Source: Herminiimonas sp. KBW02 (GTDB taxonomy: Bacteria > Pseudomonadota > Gammaproteobacteria > Burkholderiales > Burkholderiaceae_D). From it: a DNA stretch of 64,000 nucleotides. Each line of letters begins with the position of its first letter. Within the stretch, counting starts at the first letter, position 1. Location: positions 1 through 64,000 of the forward strand of contig NZ_QAJP01000001.1 in assembly GCF_003852535.1 (NCBI RefSeq), in the 5' to 3' direction. The position numbers and the translations under genes are program-made. Below the pieces are notes generated by a model. The model was given only the letters and a program-made list of their open reading frames with translations. It did not search any database and was not told the origin of the DNA. This document shows, piece by piece, positions 1-64,000 of the stretch.

Positions 1-54
1 CCCTTGGCAAGCGGCGCAACGCAGCAATACGCCCAAATAGCCCGTTCCCTTCGG

Positions 55-152
55 GTTCTTACCAAAAGTGGCGCTGGCCGCGTTGTGCTCCTTGCGCATA
101 GGCCACTATGCGACGCGTCGCACGCCTTGCCAGCACCGCTTTTGGTAAGAAC
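55..152. repeat. Long imperfect inverted repeat with nested hairpin
   Basis: Two 24-base arms at 55-78 and 129-152 are reverse complements at 22 of 24 positions, separated by 50 bases. Inside the loop a second perfect pair (CGCATAG and CTATGCG, four-base loop GCCA, about 96-113) can extend the structure. It lies just past the hrcA stop, so it may help end hrcA transcription, but no T-run follows it. It could also be a dispersed intergenic repeat. A short open frame (4-210) crossing it has no recognisable protein features and I do not call it a gene. I see nothing else in 1-190. Confidence 0.6.
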
Positions 153-190
153 GCATCTCACGGATATTTGTGAAATGAGTTCTAGTAGAT

Positions 191-1219
191 TTAGCCAGGA
201 GTATGGCTGAGTGCATTCGACAGCAGTTTGGCCGTGATATCGACGATCGGGATCACGCGTTCATACGCCATGCGGGTCGGGCCGATCACGCCCAGGGTGC
301 CGACTACTTTGCCGTTCACGGTATAGGGTGAGGTGACTACGCTCATCTGATCCATAGGCACCAGCTTGGATTCGCCGCCGATGAAGATTTGCACACCGGT
401 CGCTTTATTCGATACATCCAGCAGCTGCATCAGGCTGGTTTTTTGTTCGAACAGATCAAACAGCTGACGCAAGGACACCATATTCGATGACAGGTCGCTG
501 ACGCTGAGCAGATTGCGCTCGCCGGAAATGACGACGTCGTCACTATTGTCATTCATCGCATCGCTGCCGGCTTCAACTGCAGCCTGCATCAGGCGCGTCA
601 TATCGTCGCGCAACTGCTTCAATTCACCCTGCAAACGTATTCTTACTTCGTCGAAGCTGAGGCCGCCGTAATTCTGGTTGATGTAATTCGCCGCCTGTAT
701 CAACTGGCTCGGTGTGTAATCGACATCGGTCAACAGCAAGCGGTTCTGCACGTCGCCGCTCGGACTGACGATGACCAGCAGGATGCGTTTTTCGGACAGG
801 CGCAGGAAATCGATTTGCTGGAATACTGATTCGTGCCGCGGCGTCATGACGATACCGGCGAATTCGGACAGTGAGGACAGGATTTGCGCGGCGTTGGAAA
901 TAATCTTTTGCGACGAACCGGTTTGCAGTGAATTCTGCAATTTCGATTCGAGTGCGCTTTCATCGATGGATTGCACCGTCAGCAAGGTATCGACGAAGAC
1001 ACGGTAGCCGCGCGGTGTAGGCACGCGTCCGGCGGAGGTGTGCGGGCTGGCGACAAAGCCCATCTCTTCCAGGTCGGCCATCACATTGCGTATGGTCGCA
1101 GGTGACAGGTCGAGGCCCGAGATCTTGGAAAGCTCGCGCGAACCGACTGGCATGCCGTCCGCTATATAGCGTTCGACCAGGGCTTTCAGCAGGGTTTGTG
1201 CACGGTTATCAAGTTGCAT
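191..1219 (-). CDS. hrcA: Heat-inducible transcription repressor HrcA
   Basis: 342 residues, the usual HrcA length. HrcA represses class I heat-shock genes by binding CIRCE operators and depends on GroEL for folding. The N-terminal winged helix (about residues 1-75) carries the family segments [20 protein letters not shown] and [19 protein letters not shown], followed by the conserved HTSAGRVPT. The central and C-terminal part is the GAF-like dimerisation region, ending near [17 protein letters not shown]. No CIRCE operator was found by eye in this window, so its targets (typically groESL) should lie elsewhere. It is transcribed away from nadK and sits downstream of a HAD phosphatase gene on the same strand, 66 bases away. 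No Shine-Dalgarno precedes the ATG, and a good promoter ends only nine bases upstream, which suggests a leaderless transcript. Confidence 0.96.
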
Positions 1220-1228
1220 AGTATCGCT

Positions 1229-1257
1229 ATTGTATGAGTGGTCATGCCGGGCGGCAA
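1229..1257 (-). promoter_or_regulatory. Candidate sigma-70 promoter of hrcA
   Basis: On the minus strand TTGCCG (1257-1252) and TACAAT (1234-1229) are separated by exactly 17 bases. The -10 box ends nine bases before the hrcA ATG (first base 1219), so transcription should start at or within a few bases of the start codon. No CIRCE-like inverted repeat overlaps it, so hrcA does not appear to be autoregulated through CIRCE here. Confidence 0.5.
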
Positions 1258-1285
1258 GGGCAAGGCCGCAGCGGCATGCAGACCA

Positions 1286-2002
1286 TTATGCGCGCTTTAG
1301 CCAGGCATCGAGCTCATATAAATTGGTGATGCTGGCTGTCGGCACGATATGTTCAGGCAGGGTATGGTCAAAACGATTCATCCACACCGCGCGTAAACCG
1401 GCATTTTGCGCACCCTGGATGTCCAGTTTAGGATCGTCGCCGACGTAAATGGCTTCGTGCGGCGCAACTTCCAGCGCAGTGCAGGCGGCATGGAAAATTT
1501 CCGCACCGGGTTTGGCGCTGCCGAATTGATGGGCTGCGATTGATACCTGGAAATAAGGCGCCAGGCCAATTTCACCGAGGTCGGCAAAACCATTGGAGAC
1601 CGAGCCCAGCGCATAACGTTGGCTCAGGCTGGCCAGGGTCGGCGCCACATCTGCAAACGGGTTAACGGCATTGCGTGCGACGGAAAAGACGGCCATCGCC
1701 TGATCGACCAGATCCTTGTTTTCGCTTGTTAAGTGACAGGCGCGTGTCAGCGCAGCGTGGCGTAAAGCCCATACATTGAATTGAAATTGCGGATCGGTAG
1801 GTAATAACTCCATCCTCAGCTCGCGCAATTCCTCATTGCTGAAGCGCTGCGTCACGCCCGGAATGTGCACATTCAGCCAGTCATACAAAATGGCTTCTGC
1901 CTTGACCAGCGTCGGGGCCAGGTGCCACAAGGTGTCATCCAGATCGAATAGGATGGCCTTGACTGGAGGATGGGTGGAATGCGGTGTCGGCTGGGACGTC
2001 AT
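1286..2002 (-). CDS. HAD-superfamily hydrolase (phosphatase-like)
   Basis: 238 residues. Motif I is AILFDLDDTLW near residue 16, with the two catalytic Asp. Motif II is near SVSNGFADLG. Motif III and IV are the Lys in FGSAKPGAEIF and the Asp pair in IYVGDDPKLDIQGAQNAG. The cap inserted after motif I is helical, as in subfamily IA phosphatases such as pyrimidine 5'-nucleotidase or phosphoglycolate phosphatase. The substrate cannot be read from the sequence. It lies upstream of hrcA on the same strand and is divergent from nadK (88 bases between starts), so it may share an mRNA with hrcA even though hrcA has its own promoter-like sequence. Confidence 0.85.
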   Translation of the reverse strand: MTSQPTPHSTHPPVKAILFDLDDTLWHLAPTLVKAEAILYDWLNVHIPGVTQRFSNEELRELRMELLPTDPQFQFNVWALRHAALTRACHLTSENKDLVDQAMAVFSVARNAVNPFADVAPTLASLSQRYALGSVSNGFADLGEIGLAPYFQVSIAAHQFGSAKPGAEIFHAACTALEVAPHEAIYVGDDPKLDIQGAQNAGLRAVWMNRFDHTLPEHIVPTASITNLYELDAWLKRA

Positions 2003-2090
2003 GTCGGATACTCAATCATTTATGTAGATGCTGCATTGCATAGCGCAAGAGAAGGCCAAAAGAAGTACAAATTATGGTCTAATCTGCAGC

Positions 2091-3008
2091 ATGTCGCTTA
2101 CCTCACACCCTAACCACCCTTCCAGTTTTAATACGATTGCTATCGTCGGCAAACATATGGCCGGCGGAATTGCGAAATCGTTGACCGATATCGCCGACTG
2201 TATGGCCAGTACCGGCCGCAGAGTCATTTTTGAAGCGGAAACTGCACTTAACTTCTCCCTCACTGATTACGAGGCCTTAACTTTGCCGGAAATCGGTGAG
2301 TGCGCGGATGCCGCTATTGTAGTCGGCGGCGACGGTACCATGCTGGGGATTGCGCGCCAGCTGGCACCCTACAATGTGCCGCTGATAGGCGTGAACCAGG
2401 GACGTCTCGGTTTTATGACCGATATCTCACTGGATCAGATGATGCCGCTGCTGAAAGAAATGCTGAGCGGTAAAGTTCGGTCTGAACAGCGCAGCTTACT
2501 GAAGGGCTCGATAGAGCGTGAGGGCGAGGCTGTATACAGCACACTGGCTTTCAATGACGTGGTTTTATCGCGTGGCTCGGGCTCCGGCATGGTGGAATTG
2601 CGCGTCGAAGTAGATGGTCATTTCATGTACAACCAGCGTTCGGATGGCCTGATCGTGGCGACGCCGACTGGTTCCAGTGCATATGCTTTATCGGCCGGTG
2701 GCCCGATTTTGCATCCCAGCCTGACCGGGATCGGACTGGTGCCGATTGCACCGCATGCCTTGTCGAACCGTCCTATCGTGGTGCCGGACAGTAGCGTGAT
2801 CGAGATCGAAGTGGTCGGTGGTCGCGAAGCCAATGTCAATTTCGATATGCAATCGGTAGCGCGCTTGCTCAAGCATGACCGGATTACCGTGCGTCGTTCT
2901 GAACATACGATTACCTTCCTGCATCCGGAAGGCTGGAATTATTACGATACCTTGCGCGAAAAGCTGCATTGGAATGAATACCCGTCAGTAGAAGGTCGCT
3001 TGAAATAA
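2091..3008 (+). CDS. nadK: NAD kinase
   Basis: Phosphorylates NAD to NADP using ATP or polyphosphate. I chose ATG 2091 (305 residues, close to the family norm) over an in-frame ATG at 2028, because the extra 21 residues are unlike the family. Signature segments are [13 protein letters not shown] (about residue 70), with the catalytic GGDG, then [10 protein letters not shown], and [16 protein letters not shown] near residue 190. The stop lies two bases before recN, so nadK and recN are almost certainly co-transcribed, the usual arrangement in betaproteobacteria. Confidence 0.95.
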
Positions 3009-3010
3009 AC

Positions 3011-4657
3011 ATGCTGCGCACGCTCTCCATCCGTGATTTCGTTATTGTCGATGCCATCGAACTGGAATTTTCGCCTGGTTTCTCCGTCTTCACTGGCGAA
3101 ACAGGTGCGGGTAAATCCATCCTGATCGATGCGCTGGCACTCGCGCTCGGCGGGCGTGGTGACGCCAGCGTGGTACGCGAAGGTGCAGCCAAGGCTGACA
3201 TAACGGCGGAGTTTTCCAGCAGTGCCGAGCTGGATGCCTGGCTGGCAGAAAACGAATTCAGCAATGAAGACGGCGGCGCATTGCTACGCCGCGTCATAGA
3301 CAATGCCGGTCGTTCCAAAGCATTCATCAACGGCATCGCAGCCACCGCGACACAATTGCGTGAACTGGGCGAGCAACTGGTCGACATCCACGGCCAGCAT
3401 GCACACCAATCTCTGTTGAAAACCGATGCGCAACGCGTGCTGCTGGATAACCAGGCTGGTTTGCAGGATGAGGTGAAAGCGGTCGCCGCCGCGTACAAGG
3501 CATGGCGCGCGCTGGCGCGGCAGCGTGAAGAGTTTGAAACCAATGCCAAGAATGTCTTGCTGGAGCGCGAGCGCCTGGAGTGGCAAGTCGGTGAGCTGGA
3601 AAAGCTCGCAGTCAAACCGGGTGAATGGACCGATATCAGTAATGAGCATAGCCGCTTGTCGCACGCCGCCAGCCTGATAGAGGGCGCGCAGGAAGCGCTC
3701 AGCCTGATCTCCGAAGCCGACACGCCTATGCTGTCGCAACTGTCGTCGCTGAATACCCGCATAGGCAAACTGGTGGATCTCGATGCCGGCTTGCAACCGG
3801 TGCTGGATGCGCTGGAGCCTGCCCGTATCCAGTTGCAGGAAGCGGTTTATGCATTGAACGATTACCTGAGCCGGGTTGAACTGGATCCGGCGCGCTTGCG
3901 CGAGGTGGAAGTACGACTCGAGAACATCCATTCAGCTTCACGCAAATTCCATGTTGCGGCTGATGATTTGCCGCAGGAACTGGAAACGTTATCCGGGCAG
4001 CTGAAGCAACTGGCCGATGCCAGCGACCTCGATGCCTTGCGTGCGCAGGAAGAAAAACTGAAAGCCGCGTACACCAGCGCTGCACAGAAGCTGACCAAGG
4101 CACGCAGCAAAGCAGCCAAGGCATTGGGTGATGCAGTGACTGCGGCGATGCAGGATCTCAGCATGAGCGGCGGCAAGTTCGCGATCGCCTTGCAGCCATG
4201 CGAAGCAGCTTCGTACGGACTGGAACAAATAGAATTCATGGTGGCCGGGCATGCCGGTACGACGCCACGGCCGCTGGCCAAGGTTGCGTCGGGCGGTGAA
4301 CTGGCGCGTATCGCGCTGGCCATCTCTGTCATCACCTCAAGCGCGACTGCCACACCGACCTTGATTTTCGATGAAGTTGATAGCGGCATAGGCGGTGGCG
4401 TGGCGGAAGTTGTCGGCCGTTTACTGCGCCGTCTCGGACAAGACAGGCAGGTACTGTGCGTCACGCATTTGCCGCAAGTAGCGAGCCAGGCCAACCAGCA
4501 CTTCCAGGTCAGCAAACAAAACAACAAAGGCAAGACCGCATCGTCGATCGCTGCGCTGGATAGCAATGCGCGTGTTGAGGAAATCGCCCGTATGTTGGGT
4601 GGGCTGGAAATTACTGCCACTACGCGTACGCATGCACGTGAATTGCTGGCAAACTGA
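3011..4657 (+). CDS. recN: DNA repair protein RecN (SMC-like ATPase)
   Basis: 548 residues, typical of RecN, which supports recombinational repair of double-strand breaks by holding DNA ends. The N-terminal ABC half carries Walker A GETGAGKS at about residue 30. The middle (roughly 150-370) is helical, rich in Glu, Lys, Ala and Leu, consistent with the coiled-coil arms. The C-terminal half has the ABC signature SGGELARIALAI and Walker B TLIFDEVDSGIGGG, then the H-loop region VTHLPQVAS. It starts two bases after nadK. No LexA box (CTGT-N8-ACAG) was seen just upstream, so SOS control is not evident here. Confidence 0.96.
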   Translation: MLRTLSIRDFVIVDAIELEFSPGFSVFTGETGAGKSILIDALALALGGRGDASVVREGAAKADITAEFSSSAELDAWLAENEFSNEDGGALLRRVIDNAGRSKAFINGIAATATQLRELGEQLVDIHGQHAHQSLLKTDAQRVLLDNQAGLQDEVKAVAAAYKAWRALARQREEFETNAKNVLLERERLEWQVGELEKLAVKPGEWTDISNEHSRLSHAASLIEGAQEALSLISEADTPMLSQLSSLNTRIGKLVDLDAGLQPVLDALEPARIQLQEAVYALNDYLSRVELDPARLREVEVRLENIHSASRKFHVAADDLPQELETLSGQLKQLADASDLDALRAQEEKLKAAYTSAAQKLTKARSKAAKALGDAVTAAMQDLSMSGGKFAIALQPCEAASYGLEQIEFMVAGHAGTTPRPLAKVASGGELARIALAISVITSSATATPTLIFDEVDSGIGGGVAEVVGRLLRRLGQDRQVLCVTHLPQVASQANQHFQVSKQNNKGKTASSIAALDSNARVEEIARMLGGLEITATTRTHARELLAN

Positions 4658-4672
4658 GCTAAGCTTATACCT

Positions 4673-4690
4673 GCGATGCTTAGGCATCGC
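4673..4690 (+). terminator. Stem-loop between recN and hemH
   Basis: A perfect 7-bp stem (GCGATGC / GCATCGC) with a four-base loop lies 16 bases after the recN stop. Only TTCCC follows, not a T-run, so it may be a weak terminator or an RNA-processing or stability hairpin. Confidence 0.35.
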
Positions 4691-4720
4691 TTCCCATAAG
4701 ACTAATAATATTGAGAGCTC

Positions 4721-5827
4721 ATGTCCTTTAGAACTGAACCACCGTACACCCATGGCAGTTTGCCGAAAACAGCAGTGGTACTGGTCAACCTCGGTACCCC
4801 CGATGCGCCGACGACATCGGCAGTAAGACGTTACCTCAAACAGTTTTTATCTGATCCGCGTGTGGTGGAAATCCCGCGTGCGGTCTGGTGGTTCATCCTG
4901 CATCTCATCATCCTGCCGTTCCGTTCCGGGCAATCGGCAAAAAAATATGCGTCGATCTGGAGTAACGAAGGTTCACCGCTGAAGGTGCATACCGAGAAGC
5001 AGGCCAAATTACTGAAAGGTTACCTGGGTGAACGCGGTCACAAAGTCAAAGTGGTGTATGCGATGCGTTATGGCCAGCCGGCATTGCCGGATGTGTTGCG
5101 CGAATTAAAAGCTGACGGCTGTGAACGCATCCTGATCCTGCCAGCTTACCCGCAATATTCCGGTACGACGACGGCCTCCATCTTCGACGCCGTATTCAGT
5201 CATTACGCGCAGGAACGTAATGTGCCCGAGTTACGCTTCGTCAAGCATTATCACGATCACGATGCCTATATCCGTGCCTTGCGCAAATCGGTGCAGGCAC
5301 ATTGGGATATGGCTGGACGTCCGGACAAGCTGGTCATGAGTTTCCACGGCGTGCCCAAGCGTACGCTGACCCTGGGTGATCCGTATCACTGCGAATGTCA
5401 TAAAACAGCACGCTTGCTGGCCAAAGAGCTGGAGCTGACGCCGGATCAGTACATGGTTACCTTCCAGTCGCGCTTCGGTAAGGCGGAATGGCTGCAACCC
5501 TACACCGCACCAACGCTGAAAAAACTGGCGCAGGAGGGCATAGGCCGGGTGGACGTAATTTGCCCGGGCTTTACCAGCGACTGCCTGGAAACCCTGGAAG
5601 AAATCGCGATGGAAGCACGCCACGACTTCATGAGCGCCGGCGGCAAGGACTTTAACTATATTGCCTGCCTGAACGAAGACGATGCCTGGATTAAGGCAAT
5701 GGCGGAAATTACGGAGTTGCACCTGATCGGCTGGCCGACTATTGTTTCGCCTGCGCAGCACGAAGAGCAGGTACACGACGCGCAGATTTCTCGGGATGAA
5801 GCGCAGCGCCTGGGCGCAAACCAATAA
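4721..5827 (+). CDS. hemH: Ferrochelatase
   Basis: Inserts Fe2+ into protoporphyrin IX, the last step of protoheme synthesis. 368 residues, slightly longer than the E. coli enzyme because of an N-terminal extension before [13 protein letters not shown]. The catalytic His lies in [10 protein letters not shown] (about residue 206), and the second metal-pathway Glu in [13 protein letters not shown]. The sequence also contains [12 protein letters not shown], the usual substrate-loop region. It follows recN by 63 bases with a hairpin between, and ends at a clear intrinsic terminator, so it closes the nadK-recN-hemH group. Confidence 0.96.
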
Positions 5828-5850
5828 AAATGGCCCGTAAGGGCCTTTTT
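5826..5850 (+). terminator. Intrinsic terminator after hemH
   Basis: Stem GGCCC / GGGCC with GTAA loop (5832-5845) immediately followed by five T, preceded by A-rich sequence. Confidence 0.85.
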
Positions 5851-6207
5851 ACTGGAAAAACCTTGAGTTTGTGCAATAAAACCCCATTTATTGAGGGTAA
5901 AGGCGGTCTGGACATGCTTTTACCCCGCTACGACTACTAAGTGGCTGGTGCATTGTTTTACAATGTCGTATAACAAATGACCGTGGTCGCAATCGCGGTA
6001 TAGGCAAGGATCGACATGGAAATGAACGGCAGTTTCATGGCTGGCTCCTGTCGGCAGCAGTGGCGGTACGCACCGCACACTCCATTACAGCCTAGTCCGT
6101 ATCGAGAAAAATGCCATCCCATGAACAGGGAAATTTTGTAACAACGGCAGCGCTACTGCGCTTATCATCGCGGTTCGTGAATTTTTGCTAAGCCTGCAGG
6201 AATACCC
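5851..6207. other. Intergenic region hemH-grpE
   Basis: About 440 bases separate hemH from grpE. It holds a possible 26-codon gene on the minus strand (5958-6038) and, at its right end, the grpE heat-shock promoter. The sequence at 5880-5930 carries two similar copies of a stretch around ACCCC and GGGTAAA, but I see no convincing structure. Confidence 0.5.
5958..6038 (-). CDS. Possible 26-residue hydrophobic small protein
   Basis: A 26-codon frame starts at ATG 6038 (minus strand). An AGGAG Shine-Dalgarno lies about six bases upstream. It reads MKLPF, then a hydrophobic run ISMSILAYTAIATTVICY and TTL before TAA. One hydrophobic stretch of about 18 residues after a single Lys looks like a single-pass membrane peptide or a signal-like small protein. 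The nearest genes are on the other strand, so it would be a monocistronic antisense-oriented unit. I recognise no family. The good ribosome site and composition support it, but the short length makes chance plausible. Confidence 0.35.
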   Translation of the reverse strand: MKLPFISMSILAYTAIATTVICYTTL

Positions 6208-6235
6208 CTTGAAATAGTGTGGGATAACCCCATGT
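6208..6235 (+). promoter_or_regulatory. Sigma-32 heat-shock promoter of grpE
   Basis: CTTGAAA (6208-6214), 13-base spacer, CCCCATGT (6228-6235). This matches the consensus CTTGAAA-N11-16-CCCCATNT at every position. It lies 55 bases before the grpE ATG. Confidence 0.9.
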
Positions 6236-6290
6236 GCACTGTCGCATTGGCATTTTTTGTCATAACTCATTGATTGTTGGAGATTTTTTC

Positions 6291-6830
6291 ATGCAAGACC
6301 AAGATAAATACGCTGAGCAAGCAGCGTCGATCGAAGATCCGGTAACGGCTGAGGCGGCTTCTGCTACTACTCCTACCGTGGAGGAGCAGCTCGCGGCGTC
6401 CCAATTGCTCGTACAGGAATTGCAGGACTCATTCTTGCGTGCAAAAGCCGAGGTCGAGAATTTCCGTCGTCGCGCCCAGGAAGATGTCACCCGCGCACAC
6501 AAATTCGCGATTGAAGGCTTTGCCGAAATGCTGCTGCCAGTGAAAGACAGTCTGGAAATGGCGCTGCAAGTAGAAACACCTTCCGTCGAGTCCTTGAAAG
6601 AAGGTGTGGAAATGACCTTGAAACAGCTGAACGCTGCCTTCGAGAAGAATCGTCTGCTGGAAATCAAACCACAGCAAGGCGACAAACTGGATCCAATGAA
6701 GCACCAGGCGATGTCCCTGGTTCCTGCTGATCAGGAACCAAACACAGTCGTCAACACGCTGCAGAAGGGCTATCTGATTGCAGATCGCCTGTTGCGTCCA
6801 GCGCTGGTAACGGTTGCACAAGAAAAATAA
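6291..6830 (+). CDS. grpE: Nucleotide exchange factor GrpE
   Basis: Releases ADP from DnaK, resetting the chaperone cycle. I chose ATG 6291 (179 residues) because GGAG lies nine bases upstream, and an upstream in-frame ATG at 6234 falls inside the heat-shock promoter. The N-terminal part (about residues 1-90) is a long helix with coiled-coil character, including [18 protein letters not shown]. The C-terminal part is the beta-domain that contacts the DnaK ATPase domain, with [10 protein letters not shown] and [19 protein letters not shown]. It is the first gene of the grpE-dnaK-dnaJ cluster. Confidence 0.96.
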
Positions 6831-6858
6831 CTTGAAAGCATCTGTTTACACCACATAT
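6831..6858 (+). promoter_or_regulatory. Second sigma-32 promoter, upstream of dnaK
   Basis: CTTGAAA (6831-6837) begins at the base after the grpE stop, followed by a 13-base spacer and CCACATAT (6851-6858), one mismatch from CCCCATNT. It has the same spacer as the grpE promoter and would give dnaK its own heat-shock transcript, starting about 50 bases before the dnaK ATG. Confidence 0.75.
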
Positions 6859-6919
6859 TGACGTTAACAAATTTTGTATTTAACAGTTTCGCATCACAGA
6901 CATTAAGGGAAATTCCATC

Positions 6920-8866
6920 ATGGGCAAAATTATCGGTATTGACTTGGGTACGACCAATTCCTGCGTAGCAATCATGGAGGGTGGCAAACCTAAAGTTATC
7001 GAAAACTCGGAAGGTGCGCGTACTACGCCCTCCGTGATCGCATATCAGGAAGACGGCGAAATCCTGGTTGGCGCACCAGCCAAACGCCAGGCCGTAACCA
7101 ATCCAAAAAACACGCTGTACGCAGTCAAGCGTCTGATCGGCCGTAAATTCGACGAAAAAGAAGTGCAAAAAGATATCGGCATGATGCCGTATCAAATCGT
7201 CAAAGCCGACAACGGCGACGCATGGATCTCCGTGCGCGACAAAAAGCTGGCCGCACAGCAAATCTCCGCAGAAATCCTGCGCAAAATGAAAAAAACCGCC
7301 GAAGACTACCTCGGTGAAGAAGTGACTGAAGCCGTCATTACGGTTCCAGCTTACTTCAACGATGCGCAACGTCAGGCGACCAAAGACGCAGGTCGTATCG
7401 CTGGTCTGGATGTTAAGCGCATCATCAACGAACCTACTGCAGCTGCGCTGGCTTTCGGCCTCGACAAAGGTGGCAAGGGTGACCGCAAGATCGCTGTGTA
7501 CGATCTGGGTGGCGGTACCTTCGATATCTCCATCATCGAGATCGCAGACGTAGACGGCGAAATGCAATTTGAAGTGTTGTCGACCAATGGTGACACCTTC
7601 CTCGGCGGTGAAGATTTCGATCAACGCATCATCGATTACATCATCGACGAATTCAAGAAAATCAACGGCCTCGACCTGAGCAAGGATGCGATTGCACTGC
7701 AACGTATCAAGGCATCGGCTGAGCGCGCGAAGATCGAATTGTCGTCGTCGCAGCAAACTGAAATCAACGAACCGTACATCGCTATGGCGAACGGCGCACC
7801 TGTGCATTTGAATTTGAAAATCACCCGTGCAAAACTGGAATCGCTGGTTGAAGAACTGATCTCGAAAACCATCGAACCATGCCGCACCGCGATCAAGGAT
7901 GCAGGCGTTAAAGTTTCCGACATCGATGACATCATTCTGGTCGGCGGTATGACCCGTATGCCTAAAGTGCAGGAAACCGTAAAAGACTTCTTCGGTAAAG
8001 ATCCACGTAAAGACGTGAATCCGGATGAAGCAGTTGCTGTCGGTGCTGCAATTCAAGGTTCGGTTCTGTCCGGCGATCGTAAAGATCTGTTGTTGCTCGA
8101 CGTGACTCCGCTGTCGCTGGGTATTGAAACCCTGGGTGGCGTGATGACCAAAATGATCCAGAAGAACACCACCATCCCGACCAAGTTCAGCCAGGTCTTC
8201 TCGACTGCTGACGACAATCAGCCTGCGGTCACCATCAAAGTGTTCCAGGGTGAGCGCGAAATGGCCGTTGGTAACAAAGCGTTGGGTGAGTTCAATCTGG
8301 AAGGCATTCCGCCATCAGCACGTGGTACGCCGCAAATTGAAGTAACCTTCGACATCGATGCCAACGGTATTTTGCACGTCGGTGCGAAAGACAAGGCAAC
8401 CGGCAAGGAAAACAAGATCACCATTAAGGCAAACTCCGGTTTGACCGAAGAAGAAATTCAAAAAATGGTGCAGGACGCGGAAGCGAATGCAGAAGAAGAC
8501 AAACGTCTGAAAGAAGTAGCGGAAGCACACAACCAGGGCGATGCACTGGTGCATTCGACGCGTAAATCCTTGACCGAATACGGCGACAAACTGGAAGCCG
8601 GTGAGAAAGAAAAAATCGAAGCAGCGATTGCTGAACTGGAAGAAGCATTGAAAGGTAGCGACAAGGCTATCATCGATGAAAAATCCGCAGCCCTGACCAC
8701 TGCAGCGCAAAAACTCGGCGAAAAAATGTACGCCGACATGCAAGCGCAGCAAGCAGCAGGCGCAGCTGGTGGTGATGCAGGCGATGCCGGTCACAGCCAC
8801 GCTGAAAGCAAACCACAGCAAGATGACGTAGTGGATGCTGACTTCAAAGAAGTGAAAGACAAGTAA
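6920..8866 (+). CDS. dnaK: Chaperone DnaK (Hsp70)
   Basis: 648 residues, full length. The ATPase domain (1-385) has phosphate-loop [12 protein letters not shown], the second phosphate motif [13 protein letters not shown] near residue 195, and [10 protein letters not shown] near 340. The interdomain linker is [18 protein letters not shown]. The substrate-binding domain follows, then a helical lid from about residue 510. The C-terminus ends in the conserved acidic [13 protein letters not shown]. The lid tail carries an Ala/Gly-rich stretch around [15 protein letters not shown]. It works with DnaJ and GrpE, both flanking. A good RBS-like AAGGGA precedes the ATG. Confidence 0.98.
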
Positions 8867-8978
8867 TTTTTAATGGTCTAGCGGTCGGATGCATGGCGCC
8901 GCTGGTCACTTCAAATTGTTGTCTTGGAGTGTCTTGCGTTTGCCATCGTCTGTACTGTGCAGACTCGCCGGGTCGTAT

Positions 8979-8997
8979 GGTTTTTTAATAAAAAACC
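8979..8997 (+). other. AT-rich hairpin in the dnaK-dnaJ gap
   Basis: GGTTTTTT and AAAAAACC are complementary over eight bases with a three-base loop, in the middle of the 176-base dnaK-dnaJ gap. It is not followed by a T-run. It might reduce read-through or separate the stability of the two messages. I see no clear sigma-32 promoter before dnaJ. Confidence 0.35.
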
Positions 8998-9042
8998 GTC
9001 GATTCGGCGTTTTAGTTTAGATAGAACAAGGCGCCTACAAAA

Positions 9043-10167
9043 ATGGCAAAACGTGATTTTTACGAAATTCTTGGCGTAGGGAAGAGCGCTTCCGACGAAG
9101 AAATCAAGAAAGCGTATCGCAAGCTTGCAATGAAACATCATCCGGATCGTAATCCGGATAGCAAGAGCGCGGAAGATAAATTCAAAGAGGCGAAAGAAGC
9201 CTACGAGATGCTGTCGGATCCGCAAAAGCGCGATGCGTATGACCGCTATGGTCATGCCGGCGTGGATCCGAACATGGGTGGTGGCGGAGGCGGCGGCGGT
9301 TTTGCAGATGCCTTCGGCGATATCTTTGGCGACATCTTCGGCCAGACCGGTGGTGGTCGCGGTGGACGTGGCGGCCCGCAGGTATATCGCGGCGCAGACT
9401 TACGCTACAACCTCGAAATTACCCTGGAACAGGCAGCGCACGGTTACGACACAACTATCCGTGTTCCTTCGTGGGATAACTGCGAAACCTGTGATGGCAG
9501 TGGTGCCAAGCCAGGTACTTCGCCAGTCAACTGTACGACGTGCGGTGGTCATGGTCAGGTCCGCATGCAGCAGGGCTTCTTCAGCGTGTTGCAAACCTGT
9601 CCTAAGTGTCACGGCAGCGGCAAGATCAATCCATCGCCTTGCGGTACTTGCAGCGGCGCCGGCAAGATCAAACGCAACAAGACACTGGAAGTCAAAATCC
9701 CGTCAGGCATAGACGATGGCATGCGTATCCGTTCGTCCGGTAACGGCGAACCGGGTATGAACGGCGGCCCGCCAGGTGATTTGTATGTTGAAATCCGCAT
9801 CAAGCAGCATGCGATGTTCCAGCGCGATGGCGACGACTTGCATTGCGAGATTCCTATCTCGTTTGCCAAAGCAGCATTGGGCGGTGAAATTGAAGTGCCG
9901 ACGCTGAATGGCAAGGCTTCGTTCACGATTCCTGAAGGCACACAGTCGGGCAAGACTTTCCGCCTGCGCAGCAAAGGGATCAAAGGCGTCCGTTCCGGTT
10001 ATGCCGGTGACTTGTTCTGCCACGTCATCGTGGAAACACCTGTCACCCTGACCGAGCGCCAGAAGGAATTGATGCGTGAGTTCGAACAATTGACGGTCGA
10101 AGGCGGTTCCAAGCACAGCCCGCAAACCAAATCATGGAAAGACAAGGTTAAGGAATTCTTTGAATAA
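9043..10167 (+). CDS. dnaJ: Chaperone DnaJ (Hsp40, type I)
   Basis: 374 residues. J-domain at 1-70 with the essential HPD in KHHPDRNPD, which stimulates DnaK ATPase. A Gly/Phe-rich linker follows (about 72-110, with a run of nine or more Gly). The zinc-finger region near 140-205 has four CxxCxGxG repeats: [24 protein letters not shown] and CGTCSGAG. The C-terminal peptide-binding barrels and dimerisation helix follow. All type I DnaJ features are intact. It is 176 bases after dnaK and ends at a strong terminator. Confidence 0.97.
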
Positions 10168-10184
10168 GGCTTCCTGATCCCAGC

Positions 10185-10220
10185 AAAATGCCGGTCGATA
10201 TTTCGACCGGCATTTTTTTT
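10185..10220 (+). terminator. Intrinsic terminator after dnaJ
   Basis: An 11-bp perfect stem (10188-10198 with 10203-10213, core GCCGGTCGA) with four-base loop is followed by eight T. It closes the heat-shock cluster. Confidence 0.92.
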
Positions 10221-10277
10221 GTTGATCACCGGGCTGTAAGCTTCTATGCTGGTTCCACATCCATCACAGGAGACACC

Positions 10278-10865
10278 ATGAAACCGTTCCAGGCGATAGG
10301 CTCCATCCTGACCTTATGCAGTGCCGTGTTCTTCTCCGGTAACGCAGCTGCAGTCGAATTGGCCGGGGTCAGGCTGGACGACAGCGTGCGAGTGGCGAAT
10401 CAGGACTTGCGCCTGAACGGTGCGGGTATCCGCAGCAAGCTGATCTTCAAGGTGTATGTGGTGGGTTTGTACTTGCCGGAAAAGAAAACCTCGGCCGCCG
10501 ACGTCATCGCTGTTGCAGGAGCCCGGCGCGTCAGTATCGTGATGTTGCGCGAGGTTACCAGCGATGAGTTCGCCAAGGCATTTACTACAGGCATCGAGCA
10601 AAACACCGATGCGGCTGAACGCGCGACTTTGGCGCCATCGATGGCGAAATTCAATGCCATGTTTGCATCTGTTGCCCAGTTGAAGGAAGGTGATGCCTTG
10701 CAGCTGGATTGGGTACCTGCCACTGGGATGACGGTGCAACTGAACGGCAAGCGCATACTCGAACCACTGGCTGATGCTGCTTTCTATAACGCCGTACTGC
10801 GGATCTGGATCGGTAATAAACCGGTTGATGACAAGCTCAAACGACGGCTGTTAGCAGAGCAGTAA
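10278..10865 (+). CDS. Secreted chalcone-isomerase-like domain protein
   Basis: 195 residues from ATG 10278, which has AGGAGA seven bases upstream. An earlier in-frame ATG (10188) overlaps the dnaJ terminator and is rejected. The first 25 residues form a signal peptide (MKPF, hydrophobic core, then SGNAAA before VELAGV). The mature part resembles the bacterial chalcone-isomerase-like domain family: a start of AGVRLDDSVRV, GAGIRSKLIFKVYVVGLYLP and a long helical middle. These periplasmic proteins are not flavonoid enzymes. Fatty-acid binding is suspected by fold, but the function is unknown. Confidence 0.8.
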   Translation: MKPFQAIGSILTLCSAVFFSGNAAAVELAGVRLDDSVRVANQDLRLNGAGIRSKLIFKVYVVGLYLPEKKTSAADVIAVAGARRVSIVMLREVTSDEFAKAFTTGIEQNTDAAERATLAPSMAKFNAMFASVAQLKEGDALQLDWVPATGMTVQLNGKRILEPLADAAFYNAVLRIWIGNKPVDDKLKRRLLAEQ

Positions 10866-10902
10866 AGCCTGCTCCCCCTGGTTTCCATGCTACTCAATGC
10901 TC

Positions 10903-10931
10903 TTTATCCGGATTGCCTGATTCCGGATAAA
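10903..10931. promoter_or_regulatory. Perfect 10-bp inverted repeat upstream of carbonic anhydrase
   Basis: TTTATCCGGA and TCCGGATAAA are separated by nine bases. No T-run follows on either strand, so it is not a standard terminator. A -10-like TAAAAT (10928-10933) overlaps the right arm, 57 bases before the carbonic anhydrase ATG. The layout suggests an operator overlapping that gene's promoter, though an RNA hairpin at the end of the preceding gene is possible. Confidence 0.4.
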
Positions 10932-10989
10932 ATGGCTGCCATTATGGTCGCGCCGTCGGCGTAGCCGGTCCGTAGCATGATAGAAAAAG

Positions 10990-11664
10990 ATGACTAAAAA
11001 AGAACCGCTCGAATTGGAACAACTGTTTCAGAAAAACCGGAATTGGGCAGCAGCAATGGTGGCGCAGGATGCCGATTTCTTTGCCAAACTTGCTGCCCAG
11101 CAATCTCCCGAATATTTATGGATAGGCTGCTCTGACAGCCGCGTCCCGGCAAATGAAATTGTGGACTTGCAACCGGGCGAATTATTCGTCCATCGCAATG
11201 TCGCCAATGTGGTCGCGCATTCGGATTTGAATTGCCTGTCCGTGCTGCAGTTTGCGATTGATGTATTGCGCGTCAAGCATGTGATCGTCTGTGGTCACTA
11301 TGGCTGCTCGGGCGTGCACGCTGCGATGACAGGACGCCGTGTCGGTCTAGCTGATAACTGGCTGCGCCACGTGCAGGATGTGCACCAAAAGCATGGCCGC
11401 TATCTGGGTGACGCTTTACCGACACAGGCGCAGCATGATCGCTTGTGCGAACTGAATGTGATTGAGCAGGTGGCCAACGTTTGCCGTACCACCATCGTGC
11501 AGGATGCTTGGGAAAAAGGTCAGGACCTGACGGTGCACGGTTGGGTGTATGGCTTGAAAGACGGTTTGCTGCACGATCTGGACGTGACGATCAATAGCCC
11601 GGATGCAGCAGATGAAAAACTGGAAAATAGTTTTGCCCGTTACGAGCAATTGGAAAAACGCTAA
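10990..11664 (+). CDS. can: Beta-class carbonic anhydrase
   Basis: Interconverts CO2 and bicarbonate, supplying bicarbonate to carboxylases. 224 residues, matching the E. coli Can group. The zinc ligands are Cys in IGCSDSRVPANE (with the conserved Asp-Arg dyad) and His and Cys in VCGHYGCSGV, about 56 residues later. The C-terminal VHGWVYGLKDGLLHDL is typical of this clade. It is preceded by an inverted repeat and followed 35 bases later by the YpfJ-type peptidase gene, so the two may be co-transcribed. Symbol assigned by family resemblance. Confidence 0.93.
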   Translation: MTKKEPLELEQLFQKNRNWAAAMVAQDADFFAKLAAQQSPEYLWIGCSDSRVPANEIVDLQPGELFVHRNVANVVAHSDLNCLSVLQFAIDVLRVKHVIVCGHYGCSGVHAAMTGRRVGLADNWLRHVQDVHQKHGRYLGDALPTQAQHDRLCELNVIEQVANVCRTTIVQDAWEKGQDLTVHGWVYGLKDGLLHDLDVTINSPDAADEKLENSFARYEQLEKR

Positions 11665-11699
11665 GCTAGCAAAACATGCTTTAAGCCGGGGGAGGCAAC

Positions 11700-12563
11700 A
11701 TGAAATGGGACGGTAATCGCGAAAGCGATAATGTGGAAGACCGACGCGGCAGCGGCGGCGGTGTTTTCGGCGGTCGCTCGATCGGCATAGGCACCATCGT
11801 GATTGCCTTGCTCGGTTCTTACTTCCTCGGCATTAACCCGGCCACCATCATCAGTTTGCTCAGTGGCGGTCCCGGCCAGTTGCAGTCGCAGCAGGCACCG
11901 GCGCAACGTCCGCCAGCGGATGACCAGACCGCGCGCTTTGTCAGTACTGTGCTGGCCGATACCGAAGATGTTTGGGGGCAGATTTTCCGTGAAAATGGCG
12001 GCACGTACGGCAGGCCTAAACTGGTGCTGTTCTCCGGACAGACGCCGACCGCGTGCGGCACTGGTGATACCGCAGCCGGGCCTTTCTATTGCCCGGGTGA
12101 TCAGAAGGTTTATATAGACCTGGAGTTCTTCCAGACCATGCGTGATCGCTTCCGTGTCTCCAGCAACTTTGCGCAAGCTTATGTGATCGCGCATGAAGTC
12201 GGTCATCATGTGCAGCACATCAGCGGCATTATGGACAAGGTTGATCAGGCACGTCGCGGCGGTACGCAGAAGCAGGCGAATGCATTGTCGGTGAAGGTTG
12301 AGTTACAGGCAGATTGCTTCGCTGGTGTCTGGGCTTACCATGCGAACCAGGCGCGCAGCATTCTGGAAGACGGCGATGTGGAAAGTGCGTTGAAGGCAGC
12401 GAGTGCGATTGGTGATGATGCCTTGCAGCGCCAGTCACAAGGTGTGGTGGTGCCGGATTCATTCACACATGGTACGTCGGCACAGCGGGTACGCTGGTTC
12501 CAGCGCGGCATACAACGTGGTCAGTTGAATGACTGCAATACCTTTGCAGCGCAACAGCTTTAA
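11700..12563 (+). CDS. ypfJ: Neutral zinc metallopeptidase, YpfJ family
   Basis: 287 residues. A charged, Gly-rich N-terminus (MKWDGNRESDNVEDRRGSGG) precedes one transmembrane helix (about residues 28-50). A periplasmic domain follows, containing PFYCPGDQKVYIDL and the zinc motif VIAHEVGHHVQH at about residue 165. The third ligand region is VELQADCFAGVWA. These are hallmarks of the YpfJ family, membrane-anchored predicted peptidases of unknown substrate. An in-frame GGGGAGG ribosome site precedes the ATG. It is convergent with panB and shares a two-way terminator with it. Confidence 0.9.
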   Translation: MKWDGNRESDNVEDRRGSGGGVFGGRSIGIGTIVIALLGSYFLGINPATIISLLSGGPGQLQSQQAPAQRPPADDQTARFVSTVLADTEDVWGQIFRENGGTYGRPKLVLFSGQTPTACGTGDTAAGPFYCPGDQKVYIDLEFFQTMRDRFRVSSNFAQAYVIAHEVGHHVQHISGIMDKVDQARRGGTQKQANALSVKVELQADCFAGVWAYHANQARSILEDGDVESALKAASAIGDDALQRQSQGVVVPDSFTHGTSAQRVRWFQRGIQRGQLNDCNTFAAQQL

Positions 12564-12580
12564 ATATCCGCAGCCATATG

Positions 12581-12611
12581 AAAAAAGCCTGTTCACAGAA
12601 CAGGCTTTTTT
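12581..12611. terminator. Bidirectional intrinsic terminator (ypfJ / panB)
   Basis: A 14-bp stem beginning with six A and ending with six T (core GCCTGTTC / GAACAGGC, loop ACA) lies between convergent stops at 12563 and 12616. The A/T flanks make it work in both directions. Confidence 0.93.
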
Positions 12612-12615
12612 ATTT

Positions 12616-13434
12616 TCAGAAACAGTGTTCCGGTGCAGGGAAGGAGCCATCCTTGACCGCTGCAATGTAAGCACGGGTCGCGCCTTCTATGCTGGTCTGG
12701 CCTTCCATGAAGTTGCGCACGAAGCGCGCTTTCTTGCCCGGGAAGACATTGATGTAGTCGTGCAATACCAGTACCTGGCCGGAGCAGTCAGGGCCGGCGC
12801 CTATGCCTATGGTTGGCATGTCGACCAGCTCGGTGAGCTCTTTGCCGAGCGAAGCCGGAATCGCTTCCAGCAATAACATCGCAGCACCAGCGGCTTGCAA
12901 TGCCAGTGCATCGCTTTTCATTTGTTCGGCACCTTCTGCGGTTTTGCCTTGTACTTTGTAGCCGCCGAACTGGTGTACGAATTGTGGTGTCAGGCCGAGA
13001 TGCACCATGACCGGGATCGCACGTTCGGTCAAAAAGCGCACGGTGTCTGCCATCCATGCGCCGCCTTCTATCTTCACCATTTGCGCACCGGCTTGTACCA
13101 GTTTCACCGCGTTTTTGAACGCGTCTTCTTTCGTGGCGTAAGAGCCGAAAGGCATGTCGGACATGACGAATGCTGTCTTCGAACCGCGCGCGACGCAGGC
13201 AGTGTGATAAGCGACGTCATCTATCGTGACCGGCAACGTGGAGTTGTGCCCCTGGCACACCATACCCAGCGAATCGCCGATCAAGATCATCTCTACGCCG
13301 CAGGTATCCATCATCGACGCAAAGCTGGCATCGTAGGCGGTCAGCATGGTGATCTTCTCGCCGCGCTCTTTCATCGCGAGCAGAGATGGAACTGTTACGG
13401 CTTTGGTACGTGCTTCTTGCAAATAGCTGGACAT
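12616..13434 (-). CDS. panB: 3-methyl-2-oxobutanoate hydroxymethyltransferase
   Basis: Transfers a hydroxymethyl group from 5,10-methylene-THF to alpha-ketoisovalerate, the first committed step of pantothenate synthesis. 272 residues, full length. Conserved metal-ligand Asp lies in [13 protein letters not shown], with further signatures DMPFGSY, MVKIEGG and MVHLGLTPQ, and catalytic Glu in LLLEAIP. The C-terminal [20 protein letters not shown] is typical. panC and panD are not in the window. It starts two bases after the deoxynucleoside kinase stop, so they are co-transcribed. Confidence 0.96.
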
Positions 13435-13436
13435 GC

Positions 13437-14078
13437 TTATTCTCCACGGCTAAAAAATTCGCGTTTTCCGCGCATGTTGGCGATGCGCGTTAACAGCAGC
13501 GCAAAGTCTTCATTGTTATCAATCGGGTTCAAATGTTCGGTGTTGACGATCAGCAAGGGTGCATGATCGTATTCGTAAAAGATGCGGCTGTAGCTGTCGC
13601 ACAGGCGATGCATATAGTTTTCCGAAATACCGGCTTCCATAGCGATGCCGCGTTTCTTGATGCGATCTATCAGGGTTTGCGGTTCTGCCTGCAGGTAGAT
13701 GACGAGATCAGGCAGCGGTGCTTGCGGGCGCAAGTGATCGTACAGTTGCTGGTAGAGTGCGAGCTCGTCATCGCTCAGGGTCAGACGCGCGAAGATGGGG
13801 TCTTTGTCCAGCAGGAAATCGGACACGATGCGTGCATCGAATAAATCCGGTTGTGCCAGGTCGCGTAGCTGGTTCATGCGCTGCAGCAGGAAAAACATCT
13901 GCGTCGGTAATGCATAGCGTGCGGCATCACGATAGAACTTTTCGAGGAAGGGGTTTTCTTCCGGTAGTTCCAGCAAGGTCTGTGCGCCGAGCTGGGTCGC
14001 GAGTTTGCGCGCCAGCGTGGTCTTGCCTGCACCGATGGCACCTTCGACCACGATATATTTATATTTCTCTAAATCCAT
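13437..14078 (-). CDS. Deoxynucleoside kinase family protein
   Basis: 213 residues. The P-loop [18 protein letters not shown] is at about residue 11. The dNK-type sequence [24 protein letters not shown] follows, then the substrate-site region [20 protein letters not shown] and the lid Arg region [16 protein letters not shown]. It phosphorylates deoxynucleosides (dA or dG type by similarity to the bacterial dAK/dGK group), but specificity cannot be read. It sits between folK-type genes and panB in a leftward run of cofactor and nucleotide genes, an arrangement known in betaproteobacteria. Confidence 0.88.
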
Positions 14079-14119
14079 AAGATGTTTTCTTGACCTTTTC
14101 TATAGGCGATATTGCGATG

Positions 14120-14467
14120 TCAGGTACGGAAAATGAAATAAACCGCGCCAACCAGACAGAGTGCTGCCCAGACATAGTCCAGCTTGAAAGGTTGGTCCAT
14201 AAAGACAATCGCAAAGGGCACGAACACCGTGAGTGTAATCGCTTCCTGCATAATTTTCAGTTGGGCCAGGCTGAACTGGGTATAGCCGATGCGATTGGCA
14301 GGGACTTGCAACAGGTATTCGAAGAGCGCGATGCCCCAGCTGATGAGTGCGGCGATCCACCATGGTTTGGATGCCAGTCCTTTGAGGTGGCCGTACCAGG
14401 CGACGGTCATGAAGATATTCGATAGCGTCAGCAAGCCGACTGTTTGGACGATTACAGGTATCTGCAT
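14120..14467 (-). CDS. DUF486-family small membrane protein
   Basis: 115 residues from ATG 14467, which has GAGG five bases upstream. An earlier in-frame ATG (14488) lacks a site. Four transmembrane helices are apparent: VIVQTVGLLTLSNIFMTVAW, WIAALISWGIALFEYLL, an AITLTVFVPFAIVFM segment and YVWAALCLVGAVYFIF. Between helices 2 and 3 lies VPANRIGYTQFSLAQLKIMQEAI, the conserved DUF486 segment. The fold is related to small multidrug/DMT-type transporters; the substrate is unknown. Confidence 0.85.
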   Translation of the reverse strand: MQIPVIVQTVGLLTLSNIFMTVAWYGHLKGLASKPWWIAALISWGIALFEYLLQVPANRIGYTQFSLAQLKIMQEAITLTVFVPFAIVFMDQPFKLDYVWAALCLVGAVYFIFRT

Positions 14468-14528
14468 GCTGGCCTCGTGTATGAGCAATCAGTATGTGGG
14501 TGTGGAGCGAGAGGGGGCGGGTAAAGAC

Positions 14529-15023
14529 TCAGGCTAGCTTGCTGATGGCCTGATCTGCCACCGCTGGTGCAAACTGATGTGCGGCTCCCAGTCCCGGAAT
14601 CTGGATGTAGGGATCGATTTGCAGCAACGGAATAAGTACGAAAGCGCGACTGGTCATGCGTGGATGCGGTACGGTCAGCGTGTCCGATTTGATCACGACA
14701 TCACCGTAGAGCAGCAGGTCGAGATCAAGCGTGCGCGGTGCGTTGAAGTAAGGGCGCTCGCGGCCGCGTGTCTGTTCCAGCGCCAGTAAAGCCTGCAGCA
14801 ATTCTTCTGCTGACAGGCTGGTGCTGACAGATGCAACCGCATTGATGTAATCGTCGCCGTCGGAATCTATGGGAGCGGTACGGAACAGCGATGACTGCGC
14901 CAGCAGGCGGGTCGATGCGAGCTGATCCAGCTCGCGCAAGGCGTACAAGACATGATCCCGGGCATCACCCAGATTCGAGCCTATCGCTATATAGGCTGTG
15001 ACTGGCTTTGTGGCTGCGGTCAT
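14529..15023 (-). CDS. folK: 6-hydroxymethyl-dihydropterin pyrophosphokinase
   Basis: 164 residues. Transfers pyrophosphate from ATP to the pterin in folate synthesis. It shows the start IAIGSNLGDARDHV, the loop LFRTAPIDSDGDDYINAVASV, and the HPPK signature RTLDLDLLLYGD with the Mg-binding Asp pair, then VPHPRMTSRAFVLIPL. Its ATG overlaps the pcnB stop by four bases, the classic pcnB-folK coupling. Confidence 0.96.
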   Translation of the reverse strand: MTAATKPVTAYIAIGSNLGDARDHVLYALRELDQLASTRLLAQSSLFRTAPIDSDGDDYINAVASVSTSLSAEELLQALLALEQTRGRERPYFNAPRTLDLDLLLYGDVVIKSDTLTVPHPRMTSRAFVLIPLLQIDPYIQIPGLGAAHQFAPAVADQAISKLA

Positions 15024-16387
15024 TCGGTTTTGGCAGTACCGCCGGCGCTACCACCAGCTGAGCGTGAGCGACGACGGCGTGGACGTTTCTTGGCAGGGGC
15101 TGCTTCAGCAGTGCTGGACGGTTTCTTCGCCAGCAAGGCTTCGCGTCCCGGGCCGTCTGCTTCCATGAAGGCCGTCCACCATATACCGATTTCGCTATCG
15201 ATTTCACCCGATGCGCAGCGCAGCAGCAGGAAGTCGTAACCGGCGCGCATGCGCAAGTGTTCGAGCAATTTGTAAGGCGATTTGCCGATGCGACGTTCGA
15301 AGCGCGGTTGCATTGCCCAAATGTCGCGCATGTCGGATGCAATCTTGCGTTGCAGTGCGAGCTTATCGGTTTGCGTGTTCAACACATCATCGGCTGCCAG
15401 GTGCAGCGCCGGTATCGGATACTCGCCAGCAGCCTGATAAGCCTTCCATTTTTCCAGTACCTGATGCCACAACAGTGAAGCGAACAGGAAGCCCGGCGAA
15501 ACCGGTTTGCCTTGTTTGACGCGTTCATCGGTGCTGGCCAGCGCGAGGCGGACAAACTTCTCGCCCAGCGGTTGTTCGAGTACGACGTCCAGCAAAGGCA
15601 GCAAGCCGTGATGCAAACCTTCCTTGCGCAATTGCTGCAGGCAGGCGAGGGCGGAACCGCTCATCAGCAACTTCAGCATTTCATCGAATACGCGTGCCGC
15701 CGGAACGTTGTTGATCAATGGCGCCATCACGCGGATAGGCGCGCTGGTGGCCGGATCGATGACGAAGTTCAGTTTGGCGGCAAAGCGCACGACGCGCAGC
15801 ATGCGTACCGGATCTTCGCGGTAGCGCGCTTCCGGCACACCGATGATGCGCAGGGTTTTGTTGCGTATGTCGGCCATGCCGCCGTGGTAATCCAGTACGG
15901 TTTGCGTGGCCGGATCGTAGTACATCGCGTTGATGGTGAAGTCGCGGCGCAAGGCATCTTCATGCTGCTCGCCGAAGGTGTTGTCACGCAGTACGCGGCC
16001 GTGTTCATCCTTGGGTGCGGCGTCTGTCGAGGTGCCGCGGAAGGTGGTCACTTCGAGCAGGTCCTGGCCAAACATGACATGCACGATCTGGAAGCGTTTG
16101 CCGATGATGAAGGCGCGACGGAACAGGCGTTTGACTTGTTCCGGCGTCGCATTGGTCGCGATATCAAAATCCTTGGGCTTGACGCCCAGCAGCAAGTCGC
16201 GCACTGCACCACCGACCAGGAAGGCTTTGAAGCCAGCCTGTTGCAGGGTACTGGTGACGCGCACGGCATTGGCGGAAACCAGCTTGGGATCGATGCGATG
16301 TTCTTTCGCAGTCAATACGACAGCTTTGCTGGTATCGCCGTTTTTTTGTTTGGTGCCGAGGATGCGACGGATAAGCTTTTTAATCAT
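15020..16387 (-). CDS. pcnB: Poly(A) polymerase I
   Basis: 455 residues. Adds 3' poly(A) tails to RNAs, promoting decay. The nucleotidyltransferase domain carries FLVGGAVRDLLLGVKP and the catalytic DFDIAT. It also has RRDFTINAMYYDP and RYREDPVRMLRVVRFAAKL, which belong to the PolyA_pol head and RNA-binding part. The C-terminus ends in a very basic tail (KKRPRRRRSRSAGGSAGG) after residue 430, likely an RNA contact. The distinction from a CCA-adding enzyme is made from the RRDFTINA/LRVVRF signature and the basic tail, both characteristic of PcnB. It overlaps folK by four and the upstream HAD gene by eight bases. Confidence 0.93.
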   Translation of the reverse strand: MIKKLIRRILGTKQKNGDTSKAVVLTAKEHRIDPKLVSANAVRVTSTLQQAGFKAFLVGGAVRDLLLGVKPKDFDIATNATPEQVKRLFRRAFIIGKRFQIVHVMFGQDLLEVTTFRGTSTDAAPKDEHGRVLRDNTFGEQHEDALRRDFTINAMYYDPATQTVLDYHGGMADIRNKTLRIIGVPEARYREDPVRMLRVVRFAAKLNFVIDPATSAPIRVMAPLINNVPAARVFDEMLKLLMSGSALACLQQLRKEGLHHGLLPLLDVVLEQPLGEKFVRLALASTDERVKQGKPVSPGFLFASLLWHQVLEKWKAYQAAGEYPIPALHLAADDVLNTQTDKLALQRKIASDMRDIWAMQPRFERRIGKSPYKLLEHLRMRAGYDFLLLRCASGEIDSEIGIWWTAFMEADGPGREALLAKKPSSTAEAAPAKKRPRRRRSRSAGGSAGGTAKTE

Positions 16388-17054
16388 TGAAGAGATTGAT
16401 GATAGTCCAGCCCTGCGCTTGAGCGTGCGCAGTCAGCAAGGCATTAGGGTTGGTTGCAATCGGATGAGTGACGATGGACAACAAGGGAATATCGGCTTGC
16501 GAGTCGCTATAGAAATAGCTGCGTTCGAAATCCTTTAATGTAAGGCCACGCGCGGCCAACCACGCATTGGTATGTGCGATTTTACCCGCGCCTGAGGTCG
16601 GAACGCCAACTAGTTTTCCGGTCAGGTTGCCGTCGGGTTTGACTTCAGGCTCGGCAGCCAGCAAATGCTCGACATTCAGCGCCTGTGCGATAGGTGCGGT
16701 GACGAAGCGGTTGGTGGCGGTGACGATAGCGACCAGGTCGCCGGCATCCTGGTGTTTTTTTAATAAATCGCGGGCCGCAGGCAGGAGTACCGGATGGATG
16801 ACTTCATCCATGAATTCCCGGTGCCAGGCGTCGAGCTGGGTGCGCGGGAATTGCGCCAGGGTACCGAGTGCGAATTCCAGGTATTCATGCGGATCGAGCG
16901 TGCCATTTTGGTATTGCGCGAAGAATTCGGCATTGCGCTTGGCAAAGGCTTCCCGATCGACGGCGCCGGTACGGGCCAGAAACTGTCCCCATTCATAATC
17001 GGAATCAAGCGGGATCAGCGTGTGGTCGAGGTCAAAGAGAGCCAGGTTTTTCAT
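16380..17054 (-). CDS. HAD-IB family phosphatase (SerB-like)
   Basis: 224 residues. The HAD motif I is LALFDLDHTLIPLDSDYEW at the very N-terminus, then motif II with the Thr in IVTATNRFVTAPIAQ, and motif IV region YFYSDSQADIPLLSIV. The layout matches subfamily IB (phosphoserine phosphatase-like; PGP/HAD-IB hydrolases) but not SerB itself, which has different cap residues. The substrate is unknown. It overlaps the start of pcnB by eight bases and lies 20 bases after hda, so the run hda, this gene, pcnB, folK is one transcription unit. Confidence 0.85.
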   Translation of the reverse strand: MKNLALFDLDHTLIPLDSDYEWGQFLARTGAVDREAFAKRNAEFFAQYQNGTLDPHEYLEFALGTLAQFPRTQLDAWHREFMDEVIHPVLLPAARDLLKKHQDAGDLVAIVTATNRFVTAPIAQALNVEHLLAAEPEVKPDGNLTGKLVGVPTSGAGKIAHTNAWLAARGLTLKDFERSYFYSDSQADIPLLSIVTHPIATNPNALLTAHAQAQGWTIINLFND

Positions 17055-17074
17055 GTATCTGTTTCGGGGTTTGT

Positions 17075-17746
17075 TTAATCCTGCCGCTGCAGCAATTCGC
17101 GCAGCAGAGGCAGGGTAATCGGACGTTTGGTTTCCAGTGAATATTGGTCGAGAGCGTCCAGCATCGCTGATAAAGAGCGCATATCGCGCGCAAAATGCGT
17201 AATAAGGTAGGGTAACACGCCGGGCGACAGCGTTAGCCCGCGGGCGTTGGCTGCATGCGTGAGGGCCGCGATTTTCTCTTCATCGCTCAAACCGTGCACC
17301 TGATAAATCAGGCCCCAGCCGAAACGCGTGCGCAAATCTTCCCGCACCTCGAGACTGGCCGGAGCAGCATTGCCCGCTGCGATCAGGCAGCCGCCTAGTT
17401 CGCGTACCTGGTTAAACAGGGCAAACGCGGCGATTTGTGCATCCGGCGACAGTTTATGGCTGTCATCAAGCAGGTATAGCGTGGTAGCCGGGTCGTACAT
17501 AAAGTCGTCGGCACTGGCGTCTGCTGCCAGATAGCGCGCCTGTGGCGTTTCTGCCATCGCACGCAACAGGTGGGTTTTGCCGGCGCCGGCCTCGCCCCAC
17601 AAGTAGACGAAGCGTTCATCCAGGCCATTTGGCTGGCCTGCGGCCAGGCGGTGCAGCAACTGCGCCAGTTCGGCGTTGGTGCCGACCACGAAGCTGTCCA
17701 GCGTCTGTGGTTTTTCGGCGGGTAAATCGAGTAACAACTGCCTCAT
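17075..17746 (-). CDS. hda: DnaA regulatory inactivator Hda
   Basis: Hda binds the sliding clamp and stimulates ATP hydrolysis on DnaA, preventing re-initiation. I chose ATG 17746 (223 residues) over a further-upstream start (17830), because it begins right at the clamp-binding motif MRQLLLDLPAE, related to QL[S/D]LPL. AAA+ features follow: Walker A LWGEAGAGKTHLL (about residue 45), Walker B LYLLDDSHKLS, an Arg-rich sensor region REDLRTRFGWGLIYQV, and the C-terminal RSLSAMLDALDQYSL. It is divergent from purM, the usual betaproteobacterial order. Confidence 0.92.
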   Translation of the reverse strand: MRQLLLDLPAEKPQTLDSFVVGTNAELAQLLHRLAAGQPNGLDERFVYLWGEAGAGKTHLLRAMAETPQARYLAADASADDFMYDPATTLYLLDDSHKLSPDAQIAAFALFNQVRELGGCLIAAGNAAPASLEVREDLRTRFGWGLIYQVHGLSDEEKIAALTHAANARGLTLSPGVLPYLITHFARDMRSLSAMLDALDQYSLETKRPITLPLLRELLQRQD

Positions 17747-18095
17747 GCGTGTTTTGTCATATTTGTTTGTGAAAAAGGCAATGTTCGTAACCGGTATTGA
17801 AAACCGATAAAACGTCATTCCGTGCAGCATACCGGAGCATATCCGGGTTTATTTTGCTCCCAAGGCAAAGAAAGTGTCATCAAATGACGGAGGAGGGGGA
17901 GCGATTTGCTAAAATACGGCTTAATCCGAATTATAGAGCCTGAATCATCCTGTTTTGGAAGCGCGCTTAGTGATTTTGCCCGCGATGACTCCCGCTCATT
18001 GTGATCCTGATCCGATCCGCCCTCCAGAACATTGATCCACAGGCTAGCCATCTGGCCATAACCGTCTATTTTACTGCCTCTGCTGACTATCCATC
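17747..18095. other. Intergenic region hda-purM
   Basis: 349 bases between divergent genes. A -10-like TAAAAT (17910-17915) on the plus strand, with a poor -35 (ATGACG, about 20 bases upstream), might serve purM and would leave a leader of roughly 170 bases. Small imperfect palindromes (GTCAT-CAA-ATGAC near 17874-17886; CCGGA-TCCGG near 17832-17846) are present. I see no recognisable riboswitch. Confidence 0.4.
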
Positions 18096-19139
18096 ATGAG
18101 TTCCAATTCCAATATTTCCCTTTCCTACCGTGACGCTGGTGTAGACATTGATGCCGGAGATGCTCTGGTCGAAGCGATCAAGCCATTTGCCAAACGCACC
18201 ATGCGTGAAGGCGTAATGGGCGGCCTGGGCGGTTTCGGCGCGATGTTCGAAATCAGCAAGAAGTACAAGGAGCCAGTACTGGTTTCCGGTACCGACGGTG
18301 TCGGCACCAAGCTGAAGCTGGCTTTTGAATTGAATCGCCACGACACGGTCGGCATCGACCTGGTGGCGATGAGCGTCAACGACATCCTGGTACAAGGCGC
18401 AGAACCTTTGTTCTTCCTCGACTACTTCGCTTGCGGCAAGCTGGATGTTGGCATCGCAACCGACGTTATCAAGGGTGTGGCCAAGGGTTGCGAACAGGCC
18501 GGTTGCGCGTTGATCGGTGGTGAAACCGCTGAAATGCCGAGCATGTACCCAGCGGGTGAATACGATCTGGCTGGTTTCGCTGTCGGCGCAGTAGAGAAAT
18601 CGAAAATTATCGACGGTACTAAAATTGCTCCGGGCGACGTGGTACTGGGTCTGGCTTCGTCGGGTGCGCATTCCAACGGTTATTCGCTGGTACGCAAAAT
18701 CATCTCGGTCGCCAATCCTGATTTGAATGCTGATTTCCACGGTCGCAAACTGGCCGATGTATTGATGGAGCCTACCCGCATTTACGTCAAACCTTTGCTG
18801 GCTTTGATGGCATCCATGGAAGTTAAAGGCATGGTGCACATCACCGGTGGCGGCCTGGTCGAAAACATTCCACGCGTGTTGCAGCCGCATCTGACTGCCG
18901 TGCTGGACAGCGGTGCATGGGACATGCCGCCATTGTTCAAATGGTTGCAGGAACACGGCGGTGTGGCTGACGCAGAAATGCATCGCGTCTTCAACTGCGG
19001 TATCGGTATGACCGTTATCGTGTCGAAAGAAAATGCAGACGCAGCGATGGCGCAATTGAAAGCGGCTGGCGAAACCGTAATGCGTATCGGCGAAATCCGT
19101 GAGCGTGCAGAAGGCCAGGCGCAGACTATCGTACTGTAA
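18096..19139 (+). CDS. purM: Phosphoribosylformylglycinamidine cyclo-ligase (AIR synthetase)
   Basis: Fifth step of de novo purine synthesis (FGAM to AIR). 347 residues, full length. Signatures are [14 protein letters not shown] near the start, [16 protein letters not shown] (nucleotide loop), [52 protein letters not shown] and [17 protein letters not shown]. purC, purE and purK lie 25 kb further on; purM is not operonic with them. It ends at a strong terminator. Confidence 0.97.
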
Positions 19140-19164
19140 AGCTCAGCGCTGACCAGCGCATAGC

Positions 19165-19203
19165 AAAAAGGCTGCGACACGCAAGTGTGGCAGCCTTTTT
19201 TAT
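19165..19203 (+). terminator. Intrinsic terminator after purM
   Basis: Stem AAAAAGGCTGC / GCAGCCTTTTT (19165-19175 with 19190-19200), extended inside by CACGCAAGTG with one mismatch. The A- and T-runs make it potentially bidirectional, serving the converging Anbu gene too. Confidence 0.9.
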
Positions 19204-19228
19204 TTGCCTGACGGCGCTTGAGTACTGA

Positions 19229-20119
19229 TCAGTGCTGTTGGTTATTGCTATTGCCTTCGTCCTGCGCCAGGGTCTGCAAGGGGCCAGGTGCGCTGATGGT
19301 TTTATCCATGCCGAACTGGGCCGGTGCCTGTATGCGCAGCGGCTGGTTCTTATGGCCCTGGCTGGACAGGACATTGCTGGTGGTTTCCGGCGCTGCGTTC
19401 CATACCGGATCGTGGATGCTTTCAAACACGCTCTTCAATTGTTTGGCCCAGGTGTTACGTATCATCTGGAAGTATTGATTGTGTTCGTCGATGGTGACGA
19501 AGCGGGTCACGGCCAGCTTGTCGGTTTCGTAGATCAGCAGATCCAGCGGCAGGCCGACCGAAATATTCGAACGCAAGGTTGAATCCATCGAGATCAGTGC
19601 GCACTTCGCTGCTTCATCCAGCGGTGTGTCCGGTGTAACGACGCGATCAATGATGGGTTTGCCGTACTTCGATTCACCGATCTGGAAGTAGGTGTTCTCA
19701 TCCTGCGATTCGATGAAGTTGCCCGCCGAGTACATCTGGAACAAACGACAGCGTTCGCCCTTGATTTGTCCGCCGAATACCATGCTGACATTGAAGTCGA
19801 TGCCGAATTCTTTCAGCGTACCGGCGTCGCGGTCGTGCACCATGCGGATTGCTTCACCGACAACTTGTGCCGCTTCATACATGGACGACACATTCCAGAT
19901 GCTCTTGCCATTAGTTGTTGTGTGTTCTGCAATGATTTGCCGGACTGATTGTGAAATCGATAAGTTGCCGGCAGTCATCAAGACCATCAGGCGTTCGCCC
20001 GGGATCTCGAAAACATTCATTTTGCGGAAAGTACCGACGTGATCAACGCCAGCATTGGTGCGCGAATCTGACAGAAACACGAGCCCGGCATCCAGGCGCA
20101 TCGCAACACAATAAGTCAT
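19229..20119 (-). CDS. Anbu: proteasome-like peptidase (ancestral beta-subunit family)
   Basis: 296 residues. The N-terminus MTYCVAMRLDAGLVFLSDSR has the Ntn-hydrolase pattern. If Met is removed, Thr1 is the nucleophile, with Asp17 (in FLSDSR) and Lys32 (TFRKM) in the expected T1-D17-K33-like positions. The bacterial Anbu family is a relative of HslV and proteasome beta subunits and shows this T(Y/F)CVA start. The C-terminal region is longer than HslV, as in Anbu. It is the last gene of a four-gene unit with a transglutaminase, an alpha-E protein and an ATP-grasp protein. The Anbu complex reportedly forms open rings and lacks an obvious unfoldase. HslV is not in the window. Activity is not shown here. 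Confidence 0.9.
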   Translation of the reverse strand: MTYCVAMRLDAGLVFLSDSRTNAGVDHVGTFRKMNVFEIPGERLMVLMTAGNLSISQSVRQIIAEHTTTNGKSIWNVSSMYEAAQVVGEAIRMVHDRDAGTLKEFGIDFNVSMVFGGQIKGERCRLFQMYSAGNFIESQDENTYFQIGESKYGKPIIDRVVTPDTPLDEAAKCALISMDSTLRSNISVGLPLDLLIYETDKLAVTRFVTIDEHNQYFQMIRNTWAKQLKSVFESIHDPVWNAAPETTSNVLSSQGHKNQPLRIQAPAQFGMDKTISAPGPLQTLAQDEGNSNNQQH

Positions 20120-20175
20120 GGTGAGCAGAGAAAAAGCAAAACGCGAATTTTACAGGAAGCCCGGCCTTTGTTCAT

Positions 20176-20982
20176 TTACTGAGCACACAGGGGCACGACT
20201 TTGACGCTTACGTCCAACGATTCTTCGCCACCGCCGCGCCTTACCCCGCTGACCGGTGCCGCCGAATCGTAGTCGCGCGCCACGGCGAGGCGGCAATGCG
20301 CATCGCTGGCAAAACAGGCATGCGTGACGTCTATGCTGACCCAGCCGGTGAAATCCAGTTCTTCGACCCAGACATCAACCCAGGCATGGCTTTCGGCATG
20401 GCCGGTACTACCGGAATCGATATAGCCGGAGACATAGCGCACCGGGATGTTGCGCGTGTGGCAGCAGGCGATGAATAAATGTGCGTGATCCTGGCATACG
20501 CCCTGGCCCAGTTGCAGGGCATCGTTGGCGGTGCTGGTGACGGCAGTTGCACCGCTTTGGTACGCGACTGCACCACAAATTGCTGCGGCCAGTTTGAGTA
20601 ATTCCGTACTGCTGGTGCCTTGCAGATTCTTTTCTGCAAATGCCTGGATGAAGTCGGTCGCTTCGGTCAGGCGGGTCGGCACGGTGAAGACCAGAGGCGA
20701 CAGTGCGCCGCTTTCCGGTAAACGTCCTCTGTCGAGTGGCAGTACCTCGACTTCGCCGGCGACCACGATGCGCACGGTATCGTGGCTGTCGGTAATGGTC
20801 AGCATATGACACAGATTGCCATAGGCATCGGTGAAGGCATGACGGTGACCGGATGTATCTATGCTCCATGACAGCATGTGCTGATGTGTTTCCACACGCG
20901 GCGTCAGGCGCAGTTGCTGGATCGTATACGTCAGTGGCGAGGTATAGCGATATAAGGTTTCGTGACGGATGGCTAGTTTCAT
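20176..20982 (-). CDS. Transglutaminase-like protein of the Anbu operon
   Basis: 268 residues. Begins with the bacterial transglutaminase N-terminal region MKLAIRHETLYRYTSPLTYT and contains the catalytic Cys-His-Asp module. The Cys is in LGQGVCQDHAHLFIACC (about residue 164), and the His is in GHAESHAWVDVWVEELDFTG, with the Asp/Trp in VSIDVTHAC. This architecture belongs to the family found beside Anbu genes (peptide N-glycanase-type fold). It has no signal peptide, so it is probably cytoplasmic. It abuts the alpha-E gene exactly (stop 20983, start 20982) and lies 56 bases from Anbu. Confidence 0.88.
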   Translation of the reverse strand: MKLAIRHETLYRYTSPLTYTIQQLRLTPRVETHQHMLSWSIDTSGHRHAFTDAYGNLCHMLTITDSHDTVRIVVAGEVEVLPLDRGRLPESGALSPLVFTVPTRLTEATDFIQAFAEKNLQGTSSTELLKLAAAICGAVAYQSGATAVTSTANDALQLGQGVCQDHAHLFIACCHTRNIPVRYVSGYIDSGSTGHAESHAWVDVWVEELDFTGWVSIDVTHACFASDAHCRLAVARDYDSAAPVSGVRRGGGEESLDVSVKVVPLCAQ

Positions 20983-21939
20983 TTATGCCGCCAATGGAAC
21001 GAGGAACTCGCGGCTGATGCGATTGCCCAGTTCGTAAATATGTTCAAGGAATTCGGTCAGGTAGTCGTGCAGGCCTTCCTGCAAGACATCATTGATCGAA
21101 GCGAACTTCAGTTCTGCATGTAGCTTGCCTGCGAAGCGCAAGGTGTCGTTATGCGGATCACCGGTGACCATGCTCAGGTTATTGACGACTTCGGTGAGTG
21201 AGGCCAGCAATGAACGTGGCATATCTGGTTTGAGCATCAGCAGATCGGCGACCCGTGCCGGTGTAATCGCATCACGGTAAACCTTGCGATAGATTTCAAA
21301 GGCGGAGACTGAACGCAGGATTGCCGCCCAGTAGTAAAAGTCGAGCTGGTTGTCGTGCCCCGGCTTTTCACCCGATTGCGCACTGGCACCGTGGAATTTG
21401 ACGTCGAGTATGCGCGCTGTGTTATCTGCACGTTCGAGGAAGGTGCCGAGCCGGATGAAGAACAGGGCCTCATCTTGCAGCATGGTGCCGAAGGTGACGC
21501 CGCGTGACAGGTGTGAACGATGCTTGACCCATTCAAAGAACTGGCTGGGGTCATGCTCGAAGTCGGTTTCATTCATCTGGTTATGCATTTCCAGCCAGGT
21601 GGTGTTATGCGTTTCCCAGACTTCTGTGGTCAGCGTGCCGCGCACTGCACGCGCGTTTTCGCGGGCCGAACGCAGGCAGGATGCGATCGATGATGAGTGC
21701 GACATATCGCGTGCCATGAAGTGCAGCACATCGCCTGGCGTCAGTTTTTCGTATTTCTGATCGAAGGCTTCCTGCAATTCCGAGATGCCGAGCGTGGCGC
21801 GCCAGCCTTGTTCGGCAGCGCGGGCAGATTGCGGCAACAGGGCAGTCTGGACATTCACGTCCAGCATGCGGGCGGTGTTCTCGGCGCGCTCAATGTAGCG
21901 CGCCATCCAGAACAGGTGATCGGCGGTGCGGCTGAGCAT
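20983..21939 (-). CDS. Alpha-E domain protein (DUF403 family)
   Basis: 318 residues from ATG 21939, one base after the ATP-grasp stop. An upstream in-frame start at 21978 would overlap the neighbour and is rejected. It starts MLSRTADHLFWMARYIERAE, the conserved DUF403/alpha-E opening, and is almost wholly helical with conserved stretches LRSARENARAVRGTLTTEVWE, DEALFFIRLGTFLERADNTARILDVK and DYLTEFLEHIYELGNRI. No enzyme motif is visible. It is consistently found with COG2308 ATP-grasp proteins. The role is probably structural or as an ATP-grasp partner. Confidence 0.88.
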   Translation of the reverse strand: MLSRTADHLFWMARYIERAENTARMLDVNVQTALLPQSARAAEQGWRATLGISELQEAFDQKYEKLTPGDVLHFMARDMSHSSSIASCLRSARENARAVRGTLTTEVWETHNTTWLEMHNQMNETDFEHDPSQFFEWVKHRSHLSRGVTFGTMLQDEALFFIRLGTFLERADNTARILDVKFHGASAQSGEKPGHDNQLDFYYWAAILRSVSAFEIYRKVYRDAITPARVADLLMLKPDMPRSLLASLTEVVNNLSMVTGDPHNDTLRFAGKLHAELKFASINDVLQEGLHDYLTEFLEHIYELGNRISREFLVPLAA

Positions 21940-21940
21940 A

Positions 21941-23359
21941 TTAGTTCTCCAGTATCCAGGTGTCTTTGGTACCGCCACCTTGCGAAGAGTTGACGACCAG
22001 CGAGCCTTCTTTCAGCGCGACGCGCGTGAGGCCGCCGGGCACCATCGAGATGGTTTTTCCGGACAGGACGAAAGGACGTAAATCGATGTGACGTGGCGCC
22101 ACGCCTGAATCGACAAAGGTCGGGCAGGCCGATAGTGCCAGCGTCGGCTGCGCGATATAGCCATCGGGTCGCGCGATGATGCGCTGGCGGAAACTCTCGA
22201 TCTCAGCCTTGCTTGAGGCCGGGCCGACCAGCATGCCGTAACCACCGGCGCCATGTACTTCCTTGACTACCAGTTCCGGCAGATTCGCCAGTACATAAGA
22301 CAGCTCATCCTTTTTACGGCATTGGTAAGTCGGGACATTGTTGAGTATCGGTTCTTCCGACAGATAGAAGCGCACCATGTCCGGCACGTATGGATAAATC
22401 GATTTGTCGTCAGCGACGCCGGTGCCGATTGCATTTGCCAGCGTCACACGACCGGAGCGATACACGGAGAGCAAGCCGGGTACGCCCAGCGTGGAATCAG
22501 CGCGGAAGGCCAGCGGATCCATATAGTCGTCATCGATACGACGATAGATTACGTCGACGCGCTTCGGTCCGCGGGTGGTGCGCATATACACCGCATTGTC
22601 ATTGACGAAGAGATCCTGTCCTTCGACCAGCTCGACACCCATTTGCTGGGCCAGGAAGGCGTGCTCGAAGTAAGCGGAGTTATACATGCCGGGCGTCATC
22701 ACGACCACGGTAGGATCAGTGACGCCGATAGGCGCGACCGAGCGCAGATTATCCAGCAACATGTCGGGGTAATGCGCAACCGGCGCGACCTGATGCCTGG
22801 CGAATAATTCAGGGAAGAGGCGCATCATCATCTTGCGGTCTTCCAGCATGTAGGACACGCCGGACGGCACACGCAGATTGTCTTCCAGTACGTAGAACTC
22901 ACCTTGTCCGGCGCGGACGATATCGACGCCAGCGATGTGTGCGTAGATATCTGAAGCGACCGAGATGCCCTGCATCTCAGGGCGGTACTGTGCATTCCGG
23001 AAAATTTGTTCGGGCGGAATGATGCCGGCCTTGACGATGTTCTGGTCGTGGTAAATGTCGTGAATGAACATATTCAACGTGCGTACACGCTGTTCCAGAC
23101 CCGCTTCCATATGCGCCCATTCGCGCGCGGTGATCATGCGCGGAATGATGTCGAAAGGGATCACACGTTCGGTACCAGCTTCATTGCCATAGACGGCGAA
23201 GGTAATGCCGACCCGGCGAAAGATCAGGTCGGCTTCCGCGCGCTTGCGGGCTACCGTCTTGGGCGACTGGGTCGCCAGCCAGGCTTCGAATTCACGGTAA
23301 TGGTCGCGTACATTGTTGCTTGCGCCATCTATATACATCTCGTCGAAAAATTTTCGCAT
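21941..23359 (-). CDS. Circularly permuted ATP-grasp protein (DUF404/407, COG2308)
   Basis: 472 residues from ATG 23359 (MRKFFDEMYIDG, the usual family start); an alternative GTG start at 23371 would add four residues. Conserved parts are FAVYGNEAGTERVIPFDIIPRM (nucleotide-site N-terminal segment), ILRPEQ-like IIPPEQIFRNAQYRPEMQ, VDIVRAGQGEFYVLEDNLRVPSGVSYMLEDR with the Mg-binding ENxR-type residues, and KEVHGAGGYGMLVGP near the end. The permuted order of ATP-grasp motifs marks COG2308 amide/peptide ligases of unknown substrate. It is the first gene of the Anbu operon. Confidence 0.92.
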   Translation of the reverse strand: MRKFFDEMYIDGASNNVRDHYREFEAWLATQSPKTVARKRAEADLIFRRVGITFAVYGNEAGTERVIPFDIIPRMITAREWAHMEAGLEQRVRTLNMFIHDIYHDQNIVKAGIIPPEQIFRNAQYRPEMQGISVASDIYAHIAGVDIVRAGQGEFYVLEDNLRVPSGVSYMLEDRKMMMRLFPELFARHQVAPVAHYPDMLLDNLRSVAPIGVTDPTVVVMTPGMYNSAYFEHAFLAQQMGVELVEGQDLFVNDNAVYMRTTRGPKRVDVIYRRIDDDYMDPLAFRADSTLGVPGLLSVYRSGRVTLANAIGTGVADDKSIYPYVPDMVRFYLSEEPILNNVPTYQCRKKDELSYVLANLPELVVKEVHGAGGYGMLVGPASSKAEIESFRQRIIARPDGYIAQPTLALSACPTFVDSGVAPRHIDLRPFVLSGKTISMVPGGLTRVALKEGSLVVNSSQGGGTKDTWILEN

Positions 23360-23436
23360 GGCGTCGCTCACTCATAGTTTTCATGGAGATGAAATCTAGC
23401 TATATCAAGAAGCATGCCAGATCGAGCGAGTGCTGC

Positions 23437-25473
23437 TTAGGGCGAGCGCAGGTGTTTCAGTAAGTCTTCTGTACGTTGATCGGGGGCGCGCGTCAGCAGA
23501 CTCACGATAATAATGGCACAAAATCCGGCAGGAACACCAAAAACTCCTGCTGAAATCGGCGCAATATTGAACCATTGCCCGGCTGCCGAGCCGCCGAAAG
23601 CGGGCAGGGTGTGGATCATGTAGTACGCGCATACCGAAAAGCCTATGATCATGCCGGCGATGGCGCCCAGCTGATTGGCACGCTTCCAGAACACACCCAG
23701 CACCAGGGCCGGGAACAGGGCTGAACCCGCCAGTGAAAAGGCGGCCCCGACCAGAGACAGGATGTCGCCCGGTTTCATCGAGGCAATATATGCTGCCACC
23801 AGCGCCACCATCAACAGCAGCAATTTGGAAACCGTCACGCGTTTCTGTGTCGAAGCATGCGGATCGACGGTTTTGTAATAGATGTCGTGCGACAACGCAT
23901 TCGAGATGGTGAGCAGCAAGCCATCGGCAGTGGATAGCGCGGCGGCCAGGCCGCCCGCTGCAATCAGGCCGGAGATGACATAGGGCAGACCGGCAATTTC
24001 CGGCGTCGCCAACACCACGATATCGACGTCCATGACGATCTCGGCCAGTTGTACGATGCCATCCCGATTGACGTCATTGATGCTGACCAGCGGATGCAGT
24101 TTGTCTATGCTGGCCCAATATGAAACCCATTCCGGTAATTGCGAAAAGCTGGTGCCTACCAGTGAACTGTAGATATCGTATTTGACCAATACCGCCAGCG
24201 CCGGAATGGTGATGTACAGCGCCATGATGAGGAATAAGGTCCAGAACACGGAATGCCGCGCTTCCTTGACGCTGGGCGTCGTGTAATAGCGCACCAGTAC
24301 ATGCGGCATGGCCGCCGTGCCCAGCATCAGGCAAAAGACGAGCGCGAGGAAGTTGTTGCGCTTGATATCCGACGCTTCCTTGCTGTCGCCGGGGAACGGT
24401 TCCGTGTGCCTGGTCGGCGGTTTGGCCAATTCGAGATTGAGTGCCCGCTCTTCCTTCCATATTCGTTCTGCTTCGTCGGCGTCGCGCGGATACGCCGCCA
24501 GTTCACGTGCGGTCTGTTTGATATCCTGCAGTGCGGCATTGCCGAGTTTGAGCGCTTCCAGGTTGTGCTGGATTTCGGCTCGGCCGTTTTCCCACGACTC
24601 GGGCAGGGTGGCCAGGCGGTCGTCCAGGTCATAGGCGCGCTGGCGGAAAATCGCCCGCACTTCTTTTTCCTTGGGGTCGTCGATCAGGACTTTTTCACGT
24701 TCGGTCAGTTGCGCAATTGCCGAACCGTAAGCGATAGGTGGTACTGGCATATTCGTATGCTTCATCGATAGCCAGACCACCGGGATCATGTAAGCGATGA
24801 TCAGGATGATGTACTGCGCCACCTGTGTCCACGTTACCGCGCGCATGCCGCCGAGGAAAGAACACACCAGGATGCTGGCGAGGCCGAGAAAGATGCCAAC
24901 GGAAAAATCAACACCTGTAAAGCGCGAGGTAATCAGGCCGACGCCGTAAATCTGCGCGACGACATAGGTAAACGAAACGATGATGGTGGCGATGACAGCG
25001 ATAACGCGCACCACATTGCTGCTGTACTGCCCGGTGTAACGCGCTGCCAGGTAATCGGGGATGGTGTACTGGCCAAACTTGCGCAGATAAGGTGCGATCA
25101 GGAGCGCAACCAGCACAAAGCCGCCGGTCCAGCCCATGATGTAGGCCAGTCCGTCAAAGCCCCACAAATACAGGCCACCGGCCAGGCTGATGAAGCTGGC
25201 CGCTGAAATCCAGTCTGCCGCAGTGGCCATGCCGTTGAAAAATGCCGGCACGCGGCGTCCTGCAACGTAGTACTCCTGCACGTCCGAGGTTCGACTGATG
25301 ACGCCGATGGTGGCGTACACCACGATGGTGGAGAACATGAAAACGTAACCTATCCAGACGCGCGGGAAGCCCTCGTGTTCGAGGATGGCGACACCAAACA
25401 GGAATAGCACAAAACCTACTGTGTACAGCAGGTAGTAGCGAACCAGGCGCTGGAAGAAGGACTTATCTTTCAT
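23437..25473 (-). CDS. Sodium:solute symporter, large subunit (VC_2705-like)
   Basis: 678 residues from ATG 25473, overlapping the small-subunit gene by 11 bases. SSS-family features include about 13 transmembrane helices, with AGRRVPAFFNGMATAADWIS near residue 65, QIYGVGLITSRFTG and GLAAALSTADGLLLTISNALSHD near 540. Between two helices (about residues 230-365) lies a hydrophilic insert of roughly 130 residues, rich in Glu, Lys and Arg (from LTEREKVLIDDPKEKEV to FPGDSKEASDIKR). This insert is typical of the VC_2705 subfamily and is missing from ActP and PutP. Substrate is probably a small carboxylate such as acetate; not proven by the sequence. Confidence 0.88.
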   Translation of the reverse strand: MKDKSFFQRLVRYYLLYTVGFVLFLFGVAILEHEGFPRVWIGYVFMFSTIVVYATIGVISRTSDVQEYYVAGRRVPAFFNGMATAADWISAASFISLAGGLYLWGFDGLAYIMGWTGGFVLVALLIAPYLRKFGQYTIPDYLAARYTGQYSSNVVRVIAVIATIIVSFTYVVAQIYGVGLITSRFTGVDFSVGIFLGLASILVCSFLGGMRAVTWTQVAQYIILIIAYMIPVVWLSMKHTNMPVPPIAYGSAIAQLTEREKVLIDDPKEKEVRAIFRQRAYDLDDRLATLPESWENGRAEIQHNLEALKLGNAALQDIKQTARELAAYPRDADEAERIWKEERALNLELAKPPTRHTEPFPGDSKEASDIKRNNFLALVFCLMLGTAAMPHVLVRYYTTPSVKEARHSVFWTLFLIMALYITIPALAVLVKYDIYSSLVGTSFSQLPEWVSYWASIDKLHPLVSINDVNRDGIVQLAEIVMDVDIVVLATPEIAGLPYVISGLIAAGGLAAALSTADGLLLTISNALSHDIYYKTVDPHASTQKRVTVSKLLLLMVALVAAYIASMKPGDILSLVGAAFSLAGSALFPALVLGVFWKRANQLGAIAGMIIGFSVCAYYMIHTLPAFGGSAAGQWFNIAPISAGVFGVPAGFCAIIIVSLLTRAPDQRTEDLLKHLRSP

Positions 25474-25747
25474 GTTCGCTATCGTTGTTGTATACGTCGT
25501 CGAGCCTGTGCATGCGCCAGCCGTAGAACGCGATGATGGCGACAAAAATCAGGATGCTGCCCTGGGCTGCCATGAAGAAGGAGATAGGCCAGCCGAGGAA
25601 GGTGTAGACCGACAATTGACGCGCGAAGAAGATCGCAGAGAAGGTCACCACGAACCACAATAACATCAGCCAGAAGGTCATGACTTTCGTGCGTCGCCAG
25701 TAGATACGGGCGCGCTCGGAAGTCTGTTCTCGCTGGCTTGTCGTCAT
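25463..25747 (-). CDS. DUF4212 small subunit of sodium:solute symporter
   Basis: 94 residues from ATG 25747; upstream in-frame ATGs at 25762 and 25765 would overlap the kinase more. Residues 1-22 are hydrophilic, then two transmembrane helices, MTFWLMLLWFVVTFSAIFFA and FLGWPISFFMAAQGSILIFVAIIAFYGW. This is the small (DUF4212) partner always found beside the VC_2705-like large subunit. Its stop overlaps the start of the large subunit, an arrangement of translational coupling. Confidence 0.87.
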   Translation of the reverse strand: MTTSQREQTSERARIYWRRTKVMTFWLMLLWFVVTFSAIFFARQLSVYTFLGWPISFFMAAQGSILIFVAIIAFYGWRMHRLDDVYNNDSEHER

Positions 25748-25748
25748 A

Positions 25749-27299
25749 TCAGATACTGCCATCAAAGAATGGTGCTGGTTGTTCCAGTGGCAGCGTGATA
25801 CGCATCAGGCAGCCTGGCGCTTTCGGATTTGTGCAGTTCGGATTGGTAAGGATATCGATTTCTGCGCCATGTTGCTGCGCAATTTCACGCACGATAGCGA
25901 GCCCCAGTCCGCTGCCTTCGACGTTGCTGCCGAGGATACGATAGAAGCGCTCAAAGATACGTTTGTGTTCGTGCGGGGCGATGCCGGGACCGGTATCCTC
26001 GACTTCGAGGAAGGCCAGTCGTGCTTCATCGTCAGCGCGCACACGGACGGTGGCGTGGCCACCGGCGGGGGTGTAGTTGAGTGCGTTGTCGATCAGATTG
26101 TTCAGCAACTCGCGCAACATGATGGCGTCGCCGTTCACCATGATGTGGTAGTCCGGTTGTTCGAAACCGAGATCGATTTTCTTGTTGAATGAAGTTTGCA
26201 CCCATTCCTGTACCGTGTCGCGCGCCAGTTCCGATAACTCCAGCGGCTGCAATGGCCGCGTGGTCGGCGTCTGGTTCTCGGCGCGCGCCAGTGCCAGCAA
26301 CTGGTTGATCATGCGGGTTGCGGATTTGGAACTCTTGGCGAGCTGCTCCAGTGATTTATGGATTTCGACCTGATCGGTCTGGCGCAGTGCCAGTTCGGAT
26401 TGCATACGCATGCCGGCCAGTGGCGTTTTCATTTGATGCGCAGCGTCGGCGATGAAACGCTTTTGTATCTTGATACTTTGCGACAGGCGCTCCAGCATTT
26501 CATTGAGGGAGCCGACCAGAGGCAGAATTTCTTCCGGTACGTAACCAGAGTCGATAGGACTTAAATCATCGGGACGGCGTTCGCGTATGCGTTGCTGCAA
26601 TTCGGCCAGCGGGCGCAAACCACGGGTAAGGGCAAACCACACCAGAACCAGTGCGATCGGCAGGATGATGAACTCCGGCACGATGACGCCCTTGATGATT
26701 TGATTGACGAGTTGCGAGCGCTTGTCCAGTGTCTCGGCCACCTGCACCAGGGCCAGCCTTGGTTCTACACTGAGTTGAGGTGAGGTCTGGGTCTTATGCA
26801 AATCGACATAGATGTAGGCGATACGTACTTCAGTATTGCGGATGAAGTCGTAGCGATATTGGGTGGACCACGGTGGTGGTGCTTCCAGGTCTTTCGGTAA
26901 CGGTATTTCGCCATCGCCTTCGACTATTTCACCGAGCGGGTTACGTACCTGGTAGTAAACATTATCGATGTCGTCGGCATGCAGGATGTCGGTGGCGGCG
27001 CCGGTCAGGCGGGTGACGACCTTGCCGTTGACTTCCTTGACCTGCTGCGCGACGACGGTGACTTTGTCATCGAGTGCACGATCAAAGGGTTCGTTCGCGA
27101 TGGACTTTGCGACCAGGTAGGTGATGGCAATACTGAGTGGCCATAACAGGAGCAGTGGTACCAGCATCCAGTCCAGGATTTCACCGAACAGAGAGCGCTG
27201 CGTGCGTTCTTCCGGCTGAGTCGCATTTGTACGCGGCGCCATAGGCTTGTGCGGCGTGCCGGCATCGGCTTGCGCATCGAGTCGTTGGGCGTCAGGCAT
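25749..27299 (-). CDS. Sensor histidine kinase, TctE-like (2CSK_N type)
   Basis: 516 residues. After a soluble N-terminus, a first transmembrane helix (about 38-60: LDWMLVPLLLLWPLSIAITYLV) is followed by a sensor region with the 2CSK_N-type opening ANEPFDRALDDKVTVVAQQV. A second helix lies at about 175-195, then a HAMP-like linker with RGLRPLAELQQRIRERRPDDL. HisKA contains FIADAAHQMKTPLAGMRM with the phosphorylated His; HATPase has LLNNLIDNALNYTP, VEDTGPGIAP and GSGLGLAIVREIA. 2CSK_N kinases commonly control tricarboxylate or carboxylate transport. The stop lies one base before the DUF4212 start. With the next gene it forms a two-component pair controlling the symporter. Confidence 0.92.
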   Translation of the reverse strand: MPDAQRLDAQADAGTPHKPMAPRTNATQPEERTQRSLFGEILDWMLVPLLLLWPLSIAITYLVAKSIANEPFDRALDDKVTVVAQQVKEVNGKVVTRLTGAATDILHADDIDNVYYQVRNPLGEIVEGDGEIPLPKDLEAPPPWSTQYRYDFIRNTEVRIAYIYVDLHKTQTSPQLSVEPRLALVQVAETLDKRSQLVNQIIKGVIVPEFIILPIALVLVWFALTRGLRPLAELQQRIRERRPDDLSPIDSGYVPEEILPLVGSLNEMLERLSQSIKIQKRFIADAAHQMKTPLAGMRMQSELALRQTDQVEIHKSLEQLAKSSKSATRMINQLLALARAENQTPTTRPLQPLELSELARDTVQEWVQTSFNKKIDLGFEQPDYHIMVNGDAIMLRELLNNLIDNALNYTPAGGHATVRVRADDEARLAFLEVEDTGPGIAPHEHKRIFERFYRILGSNVEGSGLGLAIVREIAQQHGAEIDILTNPNCTNPKAPGCLMRITLPLEQPAPFFDGSI

Positions 27300-27307
27300 A
27301 GGCTGGA

Positions 27308-28009
27308 TTAGCCGGGTGGCGCGATGGAGTTAGGAGCTGTCTCGGTAAATTTTTCGAGGCAATAACCGAGGCCACGCACGGTGGCAATGCGCAAGCCACC
27401 GATTTCTATCTTCTTGCGCAAGCGGTGGACATACACTTCGATCGCATTGTTGCTGACTTCTTCGCTCCATTCGCACAGATGATCGACCAGTTGTTCCTTG
27501 GAGACCAGGCGACCGCTGCGCTGCAGCAAAACTTCGAGCAAGCCAAGCTCACGGGCGGAAAGATCCAGCATCTGATCGTTGATGTAGGCGATACGACCAA
27601 CCTGGTCATACGAGAGTGGGCCATGCTTGATGACAGTAGGACCGCCGCCGGCACCACGTCGGGTCAGTGCACGTACGCGCGCTTCCAGTTCCGACAAGGC
27701 AAATGGCTTGGCCATGAAATCATCCGCTCCCAGATCGAGGCCCTTGACGCGTTGTTCGACTGAATCACCGGCGGTCAGGATCAATACCGGCAGGCGCGAA
27801 TTGCGCGCCCGCAGACGTTGCAAGACTTCAAGGCCGGACATCTTGGGCAAGCCCAGGTCGAGGATGAGTAAATCGAAATCTTGGGTGGACAGGACGGAGT
27901 CGGCCTCTGCACCATTTTTTACGCAATCGGTGGCATAACCGGACTGACGCAGGGAACGCGTTAAACCGTCGGCAAGCACACTATCGTCTTCGGCAAGCAG
28001 GATTCGCAT
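27308..28009 (-). CDS. OmpR-family response regulator partner of the TctE-like kinase
   Basis: 233 residues. Receiver domain: acidic pair in ILLAEDDSVLADGL, phospho-acceptor Asp in LLILDLGLPKMSG (about residue 51), Thr in ILTAGDSVEQ, Lys in DFMAKPFALSELEARV. The C-terminal winged helix contains LSARELGLLEVLLQRSGR and EVYVHRLRKKIEIGGLRIATVRGLGYCL. It is the promoter-proximal gene of the four-gene leftward unit (regulator, kinase, DUF4212, symporter). Confidence 0.93.
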   Translation of the reverse strand: MRILLAEDDSVLADGLTRSLRQSGYATDCVKNGAEADSVLSTQDFDLLILDLGLPKMSGLEVLQRLRARNSRLPVLILTAGDSVEQRVKGLDLGADDFMAKPFALSELEARVRALTRRGAGGGPTVIKHGPLSYDQVGRIAYINDQMLDLSARELGLLEVLLQRSGRLVSKEQLVDHLCEWSEEVSNNAIEVYVHRLRKKIEIGGLRIATVRGLGYCLEKFTETAPNSIAPPG

Positions 28010-28104
28010 GGGGATGGCTAGAGGGGGAAGTTGGCTCGTAGTCTATTGGGTTTCGCCCGCAGCAGCAAGACAAGTGTCATGCTGCGCGACTTGTTATTTA
28101 CATA

Positions 28105-28785
28105 CTAGGCCTGTTGCGGGTTTGCCGCTGCTGCAGCGTTGCGGATGGCTCGTTGTGAGAGGGCGTCGGCCTGACCATTTCGTTTGCGCGGTATCCATTG
28201 CAGGCTCACTTGCGGCAGGCTAGCGATGAGGTCTTGAGCCTTCAGGCGTTGTTCACTGAGAATCGCAGCACCATTGTCCCGGCTTTGTACATCGTTGATG
28301 ACGACCTGACTGTCGCCATAAATGAGCAGCTTGTCGGCACCGGTCTGGATGGCTGTTTCCAGAACGCTGATGAGCGCGATGTACTCTGCTTCGCTGCTAT
28401 CGCCGATGCCGGCAATGAAGCTGATTTCGGTTTCCTTGCCTTGCGGACTTTTGAGTAAGCCGCCTATGCCCATCTTGCCCGGATTCGGATGGCAGGAGCC
28501 GTCGAACCAGGCCAGCCATGCGTCCGCATCGGGCTGCCGGGCTGCCTGTTTATGCGCGCGCGCCGCTAATTTGGTTTGTTTGTGTGCGGTGACCTTTGCT
28601 GCGATATGTGCTTTTTCTTGTAGTCGCTGGTTGACCAGTTCAGCCAGGGAGCCAGTTCCTGCTGCCTTGCTCAAAACTTCTGTCAGCGCGGCTTCCGTGC
28701 TGAGCCCCTGGCGTTTGGTGAGACGCAGGGCGGCAGATTTTTCCTTTTTGTAAGCGACTTCGGATAGCTCAGCGGTAGTGCACAT
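28105..28785 (-). CDS. RNase H-like protein (RNase HI family) with N-terminal extension
   Basis: 226 residues if started at ATG 28785 (MCTTAELSEV). The open frame continues upstream to 29160 but covers the recA promoter and has unlike composition, so I do not use it. The RNase H domain (about residue 96 on) shows the catalytic carboxylates: Asp in AWFDGSCHPNPGKMG, Glu in SSEAEYIALI, Asp in LIYGDSQVVIN and Asp in NGQADALSQ. The first 95 residues, with many Ala, Lys and Gln (LQEKAHIAAKVTAHKQTKLA), form a helical extension absent from E. coli RnhA. The family is a reverse-transcriptase-like ribonuclease; it is not the main rnhA. It is divergent from recA. Confidence 0.8.
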   Translation of the reverse strand: MCTTAELSEVAYKKEKSAALRLTKRQGLSTEAALTEVLSKAAGTGSLAELVNQRLQEKAHIAAKVTAHKQTKLAARAHKQAARQPDADAWLAWFDGSCHPNPGKMGIGGLLKSPQGKETEISFIAGIGDSSEAEYIALISVLETAIQTGADKLLIYGDSQVVINDVQSRDNGAAILSEQRLKAQDLIASLPQVSLQWIPRKRNGQADALSQRAIRNAAAAANPQQA

Positions 28786-28973
28786 AAAGATAGAAGTGTG
28801 TATCGGATAGGCAGATATTACGTGGGAATTGCCGCGTCGCTGGAGAGAAATAGCTGTGCTTGCTAGTATCTGGCCTGCTTGCAAAGACTGGTTGCTTGCA
28901 GGATGAATGCATGTCAAAAAGTAATCTTTTTGACTGTTTGCAAAAATATCGCAAGAGCAGCTTGCATAAAGCA

Positions 28974-28989
28974 CTGTTTTTTTATACAG
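28974..28989 (+). promoter_or_regulatory. LexA (SOS) box upstream of recA
   Basis: CTGT-TTTTTTAT-ACAG is a perfect CTGT-N8-ACAG palindrome core 68 bases before the recA ATG. It overlaps a possible -10 (TATACA, 28983-28988) with TTGCAT as a weak -35 at 28962-28967. The box places recA, and probably recX, in the SOS regulon. Confidence 0.85.
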
Positions 28990-29056
28990 TGTGGTTTCTG
29001 GCTCCAAACACTGTATAAACCCTGTTTCGTTACAACCAACCGCCGAAAGAATCTTT

Positions 29057-30160
29057 ATGGACGACAAAAAAAACGCTCCGAGCTCGGACAAGAGTAAAGC
29101 ACTCGCCGCTGCACTAGCGCAAATCGAAAAGCAGTTCGGTAAAGGTTCGGTGATGCGCATGGAAGACGGCGCAGTCGTCGAAGAAGTGCAGGTTGTTTCT
29201 ACCGGCTCTCTCGGACTGGATATCGCACTCGGCGTCGGCGGCTTACCGCGTGGCCGTGTCGTTGAAATCTACGGTCCTGAATCGTCGGGTAAAACCACAC
29301 TGACCTTGCAAACCATCGCAGAAATGCAAAAGCTGGGCGGTACTTGCGCGTTTATCGATGCAGAACATGCGCTGGACGTGACTTACGCGCAGAAGCTGGG
29401 TATCAATTTGTCCGAGTTGCTGATTTCGCAACCGGATACCGGCGAACAGGCACTGGAAATTTGTGATGCGCTGGTACGTTCTGGCGGCGTCGACCTGATC
29501 GTTATCGACTCGGTCGCAGCACTGACACCACGCGCTGAAATTGAAGGCGACATGGGTGACTCGCTGCCAGGTTTGCAAGCGCGTCTGATGTCGCAGGCAT
29601 TGCGTAAATTGACCGGCAGCATCAACCGCACCAACACACTGGTGATCTTCATTAACCAGATTCGTATGAAAATCGGTGTGATGTTCGGTAATCCGGAAAC
29701 CACCACTGGCGGTAACGCATTGAAGTTCTACGCATCGGTTCGTCTGGATATCCGTCGTACCGGTTCGATCAAGTCTGGCGATGAAGTGATTGGTAATGAA
29801 ACCAAGATCAAAGTCGTTAAAAACAAAATCGCTCCGCCATTCAAGGAAGCGCATTTCGATATTCTGTATGGCGAAGGCACATCACGTGAAGGTGAAATCC
29901 TCGATTTGGGCGCCGATGCCAAAATCGTTGAAAAATCGGGCGCCTGGTATAGCTATAACGGCGAACGCATCGGTCAGGGTAAGGACAATGCACGCAACTA
30001 TCTGAAAGAGCGTCCGGAACTGGCACGCGAAATCGAAAACAAGGTACGTGCTTCGCTGGGTGTGCCTGAGTTGAGCCCGATCAAGTCGGATGAGCCAGCT
30101 GCAAAGAAATCTTCGGCTAAGGAAAGCAAAGAAGCCAAAGAATTGAAAGAAGTTGAATAA
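29057..30160 (+). CDS. recA: Recombinase RecA
   Basis: 367 residues. I chose ATG 29057, since an upstream in-frame ATG (28991) overlaps the LexA box. RecA forms ATP-dependent filaments on ssDNA, performs strand exchange and drives LexA self-cleavage. Signatures are Walker [14 protein letters not shown] (about residue 67), Walker [20 protein letters not shown], the L1/L2 DNA loops region [13 protein letters not shown] and [35 protein letters not shown], and [15 protein letters not shown]. The C-terminal tail is Lys/Glu-rich ([13 protein letters not shown]), consistent with the regulatory tail. It leads into recX 69 bases later. Confidence 0.98.
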
Positions 30161-30229
30161 GGTTCAGTGTCGCTGCACTTGATTCAACGTTTGATCTTAA
30201 TTAACGAGCGCCCGCGCTGAAGGACTCAT

Positions 30230-30685
30230 ATGGCAAAACTGCAAGTGAGTCTGAAAGCGCGGGCGCTTCGTTATTTATCGGCGCGTGAACATAGCCGGCA
30301 GGAGTTGGGGCGCAAGCTGGCGCGCTATGCGCAAGAAGGCGATGACGTCGAAGCCTTGCTCGATACACTGGAAGCGGCGAAGTTTCTTTCGCAAAGCCGC
30401 TTTTCTGAATCATTGGTACACAGACGTGCGGCCCGTTTCGGCAATAGTCGCATCATGTCCGAATTAAAAAGTCATGGCATAGACGCGGAGTCGCTGACTG
30501 ACATCAAGGCGAATCTGGCGGCGGATGAATTTGCGCGTGCGCGGGCAGTGTGGGAGCGCAAGTTCGGTGCGGTCGCGACGAGCTCTGAAGAGCGCGCCAA
30601 ACAGATGCGTTTTTTAATGCAGCGCGGATTTTCGCATCGGGCGATACAGGCTGCGATGCGTGCAGCGAATACGGACGAAGATTGA
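30230..30685 (+). CDS. recX: Regulatory protein RecX
   Basis: 151 residues. RecX binds RecA filaments and limits their activity. It is helical with the family patterns [43 protein letters not shown] and [18 protein letters not shown], plus a C-terminal [18 protein letters not shown]. It directly follows recA, as in most proteobacteria, and no terminator is visible between them. It starts with ATG 30230; GAAGGACTC upstream serves as ribosome site. Confidence 0.95.
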
Positions 30686-30688
30686 AAT

Positions 30689-30720
30689 GCCAGCCTGCGT
30701 TTATCAAGGCGCAGGCTGGC
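30689..30720. terminator. Perfect 11-bp hairpin between recX and a converging gene
   Basis: GCCAGCCTGCG and CGCAGGCTGGC with a ten-base loop lie between stops at 30685 and 30729. There is no T-run on either side, so it is a weak or Rho-assisted terminator at best. Confidence 0.5.
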
Positions 30721-30728
30721 AGATATGC

Positions 30729-31661
30729 TTAGTGATCCATCAGGGCTTTGACGTGCACGGCAGTGCTTGAAGCCAGACCTTCCAGGCTGTAACCACCTTC
30801 CAGTATCGACACGATACGTCCTTCGCAGGTTTCGTCCGCTATTTTCATCAGTTCACGTGTGACCCAGTCAAAGTCGTCATCCTGCAGTTTCAAACCTGCG
30901 AGCGGATCCAGATGATGGGCGTCGAAACCGGCAGAAATAATGATCAGTTCAGGATTGAAGGCGCGGATAGCCGGCAGCATTTTTGCAGCGGTTTGTTCCC
31001 GGAACAAAGCCGAATCACAGCCGCGTGGCAGTGGCACGTTGACGATGTTGTGTGACACGCCGGTTTCCTTTTCGAGGCCGGTGCCCGGATAGAAATGTGA
31101 CTGATGGCTGGAGGCATAGAATAATTCCGGCCGGTCATAAAACGCTGCCTGCGTGCCGTTACCGTGATGAACGTCGAAATCGATGACAGCCACGCGCTCC
31201 AGCTTGTGTACCTCGTAGGCATAGGCAGCGGCAATCGCTGCCTGATTGAAAATGCAGAAGCCCATCGCGCGGCTGGGTTCGGCGTGGTGGCCGCAAGGAC
31301 GGGTGGCACAGAACACATTGTGCGCTTCATTGTCCAGCACCAGGTCAACTCCGGCGCAGGCAGCGCCGACGCAGCGCATGACGGCTTCCAGCGAGCCAGG
31401 CGACATGACTGTATCGCCGCCGTCCAGCGGCATGGTGCCACGGTACGGTGATGCGTCTTCGACGTCGAGTACAAAGTCTTCGGTATGTATGAGTAACACC
31501 TGTTCACGTGTACCCATAGGTGCTTCGCGCCATTCTGCGGCGGCAAATTCCGGTAAGCGCAAGGCGCGCAGGACGGCCTTCAGGCGCTCAGGTGATTCCG
31601 GGTGGCCGGAGCCAGGTTTGTGTTCCAGGCAAGCGTCGTGGGTGTAGATTACTGTGGTCAT
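30729..31661 (-). CDS. Histone deacetylase-family protein (acetylpolyamine-type)
   Basis: 310 residues. Zinc amidohydrolase fold of the HDAC family, with the start IYTHDACLEHKPGSGHPESPERL, tandem-His region RPCGHHAEPSRAMGFCIFNQ, and metal ligands in IDFDVHHGNGTQAAF and SAGFDAHHLDPL. The later SILEGGYSLEGLA carries the Gly-rich loop and should place the catalytic Tyr. Bacterial members deacetylate polyamines or other small amides; there are no bacterial histones to serve as substrate. It is isolated and converges on recX. Confidence 0.9.
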   Translation of the reverse strand: MTTVIYTHDACLEHKPGSGHPESPERLKAVLRALRLPEFAAAEWREAPMGTREQVLLIHTEDFVLDVEDASPYRGTMPLDGGDTVMSPGSLEAVMRCVGAACAGVDLVLDNEAHNVFCATRPCGHHAEPSRAMGFCIFNQAAIAAAYAYEVHKLERVAVIDFDVHHGNGTQAAFYDRPELFYASSHQSHFYPGTGLEKETGVSHNIVNVPLPRGCDSALFREQTAAKMLPAIRAFNPELIIISAGFDAHHLDPLAGLKLQDDDFDWVTRELMKIADETCEGRIVSILEGGYSLEGLASSTAVHVKALMDH

Positions 31662-32003
31662 ATTTAATTATTGATGCCTGGTATAGCGGCATCTTCTCCA
31701 TTATAAAAACCTGAATAGCGGGTATGTCTGCGCGACACTATGTGTGCCTGCTTCCCATTATAGAGGTGCAGCCGTGGGCAGGCGACTATCGTCGCTGTAT
31801 TTAAAAATTGGTCTTCCCGATGCTGCCTGAACGGTGTTGAACGAGCCGGGTTTAAGGTATGAACCGTGGCAGGATCGCTGTAAACGTCCGTTTTTGGTCT
31901 GAAAGCAGGATATGATCTGTTCCTGTCAGGAATCTAGTTATTTGCCTGTAAACGAAAATTGCATTTCCCTCGCCTAAAACCCAGTCGCTAATCAGCCATC
32001 TTT
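31662..32003. other. Intergenic region upstream of PP2C gene
   Basis: 342 bases between divergent genes. I see no promoter with two good hexamers, no terminator hairpin and no coding frame. Confidence 0.4.
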
Positions 32004-32825
32004 ATGACGTATTCCGTCGAGCTTCAATTCGCCGCCAAAACCGATACGGGTTTGGTGCGTGCGCATAATGAAGATGCGGTGGAAATCATCGAAGCTTACC
32101 GGGCACTGGTGCTGGCAGACGGCATGGGCGGTTACAACGCCGGTGAAATTGCCAGCGGCATCGCCACCACGGTTTTTCGCGCTGCGCTGGAACAGCAACT
32201 ACTGCAATTGCAGGAAAAGGCGCGCGTCGCCAGTAGCAAATCCTTGCAGCGACTGGTGGTGGAGGCGGTTGCTTCCGCTAATGAACAAATCCTTGAAGTG
32301 GCGCGCATCCAGCCGCAGTACAGCGGCATGGGGACGACCCTGGTTGCGGCCTTATTTCATCATGACCGTATCATCGTGGCGCACGTCGGCGATTCCCGTG
32401 CCTATCGATTTCGCCATGGACAACTGACGCAAATCACGCGCGACCATTCCCAATTACAAGAGCAGATTGATGCCGGACTGGTGAGTCCGGAGTGGGCCCG
32501 TTTCGCGCCGAATAAAAACCTGATTACGCGGGCGCTCGGCGTGGCCGCACACGTCGAGGTGGAAGTGAACGATTACCAGACCGAGGATGGTGATATTTAT
32601 CTGCTGTGTTCGGATGGTCTGTCCGATATGCTGGCCAGCGAGCAGATGCGCGCGATGCTGGCAGATAACGATACGGATCTTGAATTACTATGTAGTTCGC
32701 TGGTGCAGGCGGCGAATGATAATGGCGGACGCGATAATATTTCCGTCATGCTGGCAAAAGTCGAATCGAGCGTGCCGACGCCTAAGGGCTGGTGGGAACG
32801 TCTCGCAGCAAATTTCAGGTTCTGA
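32004..32825 (+). CDS. PP2C-type serine/threonine phosphatase
   Basis: 273 residues. Metal-binding motifs are TDTGLVRAHNEDAVEI (Asp/Glu near residues 13-25), VLADGMGGYNAGEIAS (the DGMGG signature), VAHVGDSRAYRF, LLCSDGLSDML (the DG) and NDNGGRDNISVML (final Asp). All residues expected for a two-Mn/Mg phosphatase are present. No signal peptide. The next gene is an FHA-domain protein, and PP2C plus FHA normally work with a Ser/Thr kinase; no kinase gene lies within the window. Confidence 0.93.
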   Translation: MTYSVELQFAAKTDTGLVRAHNEDAVEIIEAYRALVLADGMGGYNAGEIASGIATTVFRAALEQQLLQLQEKARVASSKSLQRLVVEAVASANEQILEVARIQPQYSGMGTTLVAALFHHDRIIVAHVGDSRAYRFRHGQLTQITRDHSQLQEQIDAGLVSPEWARFAPNKNLITRALGVAAHVEVEVNDYQTEDGDIYLLCSDGLSDMLASEQMRAMLADNDTDLELLCSSLVQAANDNGGRDNISVMLAKVESSVPTPKGWWERLAANFRF

Positions 32826-32942
32826 CTTGGCATAGATATTGATAGTGTGATGCAGCATCAAGTGACATTGCATGGAGCTGAATGCTGAAAAGCCAGCCTG
32901 GACAGGCATAAACAGATAAGTAAGAAGGGAAGTTGGAAAGTA

Positions 32943-33611
32943 ATGCCTACGATTATTTTGGCAAAAGACGGCATCGCCCTGCAGGAATTTCCATTGTCGA
33001 AAGAGCGTACCAGTATAGGACGGCGTGCCTATAACGACATCGTCATCGATGCGGCCGGAATCAGCGGCGAGCATGCGGTGATCATTTCGCACCCGGTTGG
33101 TTGTTACTTTGAAGATTTGGGCAGTACCAACGGCAGTCAGCTCAAGGGGCAGGGAGTCACGAAACACTTTTTGGAAGACGGCGATGTGATAGCCCTCGCT
33201 ACGTATACCATCCAGTATTGTGCGCATGCCAGCATCGAAGATTCCATAACAGTATTTACAGATAATGTGAGCCGCCTGGAAGATCTGGGCGATATTCAGC
33301 AAATTACCGAACCATCGTATCGGGATTCAATTGAAGCAATCATGAGTACAACAGCTGTAGTCAAAATTCTTAACGGAGCCAGCGCTGGCAAAGAAGTAGT
33401 CTTAAATAAGGTCCTGACGACCATAGGTCGCCCGGGGCGGCACGTCGCCGTGTTTGCGATAAGCCCGCAAGGCTACAGCCTGACGCATGTCGAAGGGGAC
33501 GAGTATCCGGTTGTCAACGGTACATCGATAGGCACATTGAGCCAGCCGCTGAACAATGGCGACCAGATACACTTTTCTGGTACTGACATAGTGTTTATGC
33601 ACGAAGCGTGA
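32943..33611 (+). CDS. FHA-domain protein (two FHA-like halves)
   Basis: 222 residues; ribosome site GGAAGTTGGAAAG. The N-terminal FHA domain has SKERTSIGRRAYNDIVID, GISGEHAVIISHPVG and DLGSTNGSQLKGQGV, the phosphothreonine-binding loops. A second FHA-like half (about 120-222) keeps VLTTIGRPGRHVAVFAISPQG but lacks the SxxH of loop 3-4, so it may bind weakly or not. The product probably binds a phosphorylated partner. It lies 117 bases after the PP2C gene. Confidence 0.85.
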   Translation: MPTIILAKDGIALQEFPLSKERTSIGRRAYNDIVIDAAGISGEHAVIISHPVGCYFEDLGSTNGSQLKGQGVTKHFLEDGDVIALATYTIQYCAHASIEDSITVFTDNVSRLEDLGDIQQITEPSYRDSIEAIMSTTAVVKILNGASAGKEVVLNKVLTTIGRPGRHVAVFAISPQGYSLTHVEGDEYPVVNGTSIGTLSQPLNNGDQIHFSGTDIVFMHEA

Positions 33612-33748
33612 CGTAATTCTGCGTCGCTGCACTGCCGCAAGACAAAATTTATAGCTCGATGTGACAAATTTTGGCGCAGGCCTAACCAAAATTGTTACTT
33701 TTCGTTAAATAGTTATGACAATTGCACAAGATTAGACTGAATTTGGGG

Positions 33749-33764
33749 TGGCACAGCGATTGCT
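33749..33764 (+). promoter_or_regulatory. Sigma-54 promoter of pilA
   Basis: TGGCAC-AGCGA-TTGCT matches TGGCAC-N5-TTGCW with the invariant GG and GC twelve bases apart, 54 bases before the pilin ATG. Pilin genes with such promoters are usually activated by PilR with RpoN; neither gene is in the window. Confidence 0.88.
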
Positions 33765-33817
33765 GTATGACTGTCAGGGTGGAAAAGCTACCTGTATTCC
33801 CAAACCAGGAGAGATAA

Positions 33818-34318
33818 ATGAAATCGATGAAAATGATGAAGAAAGCACAAAGCGGTTTTACGCTGATCGAATTGATGATCGTTGTAGCGATTATCGGTAT
33901 TTTGGCTGCGGTGGCGATTCCACAGTATCAAAACTATGTAACACGCGCTAAGTTGGCGAAAGTTAATTCGGTGATTGACCCGATCAAACTCGCAGTTGCA
34001 GATTTTATGCAAGACAATGGCGGTACATTGCCAGGCACTGCTAGCGCCTGGGCCAGCTTGGGTTTTGATGCTACAACTGGACCATCGACCAGCACAGAGG
34101 TACAAACGCTGGGTATAACGACTGGTGCTACTGGCGCAATTACTGCATTGTTGCGCAATATCGGTTCCCCGTTTGATACAAGAACTATTAGCTTCACTCC
34201 TTCCCAATCGCCTACTCAGTCGGTTATAACCTGGACCGTTAGCTGCGATCAGTCCCTGGGTAATGCCACTGCAACTGCAACGATGAACAAAGTATTTGGA
34301 TCAAGCTCCGGTTGCTAA
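33818..34318 (+). CDS. pilA: Type IV pilin, major subunit-like (PilA)
   Basis: 166-residue precursor with AGGAGAG upstream. The short positive leader (13 residues, [13 protein letters not shown]) is followed by [20 protein letters not shown], the prepilin cleavage site, with Phe+1 and Glu+5, then [10 protein letters not shown]. The C-terminal domain has two Cys, VSCDQ and the terminal SSSGC, forming the disulfide loop, with Gly/Thr/Ser-rich middle ([20 protein letters not shown]). It matches type IVa pilins. A candidate glycosyltransferase follows immediately, and the Ser-rich C-terminus is a plausible modification site. Assigned by family; other pilins may exist elsewhere. Confidence 0.93.
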
Positions 34319-34330
34319 TACTCTGTCCTT

Positions 34331-34361
34331 AAAAGGGAACCCTAATCGGGTTCCTTTTTTA
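34331..34361 (+). terminator. Intrinsic terminator after pilA
   Basis: Stem of GGGAACCC against GGGTTCC, with one bulged G and four-base loop, then a run of six T. Confidence 0.8.
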
Positions 34362-34392
34362 TTTGTACTTAAGAAAGACGTATAGCGAAAGT

Positions 34393-36096
34393 ATGGTCCT
34401 AAGATTAGATAATTTCGGCCGTTTATCTTTCGTTGTGATTGGTATCTTTTCTCTATTGATACCAATATTTTTATATTTCCCGTTTTTTGAAAGCACGCTG
34501 GTCTTTGATGATCATGGCTTGTTTGCAAATTCAAAAGTTTACGAATTTGCCCAGCAGCCGCTTGATTTCAAGCCAAGAACCTTTCCCTATTTTACAATTG
34601 GCTTCATTCATGTTTTGAGCCAAAGTCTTGCGCTCAATCGCATCTTCAGTCTGATACTTCATATTGCGTGTGCCGGCTTATTGTTTGCCTTGCTGCGCGC
34701 GCTTCTTGTTGCTACAACCCGGGAATGGAAAGAAATCGCTTGTTCCCAGCACAGTCGTTCGATCGTTTTGTTGAGCGCAGTTGTTGCAATCGGTTTTGCT
34801 GTCCACCCTGTTGCCGTGTACGGCGTCGCGTATCTTGCGCAGCGCGCGGGTCTTTTTGCAACCCTTTTCTCTCTCTTATCCCTGTGGTTTTACCGCCGCG
34901 CCTTTGCTGAAAACCGCAGCGTAGATATCATCACAGCAGCCTTGTTTTATTCACTGGCAGTCTTCTCCAAAGAACACGCAATCATGTTGCCCCTGGCAGC
35001 TTTGCCACTTGCAGCTTTATATGAAGGAAGCCGGCGCTTACATTTCAAGCGCATGGCTTTGTATTTAGTACTTTGCTTGCCAGCAGCTTTGACGGTCTTG
35101 CTGGCGAGCAGACATATAGTCGCCAGTAGTTACGAACCCGATGTAGCCGCCATGCTGCCGCAGATGCAAAACATCGCTGTCATGGCGCAAGCGCGTGGCG
35201 AATGGCTGGTCAGTATTATTTTGCAGGCAGGTTTCTTTTTCGATTATCTGGCGTACTGGATAGTGCCGGATGTGCGCTTTTTGTCCGCTGATATGCGCTT
35301 TGATTTTGTGCATATCTGGTCATCATGGTGGATATTCCCGAAAGCCTTTTTATTCTTTGTTTCGCCGCTGGTCGCGATTTATTTTCTGCGCAAGAAAGGC
35401 CTGGTCGCACTGTTCTGCTGCGGTTATCTGTATTCGTGGTTTTTGTTCATGACTGAGCAGGCAGCGGTGCGTTTCCAAGAGCCTTTTGTTTTATATCGTA
35501 GCTATTTGTGGGCACCTGGTTACGCAATGATGCTGGCCGCTGTGTGCGCGCGTATTCCGCGACGCTGGTTGCTGATGGCGGCCATTCCAGTCTTTGTGGT
35601 TTTCTTTTTACTCGCCCGAGACAGGCTGACCAGTCTTTCGACTGAGGCGAATGTGTGGAAGGATGCCGCAGCCAAAATGGAGTCTCCGACCCTGGTTGGC
35701 AGCGATCGTATTTTTTATAACCGCGGGCTGGCATATATGCGGGAAAAGCGATACGAAGATGCGATAGCTGATTTCTCCCGCACTATTCAACTTAATCCGA
35801 AAGTGGCGCAAGCTTATTACAATCGTGCGTTGGCTTATTACACGCTGGAGAAATATCCTGCAGCCATGAATGATCTCAATCAGGCTTTGGCACTGAATGC
35901 CAAGGATGGCTCTGCGCTTTATATGCGTGGTTTAATTTTTGAGCGTCGTGGGTGTGTTGTACAAGCTAAACAAGCCTTCGCCGCCAGCATGGCGCAGGGG
36001 AATCAGGTTGCGAAGTTAAAACTGGAAGATATGGAAAAGAAAAGCAGGGCTGGTGAAGATGGCAAGCAACCGGAAGCCAGTGCTTGCCAGGATTAA
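34393..36096 (+). CDS. Membrane glycosyltransferase-like protein with C-terminal TPRs
   Basis: 567 residues from ATG 34393. An in-frame TTG at 34363 would put the start inside the pilA terminator, so I reject it. About ten or more transmembrane helices occupy residues 10-440. The first loop holds VFDDHGLFANSKVYEFAQQP, a DD pair like that of GT-C enzymes, and a later loop WLVSIILQAGFFFDYLAYWIVP. The last 120 residues form about three TPRs, for example DRIFYNRGLAYMREKRYEDA and VAQAYYNRALAYYTLEKYPA. The layout is that of TMTC-type or pilin O-glycosyltransferases. It may modify PilA, but function is inferred from position only. The base composition is slightly AT-richer than its neighbours at the start. 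Confidence 0.65.
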   Translation: MVLRLDNFGRLSFVVIGIFSLLIPIFLYFPFFESTLVFDDHGLFANSKVYEFAQQPLDFKPRTFPYFTIGFIHVLSQSLALNRIFSLILHIACAGLLFALLRALLVATTREWKEIACSQHSRSIVLLSAVVAIGFAVHPVAVYGVAYLAQRAGLFATLFSLLSLWFYRRAFAENRSVDIITAALFYSLAVFSKEHAIMLPLAALPLAALYEGSRRLHFKRMALYLVLCLPAALTVLLASRHIVASSYEPDVAAMLPQMQNIAVMAQARGEWLVSIILQAGFFFDYLAYWIVPDVRFLSADMRFDFVHIWSSWWIFPKAFLFFVSPLVAIYFLRKKGLVALFCCGYLYSWFLFMTEQAAVRFQEPFVLYRSYLWAPGYAMMLAAVCARIPRRWLLMAAIPVFVVFFLLARDRLTSLSTEANVWKDAAAKMESPTLVGSDRIFYNRGLAYMREKRYEDAIADFSRTIQLNPKVAQAYYNRALAYYTLEKYPAAMNDLNQALALNAKDGSALYMRGLIFERRGCVVQAKQAFAASMAQGNQVAKLKLEDMEKKSRAGEDGKQPEASACQD

Positions 36097-36104
36097 TTCA
36101 AGAT

Positions 36105-36632
36105 TTAAGGGGCGCTAAGGCTACCATCAGTAGTCGACCAGCTGCCCGACTTCCCACCATGTTTTTCCTCCACCCGGACGTCAGACATCACCATCCCCCG
36201 GTCTACCGCCTTGCACATATCGTAAATCGTCAACAAACCGATTTGCACCGCGGTCAACGCTTCCATTTCCACTCCGGTTTTGCCGAAGGTTTCAACTTGC
36301 GCGGTACAGGTAACGCTGGCGTTCGCTTCGTTCACGGCAAAGTCAACCGTGACGCGGGTCAGTGCTAGAGGGTGGCATAGCGGGATCAGGTCGCTGGTGC
36401 GTTTGGCGCCCATGATGGCGGCGATACGTGCAATGCCCAATACATCGCCTTTCTTGGCGGTACCTGAGGTAATGATGGCCAGGGTTTCCGCTTTCATGCG
36501 GATGACGCCGCTGGCAATCGCGATACGGTGGGTTTCATTTTTGCTGCCGACATCGACCATATGTGCCTGGCCGGTGGCGTCGAAATGGGTCAGGCCATCG
36601 TTGGCGGCTGCGTTGTCTTTATGTGTAGTCAT
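36105..36632 (-). CDS. moaC: Cyclic pyranopterin monophosphate synthase
   Basis: Converts 3',8-cyclo-GTP to cPMP in molybdenum cofactor synthesis. 175 residues from ATG 36632 (an in-frame ATG at 36677 adds 15 unlike residues and overlaps the next gene). Signatures are [15 protein letters not shown], the catalytic-region [32 protein letters not shown] and the C-terminal [27 protein letters not shown] with [14 protein letters not shown]. moaA, moaE and moeA are absent from the window. Confidence 0.95.
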
Positions 36633-36676
36633 GATGGCAAGGGGGCGGGTGGAGCGCCAGAGGTGGAACGTTTGCA

Positions 36677-38251
36677 ATGAGCAGGTATCATAGCATCGTG
36701 AAACTGAAATTCATTATTCCTTCTGCTATTTCCTCACCACGACCATGGTTGCGTACGCTGGCTATGGTCGGCTTGTTGGCATGCGCCAGCGCGCCGGGAT
36801 TGGTCGCGCCTGTGCACGCGCAATTGCTGCCCAGCCTGGGGGATACCGAGCGTGAGGCTTTGTCGCCGTTGATGGAGCGCAAGCTGGGTGAGCAGATCAT
36901 GCGTGAGATCAAGCGTAATCGTGATTACCTGAGCGATGCGCCATTGCAAGAATACTTGAATAATCTCGGTGCCAGCTTGTTGACCGTACGCCCGGAAGCA
37001 CGCGGCGAAGCGCAATACGATTTCTTTTTCTTTGCAGTGCGCGATCCCATGCTGAATGCGTTTGCCTTGCCGGGTGGATTCATAGGCGTGCATTCCGCGC
37101 TGGTGCTGGCGGCGCAGAATGAGTCCGAGCTGGCTTCGGTGATGGCGCATGAAATCGGCCACGTTGCGCAGCGGCATATTGCCCGCATGCTGGGCAAGCA
37201 AAAGCAGGATATGTTGATTCCTCTGGCGGCCATGCTGTTGGGTGCGCTGGCCATCAGTTCCAGCCCGGATGCAGGGATGGCCATGATTATGGGCGGGCAG
37301 GGCCTGGCGATACAACGGCAACTCAATTTCAGCCGCGATGCCGAACGTGAAGCAGACCGGGTCGGCCTCGACATCATGCGTGAAGCAGGTTTTGAAACCA
37401 CGGGCATGATCAACTTCTTTGGCCGTTTGCAAACGGCCAGCCGCAACTATAGCGACAACGCGCCGCCTTACCTGCGTTCACACCCGATGACGACCGAACG
37501 TATCGCCGATATTCAGGCGCGTACCCGTGATCTGCGTTATCGGCAACATGTGGATAGCCTGGATTTTCCGTTGATACAGGCACGTGTGAAGGTGTTGCAA
37601 GATCCCAGTCATCAGGGTTTGCTCGATGCAGCTTCCACTTTTGAGCGTCAGTTACAACTGAAAACACGCACTGCAATAGTCGCCGGTAAATATGGTTTGG
37701 CAGTGATTGCCCTGCGGCAGGGTAATCCGGCTAAAGCGCAAAGCTTGTTGAACGATGCACGCGCAGCCTTGAATAACGGATCGCCGAGTTCCAAGAGCGC
37801 AGTGTTGTCCAGCCTCGCTATCGAGATCAAGCTGGCGGCACATCAGCCACGTGAAGCAGTGCAGGAAGCGGAAGCGGCACGTACGCAATTCCCAATTTCG
37901 CGCGGCATTGCATTGCAGTATGCCGATGCGTTGTTTGCCGCCGGGCGTTATGACGATGCGGTAACTTATTTGCGTGACCAGACGCAGTTGTATCGCCAGG
38001 AGCCGCAGCTGTATGAACGTCTGGCCAAGGTCTATGCGGCATTGAAGATGCAGGCGCAGCAACATCTGGCGTTGGCGGAGTCCTATGCATTGAACGGCAG
38101 CTTGTCGGCGGCACTGGATCAGTTGTCTATCGCACGCAAGGCGCCGGATGCTTCTTTCTACGATCAGTCGATTATCGATGCGCGTGAGCGTGAGATTAAG
38201 GCGCAGCGCCTGGAAGAAATACGCCAGGAAAAAGAAGGCTATACCGGATAG
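36677..38251 (+). CDS. Periplasmic M48 metallopeptidase with TPR (BepA-like)
   Basis: 524 residues with a signal peptide up to about residue 49 (ending VAPVHA-Q). The M48 domain holds the zinc motif [14 protein letters not shown] near residue 160 and the third ligand in [18 protein letters not shown]. The C-terminal half (about 300-510) is helical with TPR-like repeats ([38 protein letters not shown]). This combination is that of BepA/YfgC, which assembles or degrades the outer-membrane LptD. Start ATG 36677 has a GGTGGAACG ribosome site; a GTG at residue 8 is an alternative. Confidence 0.9.
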
Positions 38252-38276
38252 TTACCCTGCCTCTGCCCGGCAATGC

Positions 38277-38876
38277 TCAGTCTGCAGCGCGCGGCTGACG
38301 TATGAAACGGAAGCGGATACTCAGCTCGTCATCCTTGATGTAATGCAGGCTTATATTGCCCGATTTGGTTTGCAAACTTAAAGCGCCGGTCTTTCCTTCG
38401 TGTGCCAGCCAGCCCAGCAATTCTTCATCTTTAATAGGGCGATTTTCCAGTTGGATGTGCGGCAGACATAGCGCCATATCCCTGTCGTCCAGCGCGGCGA
38501 ATTTGTCGTCGCCAAGCAGAAACAATCTCCCCATCGTACTCAGATAGGCTGCACTGATGTGCTCCAGTGGCAGGCCCGTGTGCAGGATGAAACCTTGAGC
38601 AGGATTGGTGTGCGCGATATAAGGCGCGATTTCGAGGTCGACATACACGCGCTGCGGACCGTTCTGGAAATAGTAACGACCTTGCGCGTCACAAGTGTAG
38701 TTGCGTTGTATGAAGCCGATTAAAGCGGGATGGACGATTTTGTCGCCGGGCAGGTGCTGCGCTTGCGCAGCTTCATTCCGCATGCGCCAGTTGCCGCGCG
38801 CATCCAGTGCCAGCCAGCCATAGCAATGCGGGACATTCGGCCATTTGGCCAAAGCTTGTGCAACGACAGTATCCAT
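38277..38876 (-). CDS. Conserved hypothetical protein
   Basis: 199 residues, hydrophilic, no signal peptide or transmembrane helix. Starts MDTVVAQALAKWPNVPHCYGW and holds conserved-looking LDARGNWRMRNEAAQAQ and ENRPIKDEELLGWL. It resembles a DUF-type family seen in Burkholderiales, but I cannot name the number with confidence. It lies nine bases downstream of the YheT-like gene, so the two are probably co-transcribed. Function unknown. Confidence 0.65.
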   Translation of the reverse strand: MDTVVAQALAKWPNVPHCYGWLALDARGNWRMRNEAAQAQHLPGDKIVHPALIGFIQRNYTCDAQGRYYFQNGPQRVYVDLEIAPYIAHTNPAQGFILHTGLPLEHISAAYLSTMGRLFLLGDDKFAALDDRDMALCLPHIQLENRPIKDEELLGWLAHEGKTGALSLQTKSGNISLHYIKDDELSIRFRFIRQPRAAD

Positions 38877-38885
38877 TCCACCTCC

Positions 38886-39842
38886 TCAGGCAGCGCTACC
38901 TTCCAGAAATCTGACCATACGCTGCGGCAGCCAGTTCAATTTACCCGGTATCGAGCCGACGGCAAAGCCGACATGGCCGCCATGTGCAGGATATTCCAGT
39001 GTGACTTTATCCGATGCTTTGGATGGTAAATATTTTGCGGGCAGGAAGGGATCGTTGCGCGCATTCAGTACCAGCGTAGGTACTGTAATGTCTTTCAATA
39101 CGTGCTTGGCGCTGGCGCGGTGCCAGTAGTCTTCGGTGCTAAGGTAGCCGTGCAGCGGTGCTGTCACGATATTATCGAAGGCGTACAGATCGCGCGATTG
39201 CAGCATGGCGTCACGATTAAAGAGGCCGGGAAATTGCGCCAGTTTGGCGACGCATTTCGGCTTCAGTGTTTCAAGGAAGACGCGCGTGTAAATCATATTG
39301 AAACCGCGCGAGAGTGCACCGCCGCCGCCAGCCAGGTCGAGCGGTGCAGACACGGCGCAAGCGGCATCGACGATTTCAGCCTGATGCTGAGATTCGCCCA
39401 GCCAGCGCAGCAATGCATTCGCACCCAGCGAAACACCGGTCGCATAGAACTTGCCGGCGCCGCGTGTGCGGGCATAAGGCACCAGGCGCCGCAGTATCCA
39501 GTTGATTTCAGGTGCATCGCCGGAATGATAGAAGCGCGGTGCACGATTCAGTTCACCCGAACAACCACGGAAGTGCACCACCGCTCCGGACCAGCCGAGG
39601 CTGCTGATGTGCGCCATCAACGCACGTGCGTAGTGGCTGTTGGATGAACCTTCCAGGCCGTGGAACAAGACGATGAAAGGCAGGTCTTTACGACCGTCTA
39701 CAAAATCCAGATCGATGAAATCGCCGTCCGGCGTATCCCAGCGTTCACGCCGGTAGCTGACTTCAGGTTTGCTGATGCATTTGGCCGGATAGATGGTTTG
39801 CAGATGGCCGCCGGGCAGCCAGCATGGAGCGGGGTAGTTCAT
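38886..39842 (-). CDS. YheT-family alpha/beta hydrolase
   Basis: 318 residues. Starts PCWLPGGHLQTIYPAK, the family opening. The alpha/beta core shows VLFHGLEGSSNSHYARAL (oxyanion region), the family segment VVHFRGCSGELNRAPRFYHSGD, and ATGVSLGANALLRWLGE, with Ser as nucleophile in GVSLG. The later FLPAKYLPS and YPAHGGHVGFAVG give the Asp and His. COG0429 members are predicted esterases or lipases of unknown substrate. No signal peptide. Confidence 0.87.
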   Translation of the reverse strand: MNYPAPCWLPGGHLQTIYPAKCISKPEVSYRRERWDTPDGDFIDLDFVDGRKDLPFIVLFHGLEGSSNSHYARALMAHISSLGWSGAVVHFRGCSGELNRAPRFYHSGDAPEINWILRRLVPYARTRGAGKFYATGVSLGANALLRWLGESQHQAEIVDAACAVSAPLDLAGGGGALSRGFNMIYTRVFLETLKPKCVAKLAQFPGLFNRDAMLQSRDLYAFDNIVTAPLHGYLSTEDYWHRASAKHVLKDITVPTLVLNARNDPFLPAKYLPSKASDKVTLEYPAHGGHVGFAVGSIPGKLNWLPQRMVRFLEGSAA

Positions 39843-39924
39843 TGCTAGCTTAGTCCTGGAAATTCTGATGCGTCATGCGCGGCGGGTAGATGGATTCGTT
39901 GCAGCCCGGGAACAAGCGCTGCGA

Positions 39925-40353
39925 TTAGTGCAACACGTTGCTGCTGTGCGCCAGTTCAACGCGTGGTTTGCCTGGTGCGATCGAAGCGTGGTGCAACACG
40001 ATGCGCCAACCGAGTGGCGTTTTGATATATACGTTGGTGGCGATGATATGGATGTCGCGATCGTCTGTCGTGTTGACGGCTTCGATCAGATTGTGCACGG
40101 CATTCATCGTGTTCTGTGATGTGTGCAACTGGGTCGGACGGATATGTACGCCGCCGCGTGTGAAGATTTCCTCCCATGAGGCACGGATGGCGGCGTAACC
40201 GATCAAGCGCGTGCCGTCAGGGTGGATGCAGACGATTTCTTCGTCATCTGCCCACAAAGCCATGAGTGCATCCAGATCGGCACGGCCGATAGCATCGTAA
40301 AGAGCGACTTCGATGTCGTCTGCGGTACCGAACTGTTTGCGGGCTTTGGGCAT
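39925..40353 (-). CDS. SnoaL-like nuclear-transport-factor-2 fold protein
   Basis: 142 residues. Contains a cone-shaped NTF2-like domain: ALYDAIGRADLDALMALWADDEEIVCIHPDGTRLIGYAAIRASWEEIF, then the beta region IIATNVYIKTPLGWRIVLHHASIAP. Such proteins are usually small stress-related or enzymatic binding domains; the substrate is unknown. It is seven bases upstream of a zinc-finger gene on the same strand. Confidence 0.75.
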   Translation of the reverse strand: MPKARKQFGTADDIEVALYDAIGRADLDALMALWADDEEIVCIHPDGTRLIGYAAIRASWEEIFTRGGVHIRPTQLHTSQNTMNAVHNLIEAVNTTDDRDIHIIATNVYIKTPLGWRIVLHHASIAPGKPRVELAHSSNVLH

Positions 40354-40360
40354 GATGGTC

Positions 40361-40561
40361 TTAGTGGTGGTGTACGACTGCGCCTGGTTTCAGGCGATAT
40401 ACGGTGCCGCAGTACGGGCATTTTGCTTCACCGCCGTGGGACAACTCCAGGAACACGCGTGGATGCGAGCTCCAGGCCGGCATCGCCGGGTTAGGGCAGT
40501 AGGCTGGCAAATCCTTGCCGTCCAGTTCGATTGCTGAGGTGCCCTTGTTTGCTTCTGTCAT
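40361..40561 (-). CDS. Zinc-finger CHCC-type small protein
   Basis: 66 residues. The zf-CHCC pattern is visible: the Cys in LPAYCPNP, the His in WSSHPRVFLEL and the CxxC of KCPYCGTVYRL, ending in HHH. Related to the Ndufs6-like zinc-binding family that accompanies complex I in bacteria and is also found next to ilvE in Burkholderiales. The position between ilvE and the SnoaL-like gene fits that pattern. Confidence 0.8.
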   Translation of the reverse strand: MTEANKGTSAIELDGKDLPAYCPNPAMPAWSSHPRVFLELSHGGEAKCPYCGTVYRLKPGAVVHHH

Positions 40562-40607
40562 TTCATTCTCCGGATTACTAGGTTGTAGTCTTGATGCTTG
40601 TTTATAT

Positions 40608-41528
40608 TTAAACGATGGTCAGCCAATGGCTGTATTGCGGCGCTTTACCAGCGACCACATCAAAGAACAGCGATTGCAGCCTGGTCGTGACCGGGCCGCG
40701 TTTGCCGTCACCGATCTGGCGGTTGTCGAGTTCGCGTATCGGTGTGACCTCTGCGGCAGTGCCGGTGAAGAAGGCTTCATCGCAGCAATACATTTCGTCA
40801 CGGGTGATGCGTTTTTCGATGACTTCGATACCGAGGTCACGTGCCATGGTCAGGACTGCGTCGCGGGTGATACCGTCGAGGCAGGATGCCAGGTCTGGTG
40901 TATAGAGTTTGCCGTTTTTGACGATGAAGACGTTTTCGCCGGAGCCTTCGGATACATAACCGTCGGTGTCCAGCAGCAGTGCTTCGTCGTAGCCGTCGGT
41001 CAGTGCTTCCTGGTTTGCCAGGATGGAGTTGATGTAGTAACCGCAAGCCTTGGCGCGTACCAGCGAGACATTGACATGGTGGCGGGTGAACGAAGAGGTT
41101 TTGACGCGTATGCCTTTGTTCAGGCCGTCTTCGCCCAGATAAGCGCCCCACGGCCAGGCCGCGATCGCGATATGTATGGTGTTGCCTTTGGCAGAGATGC
41201 CGAGTTTTTCGTCGCCGATCCAGACCAATGGGCGCAGATAGCAGGTTTCCAGCTTGTTTTCGCGGACCACTTGCAATTGCGCTTCCATCACTGTTTCCAC
41301 ATCAAATGGAATTTTCAGCTGAAAAATCTTGGCGGAGTTAAACAGACGTTCGGTATGTTCGCGCAGGCGGAAAATCGCCGTGCCTTTGTCTGTTTTGTAA
41401 GCGCGCACGCCTTCAAACACACCCATGCCGTAGTGCAGTGTATGGGTCAATAAATGAACGGTTGCATCGCGCCAGTCGATTAATTTGCCGTCTTTCCAAA
41501 TTTTGCCGTCGCGATCAGACATCGACAT
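40608..41528 (-). CDS. ilvE: Branched-chain amino acid aminotransferase
   Basis: 306 residues. Transfers the amino group between Val/Leu/Ile and 2-oxoglutarate, using PLP. The first 20 residues MSMSDRDGKIWKDGKLIDWR lead into THTLHYGMGVFEGVRAYKT, the IlvE signature. The PLP Lys is in SLVRAKACGYYINSILA (about residue 162) and the second PLP motif is DGYVSEGSGENVFIV. Start ATG 41528 has GGAG nine bases upstream. It is divergent from pgk. Confidence 0.95.
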   Translation of the reverse strand: MSMSDRDGKIWKDGKLIDWRDATVHLLTHTLHYGMGVFEGVRAYKTDKGTAIFRLREHTERLFNSAKIFQLKIPFDVETVMEAQLQVVRENKLETCYLRPLVWIGDEKLGISAKGNTIHIAIAAWPWGAYLGEDGLNKGIRVKTSSFTRHHVNVSLVRAKACGYYINSILANQEALTDGYDEALLLDTDGYVSEGSGENVFIVKNGKLYTPDLASCLDGITRDAVLTMARDLGIEVIEKRITRDEMYCCDEAFFTGTAAEVTPIRELDNRQIGDGKRGPVTTRLQSLFFDVVAGKAPQYSHWLTIV

Positions 41529-41902
41529 TTCGGGATCTCCAGTAATTGTGCAAGACCTCGATTTTAACGGATTCGGCTATCCAGAAAGAATGATCATGGA
41601 CATTCTTGCGCGAAATATTGTGGTTTTGAGTGCAGGTCGCCGTCGGCAGAACAAGGCGGATACGGCGAAAAATATTTTTTGTTGTAAAAATTGAATCAAT
41701 TCGAAGCAGGTGCTTCTAACCGTGGGATTTGCTGCATCGCGGTAATTTCCTTAATATGCGACCTCTGTTTTCCGTCCGGATCACCCTTTTTGCCCTTTTT
41801 CAAGCTGAAACTAGGCATAAAACCAAGGTTTTTGCGGCATCTGGTGCGGTAAAATAGCGGTCTTTCTGATTTTCCATCTTTAACCCTCCAATTTACGAGC
41901 AC
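41529..41902. other. Intergenic region ilvE-pgk
   Basis: 374 bases between divergent genes. A -10-like TAAAAT at 41850-41855 might serve pgk, but no good -35 lies at the right distance. A small open frame (41485-41694 on plus) crosses the start of ilvE and I do not call it. A T-rich patch at 41669-41680 has no hairpin. Confidence 0.4.
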
Positions 41903-43096
41903 ATGCAATTTAAAAGATTGAGCGACCTGATCGCGCGTGGTGAACTGCAGGGCAAGCGCGTTTTTATCCGTGCCGATCTCAACGTGCCGCAAGACAGCAC
42001 AGGCAATATTACAGAAGACACGCGTATTCGCGCCTCAGTGCCGGCGATACAGCAGGCTTTGCAGGCAGGTGCCGCGGTCATGGTGACGTCGCATCTGGGA
42101 CGTCCGGTCGAAGGTGAATTCAAGCCTGCTGATACGCTGGCGCCGATTGCGCAACGTTTGTCCGAATTGCTGGGGCAGCCGGTCGCGTTGCAGCAAAACT
42201 GGGTAGACGGTGTAGATGTTGCGCCGGGCCAGGTAGTCTTGCTGGAAAACTGCCGCGTTAATAAAGGCGAGAAAAAGAACGATGATGCACTCGCGCAAAA
42301 GATAGCCGCCTTGTGCGACGTCTACGTCAACGATGCATTCGGTACCGCCCATCGCGCTGAAGCAACGACACATGGTGTTGCCAAATATGCGCCGGTAGCC
42401 TGCGCGGGTCCGTTGCTGGCAGCCGAGCTGGATGCATTGGGCAAGGCACTGTTTGCACCTGCCAGTCCGCTGGTTGCGATCGTCGCCGGTTCCAAGGTTT
42501 CGACCAAGTTGACCATCCTGAAAACCCTGGCTGATAAGGTCGATCAGTTGATCGTCGGTGGCGGTATTGCGAATACCTTCATGCTGGCTGCCGGCCTGAA
42601 AATCGGCAAGTCGCTGGCCGAAGCGGATCTGGTGGCTGATGCCAAAGCCATCATCGACATGATGGCTCGACGTGGTGCATCAGTGCCTATTCCGGTTGAC
42701 GTCGTATGCGCGAAAGAATTTGCGCCAACGGCTGCGGCAACCGTCAAGGATGTGGCTGATGTGGCGGATGACGACATGATCCTCGACATCGGTCCGAAAA
42801 CTGCAGACTTGCTGGCTCAACAAATTGCACAGGCTGGCACTATCGTCTGGAATGGTCCGGTCGGCGTATTTGAATTCGACCAGTTCGCCAACGGCACCAA
42901 AACCCTGGCCTACGCGATTGCGGAATCCCGGGGCTTTTCAGTGGCTGGCGGCGGCGATACCCTGGCGGCGATTGCCAAGTACGATATCGCTGACAAGATC
43001 GGCTATATCTCGACTGGTGGCGGTGCCTTCCTCGAATTTCTCGAAGGTAAAGCCCTGCCTGCGGTCGCTATCCTGGAAGAACGCGCACAAGGCTGA
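41903..43096 (+). CDS. pgk: Phosphoglycerate kinase
   Basis: 397 residues. Makes ATP from 1,3-bisphosphoglycerate in glycolysis. The N-domain has [21 protein letters not shown] and [15 protein letters not shown]. The hinge and C-domain show [48 protein letters not shown] and [19 protein letters not shown], plus [12 protein letters not shown] and [14 protein letters not shown]. It is followed by fba 114 bases later. In many betaproteobacteria a pyruvate kinase gene sits between them; it does not here. Confidence 0.97.
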
Positions 43097-43106
43097 ATGT
43101 AGCAAA

Positions 43107-43137
43107 CGGAAGCATGCGATTTGTTGCGTGCCTTCCG
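43107..43137 (+). terminator. Hairpin between pgk and fba
   Basis: CGGAAG / CTTCCG stem extended inside by a near-complementary GCATGCG / CGTGC pairing with one bulge. A T-run comes eight bases after it. It could be an attenuating terminator or a processing site that sets pgk and fba expression apart. Confidence 0.4.
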
Positions 43138-43210
43138 CTGATTATTTTTAAAGAAAATTGCAGCAGTACCGAATTACTGTTGAACCTTTTACTGATTTTG
43201 GAGAATTACC

Positions 43211-44275
43211 ATGCCTCTCGTATCCATGCGTCAATTACTCGACCACGCAGCCGAAAACGGCTACGGTCTGCCCGCGTTCAACGTCAACAACCTTGAACAG
43301 GTCACGGCCATCATGGAAGCGGCGAATGAAGTCGGCGCACCGGTAATCATGCAGGCATCCGCTGGCGCACGTAAATATGCGGGCGAACCATTCCTGCGTC
43401 ACCTGATTGAAGCAGCAGTCGAAGCTTACCCGCATATTCCTGTCGTCATGCACCAGGATCACGGCCAGTCGCCGGCAGTCTGTATGGCAGCGATCCGTTC
43501 CGGTTTCACCTCGGTGATGATGGACGGCTCCCTGAATGAAGACGGCAAATCGGTTGCCAGCTATGAATACAACGTTGAAGTATCGCGCAAGGTCGTCGAG
43601 TTTTCGCACGCGATCGGCGTCACGGTAGAAGCAGAGCTGGGTGTACTCGGCTCGCTGGAAACCATGATGGGCGACAAGGAAGACGGTCACGGTGCCGACG
43701 GCAAAATGACACGCGAACAGTTGTTGACCGACGTGGAGCAGGCAGCAGACTTCGTCAAGAAAACCCAATGTGATGCACTGGCTATCGCGATTGGTACTTC
43801 GCACGGCGCATACAAGTTCACCAAGAAGCCTACCGGTGACATCCTCGCGATCGAACGTATCCGTGAAATCCATACCCGCATTCCTAACACCCATCTGGTG
43901 ATGCACGGTTCGTCTTCGGTACCGCAAGAATTGCTGGCGGAAATCCGCGAGTTCGGCGGCGACATGAAAGAAACCTACGGTGTACCGGTAGAAGAAATTC
44001 AGGAAGGCATCAAGAACGGCGTGCGCAAGATCAATATCGATACCGATATCCGTCTCGCGATGACCGGTGCTATCCGTCGTTACTTCATCGAGAATCCATC
44101 CAAGTTCGATCCGCGCGATTACCTGAAACCAGCGCGTGAAGCGGCCAAGCAAGTATGTAAGGCGCGTTTCCTGGCATTCGGTTGCGAAGGACAGGCAGCC
44201 AAGATCAAGCCGCTGCCTTTGGACAAAATCGCAGAGAAGTACAAAAAAGGCGAACTGGCGCAAATCATTCAGTAA
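43211..44275 (+). CDS. fba: Class II fructose-bisphosphate aldolase
   Basis: 354 residues. Cleaves fructose 1,6-bisphosphate into DHAP and glyceraldehyde 3-phosphate with a catalytic zinc. Zinc and substrate residues: the His in [11 protein letters not shown], the Asp of [10 protein letters not shown], Glu of [11 protein letters not shown], and His residues in [13 protein letters not shown] and [10 protein letters not shown]. The later [20 protein letters not shown] is typical of this class. The ribosome site GGAG is seven bases before the ATG. pgk lies upstream and purC downstream on the same strand. Confidence 0.96.
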
Positions 44276-44282
44276 AGTGTAG

Positions 44283-44301
44283 GCAGCAAATTGTTTGCTG
44301 C
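44283..44301 (+). terminator. Hairpin just after fba
   Basis: GCAGCAAA / TTTGCTGC, perfect 8-bp stem with three-base loop, eight bases after the fba stop. It is not followed by a strong T-run. Confidence 0.4.
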
Positions 44302-44328
44302 AATTATTTGGTAGTGCATACCCACCAT

Positions 44329-44349
44329 CGGCGATTCCTGGAATCGCCG
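44329..44349 (+). terminator. Second hairpin before purC
   Basis: CGGCGATTC / GAATCGCCG, perfect 9-bp stem with three-base loop, followed by TTTC, 21 bases before purC. Together with the hairpin at 44283 it would limit read-through from fba or control purC translation. Confidence 0.45.
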
Positions 44350-44370
44350 TTTCAGATTTATGGAAACGTC

Positions 44371-45267
44371 ATGACTAGTCTGTATCAATCCACCATTACT
44401 TCATTGCCTTTACTCGGTCGCGGCAAGGTTCGCGAAAATTATGCGGTTGGCGACGACAAAATTCTGATCGTTACCAGTGATCGTTTGTCCGCATTCGACG
44501 TGGTGATGAACGAACCGATTCCGACCAAAGGTCAGGTGCTGAATCAGATGTCTGATTTCTGGTTCGAGAAACTGAAAGATATCGTGCCGAATCATTTGAC
44601 TGGTATCGCACCTGAATCGGTGGTGGCACCAGACGAAGTGGCGCAAGTAAAGAATCGTGCAGTGGTCGCCAAGCGCCTGCAGCCGATACTGGTGGAAGCA
44701 GTGGTGCGTGGTTACCTGATCGGTTCCGGCTGGAACGATTACAAAGCGAGCGGCGCAGTCTGTGGCGTGGCTTTGCCAGCTGGCCTGAAGCAGGCAGAAA
44801 AACTGCCTGAGCCGATTTTCACGCCAGCGGCGAAAGCAGAGATGGGTGAGCATGACGAAAACATCACCTTCGCTGACATGGAACAGCGTATCGGTAAAGA
44901 ACTGGCCAACAAAATTCGCGACGTCAGCATCAAGCTGTACAAAACTGCTGCCGACTACGCAGCAACGCGCGGCATCATCATTGCCGATACCAAATTTGAG
45001 TTCGGTCTGGATAAAGACGGTACCCTGCACCTGATGGATGAAGTGCTGACCGCGGACTCGTCGCGTTTCTGGCCTGCTGATTCGTATGCTACCGGCATTT
45101 CGCCACCATCGTTCGACAAGCAATTCGTACGTGATTACCTGGAAACACTGACCGAATGGAAAAAGACAGCGCCAGCACCGGCATTGCCTGCTGACGTCAT
45201 CGAAAAAACCGGTGCCAAGTATCGCGAAGCACTGACCCGTTTGACCGGTGAAGAACTGAAAGGCTGA
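44371..45267 (+). CDS. purC: SAICAR synthase
   Basis: Adds aspartate to CAIR in purine synthesis. 298 residues from ATG 44371; an upstream in-frame ATG (44182) overlaps fba. Motifs are [13 protein letters not shown] with the ATP loop, [45 protein letters not shown] (the purC signature), and the final catalytic [12 protein letters not shown] and [13 protein letters not shown]. It is two bases from purE; they and purK form one unit. Confidence 0.97.
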
Positions 45268-45268
45268 T

Positions 45269-45772
45269 ATGGCAGACGCATTGACGACCAAGCCAGTGGT
45301 TGGCGTAATCATGGGCTCCTCTTCCGACTGGGATGTGATGCAGCACGCAGTAGCGATCCTGAAGGAATTCGGGATTGCACATGAAGCCCAGGTGATCTCC
45401 GCGCATCGCATGCCGGATCAAATGTTTGCCTACGCTGAGTCGGCACGCAGCCGCGGCTTGCGCGCCATCATCGCCGGTGCCGGCGGTGCCGCGCACTTGC
45501 CGGGCATGGTAGCGGCCAAAACCATCGTGCCTGTGCTCGGTGTGCCAGTTCCATCCAAATACCTGCGTGGCGAAGATTCCCTGCTGTCCATCGTGCAGAT
45601 GCCGAAAGGCATCCCGGTTTCGACGTTTGCGATTGGTGAAGCAGGTGCGGCGAATGCTGCATTGGCGGCGATCGCTATCCTCGCTACCACTGACGATAAA
45701 CTGGCTGCCAGCCTGGAAGAATTCCGCGCCAAGCAAACGCAAATCGCTGTAGAAATGACCCTGCCGACATGA
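45269..45772 (+). CDS. purE: N5-carboxyaminoimidazole ribonucleotide mutase
   Basis: 167 residues. Converts N5-CAIR to CAIR. Signature [17 protein letters not shown] at the N-terminus, the [10 protein letters not shown] catalytic His, and [17 protein letters not shown], then [22 protein letters not shown]. Typical of class I PurE, which is used with PurK (next gene). Starts one base after the purC stop. Confidence 0.96.
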
Positions 45773-46968
45773 GCACACCGAAACAACTCCCGCCTTTGAA
45801 TCCATCCGCAACACCTGGCACCTGGCTGGGTGTGATGGGTGGTGGCCAGCTCGGCCGTATGTTTGCACATGCTGCACAACAAATGGGCTTCAAGGTCGCG
45901 GTGCTGGAGCCAGCACTTGATTGCCCGGCCAGCCACGCTGCTGATTTTTTGCATTGCGCGGATTACACCGATAGTGAAGCCCTGAGCAAACTGGCGGGGC
46001 AATGCGCGGCTGTCACGACTGAATTTGAAAATGTCTCGGCCAAGAGCCTGGCGTACCTGGCTGAGCGTACCTTTGTTGCGCCATCCGCCGATTGCGTCTC
46101 GATTGCGCAGGATCGTATGGCAGAGAAGCGTTTCTTTATCGAATGCGCGACGACTTCGGGCGTGTTCCCGGCTTCGCATAAAGAAATCAATTCGACTGCT
46201 GATGTCGATGCCGTACCTGATGATTTATTGCCCGGCATCCTGAAAACGGTGCGTATGGGTTACGACGGCAAGGGTCAGGTTCGCGTCAAGACACGTGAGG
46301 AGTTGCATACTGCCTATGCCGGCATGAATGGCGTTGCCTGCGTGCTGGAAAAAATGTTGCCGCTGGCGTATGAAATCTCGGTGCTGGCTGCGCGTGGTGC
46401 GGACGGCAAGGCAGTGGTGTATCCGATTGCGGAAAACGTCCATCGCAACGGCATCCTGTTTACCACCACGGTACCAGGTCCTAACATCACCAAGGCTTCT
46501 GCCGAGAAAGCACAAGCGGCAACGCTGGCTGTGATCGAGCAACTCGGTTATGTCGGCGTGCTGTGCATAGAATTTTTCGTACTGACCGATGGTTCGCTGG
46601 TCGTCAATGAAATGGCGCCGCGTCCGCACAATAGCGGCCACTACACCATCGACGCCTGCATCACTAGCCAGTTTGCGCAACAGGCGCGAGCGATGGCGCG
46701 TTTGCCTTTGGGTGACGTGCGTCAACACTCGCCGGCCGCAATGCTGAACATCCTGGGCGACATCTGGTTCGAAGGTAATTCCGACGAAGCACGTGAACCG
46801 GCATGGGATAAAGTGCTGGCCTTGCCGGGTGCGAACCTGCACCTGTACGGCAAAGATACGGCACGCCGCGCGCGCAAGATGGGTCACATCACCTTTGTTG
46901 CAGCGACACTGGAAGAAGCGCAAACCAACTTGCGCAAAGCCTGTGACATCCTCGGCATCGCTGCCTGA
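45769..46968 (+). CDS. purK: N5-carboxyaminoimidazole ribonucleotide synthase
   Basis: 399 residues. ATP-grasp enzyme that makes N5-CAIR from AIR, bicarbonate and ATP. Overlaps purE by four bases (ATGA). Motifs are [20 protein letters not shown], then [14 protein letters not shown] (ATP-grasp loop, seen as [19 protein letters not shown]), [18 protein letters not shown] and [21 protein letters not shown] small N-terminal extension of about 20 residues precedes the usual start. Confidence 0.96.
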
Positions 46969-46988
46969 TTGCACTGACGAAGTTATCC

Positions 46989-48011
46989 ATGCCTGAAGAG
47001 AAACTGGACTGGCCGGCGATACGCGACGCAGCTCGCAGGCTGGAGCAGGGCGAGCTGGTCGCATTCCCTACCGAGACTGTTTACGGTCTCGGTGCGGATG
47101 CAGAAAACCCGGCCGCGGTAGCGAATATCTATGCGGCCAAAGGTCGCCCGTCGAACCATCCCGTCATTGTGCACCTGGCACCGGAAGCTGACCTGAGTTA
47201 TTGGGCGCAGTCGGTGTCGTCTGATGCACAGAAACTGATCGGGGCCTTCTGGCCTGGTCCGCTCACCCTTATCCTGAAACGCGCTGCTCATATTCCGGAC
47301 ACCGTATCGGGTGGACAGGATTCGATCGGTTTGCGTTGCCCGTCACATCCGGTGGCGCAGGCTTTGCTGCGTACCTTCAAGGATGGCAAGGGCGGCGTCG
47401 CTGCCCCTTCGGCAAATAAATTCGGTCACGTTAGTCCGACTACCGCAGAGCATGTGCGTAATGAGTTCGGTAATGATGCAAATAGCTTGCTGACTTGCAT
47501 ACTGGACGGTGGACAAAGCGATGTCGGTATCGAATCGACTATCGTTGATATGTCGCGTGGTCATGCGGTGCTGCTGCGCCCAGGACATATCAGTGCGGCG
47601 CAAATTGCAGAAGTCATCGGGTCTGTACCTGCGTTGCCGGATCAGGGGGCACCACGTGCTTCCGGCACGCTGGAAGCGCATTACGCGCCGCGTACGCCGG
47701 TTGTGCTGGTGGATGGCGAGCATTTGCTGGCAGTCGTGCAAAAGTTGATTACGCGCGGCCGCAGTGTCGCCATGATGCAGCATGCCGCAGATGCGATTCC
47801 ACCAGTTGCCGCCAATATGCGCTTACCGAATACACCGGGTGATTATGCCCACGATTTGTACGCAGCACTGCGTGCGATGGATGAGGTGCATGCCGATGTG
47901 ATCATTGTGCAGACGCCACCGGCGGACGCTGCATGGAGCGGGGTCAATGACAGATTGCGCCGTGCTGCGCATGATTCGCTCGGCGTCCTGCAGCAGTTAT
48001 CGCAAGATTAA
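46989..48011 (+). CDS. L-threonylcarbamoyladenylate synthase, Sua5 type
   Basis: 340 residues. Makes threonylcarbamoyl-AMP from Thr, bicarbonate and ATP for tRNA t6A37. The TsaC core carries LVAFPTETVYGLGADAENPAAVANIYAAKGRPSNHPVIVHL in pieces, with KGRP and the substrate loop, then SIGLRCPSHP and APSANKFGHVSPTTAEHV. The extra 130 residues are the C-terminal Sua5 domain, so this is the long form. Starts 20 bases after purK. tcdA, another t6A gene, is 3 kb further on. Confidence 0.93.
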   Translation: MPEEKLDWPAIRDAARRLEQGELVAFPTETVYGLGADAENPAAVANIYAAKGRPSNHPVIVHLAPEADLSYWAQSVSSDAQKLIGAFWPGPLTLILKRAAHIPDTVSGGQDSIGLRCPSHPVAQALLRTFKDGKGGVAAPSANKFGHVSPTTAEHVRNEFGNDANSLLTCILDGGQSDVGIESTIVDMSRGHAVLLRPGHISAAQIAEVIGSVPALPDQGAPRASGTLEAHYAPRTPVVLVDGEHLLAVVQKLITRGRSVAMMQHAADAIPPVAANMRLPNTPGDYAHDLYAALRAMDEVHADVIIVQTPPADAAWSGVNDRLRRAAHDSLGVLQQLSQD

Positions 48012-48038
48012 TGAAACAGGACTAAAGCAGCAGTAGCG

Positions 48039-48539
48039 TTATTCCGACAGGAAGCGCCCGCCGTGGAATACCAATGGCGCTTGTGCGCGTACATCACAGC
48101 ATTCCACTTCGCCGACAAAGATAACGTGATCGCCTTCCGGGTAACGGCTGCGGTTATGGCATTCAAACCAGGCCGAGACACCGGCCAGGATAGGCAGGCC
48201 GGTAGGTGATAGTGTGTAATCCACTCCTGCGAAGCGGTCATCGCTGGGTTTGGCAAATTTCATCGCCAGTTCAGCCTGATCGGCCGCCAGGACGTTAATC
48301 ACGTAGTGCGAGTTACCGCTGAATACCGGCATGCTTTTGGCAGCCTGGTTGAGGCTCCACAATACCAGCGGCGGATTGAGCGAGACGGAATTGAAGGAGC
48401 TGGCAGTCAGGCCGAGAAAGCTATCGTCAGCCAGACGGGTCGTGATAATCGTCACGCCAGTGGCAAATTGCGAGAGCGCATCACGGAAGTGGCGCGCATC
48501 CATCACGGGTGCAGCCTTAGGTGAAGAAGAAATAGACAT
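48039..48539 (-). CDS. Flavin reductase-like protein
   Basis: 166 residues. Contains the flavin reductase-like domain: RDALSQFATGVTIITTRLAD, LGLTASSFNSVSLNPPLVLW and NVLAADQAELAMKFAKPSDDRFAGV, then the C-terminal FVGEVECCDVRAQAPLVFHGG. It probably reduces FMN or supplies reduced flavin to a monooxygenase. No partner oxygenase is adjacent, so its role is open. It lies convergent to the Sua5 gene. Confidence 0.88.
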   Translation of the reverse strand: MSISSSPKAAPVMDARHFRDALSQFATGVTIITTRLADDSFLGLTASSFNSVSLNPPLVLWSLNQAAKSMPVFSGNSHYVINVLAADQAELAMKFAKPSDDRFAGVDYTLSPTGLPILAGVSAWFECHNRSRYPEGDHVIFVGEVECCDVRAQAPLVFHGGRFLSE

Positions 48540-48650
48540 CGATGTTCCATGAAATTTCGTTCATTATGCCGAAAAAGGAAGTGACATGGCAAAACGCCTC
48601 ACGTTGCATAGGGCTTTTTCATAAAATGATGTCGGAGGAGACCCCTGTAT

Positions 48651-49277
48651 ATGACCCTGTTTGAATTCCTGCGTGCCCGTGCGAAAACGCATACCGGCAT
48701 TATTGTTTCACGCTCCAGCCGGCGTCTGGTGAGTTGGCGCAAGTTCTGGTCGCGTATCGAGCGTGGTACCGCGCGCCTGCAGGGTGAGTGGGACGTCAAG
48801 GCAGGCGATACCGTCGCGTATTGGGGTCGGGGCCATCAGGATGCGCTGATGCTGTATATCGCTGCTGCACGCTGTGGTGCACGCTTGCTGCCCCTGGAGC
48901 ACGCATCCTTACAGCAGGCCAGTGCGACTATCCTGCGTGATATTCCGGTCAAGATTTTGTTGCACGACGATGAACTCAGCTTTGCGCAGCCACCTGCGGT
49001 TCCGGTTATCACCAACCTGTCGTCGCTGATCGCTACCCGCAGTTATCATGCGCCGGTAGTGACGGAGGACGTGCAGCTGCCCAGCCTGATTACTTTGTTT
49101 CGTGATGCAAATGGGCGCTTCCGCACAGAGGAACATAGCCTGCAGCAACTATCATCAATGACCACCACACCAGTGACTCAAGAGTTCAGGGTGGGGGCAG
49201 CGCTGTTTGATAATGATGTATTCGCACCACAGGTTTTATCGACGTTGACAGCTGGTGGCACCATTATCTTTCGTTGA
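48651..49277 (+). CDS. Stand-alone N-terminal part of an AMP-binding enzyme
   Basis: 208 residues. It resembles the first third of acyl-CoA synthetases: SWRKFWSRIERGTARLQGEWDVKAGDTVAYWGRGHQDALMLYIAAARCGARLLPLE shows the family opening, including the GDTVAYWGRG equivalent. It ends soon after and lacks the P-loop-like YTSGTTG, the ADP-binding region and the catalytic Lys domain, so it cannot adenylate alone. It could be a remnant or an accessory protein that binds ligands. A decent ribosome site (GGAGGAG) and good coding character argue that it is expressed. No downstream fragments of the rest are seen before msrA. Confidence 0.6.
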   Translation: MTLFEFLRARAKTHTGIIVSRSSRRLVSWRKFWSRIERGTARLQGEWDVKAGDTVAYWGRGHQDALMLYIAAARCGARLLPLEHASLQQASATILRDIPVKILLHDDELSFAQPPAVPVITNLSSLIATRSYHAPVVTEDVQLPSLITLFRDANGRFRTEEHSLQQLSSMTTTPVTQEFRVGAALFDNDVFAPQVLSTLTAGGTIIFR

Positions 49278-49427
49278 AATTCCGGCTGAAATTCCGCGCC
49301 AAATCCCCATATAAGGGGCGATAGGCAACTATTTGCCTGCGATATGCCCGGTGATTAGTCTCAAATTTGGTAGGCAGGCTGCAACAGTTGCGCTACAGTC
49401 ACAGGCATACATGAAGGGAGTCTATGA

Positions 49428-49967
49428 ATGGCAATGGAAATCGCAACTCTGGGCGGTGGGTGTTTTTGGTGCACCGAGGCTGTCTTCCAGCAGCTTAAAG
49501 GCGTGCAGGCGGTTGAATCCGGTTATACCGGTGGTCACGTCGAGAATCCGGTGTATGAGCAGATCTGCGAAGGCACGACCGGCCATGCTGAAGTCGTACG
49601 CCTGACCTTCGATCCAGCGGTCGTCAGCTACCGAGAAATTCTCGAAGTCTTCTTCACCATCCACGATCCGACTACACTGAATCGCCAGGGTAATGATGTC
49701 GGCACCCAATATCGCTCGGTGATTTATTTCCACTCACCGGAACAACAGGATACGGCCAAGCATGTCATTTCCGAAATGGCGAATGTGTGGGATGCACCTA
49801 TCGTCACTGAACTGAGTCCGGCCGAGACTTATTACAAGGCGGAAAATTATCATCAAAACTATTTCCGCATGAACCCGATGCAAGGCTATTGCGCTTTCAT
49901 CGTGGCACCCAAGGTTTCCAAGTTCAGGAAAACATTCAGCGAAAAAATCCGCGGAGATATGCGGTAA
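49428..49967 (+). CDS. msrA: Peptide methionine-S-sulfoxide reductase MsrA
   Basis: 179 residues. Reduces methionine S-sulfoxide in oxidised proteins. Catalytic Cys in LGGGCFWCTEAVFQQ, with the expected resolving Cys later (GYCAFIV), plus GYTGGHVENPVYEQIC, TTGHAEVVRLTFDP and NDVGTQYRSVIYF. The ribosome site GGGAG lies seven bases before ATG 49428; the internal ATG at 49434 is an alternative. Confidence 0.96.
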   Translation: MAMEIATLGGGCFWCTEAVFQQLKGVQAVESGYTGGHVENPVYEQICEGTTGHAEVVRLTFDPAVVSYREILEVFFTIHDPTTLNRQGNDVGTQYRSVIYFHSPEQQDTAKHVISEMANVWDAPIVTELSPAETYYKAENYHQNYFRMNPMQGYCAFIVAPKVSKFRKTFSEKIRGDMR

Positions 49968-49997
49968 GTCGCTGATCTCAGGCAGGAGGGCCGCATC

Positions 49998-51050
49998 ATG
50001 CATATTGAAGAGTCAGTCAAACTGGATTTCAAGGATGTGCTGATACGGCCCAAACGCTCCACGCTGACATCGCGTCTCGATGTCGATATCTCGCGTGAAT
50101 TCATCTTCCGCAATTCACACAATACCTATCGCGGTATCCCCATCATTGCTTCGAATATGGATAGCACCGGCACCATGGCGATGGCGCAGGCCTTGTCCGG
50201 TCATGGCCTGTCGGTGGCCTTGCACAAGCATTATTCGGCCGATGAACTGGCCGACTTCTTCCTGATGCGGCACGGTAAAGGCATACCTGCATCGGGTGCG
50301 TTTTATTCGATGGGCATCAGCCAGCCTGATTTTGAAAAGTTGAATGTCGTCATGGCACGCACCGGCGACACACTGGAGTATGTATGCATAGACGTCGCGA
50401 ATGGCTATACCGAGGGCTTCATCAACTTCGTCAAGAAGGTGCGCAAGGCTTATCCGCAGCTGACCATCATGGCTGGCAATGTGGTGACAGGTGATATCAC
50501 TGAGGAATTGATTCTGGCCGGGGCTGATATCGTCAAGGTTGGCATAGGGCCGGGTTCGGTATGTACGACGCGCAAAATGACGGGTGTTGGCTATCCGCAG
50601 TTATCGGCGGTAATTGAATGCGCCGATGCGGCGCATGGACTGGGTGGTCAGATTTGTGCCGATGGCGGTTGTTCGGTGCCGGGTGACCTGGCCAAGGCTT
50701 TCGGTGGTGGCGCAGACTTCGTGATGCTGGGTGGCATGCTGGCCGGGCATGATGAAAGTGCAGGTGAATTGATAGAACGCGACGGCAAGAAATTCAAACG
50801 CTTTTACGGCATGAGCAGTCGTACCGCGATGGAAAAATATGCGGGCGGCGTCGCCGAGTATCGTGCGGCAGAAGGCAAGGATGTGCTGATCGATTATCGC
50901 GGACCGGTCGCCGATACGCTGCAGGATATCCTCGGTGGTGTACGTTCAGCTTGTACCTATGTGGGTGCGCACAAGCTGAAGGAACTGACCAAGCGAACGA
51001 CCTTTGTACGCGTGACGCAGCAGTTGAACGAGGTGTTTGGCAAGTCCTGA
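49998..51050 (+). CDS. guaC: GMP reductase
   Basis: Converts GMP to IMP with NADPH, recycling purines. 350 residues with GGAGGG before the ATG. It has the IMPDH/GMPR barrel, with the catalytic Cys in [19 protein letters not shown] and the phosphate-binding region [29 protein letters not shown]. No CBS domains, so it is GMP reductase rather than IMPDH. The N-terminal [16 protein letters not shown] is typical. It is 30 bases after msrA, possibly co-transcribed. Confidence 0.94.
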
Positions 51051-51060
51051 GCTGACAGGC

Positions 51061-51894
51061 TCAGACAGCAGGCTGTTCTGCTGCTTCTGCCAGTTTGCGC
51101 AAGACATGGGCCGCGGCGACCAGACCGAACGAAGCCGTTACCACCATCGCAGAGCCGAAGCCGGCGCAGTTCAAACCGGTAATGCCGCTTTGCTCGTCGC
51201 CATCAACCGCACATACTTCTGCCGTTTCCGGAAAGCGCAGTGGCTCACTGGAAAACACGGCATCAATACCAAATTTGTTCTTGGTCCCGCGCGGGAAGCC
51301 GTGTTCGGCACGCAGGCGTTTGCGAACCTTGGCCAGCAAAGGTTCCTGTTCGGTGCGGCATAAATCCAGTACTTCGATGCGGGTCGGATCGATCTGACCA
51401 CCGGCACTGCCTATCGTCACCAGCTTCAGGCCGTGTTTGCGGCAGTAAGCGATCAGCGCGGTTTTGGCGCGTACATTATCGATCGCATCAATGATGTAGT
51501 CGTAGTGACGTGCACCTATCATTTCTTCCAGATTGTCTGCGGTGAGAAAGTCTTCTATCTCGGTGACCACGCAGTAAGGATTGATTTGCGCGATGCGTTC
51601 CGACAGCGCGGTGACCTTGGCTTTGCCGAGCGTGTCGGTCAGTGCATGGATTTGCCGGTTGATATTGGATTCCGCCAGGTTATCCAGATCTATCATGGTG
51701 ATCTTGCCGATCGCGCTGCGGGCCAGCGCTTCGACCACCCAGGAGCCGACACCGCCGACGCCGATGACGCATACATGGGCAGTACGGAAGCGTTCCAGCG
51801 CGGCGCTGCCATACAGGCGCGCAATGCCGCCGAAGCGACGGTCAAAATCGATATCGGGTACGGCGGTAAGAGTAGGGGCTGCATTTGAAGTCAT
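51061..51894 (-). CDS. tcdA: tRNA threonylcarbamoyladenosine dehydratase (TcdA)
   Basis: 277 residues. E1-like, ATP-dependent enzyme that converts t6A to cyclic t6A. Rossmann motif CVIGVGGVGSWVVEALAR near residue 42, then MIDLDNLAESNINRQIHAL, VTALSERIAQINP and the catalytic region DYIIDAIDNVRAKTALIAYC. The Sua5 gene 3 kb to the left supplies the t6A substrate pathway. It converges on guaC, stops ten bases apart. Confidence 0.92.
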   Translation of the reverse strand: MTSNAAPTLTAVPDIDFDRRFGGIARLYGSAALERFRTAHVCVIGVGGVGSWVVEALARSAIGKITMIDLDNLAESNINRQIHALTDTLGKAKVTALSERIAQINPYCVVTEIEDFLTADNLEEMIGARHYDYIIDAIDNVRAKTALIAYCRKHGLKLVTIGSAGGQIDPTRIEVLDLCRTEQEPLLAKVRKRLRAEHGFPRGTKNKFGIDAVFSSEPLRFPETAEVCAVDGDEQSGITGLNCAGFGSAMVVTASFGLVAAAHVLRKLAEAAEQPAV

Positions 51895-52135
51895 GCCGCC
51901 ATTTTAACGGAGGACGGCCTGACTTTTTTGTTTGATGATGCTTAGGCAAGCGCTGGAGGCGTTGTTATTGTTGTCTATGCAAGGAAATGCTTGCGTTGGA
52001 TCAAAGAGATGGGCGCTGACTCCGGTTAAGGTAGCTGCAGGGACAGGAAATGCGCGCTGTCTTACAATGCATGACTAACATGCATGCCATAGCGTTATGC
52101 AGCACTTTGTATCTGGAGAATCAGGAGAAAGAAGT

Positions 52136-52771
52136 ATGTCGATTGCAGATATCCGTACCGATTACACGCAGGCAGCCTTGTCGGAGCTGGATACAGATCC
52201 GGACCCGGTTGCGCAGTTTGCCAAATGGTTTGATGAAGCCTTGCGGGCGGAAGTGCCGGAGCCGAATGCAATGAGTGTCGCTACGGTGGCGGCCAATGGG
52301 CGTCCGTCGTCGCGTATTTTGCTGATCAAGGATTTCGATCAGCGCGGTTTTACCTGGTTCACCAATTACGACAGTCGCAAAGGTCGGGAGCTGGCGCAGA
52401 ACCCCCATGCAGCTTTGCTGTTCCACTGGATACCGCTGGAGCGGGAAGTGCGGATAGAAGGCAAGGTAGAGCGCGTCAGCGCGGCCGAGAGCGAACAGTA
52501 TTTCCAGAGTCGCCCGGTCAAGAGTCGCTTAAGCGCATTGGCTTCATCACAAAGCCAGCCGGTAGCTGATCGTGCGGCATTGGAAGCGCAGTATGCTGAG
52601 GTGGAGGCGCAGTTTGGTCAACATCCGCCACGGCCTGAACATTGGGGCGGTTATCGTTTGAAACCGGATTACATCGAGTTTTGGCAAGGCCGTGCCTCGC
52701 GCCTGCATGACCGTATCGTCTATGCGCTGGATCAAGACGGCAAGTGGCAACGGCATCGTTTGCAGCCGTAA
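52136..52771 (+). CDS. pdxH: Pyridoxamine 5'-phosphate oxidase
   Basis: 211 residues from ATG 52136 with AGGAGA nine bases upstream. Oxidises PNP or PMP to PLP, using FMN. Motifs include [50 protein letters not shown], with the FMN contacts, [19 protein letters not shown] and the C-terminal [25 protein letters not shown]. No neighbours share its pathway. Confidence 0.96.
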
Positions 52772-52791
52772 TTCAGTCTGTTGTCACCAAA

Positions 52792-52827
52792 CAAAAAGCC
52801 GCTGTCCTGAGGAAGCGGCTTTTTGTT
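52792..52827. terminator. Bidirectional intrinsic terminator (pdxH / ArnT-like gene)
   Basis: Stem CAAAAAGCCGCT / AGCGGCTTTTTG, ten-base loop, between convergent stops at 52771 and 52843. Confidence 0.88.
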
Positions 52828-52842
52828 TGTTCAGAGACGGTA

Positions 52843-54435
52843 TTACTTCGCGTCTTTAATATCCTTGCAGCTGGCTTGCGGCGGGATGATGCCCCACTCG
52901 ACGACTACGGTAGGGCCGCCGGCTTTCTTGGTCCACGGGATTTCCAGCGTGCCGTGTTCGGTAGATTGCGCCATCAGCGCAATCACGTCGATGCCGATGT
53001 CATCAGGATTGACTTCGCTGCGGTTGATCGCCACCAGCATCCCGCATTTCTCGGCTTTTTCTTCATTGACCCACGGTGCCTTGTGGAAGTCGCCATCGAT
53101 GAATACCTGTACTTGCGGGCCGATATGGGTCGCGATATTGCCGCCCAGCCAGGTGTCGGAGGCGACAAGCGTCAATGGTGTCTGCATATGGGCTTGCCAT
53201 TGCGCATGCACCTGACGGGCAACTTCAGCACCCGGGAAAGTAGCGCGGCTGGCACGGCCGGATTTGTCCGCCAGCGGGCCGCGCGCCAGGCCATAGCCGA
53301 CCGAGCCGAGTATCTGGAACAGGACGACGATGATGATGGTTTTGCGCAGCAGCGCAGCATCGTTACCGGCACGGAAGACCCAGAACGAAAAGAAGCCGAA
53401 CAGGACGAAGAAGGTGGTTGCCCAGTGCGCTGCCAGCGGTACTTTCATCGCTCCTGCCACCAGCAGCGTCAGCACCAGTGGTGCCAGGCCGATGAAGAGC
53501 AGGAAGAAGCGATCCGACGCCGCCAGTTCACTGGCGATTTTGGCCGGACGGGCAGATTTCGGCGTGAGTTTATATTGGCGACCGGCCCAGAAGGCGATCA
53601 CGGCAATTGCCAGGATCATGGCGGCGATACGTCCCAGATTGGTCACCAGGAAACCGGACAAGTCTTTGATTTCCAGCCAATACGTTGCCAGCGGTACCAT
53701 TTCGCTGCCAGCGTAGGCTATCGGGCCAGCGGCTTGCTGTTTCAGCCACATCAAGTGCGGCGCGACCATTACCAGCAGGATGACAGTTGCAAGCAAAATG
53801 CCTTTCCAGGTTTGCGCACGCAGCAGCTTACCGGTCACCAGCAGGTACAGGAAGAAGGCGGCGAACTGGATCAGCGCGCTGTATTTGGTCAGGAAGGCGC
53901 AACCGCAGAAGAAGCCGAGCGCAGCCCAGGCACGCATGCTGTCATAGCGGGTAGCGCGGTAAAACATCCAGATCGCACCGGCTACCGCCCACAGTTGCAT
54001 CGTATTGTGGTTATTCATGACGCCGCGTACGGTGAAGTAGGCGACCAGCGAAACCAGCAAAGTCGCGACCAGGGCGCGGCTTTGCGTCGTCATTTCACAA
54101 CCGAGTTTCCAGACCAGCCAGAGTGTCAGGATGACGCTTAACTGGCCTGTGAAGAAGGTCAGCCAGACCGGACGACCAAAAATCGAGACCAGTCCATACA
54201 AGATCCAGGTCGGCAGTGGCGGGTGTTTGTAGTAGCCCCATTCCAGTCCGCTGGCCCAGACCAGCTCTTCCATATTGTCCCAGTCGGGCGCGCGGTGGCT
54301 GATACCGGTGAAAACGCTCCATAACACCAGGTGCAGCAGCAACAGGACGATGACCAGTGGCACCAGATTGGATGAATTCAGCGAAAATAGCCGATTGTTT
54401 TGATTGGGCGGGGAAACTGGTGGGGTTGGCATCAT
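52843..54435 (-). CDS. ArnT-like GT39 membrane glycosyltransferase
   Basis: 530 residues. About a dozen transmembrane helices and a periplasmic C-terminal domain. The first periplasmic loop carries the GT-C motif region DWDNMEELVWASGLEWGYYKHPPLPTW in pieces (Asp/Glu and the HPP element). The ArnT family moves an amino sugar from undecaprenyl phosphate to lipid A phosphates. Compared with ArnT proper, the C-terminal domain is shorter. Divergent from a GT2 gene, 193 bases away, with a shared AT-rich gap. In Bordetella the LgmB protein and in Francisella FlmK have this role, in comparable company. No lipid A modification is shown here. Confidence 0.8.
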   Translation of the reverse strand: MMPTPPVSPPNQNNRLFSLNSSNLVPLVIVLLLLHLVLWSVFTGISHRAPDWDNMEELVWASGLEWGYYKHPPLPTWILYGLVSIFGRPVWLTFFTGQLSVILTLWLVWKLGCEMTTQSRALVATLLVSLVAYFTVRGVMNNHNTMQLWAVAGAIWMFYRATRYDSMRAWAALGFFCGCAFLTKYSALIQFAAFFLYLLVTGKLLRAQTWKGILLATVILLVMVAPHLMWLKQQAAGPIAYAGSEMVPLATYWLEIKDLSGFLVTNLGRIAAMILAIAVIAFWAGRQYKLTPKSARPAKIASELAASDRFFLLFIGLAPLVLTLLVAGAMKVPLAAHWATTFFVLFGFFSFWVFRAGNDAALLRKTIIIVVLFQILGSVGYGLARGPLADKSGRASRATFPGAEVARQVHAQWQAHMQTPLTLVASDTWLGGNIATHIGPQVQVFIDGDFHKAPWVNEEKAEKCGMLVAINRSEVNPDDIGIDVIALMAQSTEHGTLEIPWTKKAGGPTVVVEWGIIPPQASCKDIKDAK

Positions 54436-54628
54436 CGTCGTGAAAAAAGGAAAAGATGAATATCTGGCGTGGAAACAGGCTTAGTTTCGCAATTGCATAT
54501 AGTGGTGGTGAATTATAATCGTTGCCAAGAAACGCTTTGCACTCATTTTTCTCTGAAAACATGCATATTTCTCTGATTTTCGCAGAATTGGAAGAGGCTC
54601 TGCAATTGGCTCCCGAAAGGCTTTTTAC

Positions 54629-55645
54629 ATGTTGACAGTGCCAGCACTCCCGAAGAATCGCCCGGCTGATGCCCTGATTTCCTGTGTGATCCCGGCTTAT
54701 AACGAAGCTGCCCACCTGGCCGACTTTTTGCGCGATTTGCGCAAGACGCTGGCAGGCTTTGCTGTGCGCTATGAAATCATCGTCATTAACGACGGCAGCA
54801 GTGACAATACCGACGAGATCATGGCGTCGCTGTTGCATGAAGGCGGACTGCGCTACATCAGCTTCTCGCGCAATTTTGGCAAGGAAGCGGCGTTGTCGGC
54901 GGGTATCGATGCGGCACAGGGCGATGCGGTGATCCTGATGGATAGTGATTACCAGCACCCGCTTGAACTGCTGCCCGAAATGACGCGTTTGTGGCGCGAC
55001 GGTATCGACATGGTGTACGGCGTGATCAGCGATCGCAGCAATGAATCGTTGCTGAAACGCTGGGGCACGGGCATGTTTTATCACCTGATGGAGTCGGGTT
55101 CGCCGATTACGATCCCGCGCAACGCCGGTGACTTTCGTCTGATGGATAAGAAGGTAGTGGATGCCTTGCGTCAGCTACCCGAACGGAATCGCTTCATGAA
55201 GGGCTTGTACGCCTGGGTCGGTTTCAGCAGCATCGCCTTGCCGTTTGTGCCGGCAGATCGTGCGACCGGGGTGTCCAGTTTTAATTACCGCAGCCTGGGT
55301 CGTCTGGCGATGGCCGGGGTAACCGCGTTCACCACCTTGCCGCTACGGATCTGGAGCATGGTCGGTTTTGTGATTTCGATCATCGCGATCTTGTATGCGT
55401 TCTGGATCGCCGGTGAATCACTGTTGTTTGGTAATGATGTGCCGGGCTGGTCAACGCTGGCTGCCGGCCTGATGTTCTTCTCGGGCGTGCAACTGATTTC
55501 CATTGGCGTTTTGGGTGAGTATCTGGGGCGCGTGTATGACGAGGTCAAGAAACGCCCCTTGTACGTGGTTGCACATGACATTAATAACGGCCCTGCAACA
55601 ACTGCAAACAGCGCCAGCGATAAAGACACCACACCATGCGCCTGA
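54629..55645 (+). CDS. Polyprenyl-phosphate glycosyltransferase (GT2, ArnC/LgmA-like)
   Basis: 338 residues. GT2 catalytic domain: SCVIPAYNEAAHLADFL, EIIVINDGSSDNTDEI, and VILMDSDYQHPLELL with the DxD, then GDFRLMDKKVVDAL and RFMKGLYAWVGF. Two transmembrane helices near the C-terminus (IWSMVGFVISIIAILYAFWIA and LAAGLMFFSGVQLISIGVLGEYLGRVY) mark the DPM1/GtrB/ArnC type, which loads a sugar onto undecaprenyl phosphate. Overlaps the GtrA gene by ten bases. Confidence 0.88.
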   Translation: MLTVPALPKNRPADALISCVIPAYNEAAHLADFLRDLRKTLAGFAVRYEIIVINDGSSDNTDEIMASLLHEGGLRYISFSRNFGKEAALSAGIDAAQGDAVILMDSDYQHPLELLPEMTRLWRDGIDMVYGVISDRSNESLLKRWGTGMFYHLMESGSPITIPRNAGDFRLMDKKVVDALRQLPERNRFMKGLYAWVGFSSIALPFVPADRATGVSSFNYRSLGRLAMAGVTAFTTLPLRIWSMVGFVISIIAILYAFWIAGESLLFGNDVPGWSTLAAGLMFFSGVQLISIGVLGEYLGRVYDEVKKRPLYVVAHDINNGPATTANSASDKDTTPCA

Positions 55646-56046
55646 TGGAGTTGTTGCGGGTAATGCGTTTTGGCATCGTCGGTTTGACGGCGGCGGCAGT
55701 GCATTATTGGGTGGTCATCGGCCTGGTCGAGTTGCTGCATATTGCGCCCTTGCTGGCGAATGTCGGTGGCTTCATCGTCGCCTTCTGGGTCAGTTATTTC
55801 GGCCACCGGCACTGGACTTTTTCCGATGCGGTTGCCAGCCATGCAAATGGTGCCAGGCAATCGTTTATGCGTTTCCTGGCGGTGGCGGTGCTGGGCTTTT
55901 GCATGAATGAATTACTGTTTTATTTGTTGCTGCGTTATGCCGGTTTGCCTTATTACGTGGCGCTGGCTATCGTGGTATTCACGGTGGCAGTGATGACTTA
56001 TATCCTGAGCCGGCTGTGGGCGTTCCGCCATGCCGCACATACGTAA
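55636..56046 (+). CDS. GtrA-family membrane protein (flippase-like)
   Basis: 136 residues with about four transmembrane helices: MRFGIVGLTAAAVHYWVVIGL, LLANVGGFIVAFWVSYFGHR, FMRFLAVAVLGFCMNELLFYLLL and ALAIVVFTVAVMTYILSRLWAFR. The central RHWTFSDAVA is the GtrA signature. The family moves polyprenyl-linked sugars across the inner membrane. Starts ten bases before the GT2 stop and ends 14 bases before the deacetylase start. Confidence 0.9.
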   Translation: MRLMELLRVMRFGIVGLTAAAVHYWVVIGLVELLHIAPLLANVGGFIVAFWVSYFGHRHWTFSDAVASHANGARQSFMRFLAVAVLGFCMNELLFYLLLRYAGLPYYVALAIVVFTVAVMTYILSRLWAFRHAAHT

Positions 56047-56060
56047 GAAGTGATACGACC

Positions 56061-56852
56061 ATGACTCCGATAGCACTTTGCTCCGACGACTATGCGCAGA
56101 ATCCCGGTATTGACGCCGGTATTCTGCAATTGCTGGCGTGCGGCCGCCTGAGTGCGGTCAGCTGCTTTAGTACGGCACCGAACTGGATGCGTACAGCGGC
56201 ACCAGCGATACGTGAGTACAAGGGACAAGCGGATATTGGTTTGCATTTCAATTTGACTGAAGGCTTTAGTCAGACCCGCATGCCCAGCCTGCATGCGGTG
56301 ATCTTGCGTAGCTTGCTAAAAGGGATGAATGCCGAGCACCTGCAACAGGAACTGGAGCGGCAACTGGATGCCTTTGAAGAAGGTTACGGCCAGGCGCCGG
56401 ACTTTATCGACGGTCATCAGCATGTGCATCAGTTACCGGGCGTGCGCCAGATCGTATTGCAAGTGATCAAACGTCGCTATGCAGGTAAGCAGATATGGGT
56501 GCGCAATACAGTACCGGCGAATCCTGCATGGCGCGGTAAGCCACAAATCCTGAAGTACCTGGGCGGGCAGAAACTGGCGGCAGGTTTACACGTATCCGGT
56601 ATCAAGACTAACCACGGGTTTGCCGGGGTATATGGTTTTGATCGCACCGATTACGGTAACTGCTTCAAGGATTGGCTGGCGGCGGCACAGCCGGGCATGC
56701 TGATCATGTGTCATCCGGCGACCGAGGTGTATCCGGATGATGAGATCGCGCGGCAACGGGTGGTCGAGTACAACTTCTTCCGTTCGCAGGAGTATCTGGA
56801 TCTGCTGGCAGCCGCCAGACTCAAGCTGGCGCGGCTATCCAGCATAGCTTGA
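56061..56852 (+). CDS. YdjC/NaxD-like carbohydrate deacetylase
   Basis: 263 residues from ATG 56061; the in-frame start at 56016 overlaps GtrA and is rejected. Metal-site residues: ALCSDDYAQNPGIDAGILQLL (Asp-Asp), LHFNLTEGF (His) and PDFIDGHQHVHQLPGV (HxH-type). This is the YdjC/ChbG/HpnK fold. In Francisella NaxD, and by analogy Bordetella LgmC, such enzymes remove the N-acetyl group from undecaprenyl-linked sugar before transfer to lipid A. Last gene of the three-gene rightward unit. Confidence 0.88.
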   Translation: MTPIALCSDDYAQNPGIDAGILQLLACGRLSAVSCFSTAPNWMRTAAPAIREYKGQADIGLHFNLTEGFSQTRMPSLHAVILRSLLKGMNAEHLQQELERQLDAFEEGYGQAPDFIDGHQHVHQLPGVRQIVLQVIKRRYAGKQIWVRNTVPANPAWRGKPQILKYLGGQKLAAGLHVSGIKTNHGFAGVYGFDRTDYGNCFKDWLAAAQPGMLIMCHPATEVYPDDEIARQRVVEYNFFRSQEYLDLLAAARLKLARLSSIA

Positions 56853-56859
56853 GTCGTAC

Positions 56860-57567
56860 TTAGAAAGTATCGAGGCGATAGCCTATGGTGTACACCGTCG
56901 TCAGGCGTACATTGTTGTCCAGTTTTAGTTGCAGCTTGGTCCGGACTTGCGACATATGGGTATCCAGTGTGCGCGAAGTCATCATAAGCTCGCGTCCCCA
57001 TACTTCTTCCATGATACGTTCGCGCGAAATTAATTGCCCGATGTTCTGGAAGAACAGCGCTGCAATATCGAATTCCTTGGGTTTCAGTTCGACCGGTTCG
57101 CCGCGGATGGTCGCGGTTTTACGCATCAGGTCAAAATTGAAAATGCCGACTTCTATTACACTCGCCTGCGGTGCGACTACTGCCGCATCATTTCCCGCCA
57201 CCAGGCGTATGCGTTTCGACAAGGCATGGATGCGGGCTGACAGTTCTGCCTCGCGTATCGGCTTGGTCATGTAGTCGTCGGCGCCAGCCATTAGTCCGGC
57301 GACGATATTTTCTTCCAGTACGCGATTGGTAAGGAACATCACAATAATGTTTTCACCTATGTTGCCGCGTACCCATTCGATGACATCCTTGCCTGTCATA
57401 TCGGGTAAATGCCAATCCAGTATCAGGATATCGAAACGCTGGCTTTGCAGTGCCGCGATCAGTGTTTTTCCATCCGCAAATGACGTACATTCATGGCCTG
57501 CATCGGTAATGACCTGATTGATCAGTTGCGATTCGATCGGATCATCTTCCAGTGACGCTATTCTCAT
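56860..57567 (-). CDS. OmpR-family response regulator of the FecR-CHASE2 unit
   Basis: 235 residues. Receiver with MRIASLEDDPIESQLINQV, phospho-acceptor Asp in ILILDWHLPDMTGKDV (about residue 53, preceding an unusual Trp), Thr in VMFLTNRVLEE and Lys in DDYMTKPIREAELSARI. The C-terminal winged helix is ELKPKEFDIAALFFQNIGQLISRERIMEEVWG with SRTLDTHMSQVRTKLQL. It follows the kinase by 31 bases and is the last gene of the leftward unit. Confidence 0.92.
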   Translation of the reverse strand: MRIASLEDDPIESQLINQVITDAGHECTSFADGKTLIAALQSQRFDILILDWHLPDMTGKDVIEWVRGNIGENIIVMFLTNRVLEENIVAGLMAGADDYMTKPIREAELSARIHALSKRIRLVAGNDAAVVAPQASVIEVGIFNFDLMRKTATIRGEPVELKPKEFDIAALFFQNIGQLISRERIMEEVWGRELMMTSRTLDTHMSQVRTKLQLKLDNNVRLTTVYTIGYRLDTF

Positions 57568-57598
57568 GGCTTACTCTCTAACTCCGTTTTTAATTAAT

Positions 57599-59956
57599 CT
57601 ATCCAATCACGCACGGCAGGGTGATGGTGAAGGTACTTCCCTGGCCGACGATACTGCTGACTTCTATGCTGCCGTTGTGGCGTTCGACCACCATTTTTAC
57701 AAACGCCAGTCCGAGGCCGACGCCGTCATGATCCTGTTCGTCTGCACGCAGGAACGGTGAAAAGATAGCTGTGCGATCAGCATCGGAAATACCTTTGCCG
57801 TGGTCGGTGATATTGCACACGACGCTGCTGCCGCTGGCGGTATGTACAGACCTGGCGCTGCAAATGATTTCTGAACCCTTGGGGCTGAATTTGATTGCGT
57901 TCGATAACAAGTTGCCGAGTGCACGTATGACCAGCGAACGATCGACATTCAGCCAGCAGTTCTCTACTTCCTGGGAATCAACCACGATGCTGATGGATTT
58001 GCTATGCGCAAATGCCCACATATCGTCGGCCGCCTCAGCCAGCAGTGATGAAAAATCAGTGTCCTGTAATTGATAGGATTGTGATTCCGCCTTGGCCAGA
58101 TGGACGAAGTCATCCGCCAGGTTGAGGGTGGTTTCAACCGATTTTTCTATGCGGCTGAGGAATTCTGGAATCGCGAATGCAGTGCTCGGGTTTCTTTGCA
58201 ACTGGATCAGCGCGAGGATGGACGATTGCGGCACGCGCATATCATGCGAAATAAAATTCAGGCTTTCTTCGCGCCGGCGTTCGGCAGCGCGTAAGGTCGT
58301 TACGTCAATCAGCGAAACGATCCAGCCCAGCATGGAGCCATCGGCCATGCGCGAAGGCGCGGATTTAATCAGAAATTCACGTTTGTTGACGTCGCGCGTT
58401 TCGATTTCTACTGCGGTATTGCCGGGGGTCGAATGCAACAGTGCCTCGCGCCAGTCGGTGCGCTTGGTGCCGGCGTCCTGGTGCATGTCAAATCTGGAAA
58501 AAATTGCTTCCAGCGTTGGCGTTTGTGTTTTATCCAGATTAAGCGTCGCAAAGTATTCGCGTGCGATGCGGTTATACATGAGGATCTCGCCTGTCTGCGA
58601 CAGAACCAGAGTGGCGTCCGGCATGCTGTTCAGATTGTCGATGACAAACTGATGCATATCGCGTGAGCGATTGGCGGCGATGTGGATGGCGGCAATCTGA
58701 CGATCCAGATAATCGGAATTTTTGATGCGCACAGCTTCGTTTGCATGACGCAAAACCATAGGGGTGGTTTGATTCAGACGCGCAAATTCTTCGCTGAGGT
58801 AGGCAAGGGCAGCCTCAAGCCGCCGCCAGCTCCATAAAGGATAAACGATGACCACCATCAGGATGGCTGCACTCGGCGGTATCCACAATTCTTCGAGGAA
58901 GGCGCCATACGTCAGAGCGCTGATCAGGCTGGCCAGAAAGAGGGTCAGGCCGAGCGCGCCGAACGGCGAGAAGTAACGACAGGCAAGCAGGGCCAGTGAA
59001 GTTGACAGCAGGGTAAACAGGATGGTCTGCCAGCGCGCTGCAGTGCTGATACTGCGTTCTTCGATCAGGCCGGTCAGAATATTGGCATTGATTTCAACGC
59101 CGGACATCGCTTCGTGGTCGGTCGTTACCGGGGTTGCAAAAGTAGAGGCTATGCCAGCCGCGGTTGCGCCGACCAATACATACTTATCCGTAAAGAAGCC
59201 GGGCGGAATCTTGCCCGACAATACATCGATATACGAAATCGTCTTGAAATGACCGGGGCCACCAGCATACGGAATACGCGCAAGGTGATCGCCTTCCGGG
59301 ATATTGTTGAGATCCATATCCCGATAATCGTCAGATACGGTGCCTGCAATATTCATGTGCTGCGTACCATTACTTTGCCCTGCGTTGAAAACCGCCAGTG
59401 CAAATTGCGGCCACGACACGCCATGCAGATTTTCCTGCAGGTAGATGCCTCTGACTACGCCGTCAGCTTCGAAGGTGAAGTGGATATGCCCCAGACCGTT
59501 TGCCGCCTGACGAAGGGCAGGCAAGGGCAATGTCGGTTGCAGGCCGGTAGGCGTGCGTTCTATCAGTACCGGCAAGACGGTGCGCTTGTTGCCGGCGATC
59601 GCACTTGCCAGCAACGCGTCGTCATCGGACAGATACTGCGGCTCGGCGAAGATGATATCCATCCCGACCGCCCTGGCTTTGGCTGCCGTCAGTATGTCCA
59701 GCAATTCCGCATGGGTACGTCGTTGCCATGGCCAGCGGCCGAGCGAGGCGATACTGAATTCATCTATCGCGATAATGACGACATCGGACGGGGCAGCACG
59801 CTGCGTTGCCTTGACCAGATTGTCATATATAAAGCGGTCAGCCTGGCCCAGGCCATTTTCGTACCCGAGCAGGATTGCCAGTAACAGCATGAGGAGCAGG
59901 AAGATGCGCCATTCTTTTCTTAATGGAGATTTAACTGTCCGCAAACTGGGCGTCAT
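57599..59956 (-). CDS. CHASE2-domain sensor histidine kinase
   Basis: 785 residues from ATG 59956 (an in-frame TTG at 59971 is the alternative). After a first transmembrane helix (IFLLLMLLLAILLGY) comes the CHASE2 sensor (about 45-330) with VVIIAIDEFSIASLGRWPWQRRTHAELLD as its conserved opening, then DGVVRGIYLQENLHG. Three transmembrane helices follow (about 320-385). A PAS-like domain is near 450 (NSMPDATLVLSQTGEILMYNR). HisKA has SLNFISHDMRVPQSSILALI with the His; HATPase has ALGNLLSNAIKFSP, ITDHGKGISD and GVGLGLAFVKMVVERH. Its partner sensor input is probably the FecR-domain protein encoded just upstream. Confidence 0.92.
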   Translation of the reverse strand: MTPSLRTVKSPLRKEWRIFLLLMLLLAILLGYENGLGQADRFIYDNLVKATQRAAPSDVVIIAIDEFSIASLGRWPWQRRTHAELLDILTAAKARAVGMDIIFAEPQYLSDDDALLASAIAGNKRTVLPVLIERTPTGLQPTLPLPALRQAANGLGHIHFTFEADGVVRGIYLQENLHGVSWPQFALAVFNAGQSNGTQHMNIAGTVSDDYRDMDLNNIPEGDHLARIPYAGGPGHFKTISYIDVLSGKIPPGFFTDKYVLVGATAAGIASTFATPVTTDHEAMSGVEINANILTGLIEERSISTAARWQTILFTLLSTSLALLACRYFSPFGALGLTLFLASLISALTYGAFLEELWIPPSAAILMVVIVYPLWSWRRLEAALAYLSEEFARLNQTTPMVLRHANEAVRIKNSDYLDRQIAAIHIAANRSRDMHQFVIDNLNSMPDATLVLSQTGEILMYNRIAREYFATLNLDKTQTPTLEAIFSRFDMHQDAGTKRTDWREALLHSTPGNTAVEIETRDVNKREFLIKSAPSRMADGSMLGWIVSLIDVTTLRAAERRREESLNFISHDMRVPQSSILALIQLQRNPSTAFAIPEFLSRIEKSVETTLNLADDFVHLAKAESQSYQLQDTDFSSLLAEAADDMWAFAHSKSISIVVDSQEVENCWLNVDRSLVIRALGNLLSNAIKFSPKGSEIICSARSVHTASGSSVVCNITDHGKGISDADRTAIFSPFLRADEQDHDGVGLGLAFVKMVVERHNGSIEVSSIVGQGSTFTITLPCVIG

Positions 59957-59986
59957 GTATCGGGTAAGCAAACCAGGGCTAGGCGA

Positions 59987-61663
59987 TTAGTAGCTGGTAC
60001 CCAGGGGCTGGCCCTGCGATTCGAGCGTTGCATCGTATTCAGTACGCCATTGCAGCGGTACCGAGAATTTTTGTGCTGGCGAGAAGGCACCGACGAAGCC
60101 GTCGCTATCCGTGCTACGTACGCGCGCATAGTAGACGCCTGCTTCCGGACGAGGAATGGCGACTTCTGCTTTTGCGCTCTCTATATTGTTCAGCAATGTT
60201 TTGAATTCCGGCGTGTCGGCAACCTGGAAGGTAAAGTGCTGGCCAGGTGCGGCACTCCAGGAAAACTGGATTTCCTTTTGCCCTATGCTGGCGGATGGCG
60301 CATCCAGGCCTGCTACCACGGCCAATGGTTTTGCGTCGCCAAACGGTCCCTGTTTCGAAGTGCTGCCAGACTGCAGTATCGAAGCGACACGCCAGTAATA
60401 ATTGCCGCTGGCGAGCGATACGATCATTTGATCCTGCCCTGTTTCTGCGGTCTGGTCGAAGATAAGGGTCTTGAATGCAGCATCGCTTGCCACTTGCACG
60501 CGATAATCCCTGATACCCTCTGCCAGCGACCATTTCATCGTGACAGGGATTTTTTTATTCTGTACTTGCCCCTGGAACTTGGTACCCGGTTGCAGCAGGA
60601 AGGGCGGGAATGGACGCGCATCGACACGGAAGGCCTGTATCGTCGAGACACCCTCGAGGCCGACTGCATCCAGCGCACTGGCACGGACAAAGTAAGCGCC
60701 ATCTTCCAGATTTTCCAGTTTCGCGACGGCTTTGCCTTGACTACTGCGTACGCTGATTTCGGCAATATTATTGCGGCCCGCTGCGTCTGTGGAAATGACG
60801 ACGCGGAAAGCGGAAGCGTCCGCGTGCGACAGCGGGAACTGGATAGGCAAGCGTGTTTGCTGTTGATAGCCGTCAAGCAGTAGCGGCGCCTTTAGCAGAT
60901 TGACTGGTTTACTGACACGGCCGTTCTCGACCACGGTGCCGTAACCGGCAGCAACCAGTTGCTTGCTGGGCTTATTGACGGCTGTATTTTGTGCGACGGC
61001 GACTTTGCCTTCCAGCACTTCATTCAAGACCCTTTGGTCATCAACGTTCACGCGGAAGTCGGTGCCGCGTACGCCGGATACGGCGAGCGGGCTGATGACT
61101 TCATATTTGCTGTCGGGTTTGTTGAGTGGTGTAACGTGCGATTCAACCCGGCCTTTTTGCAGATACAGCTGCGTGCGCGGTGTTTCCACATATTGCGTGG
61201 CGCGCAGCAAGCGCAGGTTGACGACGCTATTTGGTGGCAGTGTGAATTGGGTGCCGTCATCCAGCATCAGCGAAATGAAACTATTCGCCATCGTGGTCAG
61301 CGTATCGCCTTCTTTTAATAGTGCATCGATCTTCGCCTCTATAGCGCTGCCGTCATGTCCGCGGATCACGACGTCGCCGAAGAAACTTTTGATGCGGGCA
61401 AATGCAGAAACCGGGGTGAGCAGGCGAGTAGGAATCAGGACTTTGCGGCCGATAGGGATCGCCCTGTCGTTTTCGATCTGGTTGGTCTGGCCTATCGTGC
61501 GCCAGTTTTTGACATGGCCGGTGAATTTCTGCGAAATACTGGACAGGGTTTCGTGTTGCGAAACGGAATAGATAACGCCATCGCGCGTTACGCTGATGTT
61601 ATCGGCGTATGCGGAAGAAGTGATGGCGATTAACAGGAATGCACTAGCTATGGTTCTCAACAC
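59987..61663 (-). CDS. Secreted LysM-FecR domain protein
   Basis: 558 residues from GTG 61663, preceded by AAGAGG six bases upstream. A signal peptide (LRTIASAFLLIAITSSAYA) is cut near residue 20. A LysM domain (about 25-78, GVIYSVSQHETLSSISQKFTG) would bind peptidoglycan. A FecR domain follows (about 85-235), with ARIKSFFGDVVIRG, TLPPNSVVNLRLL and VSGVRGTDFRVNVDDQRV. The rest (240-558) is beta-rich with three or more fibronectin-like modules, for example EISVRSSQGKAVAKLENLEDG and YYWRVASILQSGS. It leads the operon and could be an outer cell-wall sensor for the CHASE2 kinase. Confidence 0.86.
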   Translation of the reverse strand: MLRTIASAFLLIAITSSAYADNISVTRDGVIYSVSQHETLSSISQKFTGHVKNWRTIGQTNQIENDRAIPIGRKVLIPTRLLTPVSAFARIKSFFGDVVIRGHDGSAIEAKIDALLKEGDTLTTMANSFISLMLDDGTQFTLPPNSVVNLRLLRATQYVETPRTQLYLQKGRVESHVTPLNKPDSKYEVISPLAVSGVRGTDFRVNVDDQRVLNEVLEGKVAVAQNTAVNKPSKQLVAAGYGTVVENGRVSKPVNLLKAPLLLDGYQQQTRLPIQFPLSHADASAFRVVISTDAAGRNNIAEISVRSSQGKAVAKLENLEDGAYFVRASALDAVGLEGVSTIQAFRVDARPFPPFLLQPGTKFQGQVQNKKIPVTMKWSLAEGIRDYRVQVASDAAFKTLIFDQTAETGQDQMIVSLASGNYYWRVASILQSGSTSKQGPFGDAKPLAVVAGLDAPSASIGQKEIQFSWSAAPGQHFTFQVADTPEFKTLLNNIESAKAEVAIPRPEAGVYYARVRSTDSDGFVGAFSPAQKFSVPLQWRTEYDATLESQGQPLGTSY

Positions 61664-62151
61664 TGCTTGCCTCTTAAAGTACTTCGCGAAATGCCTGAAA
61701 GTGTGGTGTTTTGTTGATTTCGGGAATTATAGGTGTATCAGAAAAGCCGGATGGTGATGAAACGTTAACATTTGCAAATATTGCCGATATGGCCTGATTT
61801 TGCTTGGCGCAGGCCATGCTTCTTATGATAACGACGTATATGTAGATGCTGTCTTGTATATGCATACACATATATTTCCACATGGAAATACTTTGCTGTG
61901 GCTTTTCTGCAAAATACAATGATTTGTGCGCGCCTGAACAAGTTTGCCCGTCGTGAGCAGCCTAGTATTTGCTGATTCTATATCCATTCCGCAGCGCCGA
62001 ATTTATTCCGGGCAATGTCGCTTATGAATGTGCTCCTTGTGCATTCTTTGTCCCAGCCCGGTCTGATAGCGAGTGAGCTGTCGTAATATTGCATTGAATA
62101 GAATGAAGCGTGCCGCTGCAGGCATATGGATTTAGAAGATGTGGGTGAAGC
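61664..62151. other. Long AT-rich intergenic region between divergent genes
   Basis: 488 bases separate the FecR gene and the AraC-amidase fusion. It holds an inverted repeat at 61873-61890 and stretches rich in TATA and ATAT near 61840-61880. I see no coding frame in the direction of either neighbour that I would support. It should contain promoters for both genes, but none has two good hexamers. Confidence 0.5.
61873..61890. promoter_or_regulatory. Palindromic candidate operator
   Basis: TATTTCCA and TGGAAATA are perfect reverse complements with a two-base centre (CA). It lies 210 bases upstream of the FecR start and 261 bases upstream of the fusion gene, inside an AT-rich region. It could be a binding site for either regulator. 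Confidence 0.35.
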
Positions 62152-64000
62152 ATGGCTGATAACTTGAATCGTTTTTCGACTGACGCCTTCCCTGGCGAGT
62201 TACGTGCTGCAGCATGGCTGCAGACCCTGGGTCGAATTGGCGTGGCATGCGATTTCCCCGCAACAGAGCGCGCACCTCTGCACGGTTGTGCGTCTGTCAG
62301 CGTTTCTTCCCGCTCGTCTGTTTTTGCCAAATTGCATGGTTCACCGCAGATACTGCATTCGTCGCAGGATGCAGTGGGCAAGCGCAATGACGTGGTCCTG
62401 ATCCTGGCACTGCTGGAAGGTCACGGCCAGGTCAGCGTCGGACCGGAGTCCGCACGCCTGCTTGCCGGAGATATCTTTTTGCTAAATCCACAGCAAGACT
62501 GGCGACTCGATTTGCAGACGGCATTCACGGCGATTATGGTCGAGCTGAAGGAGGCCGGATTTCTGGCTCGTCTGATGCGCACCGGCTCCAGTGATCTGAA
62601 TAAAGTCGTCACGAATTTTGGCGCTGGCGGTATCAGCGCCGACTTCCTGTATTCGATAGGTGAACACTTCGACGGCTTAAGCCCGGAAGATCTGGGACAG
62701 ATGGAGGCCAGTCTGACCAGCTTGCTGATTGCAGGTATGGCGCGGCATGGTGATGCCGAGGAGTCGGGCGATAGCGATGCCGAGCATTCCACCTCGGTCC
62801 AGCTCGGACATCTGCGCCGGGTTTGTCGCAGCATAGAAAACCGGCTGACCGATCCTGATGTCTCGATAGGCGAAATCGCCCGCATAGAAAATTTATCCGC
62901 ACGCTATATACAAAAGCTGTTTGCTGGTGGAGACACCACATTTGGCGAATACGTAAAGAAGCGCAGACTGGATCGTTGTCGTAATGATCTGGCCAATAGT
63001 GCGCTCAAGCATTTGACCATTTGCGAACTGTGCTTCCGTTGGGGCTTTAACGATGCGGCTAACTTCAGCCGGGCGTTCAACCTAGAGTTCGGCATCAGTC
63101 CCAAAGCGTATCGTGCTACTGCCGGTAAACAAATTGCCTTGCATTTGCAAAGGGGGCGCCCTGCCAGCAATGCGGCAGTGACTTCAGAAAAGAGACGCAA
63201 CAGCCGCAAAGTGCACGGCGCCGCAAGTGTCGTGCACATCGTCGCTGAAAAGGATGGCTTGCGTGATCAATTCGCCAGTATCCTGAGCGAAATCGCCGAT
63301 TACGATGTGGCGCTCCTGCCCGTTGCTGAGCACGGAAATTTGCCTGCAAACGATGAGCACTCATCGCTCAACTCCGTTCAGAGCAAGCATCACTACATCC
63401 CGGTGTCGGACAAGACTGTGCACTGGGGCTATTTCAGCCAAACGATCAAGCCGGTGGTCACTGTGCATTCTGGCGATTGCGTCACGATAGAAACGCTGAC
63501 CCAACATGCGTACGATGATTACGAGCGCATGATTAAAGGCGATCCTGGCGCAGAGAGCGTGTTCCATTGGGATGCCAAGGGAAAATCGGTGGATCGCCGC
63601 GGTTCCGGTCCGATAGACGGCTCCATTTATGGGCGCGGTGCCGGTGAGGGCTTTGGTGTGCATATCTGTACCGGTCCTGTTTATGTGCAGGATGCAGAAC
63701 CGGGCGATGTGCTGGAAATACGCATACTCGATATACAAACCAGGCCTGCGGCCGCCGAAGAGTACATAGGTAAATCATTCGGCAGTAATGCTGCGTCATG
63801 GTGGGGCTTCCATTATCATGACTTGCTGACCGAGCCCAAGCCGCGTGAAGTTGTGACCATTTACGAGATTGAACATCCGACGCATGAGCATTGCTGCGCC
63901 AAGGCGGTCTACAACTTCCGCTGGACACCGCAGACCGATCCATTCGGCGTGCGGCATGACACCATAGATTATCCGGGTATTCCGGTTAATCACAGCAGCA
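62152..64000 (+). CDS. AraC-family regulator fused to acetamidase/formamidase (partial at window end)
   Basis: An uninterrupted frame from ATG 62152 to the last base, 616 codons with no stop, so the gene is cut by the window edge. An in-frame TGA at 62146 fixes the start. Residues 1-200 look like an AraC_binding-type domain (QILHSSQDAVGKRNDVVLIL, GDIFLLNPQQDWRLDL). The double HTH of AraC lies at about 220-324: LTDPDVSIGEIARIENLSARYIQKLF, then ICELCFRWGFNDAANFSRAF with FGISPKAYRA. After a linker of about 85 residues, the acetamidase/formamidase domain begins near 413: DKTVHWGYFSQTIKPVVTV, SGDCVTIETLTQHA, GRGAGEGFGVHICTGPVYVQ and FGSNAASWWGFHYHDLL. The rest of the amidase lies past 64000. Confidence 0.88.
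   Translation, partial: MADNLNRFSTDAFPGELRAAAWLQTLGRIGVACDFPATERAPLHGCASVSVSSRSSVFAKLHGSPQILHSSQDAVGKRNDVVLILALLEGHGQVSVGPESARLLAGDIFLLNPQQDWRLDLQTAFTAIMVELKEAGFLARLMRTGSSDLNKVVTNFGAGGISADFLYSIGEHFDGLSPEDLGQMEASLTSLLIAGMARHGDAEESGDSDAEHSTSVQLGHLRRVCRSIENRLTDPDVSIGEIARIENLSARYIQKLFAGGDTTFGEYVKKRRLDRCRNDLANSALKHLTICELCFRWGFNDAANFSRAFNLEFGISPKAYRATAGKQIALHLQRGRPASNAAVTSEKRRNSRKVHGAASVVHIVAEKDGLRDQFASILSEIADYDVALLPVAEHGNLPANDEHSSLNSVQSKHHYIPVSDKTVHWGYFSQTIKPVVTVHSGDCVTIETLTQHAYDDYERMIKGDPGAESVFHWDAKGKSVDRRGSGPIDGSIYGRGAGEGFGVHICTGPVYVQDAEPGDVLEIRILDIQTRPAAAEEYIGKSFGSNAASWWGFHYHDLLTEPKPREVVTIYEIEHPTHEHCCAKAVYNFRWTPQTDPFGVRHDTIDYPGIPVNHSS

Follow-up and report, generated by a model that had tools for sequence, protein, structure and literature searches.

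Why a regulator of transcription should carry an amidase in the same polypeptide is the question raised by a locus at the end of the DNA stretch analysed here (the window, 64,000 nucleotides), which makes up positions 1-64000 of a contig of 96,601 bases in a 3.64 Mb Herminiimonas genome. The first-pass annotation had described a reading frame of 616 codons from 62152, open at the window edge and joining a regulator to an acetamidase/formamidase, and the frame is present as described: it occupies 62152..63999 of the plus strand, starts with an ATG and has only the first half of its amidase inside the window. When the sequence was extended past 64000, as had been proposed, the remainder of the amidase was found there, and a stop codon at 64633-64635 of the contig closes a protein of 827 aa in which Pfam recognizes both parts. 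A frameshift or assembly error at 63120-63390 was rejected, since the junction is likewise open in 39 other fusions (one of which, L092, is cut by the end of its contig), and a search for the same domain order elsewhere returned full-length homologues with both halves in Alpha-, Beta- and Gammaproteobacteria and on plasmids. The AraC-amidase fusion is confirmed as real, and its gene is organized as follows.

62152..64000 within the window (whole gene 62152-64635 of the contig), plus strand: AraC-amidase fusion gene (ORF list, contig frame, Pfam)
62170..62556, plus strand: cupin/jelly-roll N-domain, residues 7-135 (AraC_binding_2-like in Pfam, just under the cut-off; AlphaFold; Foldseek)
62803..63123, plus strand: AraC-type double helix-turn-helix (HTH), residues 218-324 (Pfam, AlphaFold; invariant stretches among 11 fusions)
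63124..63378, plus strand: variable linker, residues 325-409 (25% mean pairwise identity among 32 fusions, low pLDDT)
63151..63162, plus strand: RGRP motif just past the HTH, residues 334-337, which we take to be AT-hook-like (RGRP/RGSP in 37 of 40 fusions)
63382..64000, plus strand: part of the amidase domain, residues 411-616 (Pfam, Foldseek; the domain extends to about residue 824)
63502..63504, plus strand: codon for Gln451, a His in every non-fused copy compared (alignments)

In Pfam, HTH_18 was found over its cut-off at residues 242-322 (59.7 bits vs 33.6), placing the regulator half with the AraC/XylS HTH proteins, as were HTH_AraC at residues 286-321 (28.1 bits vs a cut-off of 26.6) and FmdA_AmdA (PF03069) at residues 503-810 (102.6 bits vs 27). 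The N-terminus reached 25.5 bits against AraC_binding_2, for which the cut-off is 27. The AlphaFold model of the fusion (mean pLDDT 79, pTM 0.53) has a jelly roll at about residues 7-132, helices to about 202, an HTH region at 212-327 and an amidase fold after about 409, with low confidence across most of 326-409. In Foldseek, the N-terminal half matched AraC proteins such as CuxR (5nla), more loosely than the amidase half matched 3b9t, and the model supports the view that the N-domain is probably an AraC-type jelly roll. None of 21 unfused AraC relatives carries the RGRP/RGSP motif, and several of them end shortly after the HTH. Compared with its two closest relatives, the window gene gave dN/dS values of 0.009-0.016 for the HTH, 0.012-0.018 for the amidase domain and 0.11-0.15 for the linker; dS was high (0.9-2.6), which makes these ratios rough, and their low values indicate a maintained gene.

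The fusion was found in 9 of 13 sampled genomes of its own genus (Herminiimonas and Oxalicibacterium records together, the window's genome included), where one homologue is 93% identical to the window's protein, and in 4 of 53 genomes of the genus to which the Delftia genomes belong. At full length it occurred in 2 of 399 genomes of an order sample and in 8 of 398 genomes of a phylum sample. Relatives were also taken from a contig search with the AraC halves, of which the best 80 of 87 were used, and the final comparison set held 40 fusions, after eight repeat-genome loci had been removed and the loci of the own genome and its relatives added. Their hosts belong to Herminiimonas, Oxalicibacterium, Aquabacterium, Methylibium, Variovorax, Delftia, Rubrivivax, Pseudomonas, Asticcacaulis, Sphingomonas and others. 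Among plasmids, 15 records had one place covering at least 80% of the fusion protein, with hosts that include Paraburkholderia, Caballeronia, Variovorax, Rhizobium, Sinorhizobium and Neorhizobium; the annotation under these matches reads acetamidase/formamidase in five, AraC regulator in one, and is missing in the remainder. A literature search judged from listings, with most subscription journals outside it, returned no description of an AraC-acetamidase fusion.

Where did the fused enzyme come from? The 40 fused amidase domains formed a single clade (SH-aLRT 97) in a tree of 111 amidase domains, and across our amidase trees, which were quick and built without bootstrap, this clade received an SH-aLRT of 95-97. 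Independent fusions in separate lineages are thus unsupported for the amidase part, and the computation identifies the fused amidase as an apparent duplicate of the stand-alone amidases with a single origin. The AraC tree requires three changes between the fused and unfused states because unfused Caulobacter-type regulators nest inside the fused ones, a grouping for which the program warned of long branches. A stand-alone amidase of the same type adjoins the fusion in 24 of the 40 loci, either upstream on the same strand or divergently, and these neighbours are about 60-68% identical. We also considered whether the fused domain has evolved at a higher rate than the enzyme, but this was not uniform: in 177 of 294 genome pairs it was the stand-alone copy that was better conserved. 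Other long frames at stand-alone amidases (L017, L019, L027 and L208) were judged by eye to be start-codon over-extensions and not new fusions. At their N-termini, many stand-alone amidases carry HxCxxGC or MCxGDD together with a twin-arginine-like RRSF stretch, presumably a Tat signal; the Herminiimonas and Oxalicibacterium copies are without this form. Whether the enzyme is exported or cytosolic may therefore depend on the genus.

The genome from which the window derives has two stand-alone amidase genes, both away from the fusion. One (C2) encodes 474 aa and is followed by a Porin_4 gene; the other (C11, L010:7393-8816), followed by a XapX gene, has a frame interrupted near its end and an intact copy of the operator described below, while the matching copy in G577 (L151) has an open frame. 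In the congener G609, an amidase, two XapX genes and the fusion stand in a row at the same chromosomal spot, behind the same upstream genes. The likeliest explanation is that the window's lineage lost the local amidase and xapX genes, whereas their promoter was retained and now precedes the fusion. The two XapX genes between amidase and fusion are small (L058:8431-8906 in G609, and likewise in congeners).

Upstream regions of the stand-alone amidases in the own genus contain a conspicuous block in which two ACAA half-sites stand at a distance of 22 nt, following the pattern ACAA-n4-TnGTnCG-n7-ACAA, and the same block is found in front of the fusion.

61916..61942, plus strand: probable operator ACAATGATTTGTGCGCGCCTGAACAAG with paired ACAA half-sites at a distance of 22 nt, 236 nt upstream of the fusion ATG
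61963..61968, plus strand: TAGTAT, a -10-like element 47 nt from the operator start

With a matrix built from 11 amidase promoters, the window site being left out, 61913-61949 scored highest in the 20 kb that surround the fusion (18.2; the runner-up reached 5.5). It is the sole match in the window, and none of 100 shuffles gave one, so that the match is beyond chance. In the whole genome (3.64 Mb), with one mismatch allowed, the operator pattern occurs three times, before the fusion, C2 and C11, and the reversed pattern does not occur. However, this pattern was written with all these sites in view and the motif promoters included C2 and C11, so what the genome scan tests is the specificity of the pattern and not the C2 and C11 sites themselves; for the probable site in the window, the 20-kb matrix scan provides the independent evidence.

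A slightly broader pattern gave 30 exact sites in 24 of 28 fusion-bearing genomes and none in the reversed control, leaving four of the 28 without an exact site. Judged by position and reading frames, these sites precede the fusion in three cases, a stand-alone amidase in 21 and a porin gene in six, all six porins being Porin_4 in Pfam. Nine of the 21 amidase sites lie in a promoter region shared with a divergent fusion and face the amidase. Two of the porin sites (in G609 and G498) lie far away from the fusion, where a mere leftover of the local region would not be expected. Counting sites with at most one of the 13 fixed positions mismatched, 27 of 33 stand-alone amidases in fusion-bearing genomes have one upstream. 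No such site was seen before those of L089, L094 (amidase side), L098, L117 and L149, and the P. typographi amidase has an exact site outside the region given by the scripted start estimate. Among stand-alone amidases of genomes that lack the fusion, 0 of 20 had an operator site (best 4-6 mismatches), these control promoters having been scanned with uncertain start codons and locus gene calls from a crude script. With a pattern settled in advance of the scan, sites with no more than one mismatch were present at 6 of 6 further phylum-sample loci, five times before the substrate-binding gene of a run of ABC transporter, amidase and fusion genes and once before the fusion, and at 5 of 8 plasmid loci, L188, L192 and L193 having none.

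We therefore hypothesize that the fusion is a one-component activator whose C-terminal amidase, a duplicated copy of the enzyme that it controls, serves mainly as a sensor of the substrate, a reading to which we give a probability of about 0.62. The operator in front of the fusion implies that in the window's lineage the protein would also regulate itself. The earlier proposal of an amide-responsive regulator fits what was found, namely a single chain, wide conservation, a probable operator and a gene order with amidase and transport genes.

The fusion could also act as a repressor, or respond to the acid or ammonia product instead of the amide. In the own genus, however, the paired site lies upstream of the -10-like element at a constant distance: TAnnnT was found 46-48 nt from the start of the site at all 21 distinct own-genus sites examined. 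This is a usual layout for an AraC-type activator, and AraC-family proteins are mostly activators. The -10-like form is missing at 11 of 12 sites from other genera. We regard repression or a response to the product as very improbable, and infer activation by an amide through binding at the operator.

The residue at position 451 bears on whether the fused amidase is still an enzyme. In the alignment of 111 domains, all 71 non-fused copies have His at this position (33 whose genome also has a fusion, 19 whose genome has none and 19 of a distant type); among the 40 fusions, 31 have Gln. The additional samples agree: on plasmids we found Gln in 7 of 8 fusions and His in 7 of 7 non-fused copies, and in the phylum sample Gln in 6 of 6 new fusions, His in 5 of 5 adjacent stand-alone copies and His in 8 of 8 stand-alone copies without a fusion match (one of these eight had been counted earlier). 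Three changes on the tree suffice to explain this pattern, which means that the sequence counts overstate the number of independent events. His451 was found in the fusions of Asticcacaulis, Sphingomonas and Novosphingobium and in that of a single MAG (L117), the latter although a stand-alone copy adjoins it, and L114 has a Gln-type fusion in a genome without an A-type stand-alone copy. The other conserved residues are retained in the fusions (His452, Asp455, His504, His634, Asn659, Asp661, His688, Gln691, Asp693, Glu695, Glu702 and His815, with Asp686 in 39 of 40), so amidase activity may survive.

The first-pass annotation had suggested that the protein hydrolyses the amide to end the signal. 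As a bifunctional regulator-enzyme, it would sense the amide with its cupin domain and consume it with the fused amidase, and such a design would accord with the strong purifying selection on the amidase domain and its nearly complete set of conserved residues. It would accord best with the Asticcacaulis and Sphingomonas fusions, which have His451 and no second copy of this amidase type in the 8 genomes searched (by whole-genome protein searches in which a few top candidates were scored for each genome); in these hosts the fusion may be a working enzyme. Most fusions, the window's included, nevertheless have Gln451 where all 71 non-fused copies have His, separate amidases (the C11 copy with its interrupted frame among them) stand under the same operator, and regulators are normally made in small amounts. 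For the window's protein, hydrolysis as the end of the signal is less likely, and we consider the bifunctional explanation unlikely; the mechanism possibly fits better the minority of His-type fusions (Asticcacaulis, Sphingomonas, Novosphingobium and L117). In Gln-type proteins, catalysis would instead be reduced and the domain retained for sensing.

A further explanation assigns ligand sensing to the cupin N-domain, which is how other AraC regulators work, and regards the amidase as a structural or oligomerisation module which senses nothing. Indeed, Caulobacter has an AraC gene that encodes this N-domain and HTH but no amidase domain and immediately follows a shorter and more distant amidase gene (e.g. 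L096:4090-6951), and the N-domain can presumably work alone in such relatives. A LigB-type dioxygenase gene precedes the short amidase gene at this locus, and Rieske and TauD-type oxygenase genes are found near the related locus L067. However, the amidase is the most conserved part of the fusions, with a mean pairwise identity of 69% among 32 of them against 34% for the cupin domain, and it has kept its invariant His, Asp and Glu residues. A purely structural role thus appears quite improbable, and we infer that sensing resides in the amidase domain.

For the substrate-sensing activator that we prefer, the following course of events can be proposed. An amide would enter through the porin or, in other species, through the ABC transporter, and in some species it may be produced from a nitrile by nitrile hydratase. 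It would bind the fused amidase domain, and binding would free or arrange the AraC part on the paired ACAA half-sites beside the -10 element, so that the stand-alone amidase genes and the associated porin or transport genes are turned on, together with the fusion gene itself in the window's lineage. The stand-alone amidase would then clear the amide, and the signal would decay.

The amide as the signal is suggested by the amidase family and by the gene context. In P. typographi (L148:4844-15789), the order is operator, amidase, UrtA...UrtD, UrtE, nitrile hydratase beta, alpha and accessory genes, fusion and CbtB, an apparent operon in which UrtA, UrtD and UrtE of a urea-type ABC transporter are over the cut-off. 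CbtB at this locus is a cobalt-transporter subunit. On the Rhizobium and Neorhizobium plasmids, the annotation lists a substrate-binding protein, an ABC transporter, the amidase, the fusion and a RidA-type gene, and the same type of order was found at the phylum-sample loci from positions, with Pfam on examples. Near the Caballeronia fusion locus, nthB is annotated. Because nitrile hydratase genes lie near some fusions, indole-3-acetamide is one possible ligand; Arabidopsis acetamidase/formamidase proteins act on it according to one report (PMC7923163), and another counts the PF03069 family among the formamidases (PMC10781810). In Variovorax boronicumulans, an AraC-family regulator gene lies upstream of the amidase-signature gene amiD, as a separate gene and not as a fusion (PMC11573777). 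Around the window's fusion, a CHASE2 sensor-kinase gene and a FecR-domain gene occupy 57599-61663 upstream, on the other strand, and the contig beyond it (L008:10364-14450) carries a cheW gene and two chemoreceptor genes; cheW and a chemoreceptor are also found near the fusion in G577, G587, G598 and G620.

Among known proteins, FeaR (NF007243) is the best NCBIfam match (residues 68-323, 99 bits) and shares the N-domain and double HTH with the fusion, which is nonetheless under the equivalog cut-off (99 vs 199 bits) and differs by the extra amidase domain of about 410 residues and by the RG(R/S)P motif of 37 of the 40 fusions. The nearest solved structure of PF03069 is 3b9t from Methylobacillus flagellatus, labelled a Tat signal protein, to which the amidase domain can be aligned in full (64% identical residues; Foldseek TM 0.92 over the target); the window's amidase differs in being fused to a regulator and in having Gln451 for His. 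Against the classical formamidase FmdA (NF045496) the fusion scored 52.7 bits, far below the equivalog cut-off of 500, and the fused amidase is therefore not a classical FmdA. Trigger enzymes are active enzymes that also control genes; for the fusion, the controlling side is backed by the predicted operator, and catalysis is putative. Ada is an enzyme-containing AraC protein, and MocR/GabR are enzyme-derived one-component regulators. Ada and MocR/GabR resemble the fusion in that one polypeptide combines an enzyme fold with a transcription factor, but in the fusion the enzyme part is a copy of an enzyme whose gene shares the operator. Yeast Gal3 is a galactokinase copy turned galactose sensor that acts through protein partners. 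The proposed likeness lies in the use of a slightly changed duplicate of the controlled enzyme as a sensor, although in the present case copy and DNA-binding protein are directly linked.

More broadly, these proteins could form a widespread class of regulators in which a duplicate of the enzyme was fused once to the AraC regulator of its operon, His was changed to Gln as the domain became a sensor, and His was regained where the stand-alone enzyme was lost, a history that we put forward tentatively, at somewhat less than even odds. If it is true, both the conversion of an enzyme into a sensor and its reversal would be readable within one family, whereas such changes are usually inferred from single cases. 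With one apparent fusion event, dozens of descendants and the parent enzymes adjoining many of them, the conversion would be directly testable in culturable bacteria; a candidate residue can also be named, an operator has been predicted and there is an apparent reversal to draw on. In the window's genome, the predicted regulon would be made up of the fusion, C2 with the adjoining porin gene, and the C11 locus with xapX. Across species, the predicted regulon comprises the amidase, the porin, the ABC transporter and, in some species, nitrile hydratase, and the fusion may be regarded as a candidate biosensor part for amides.
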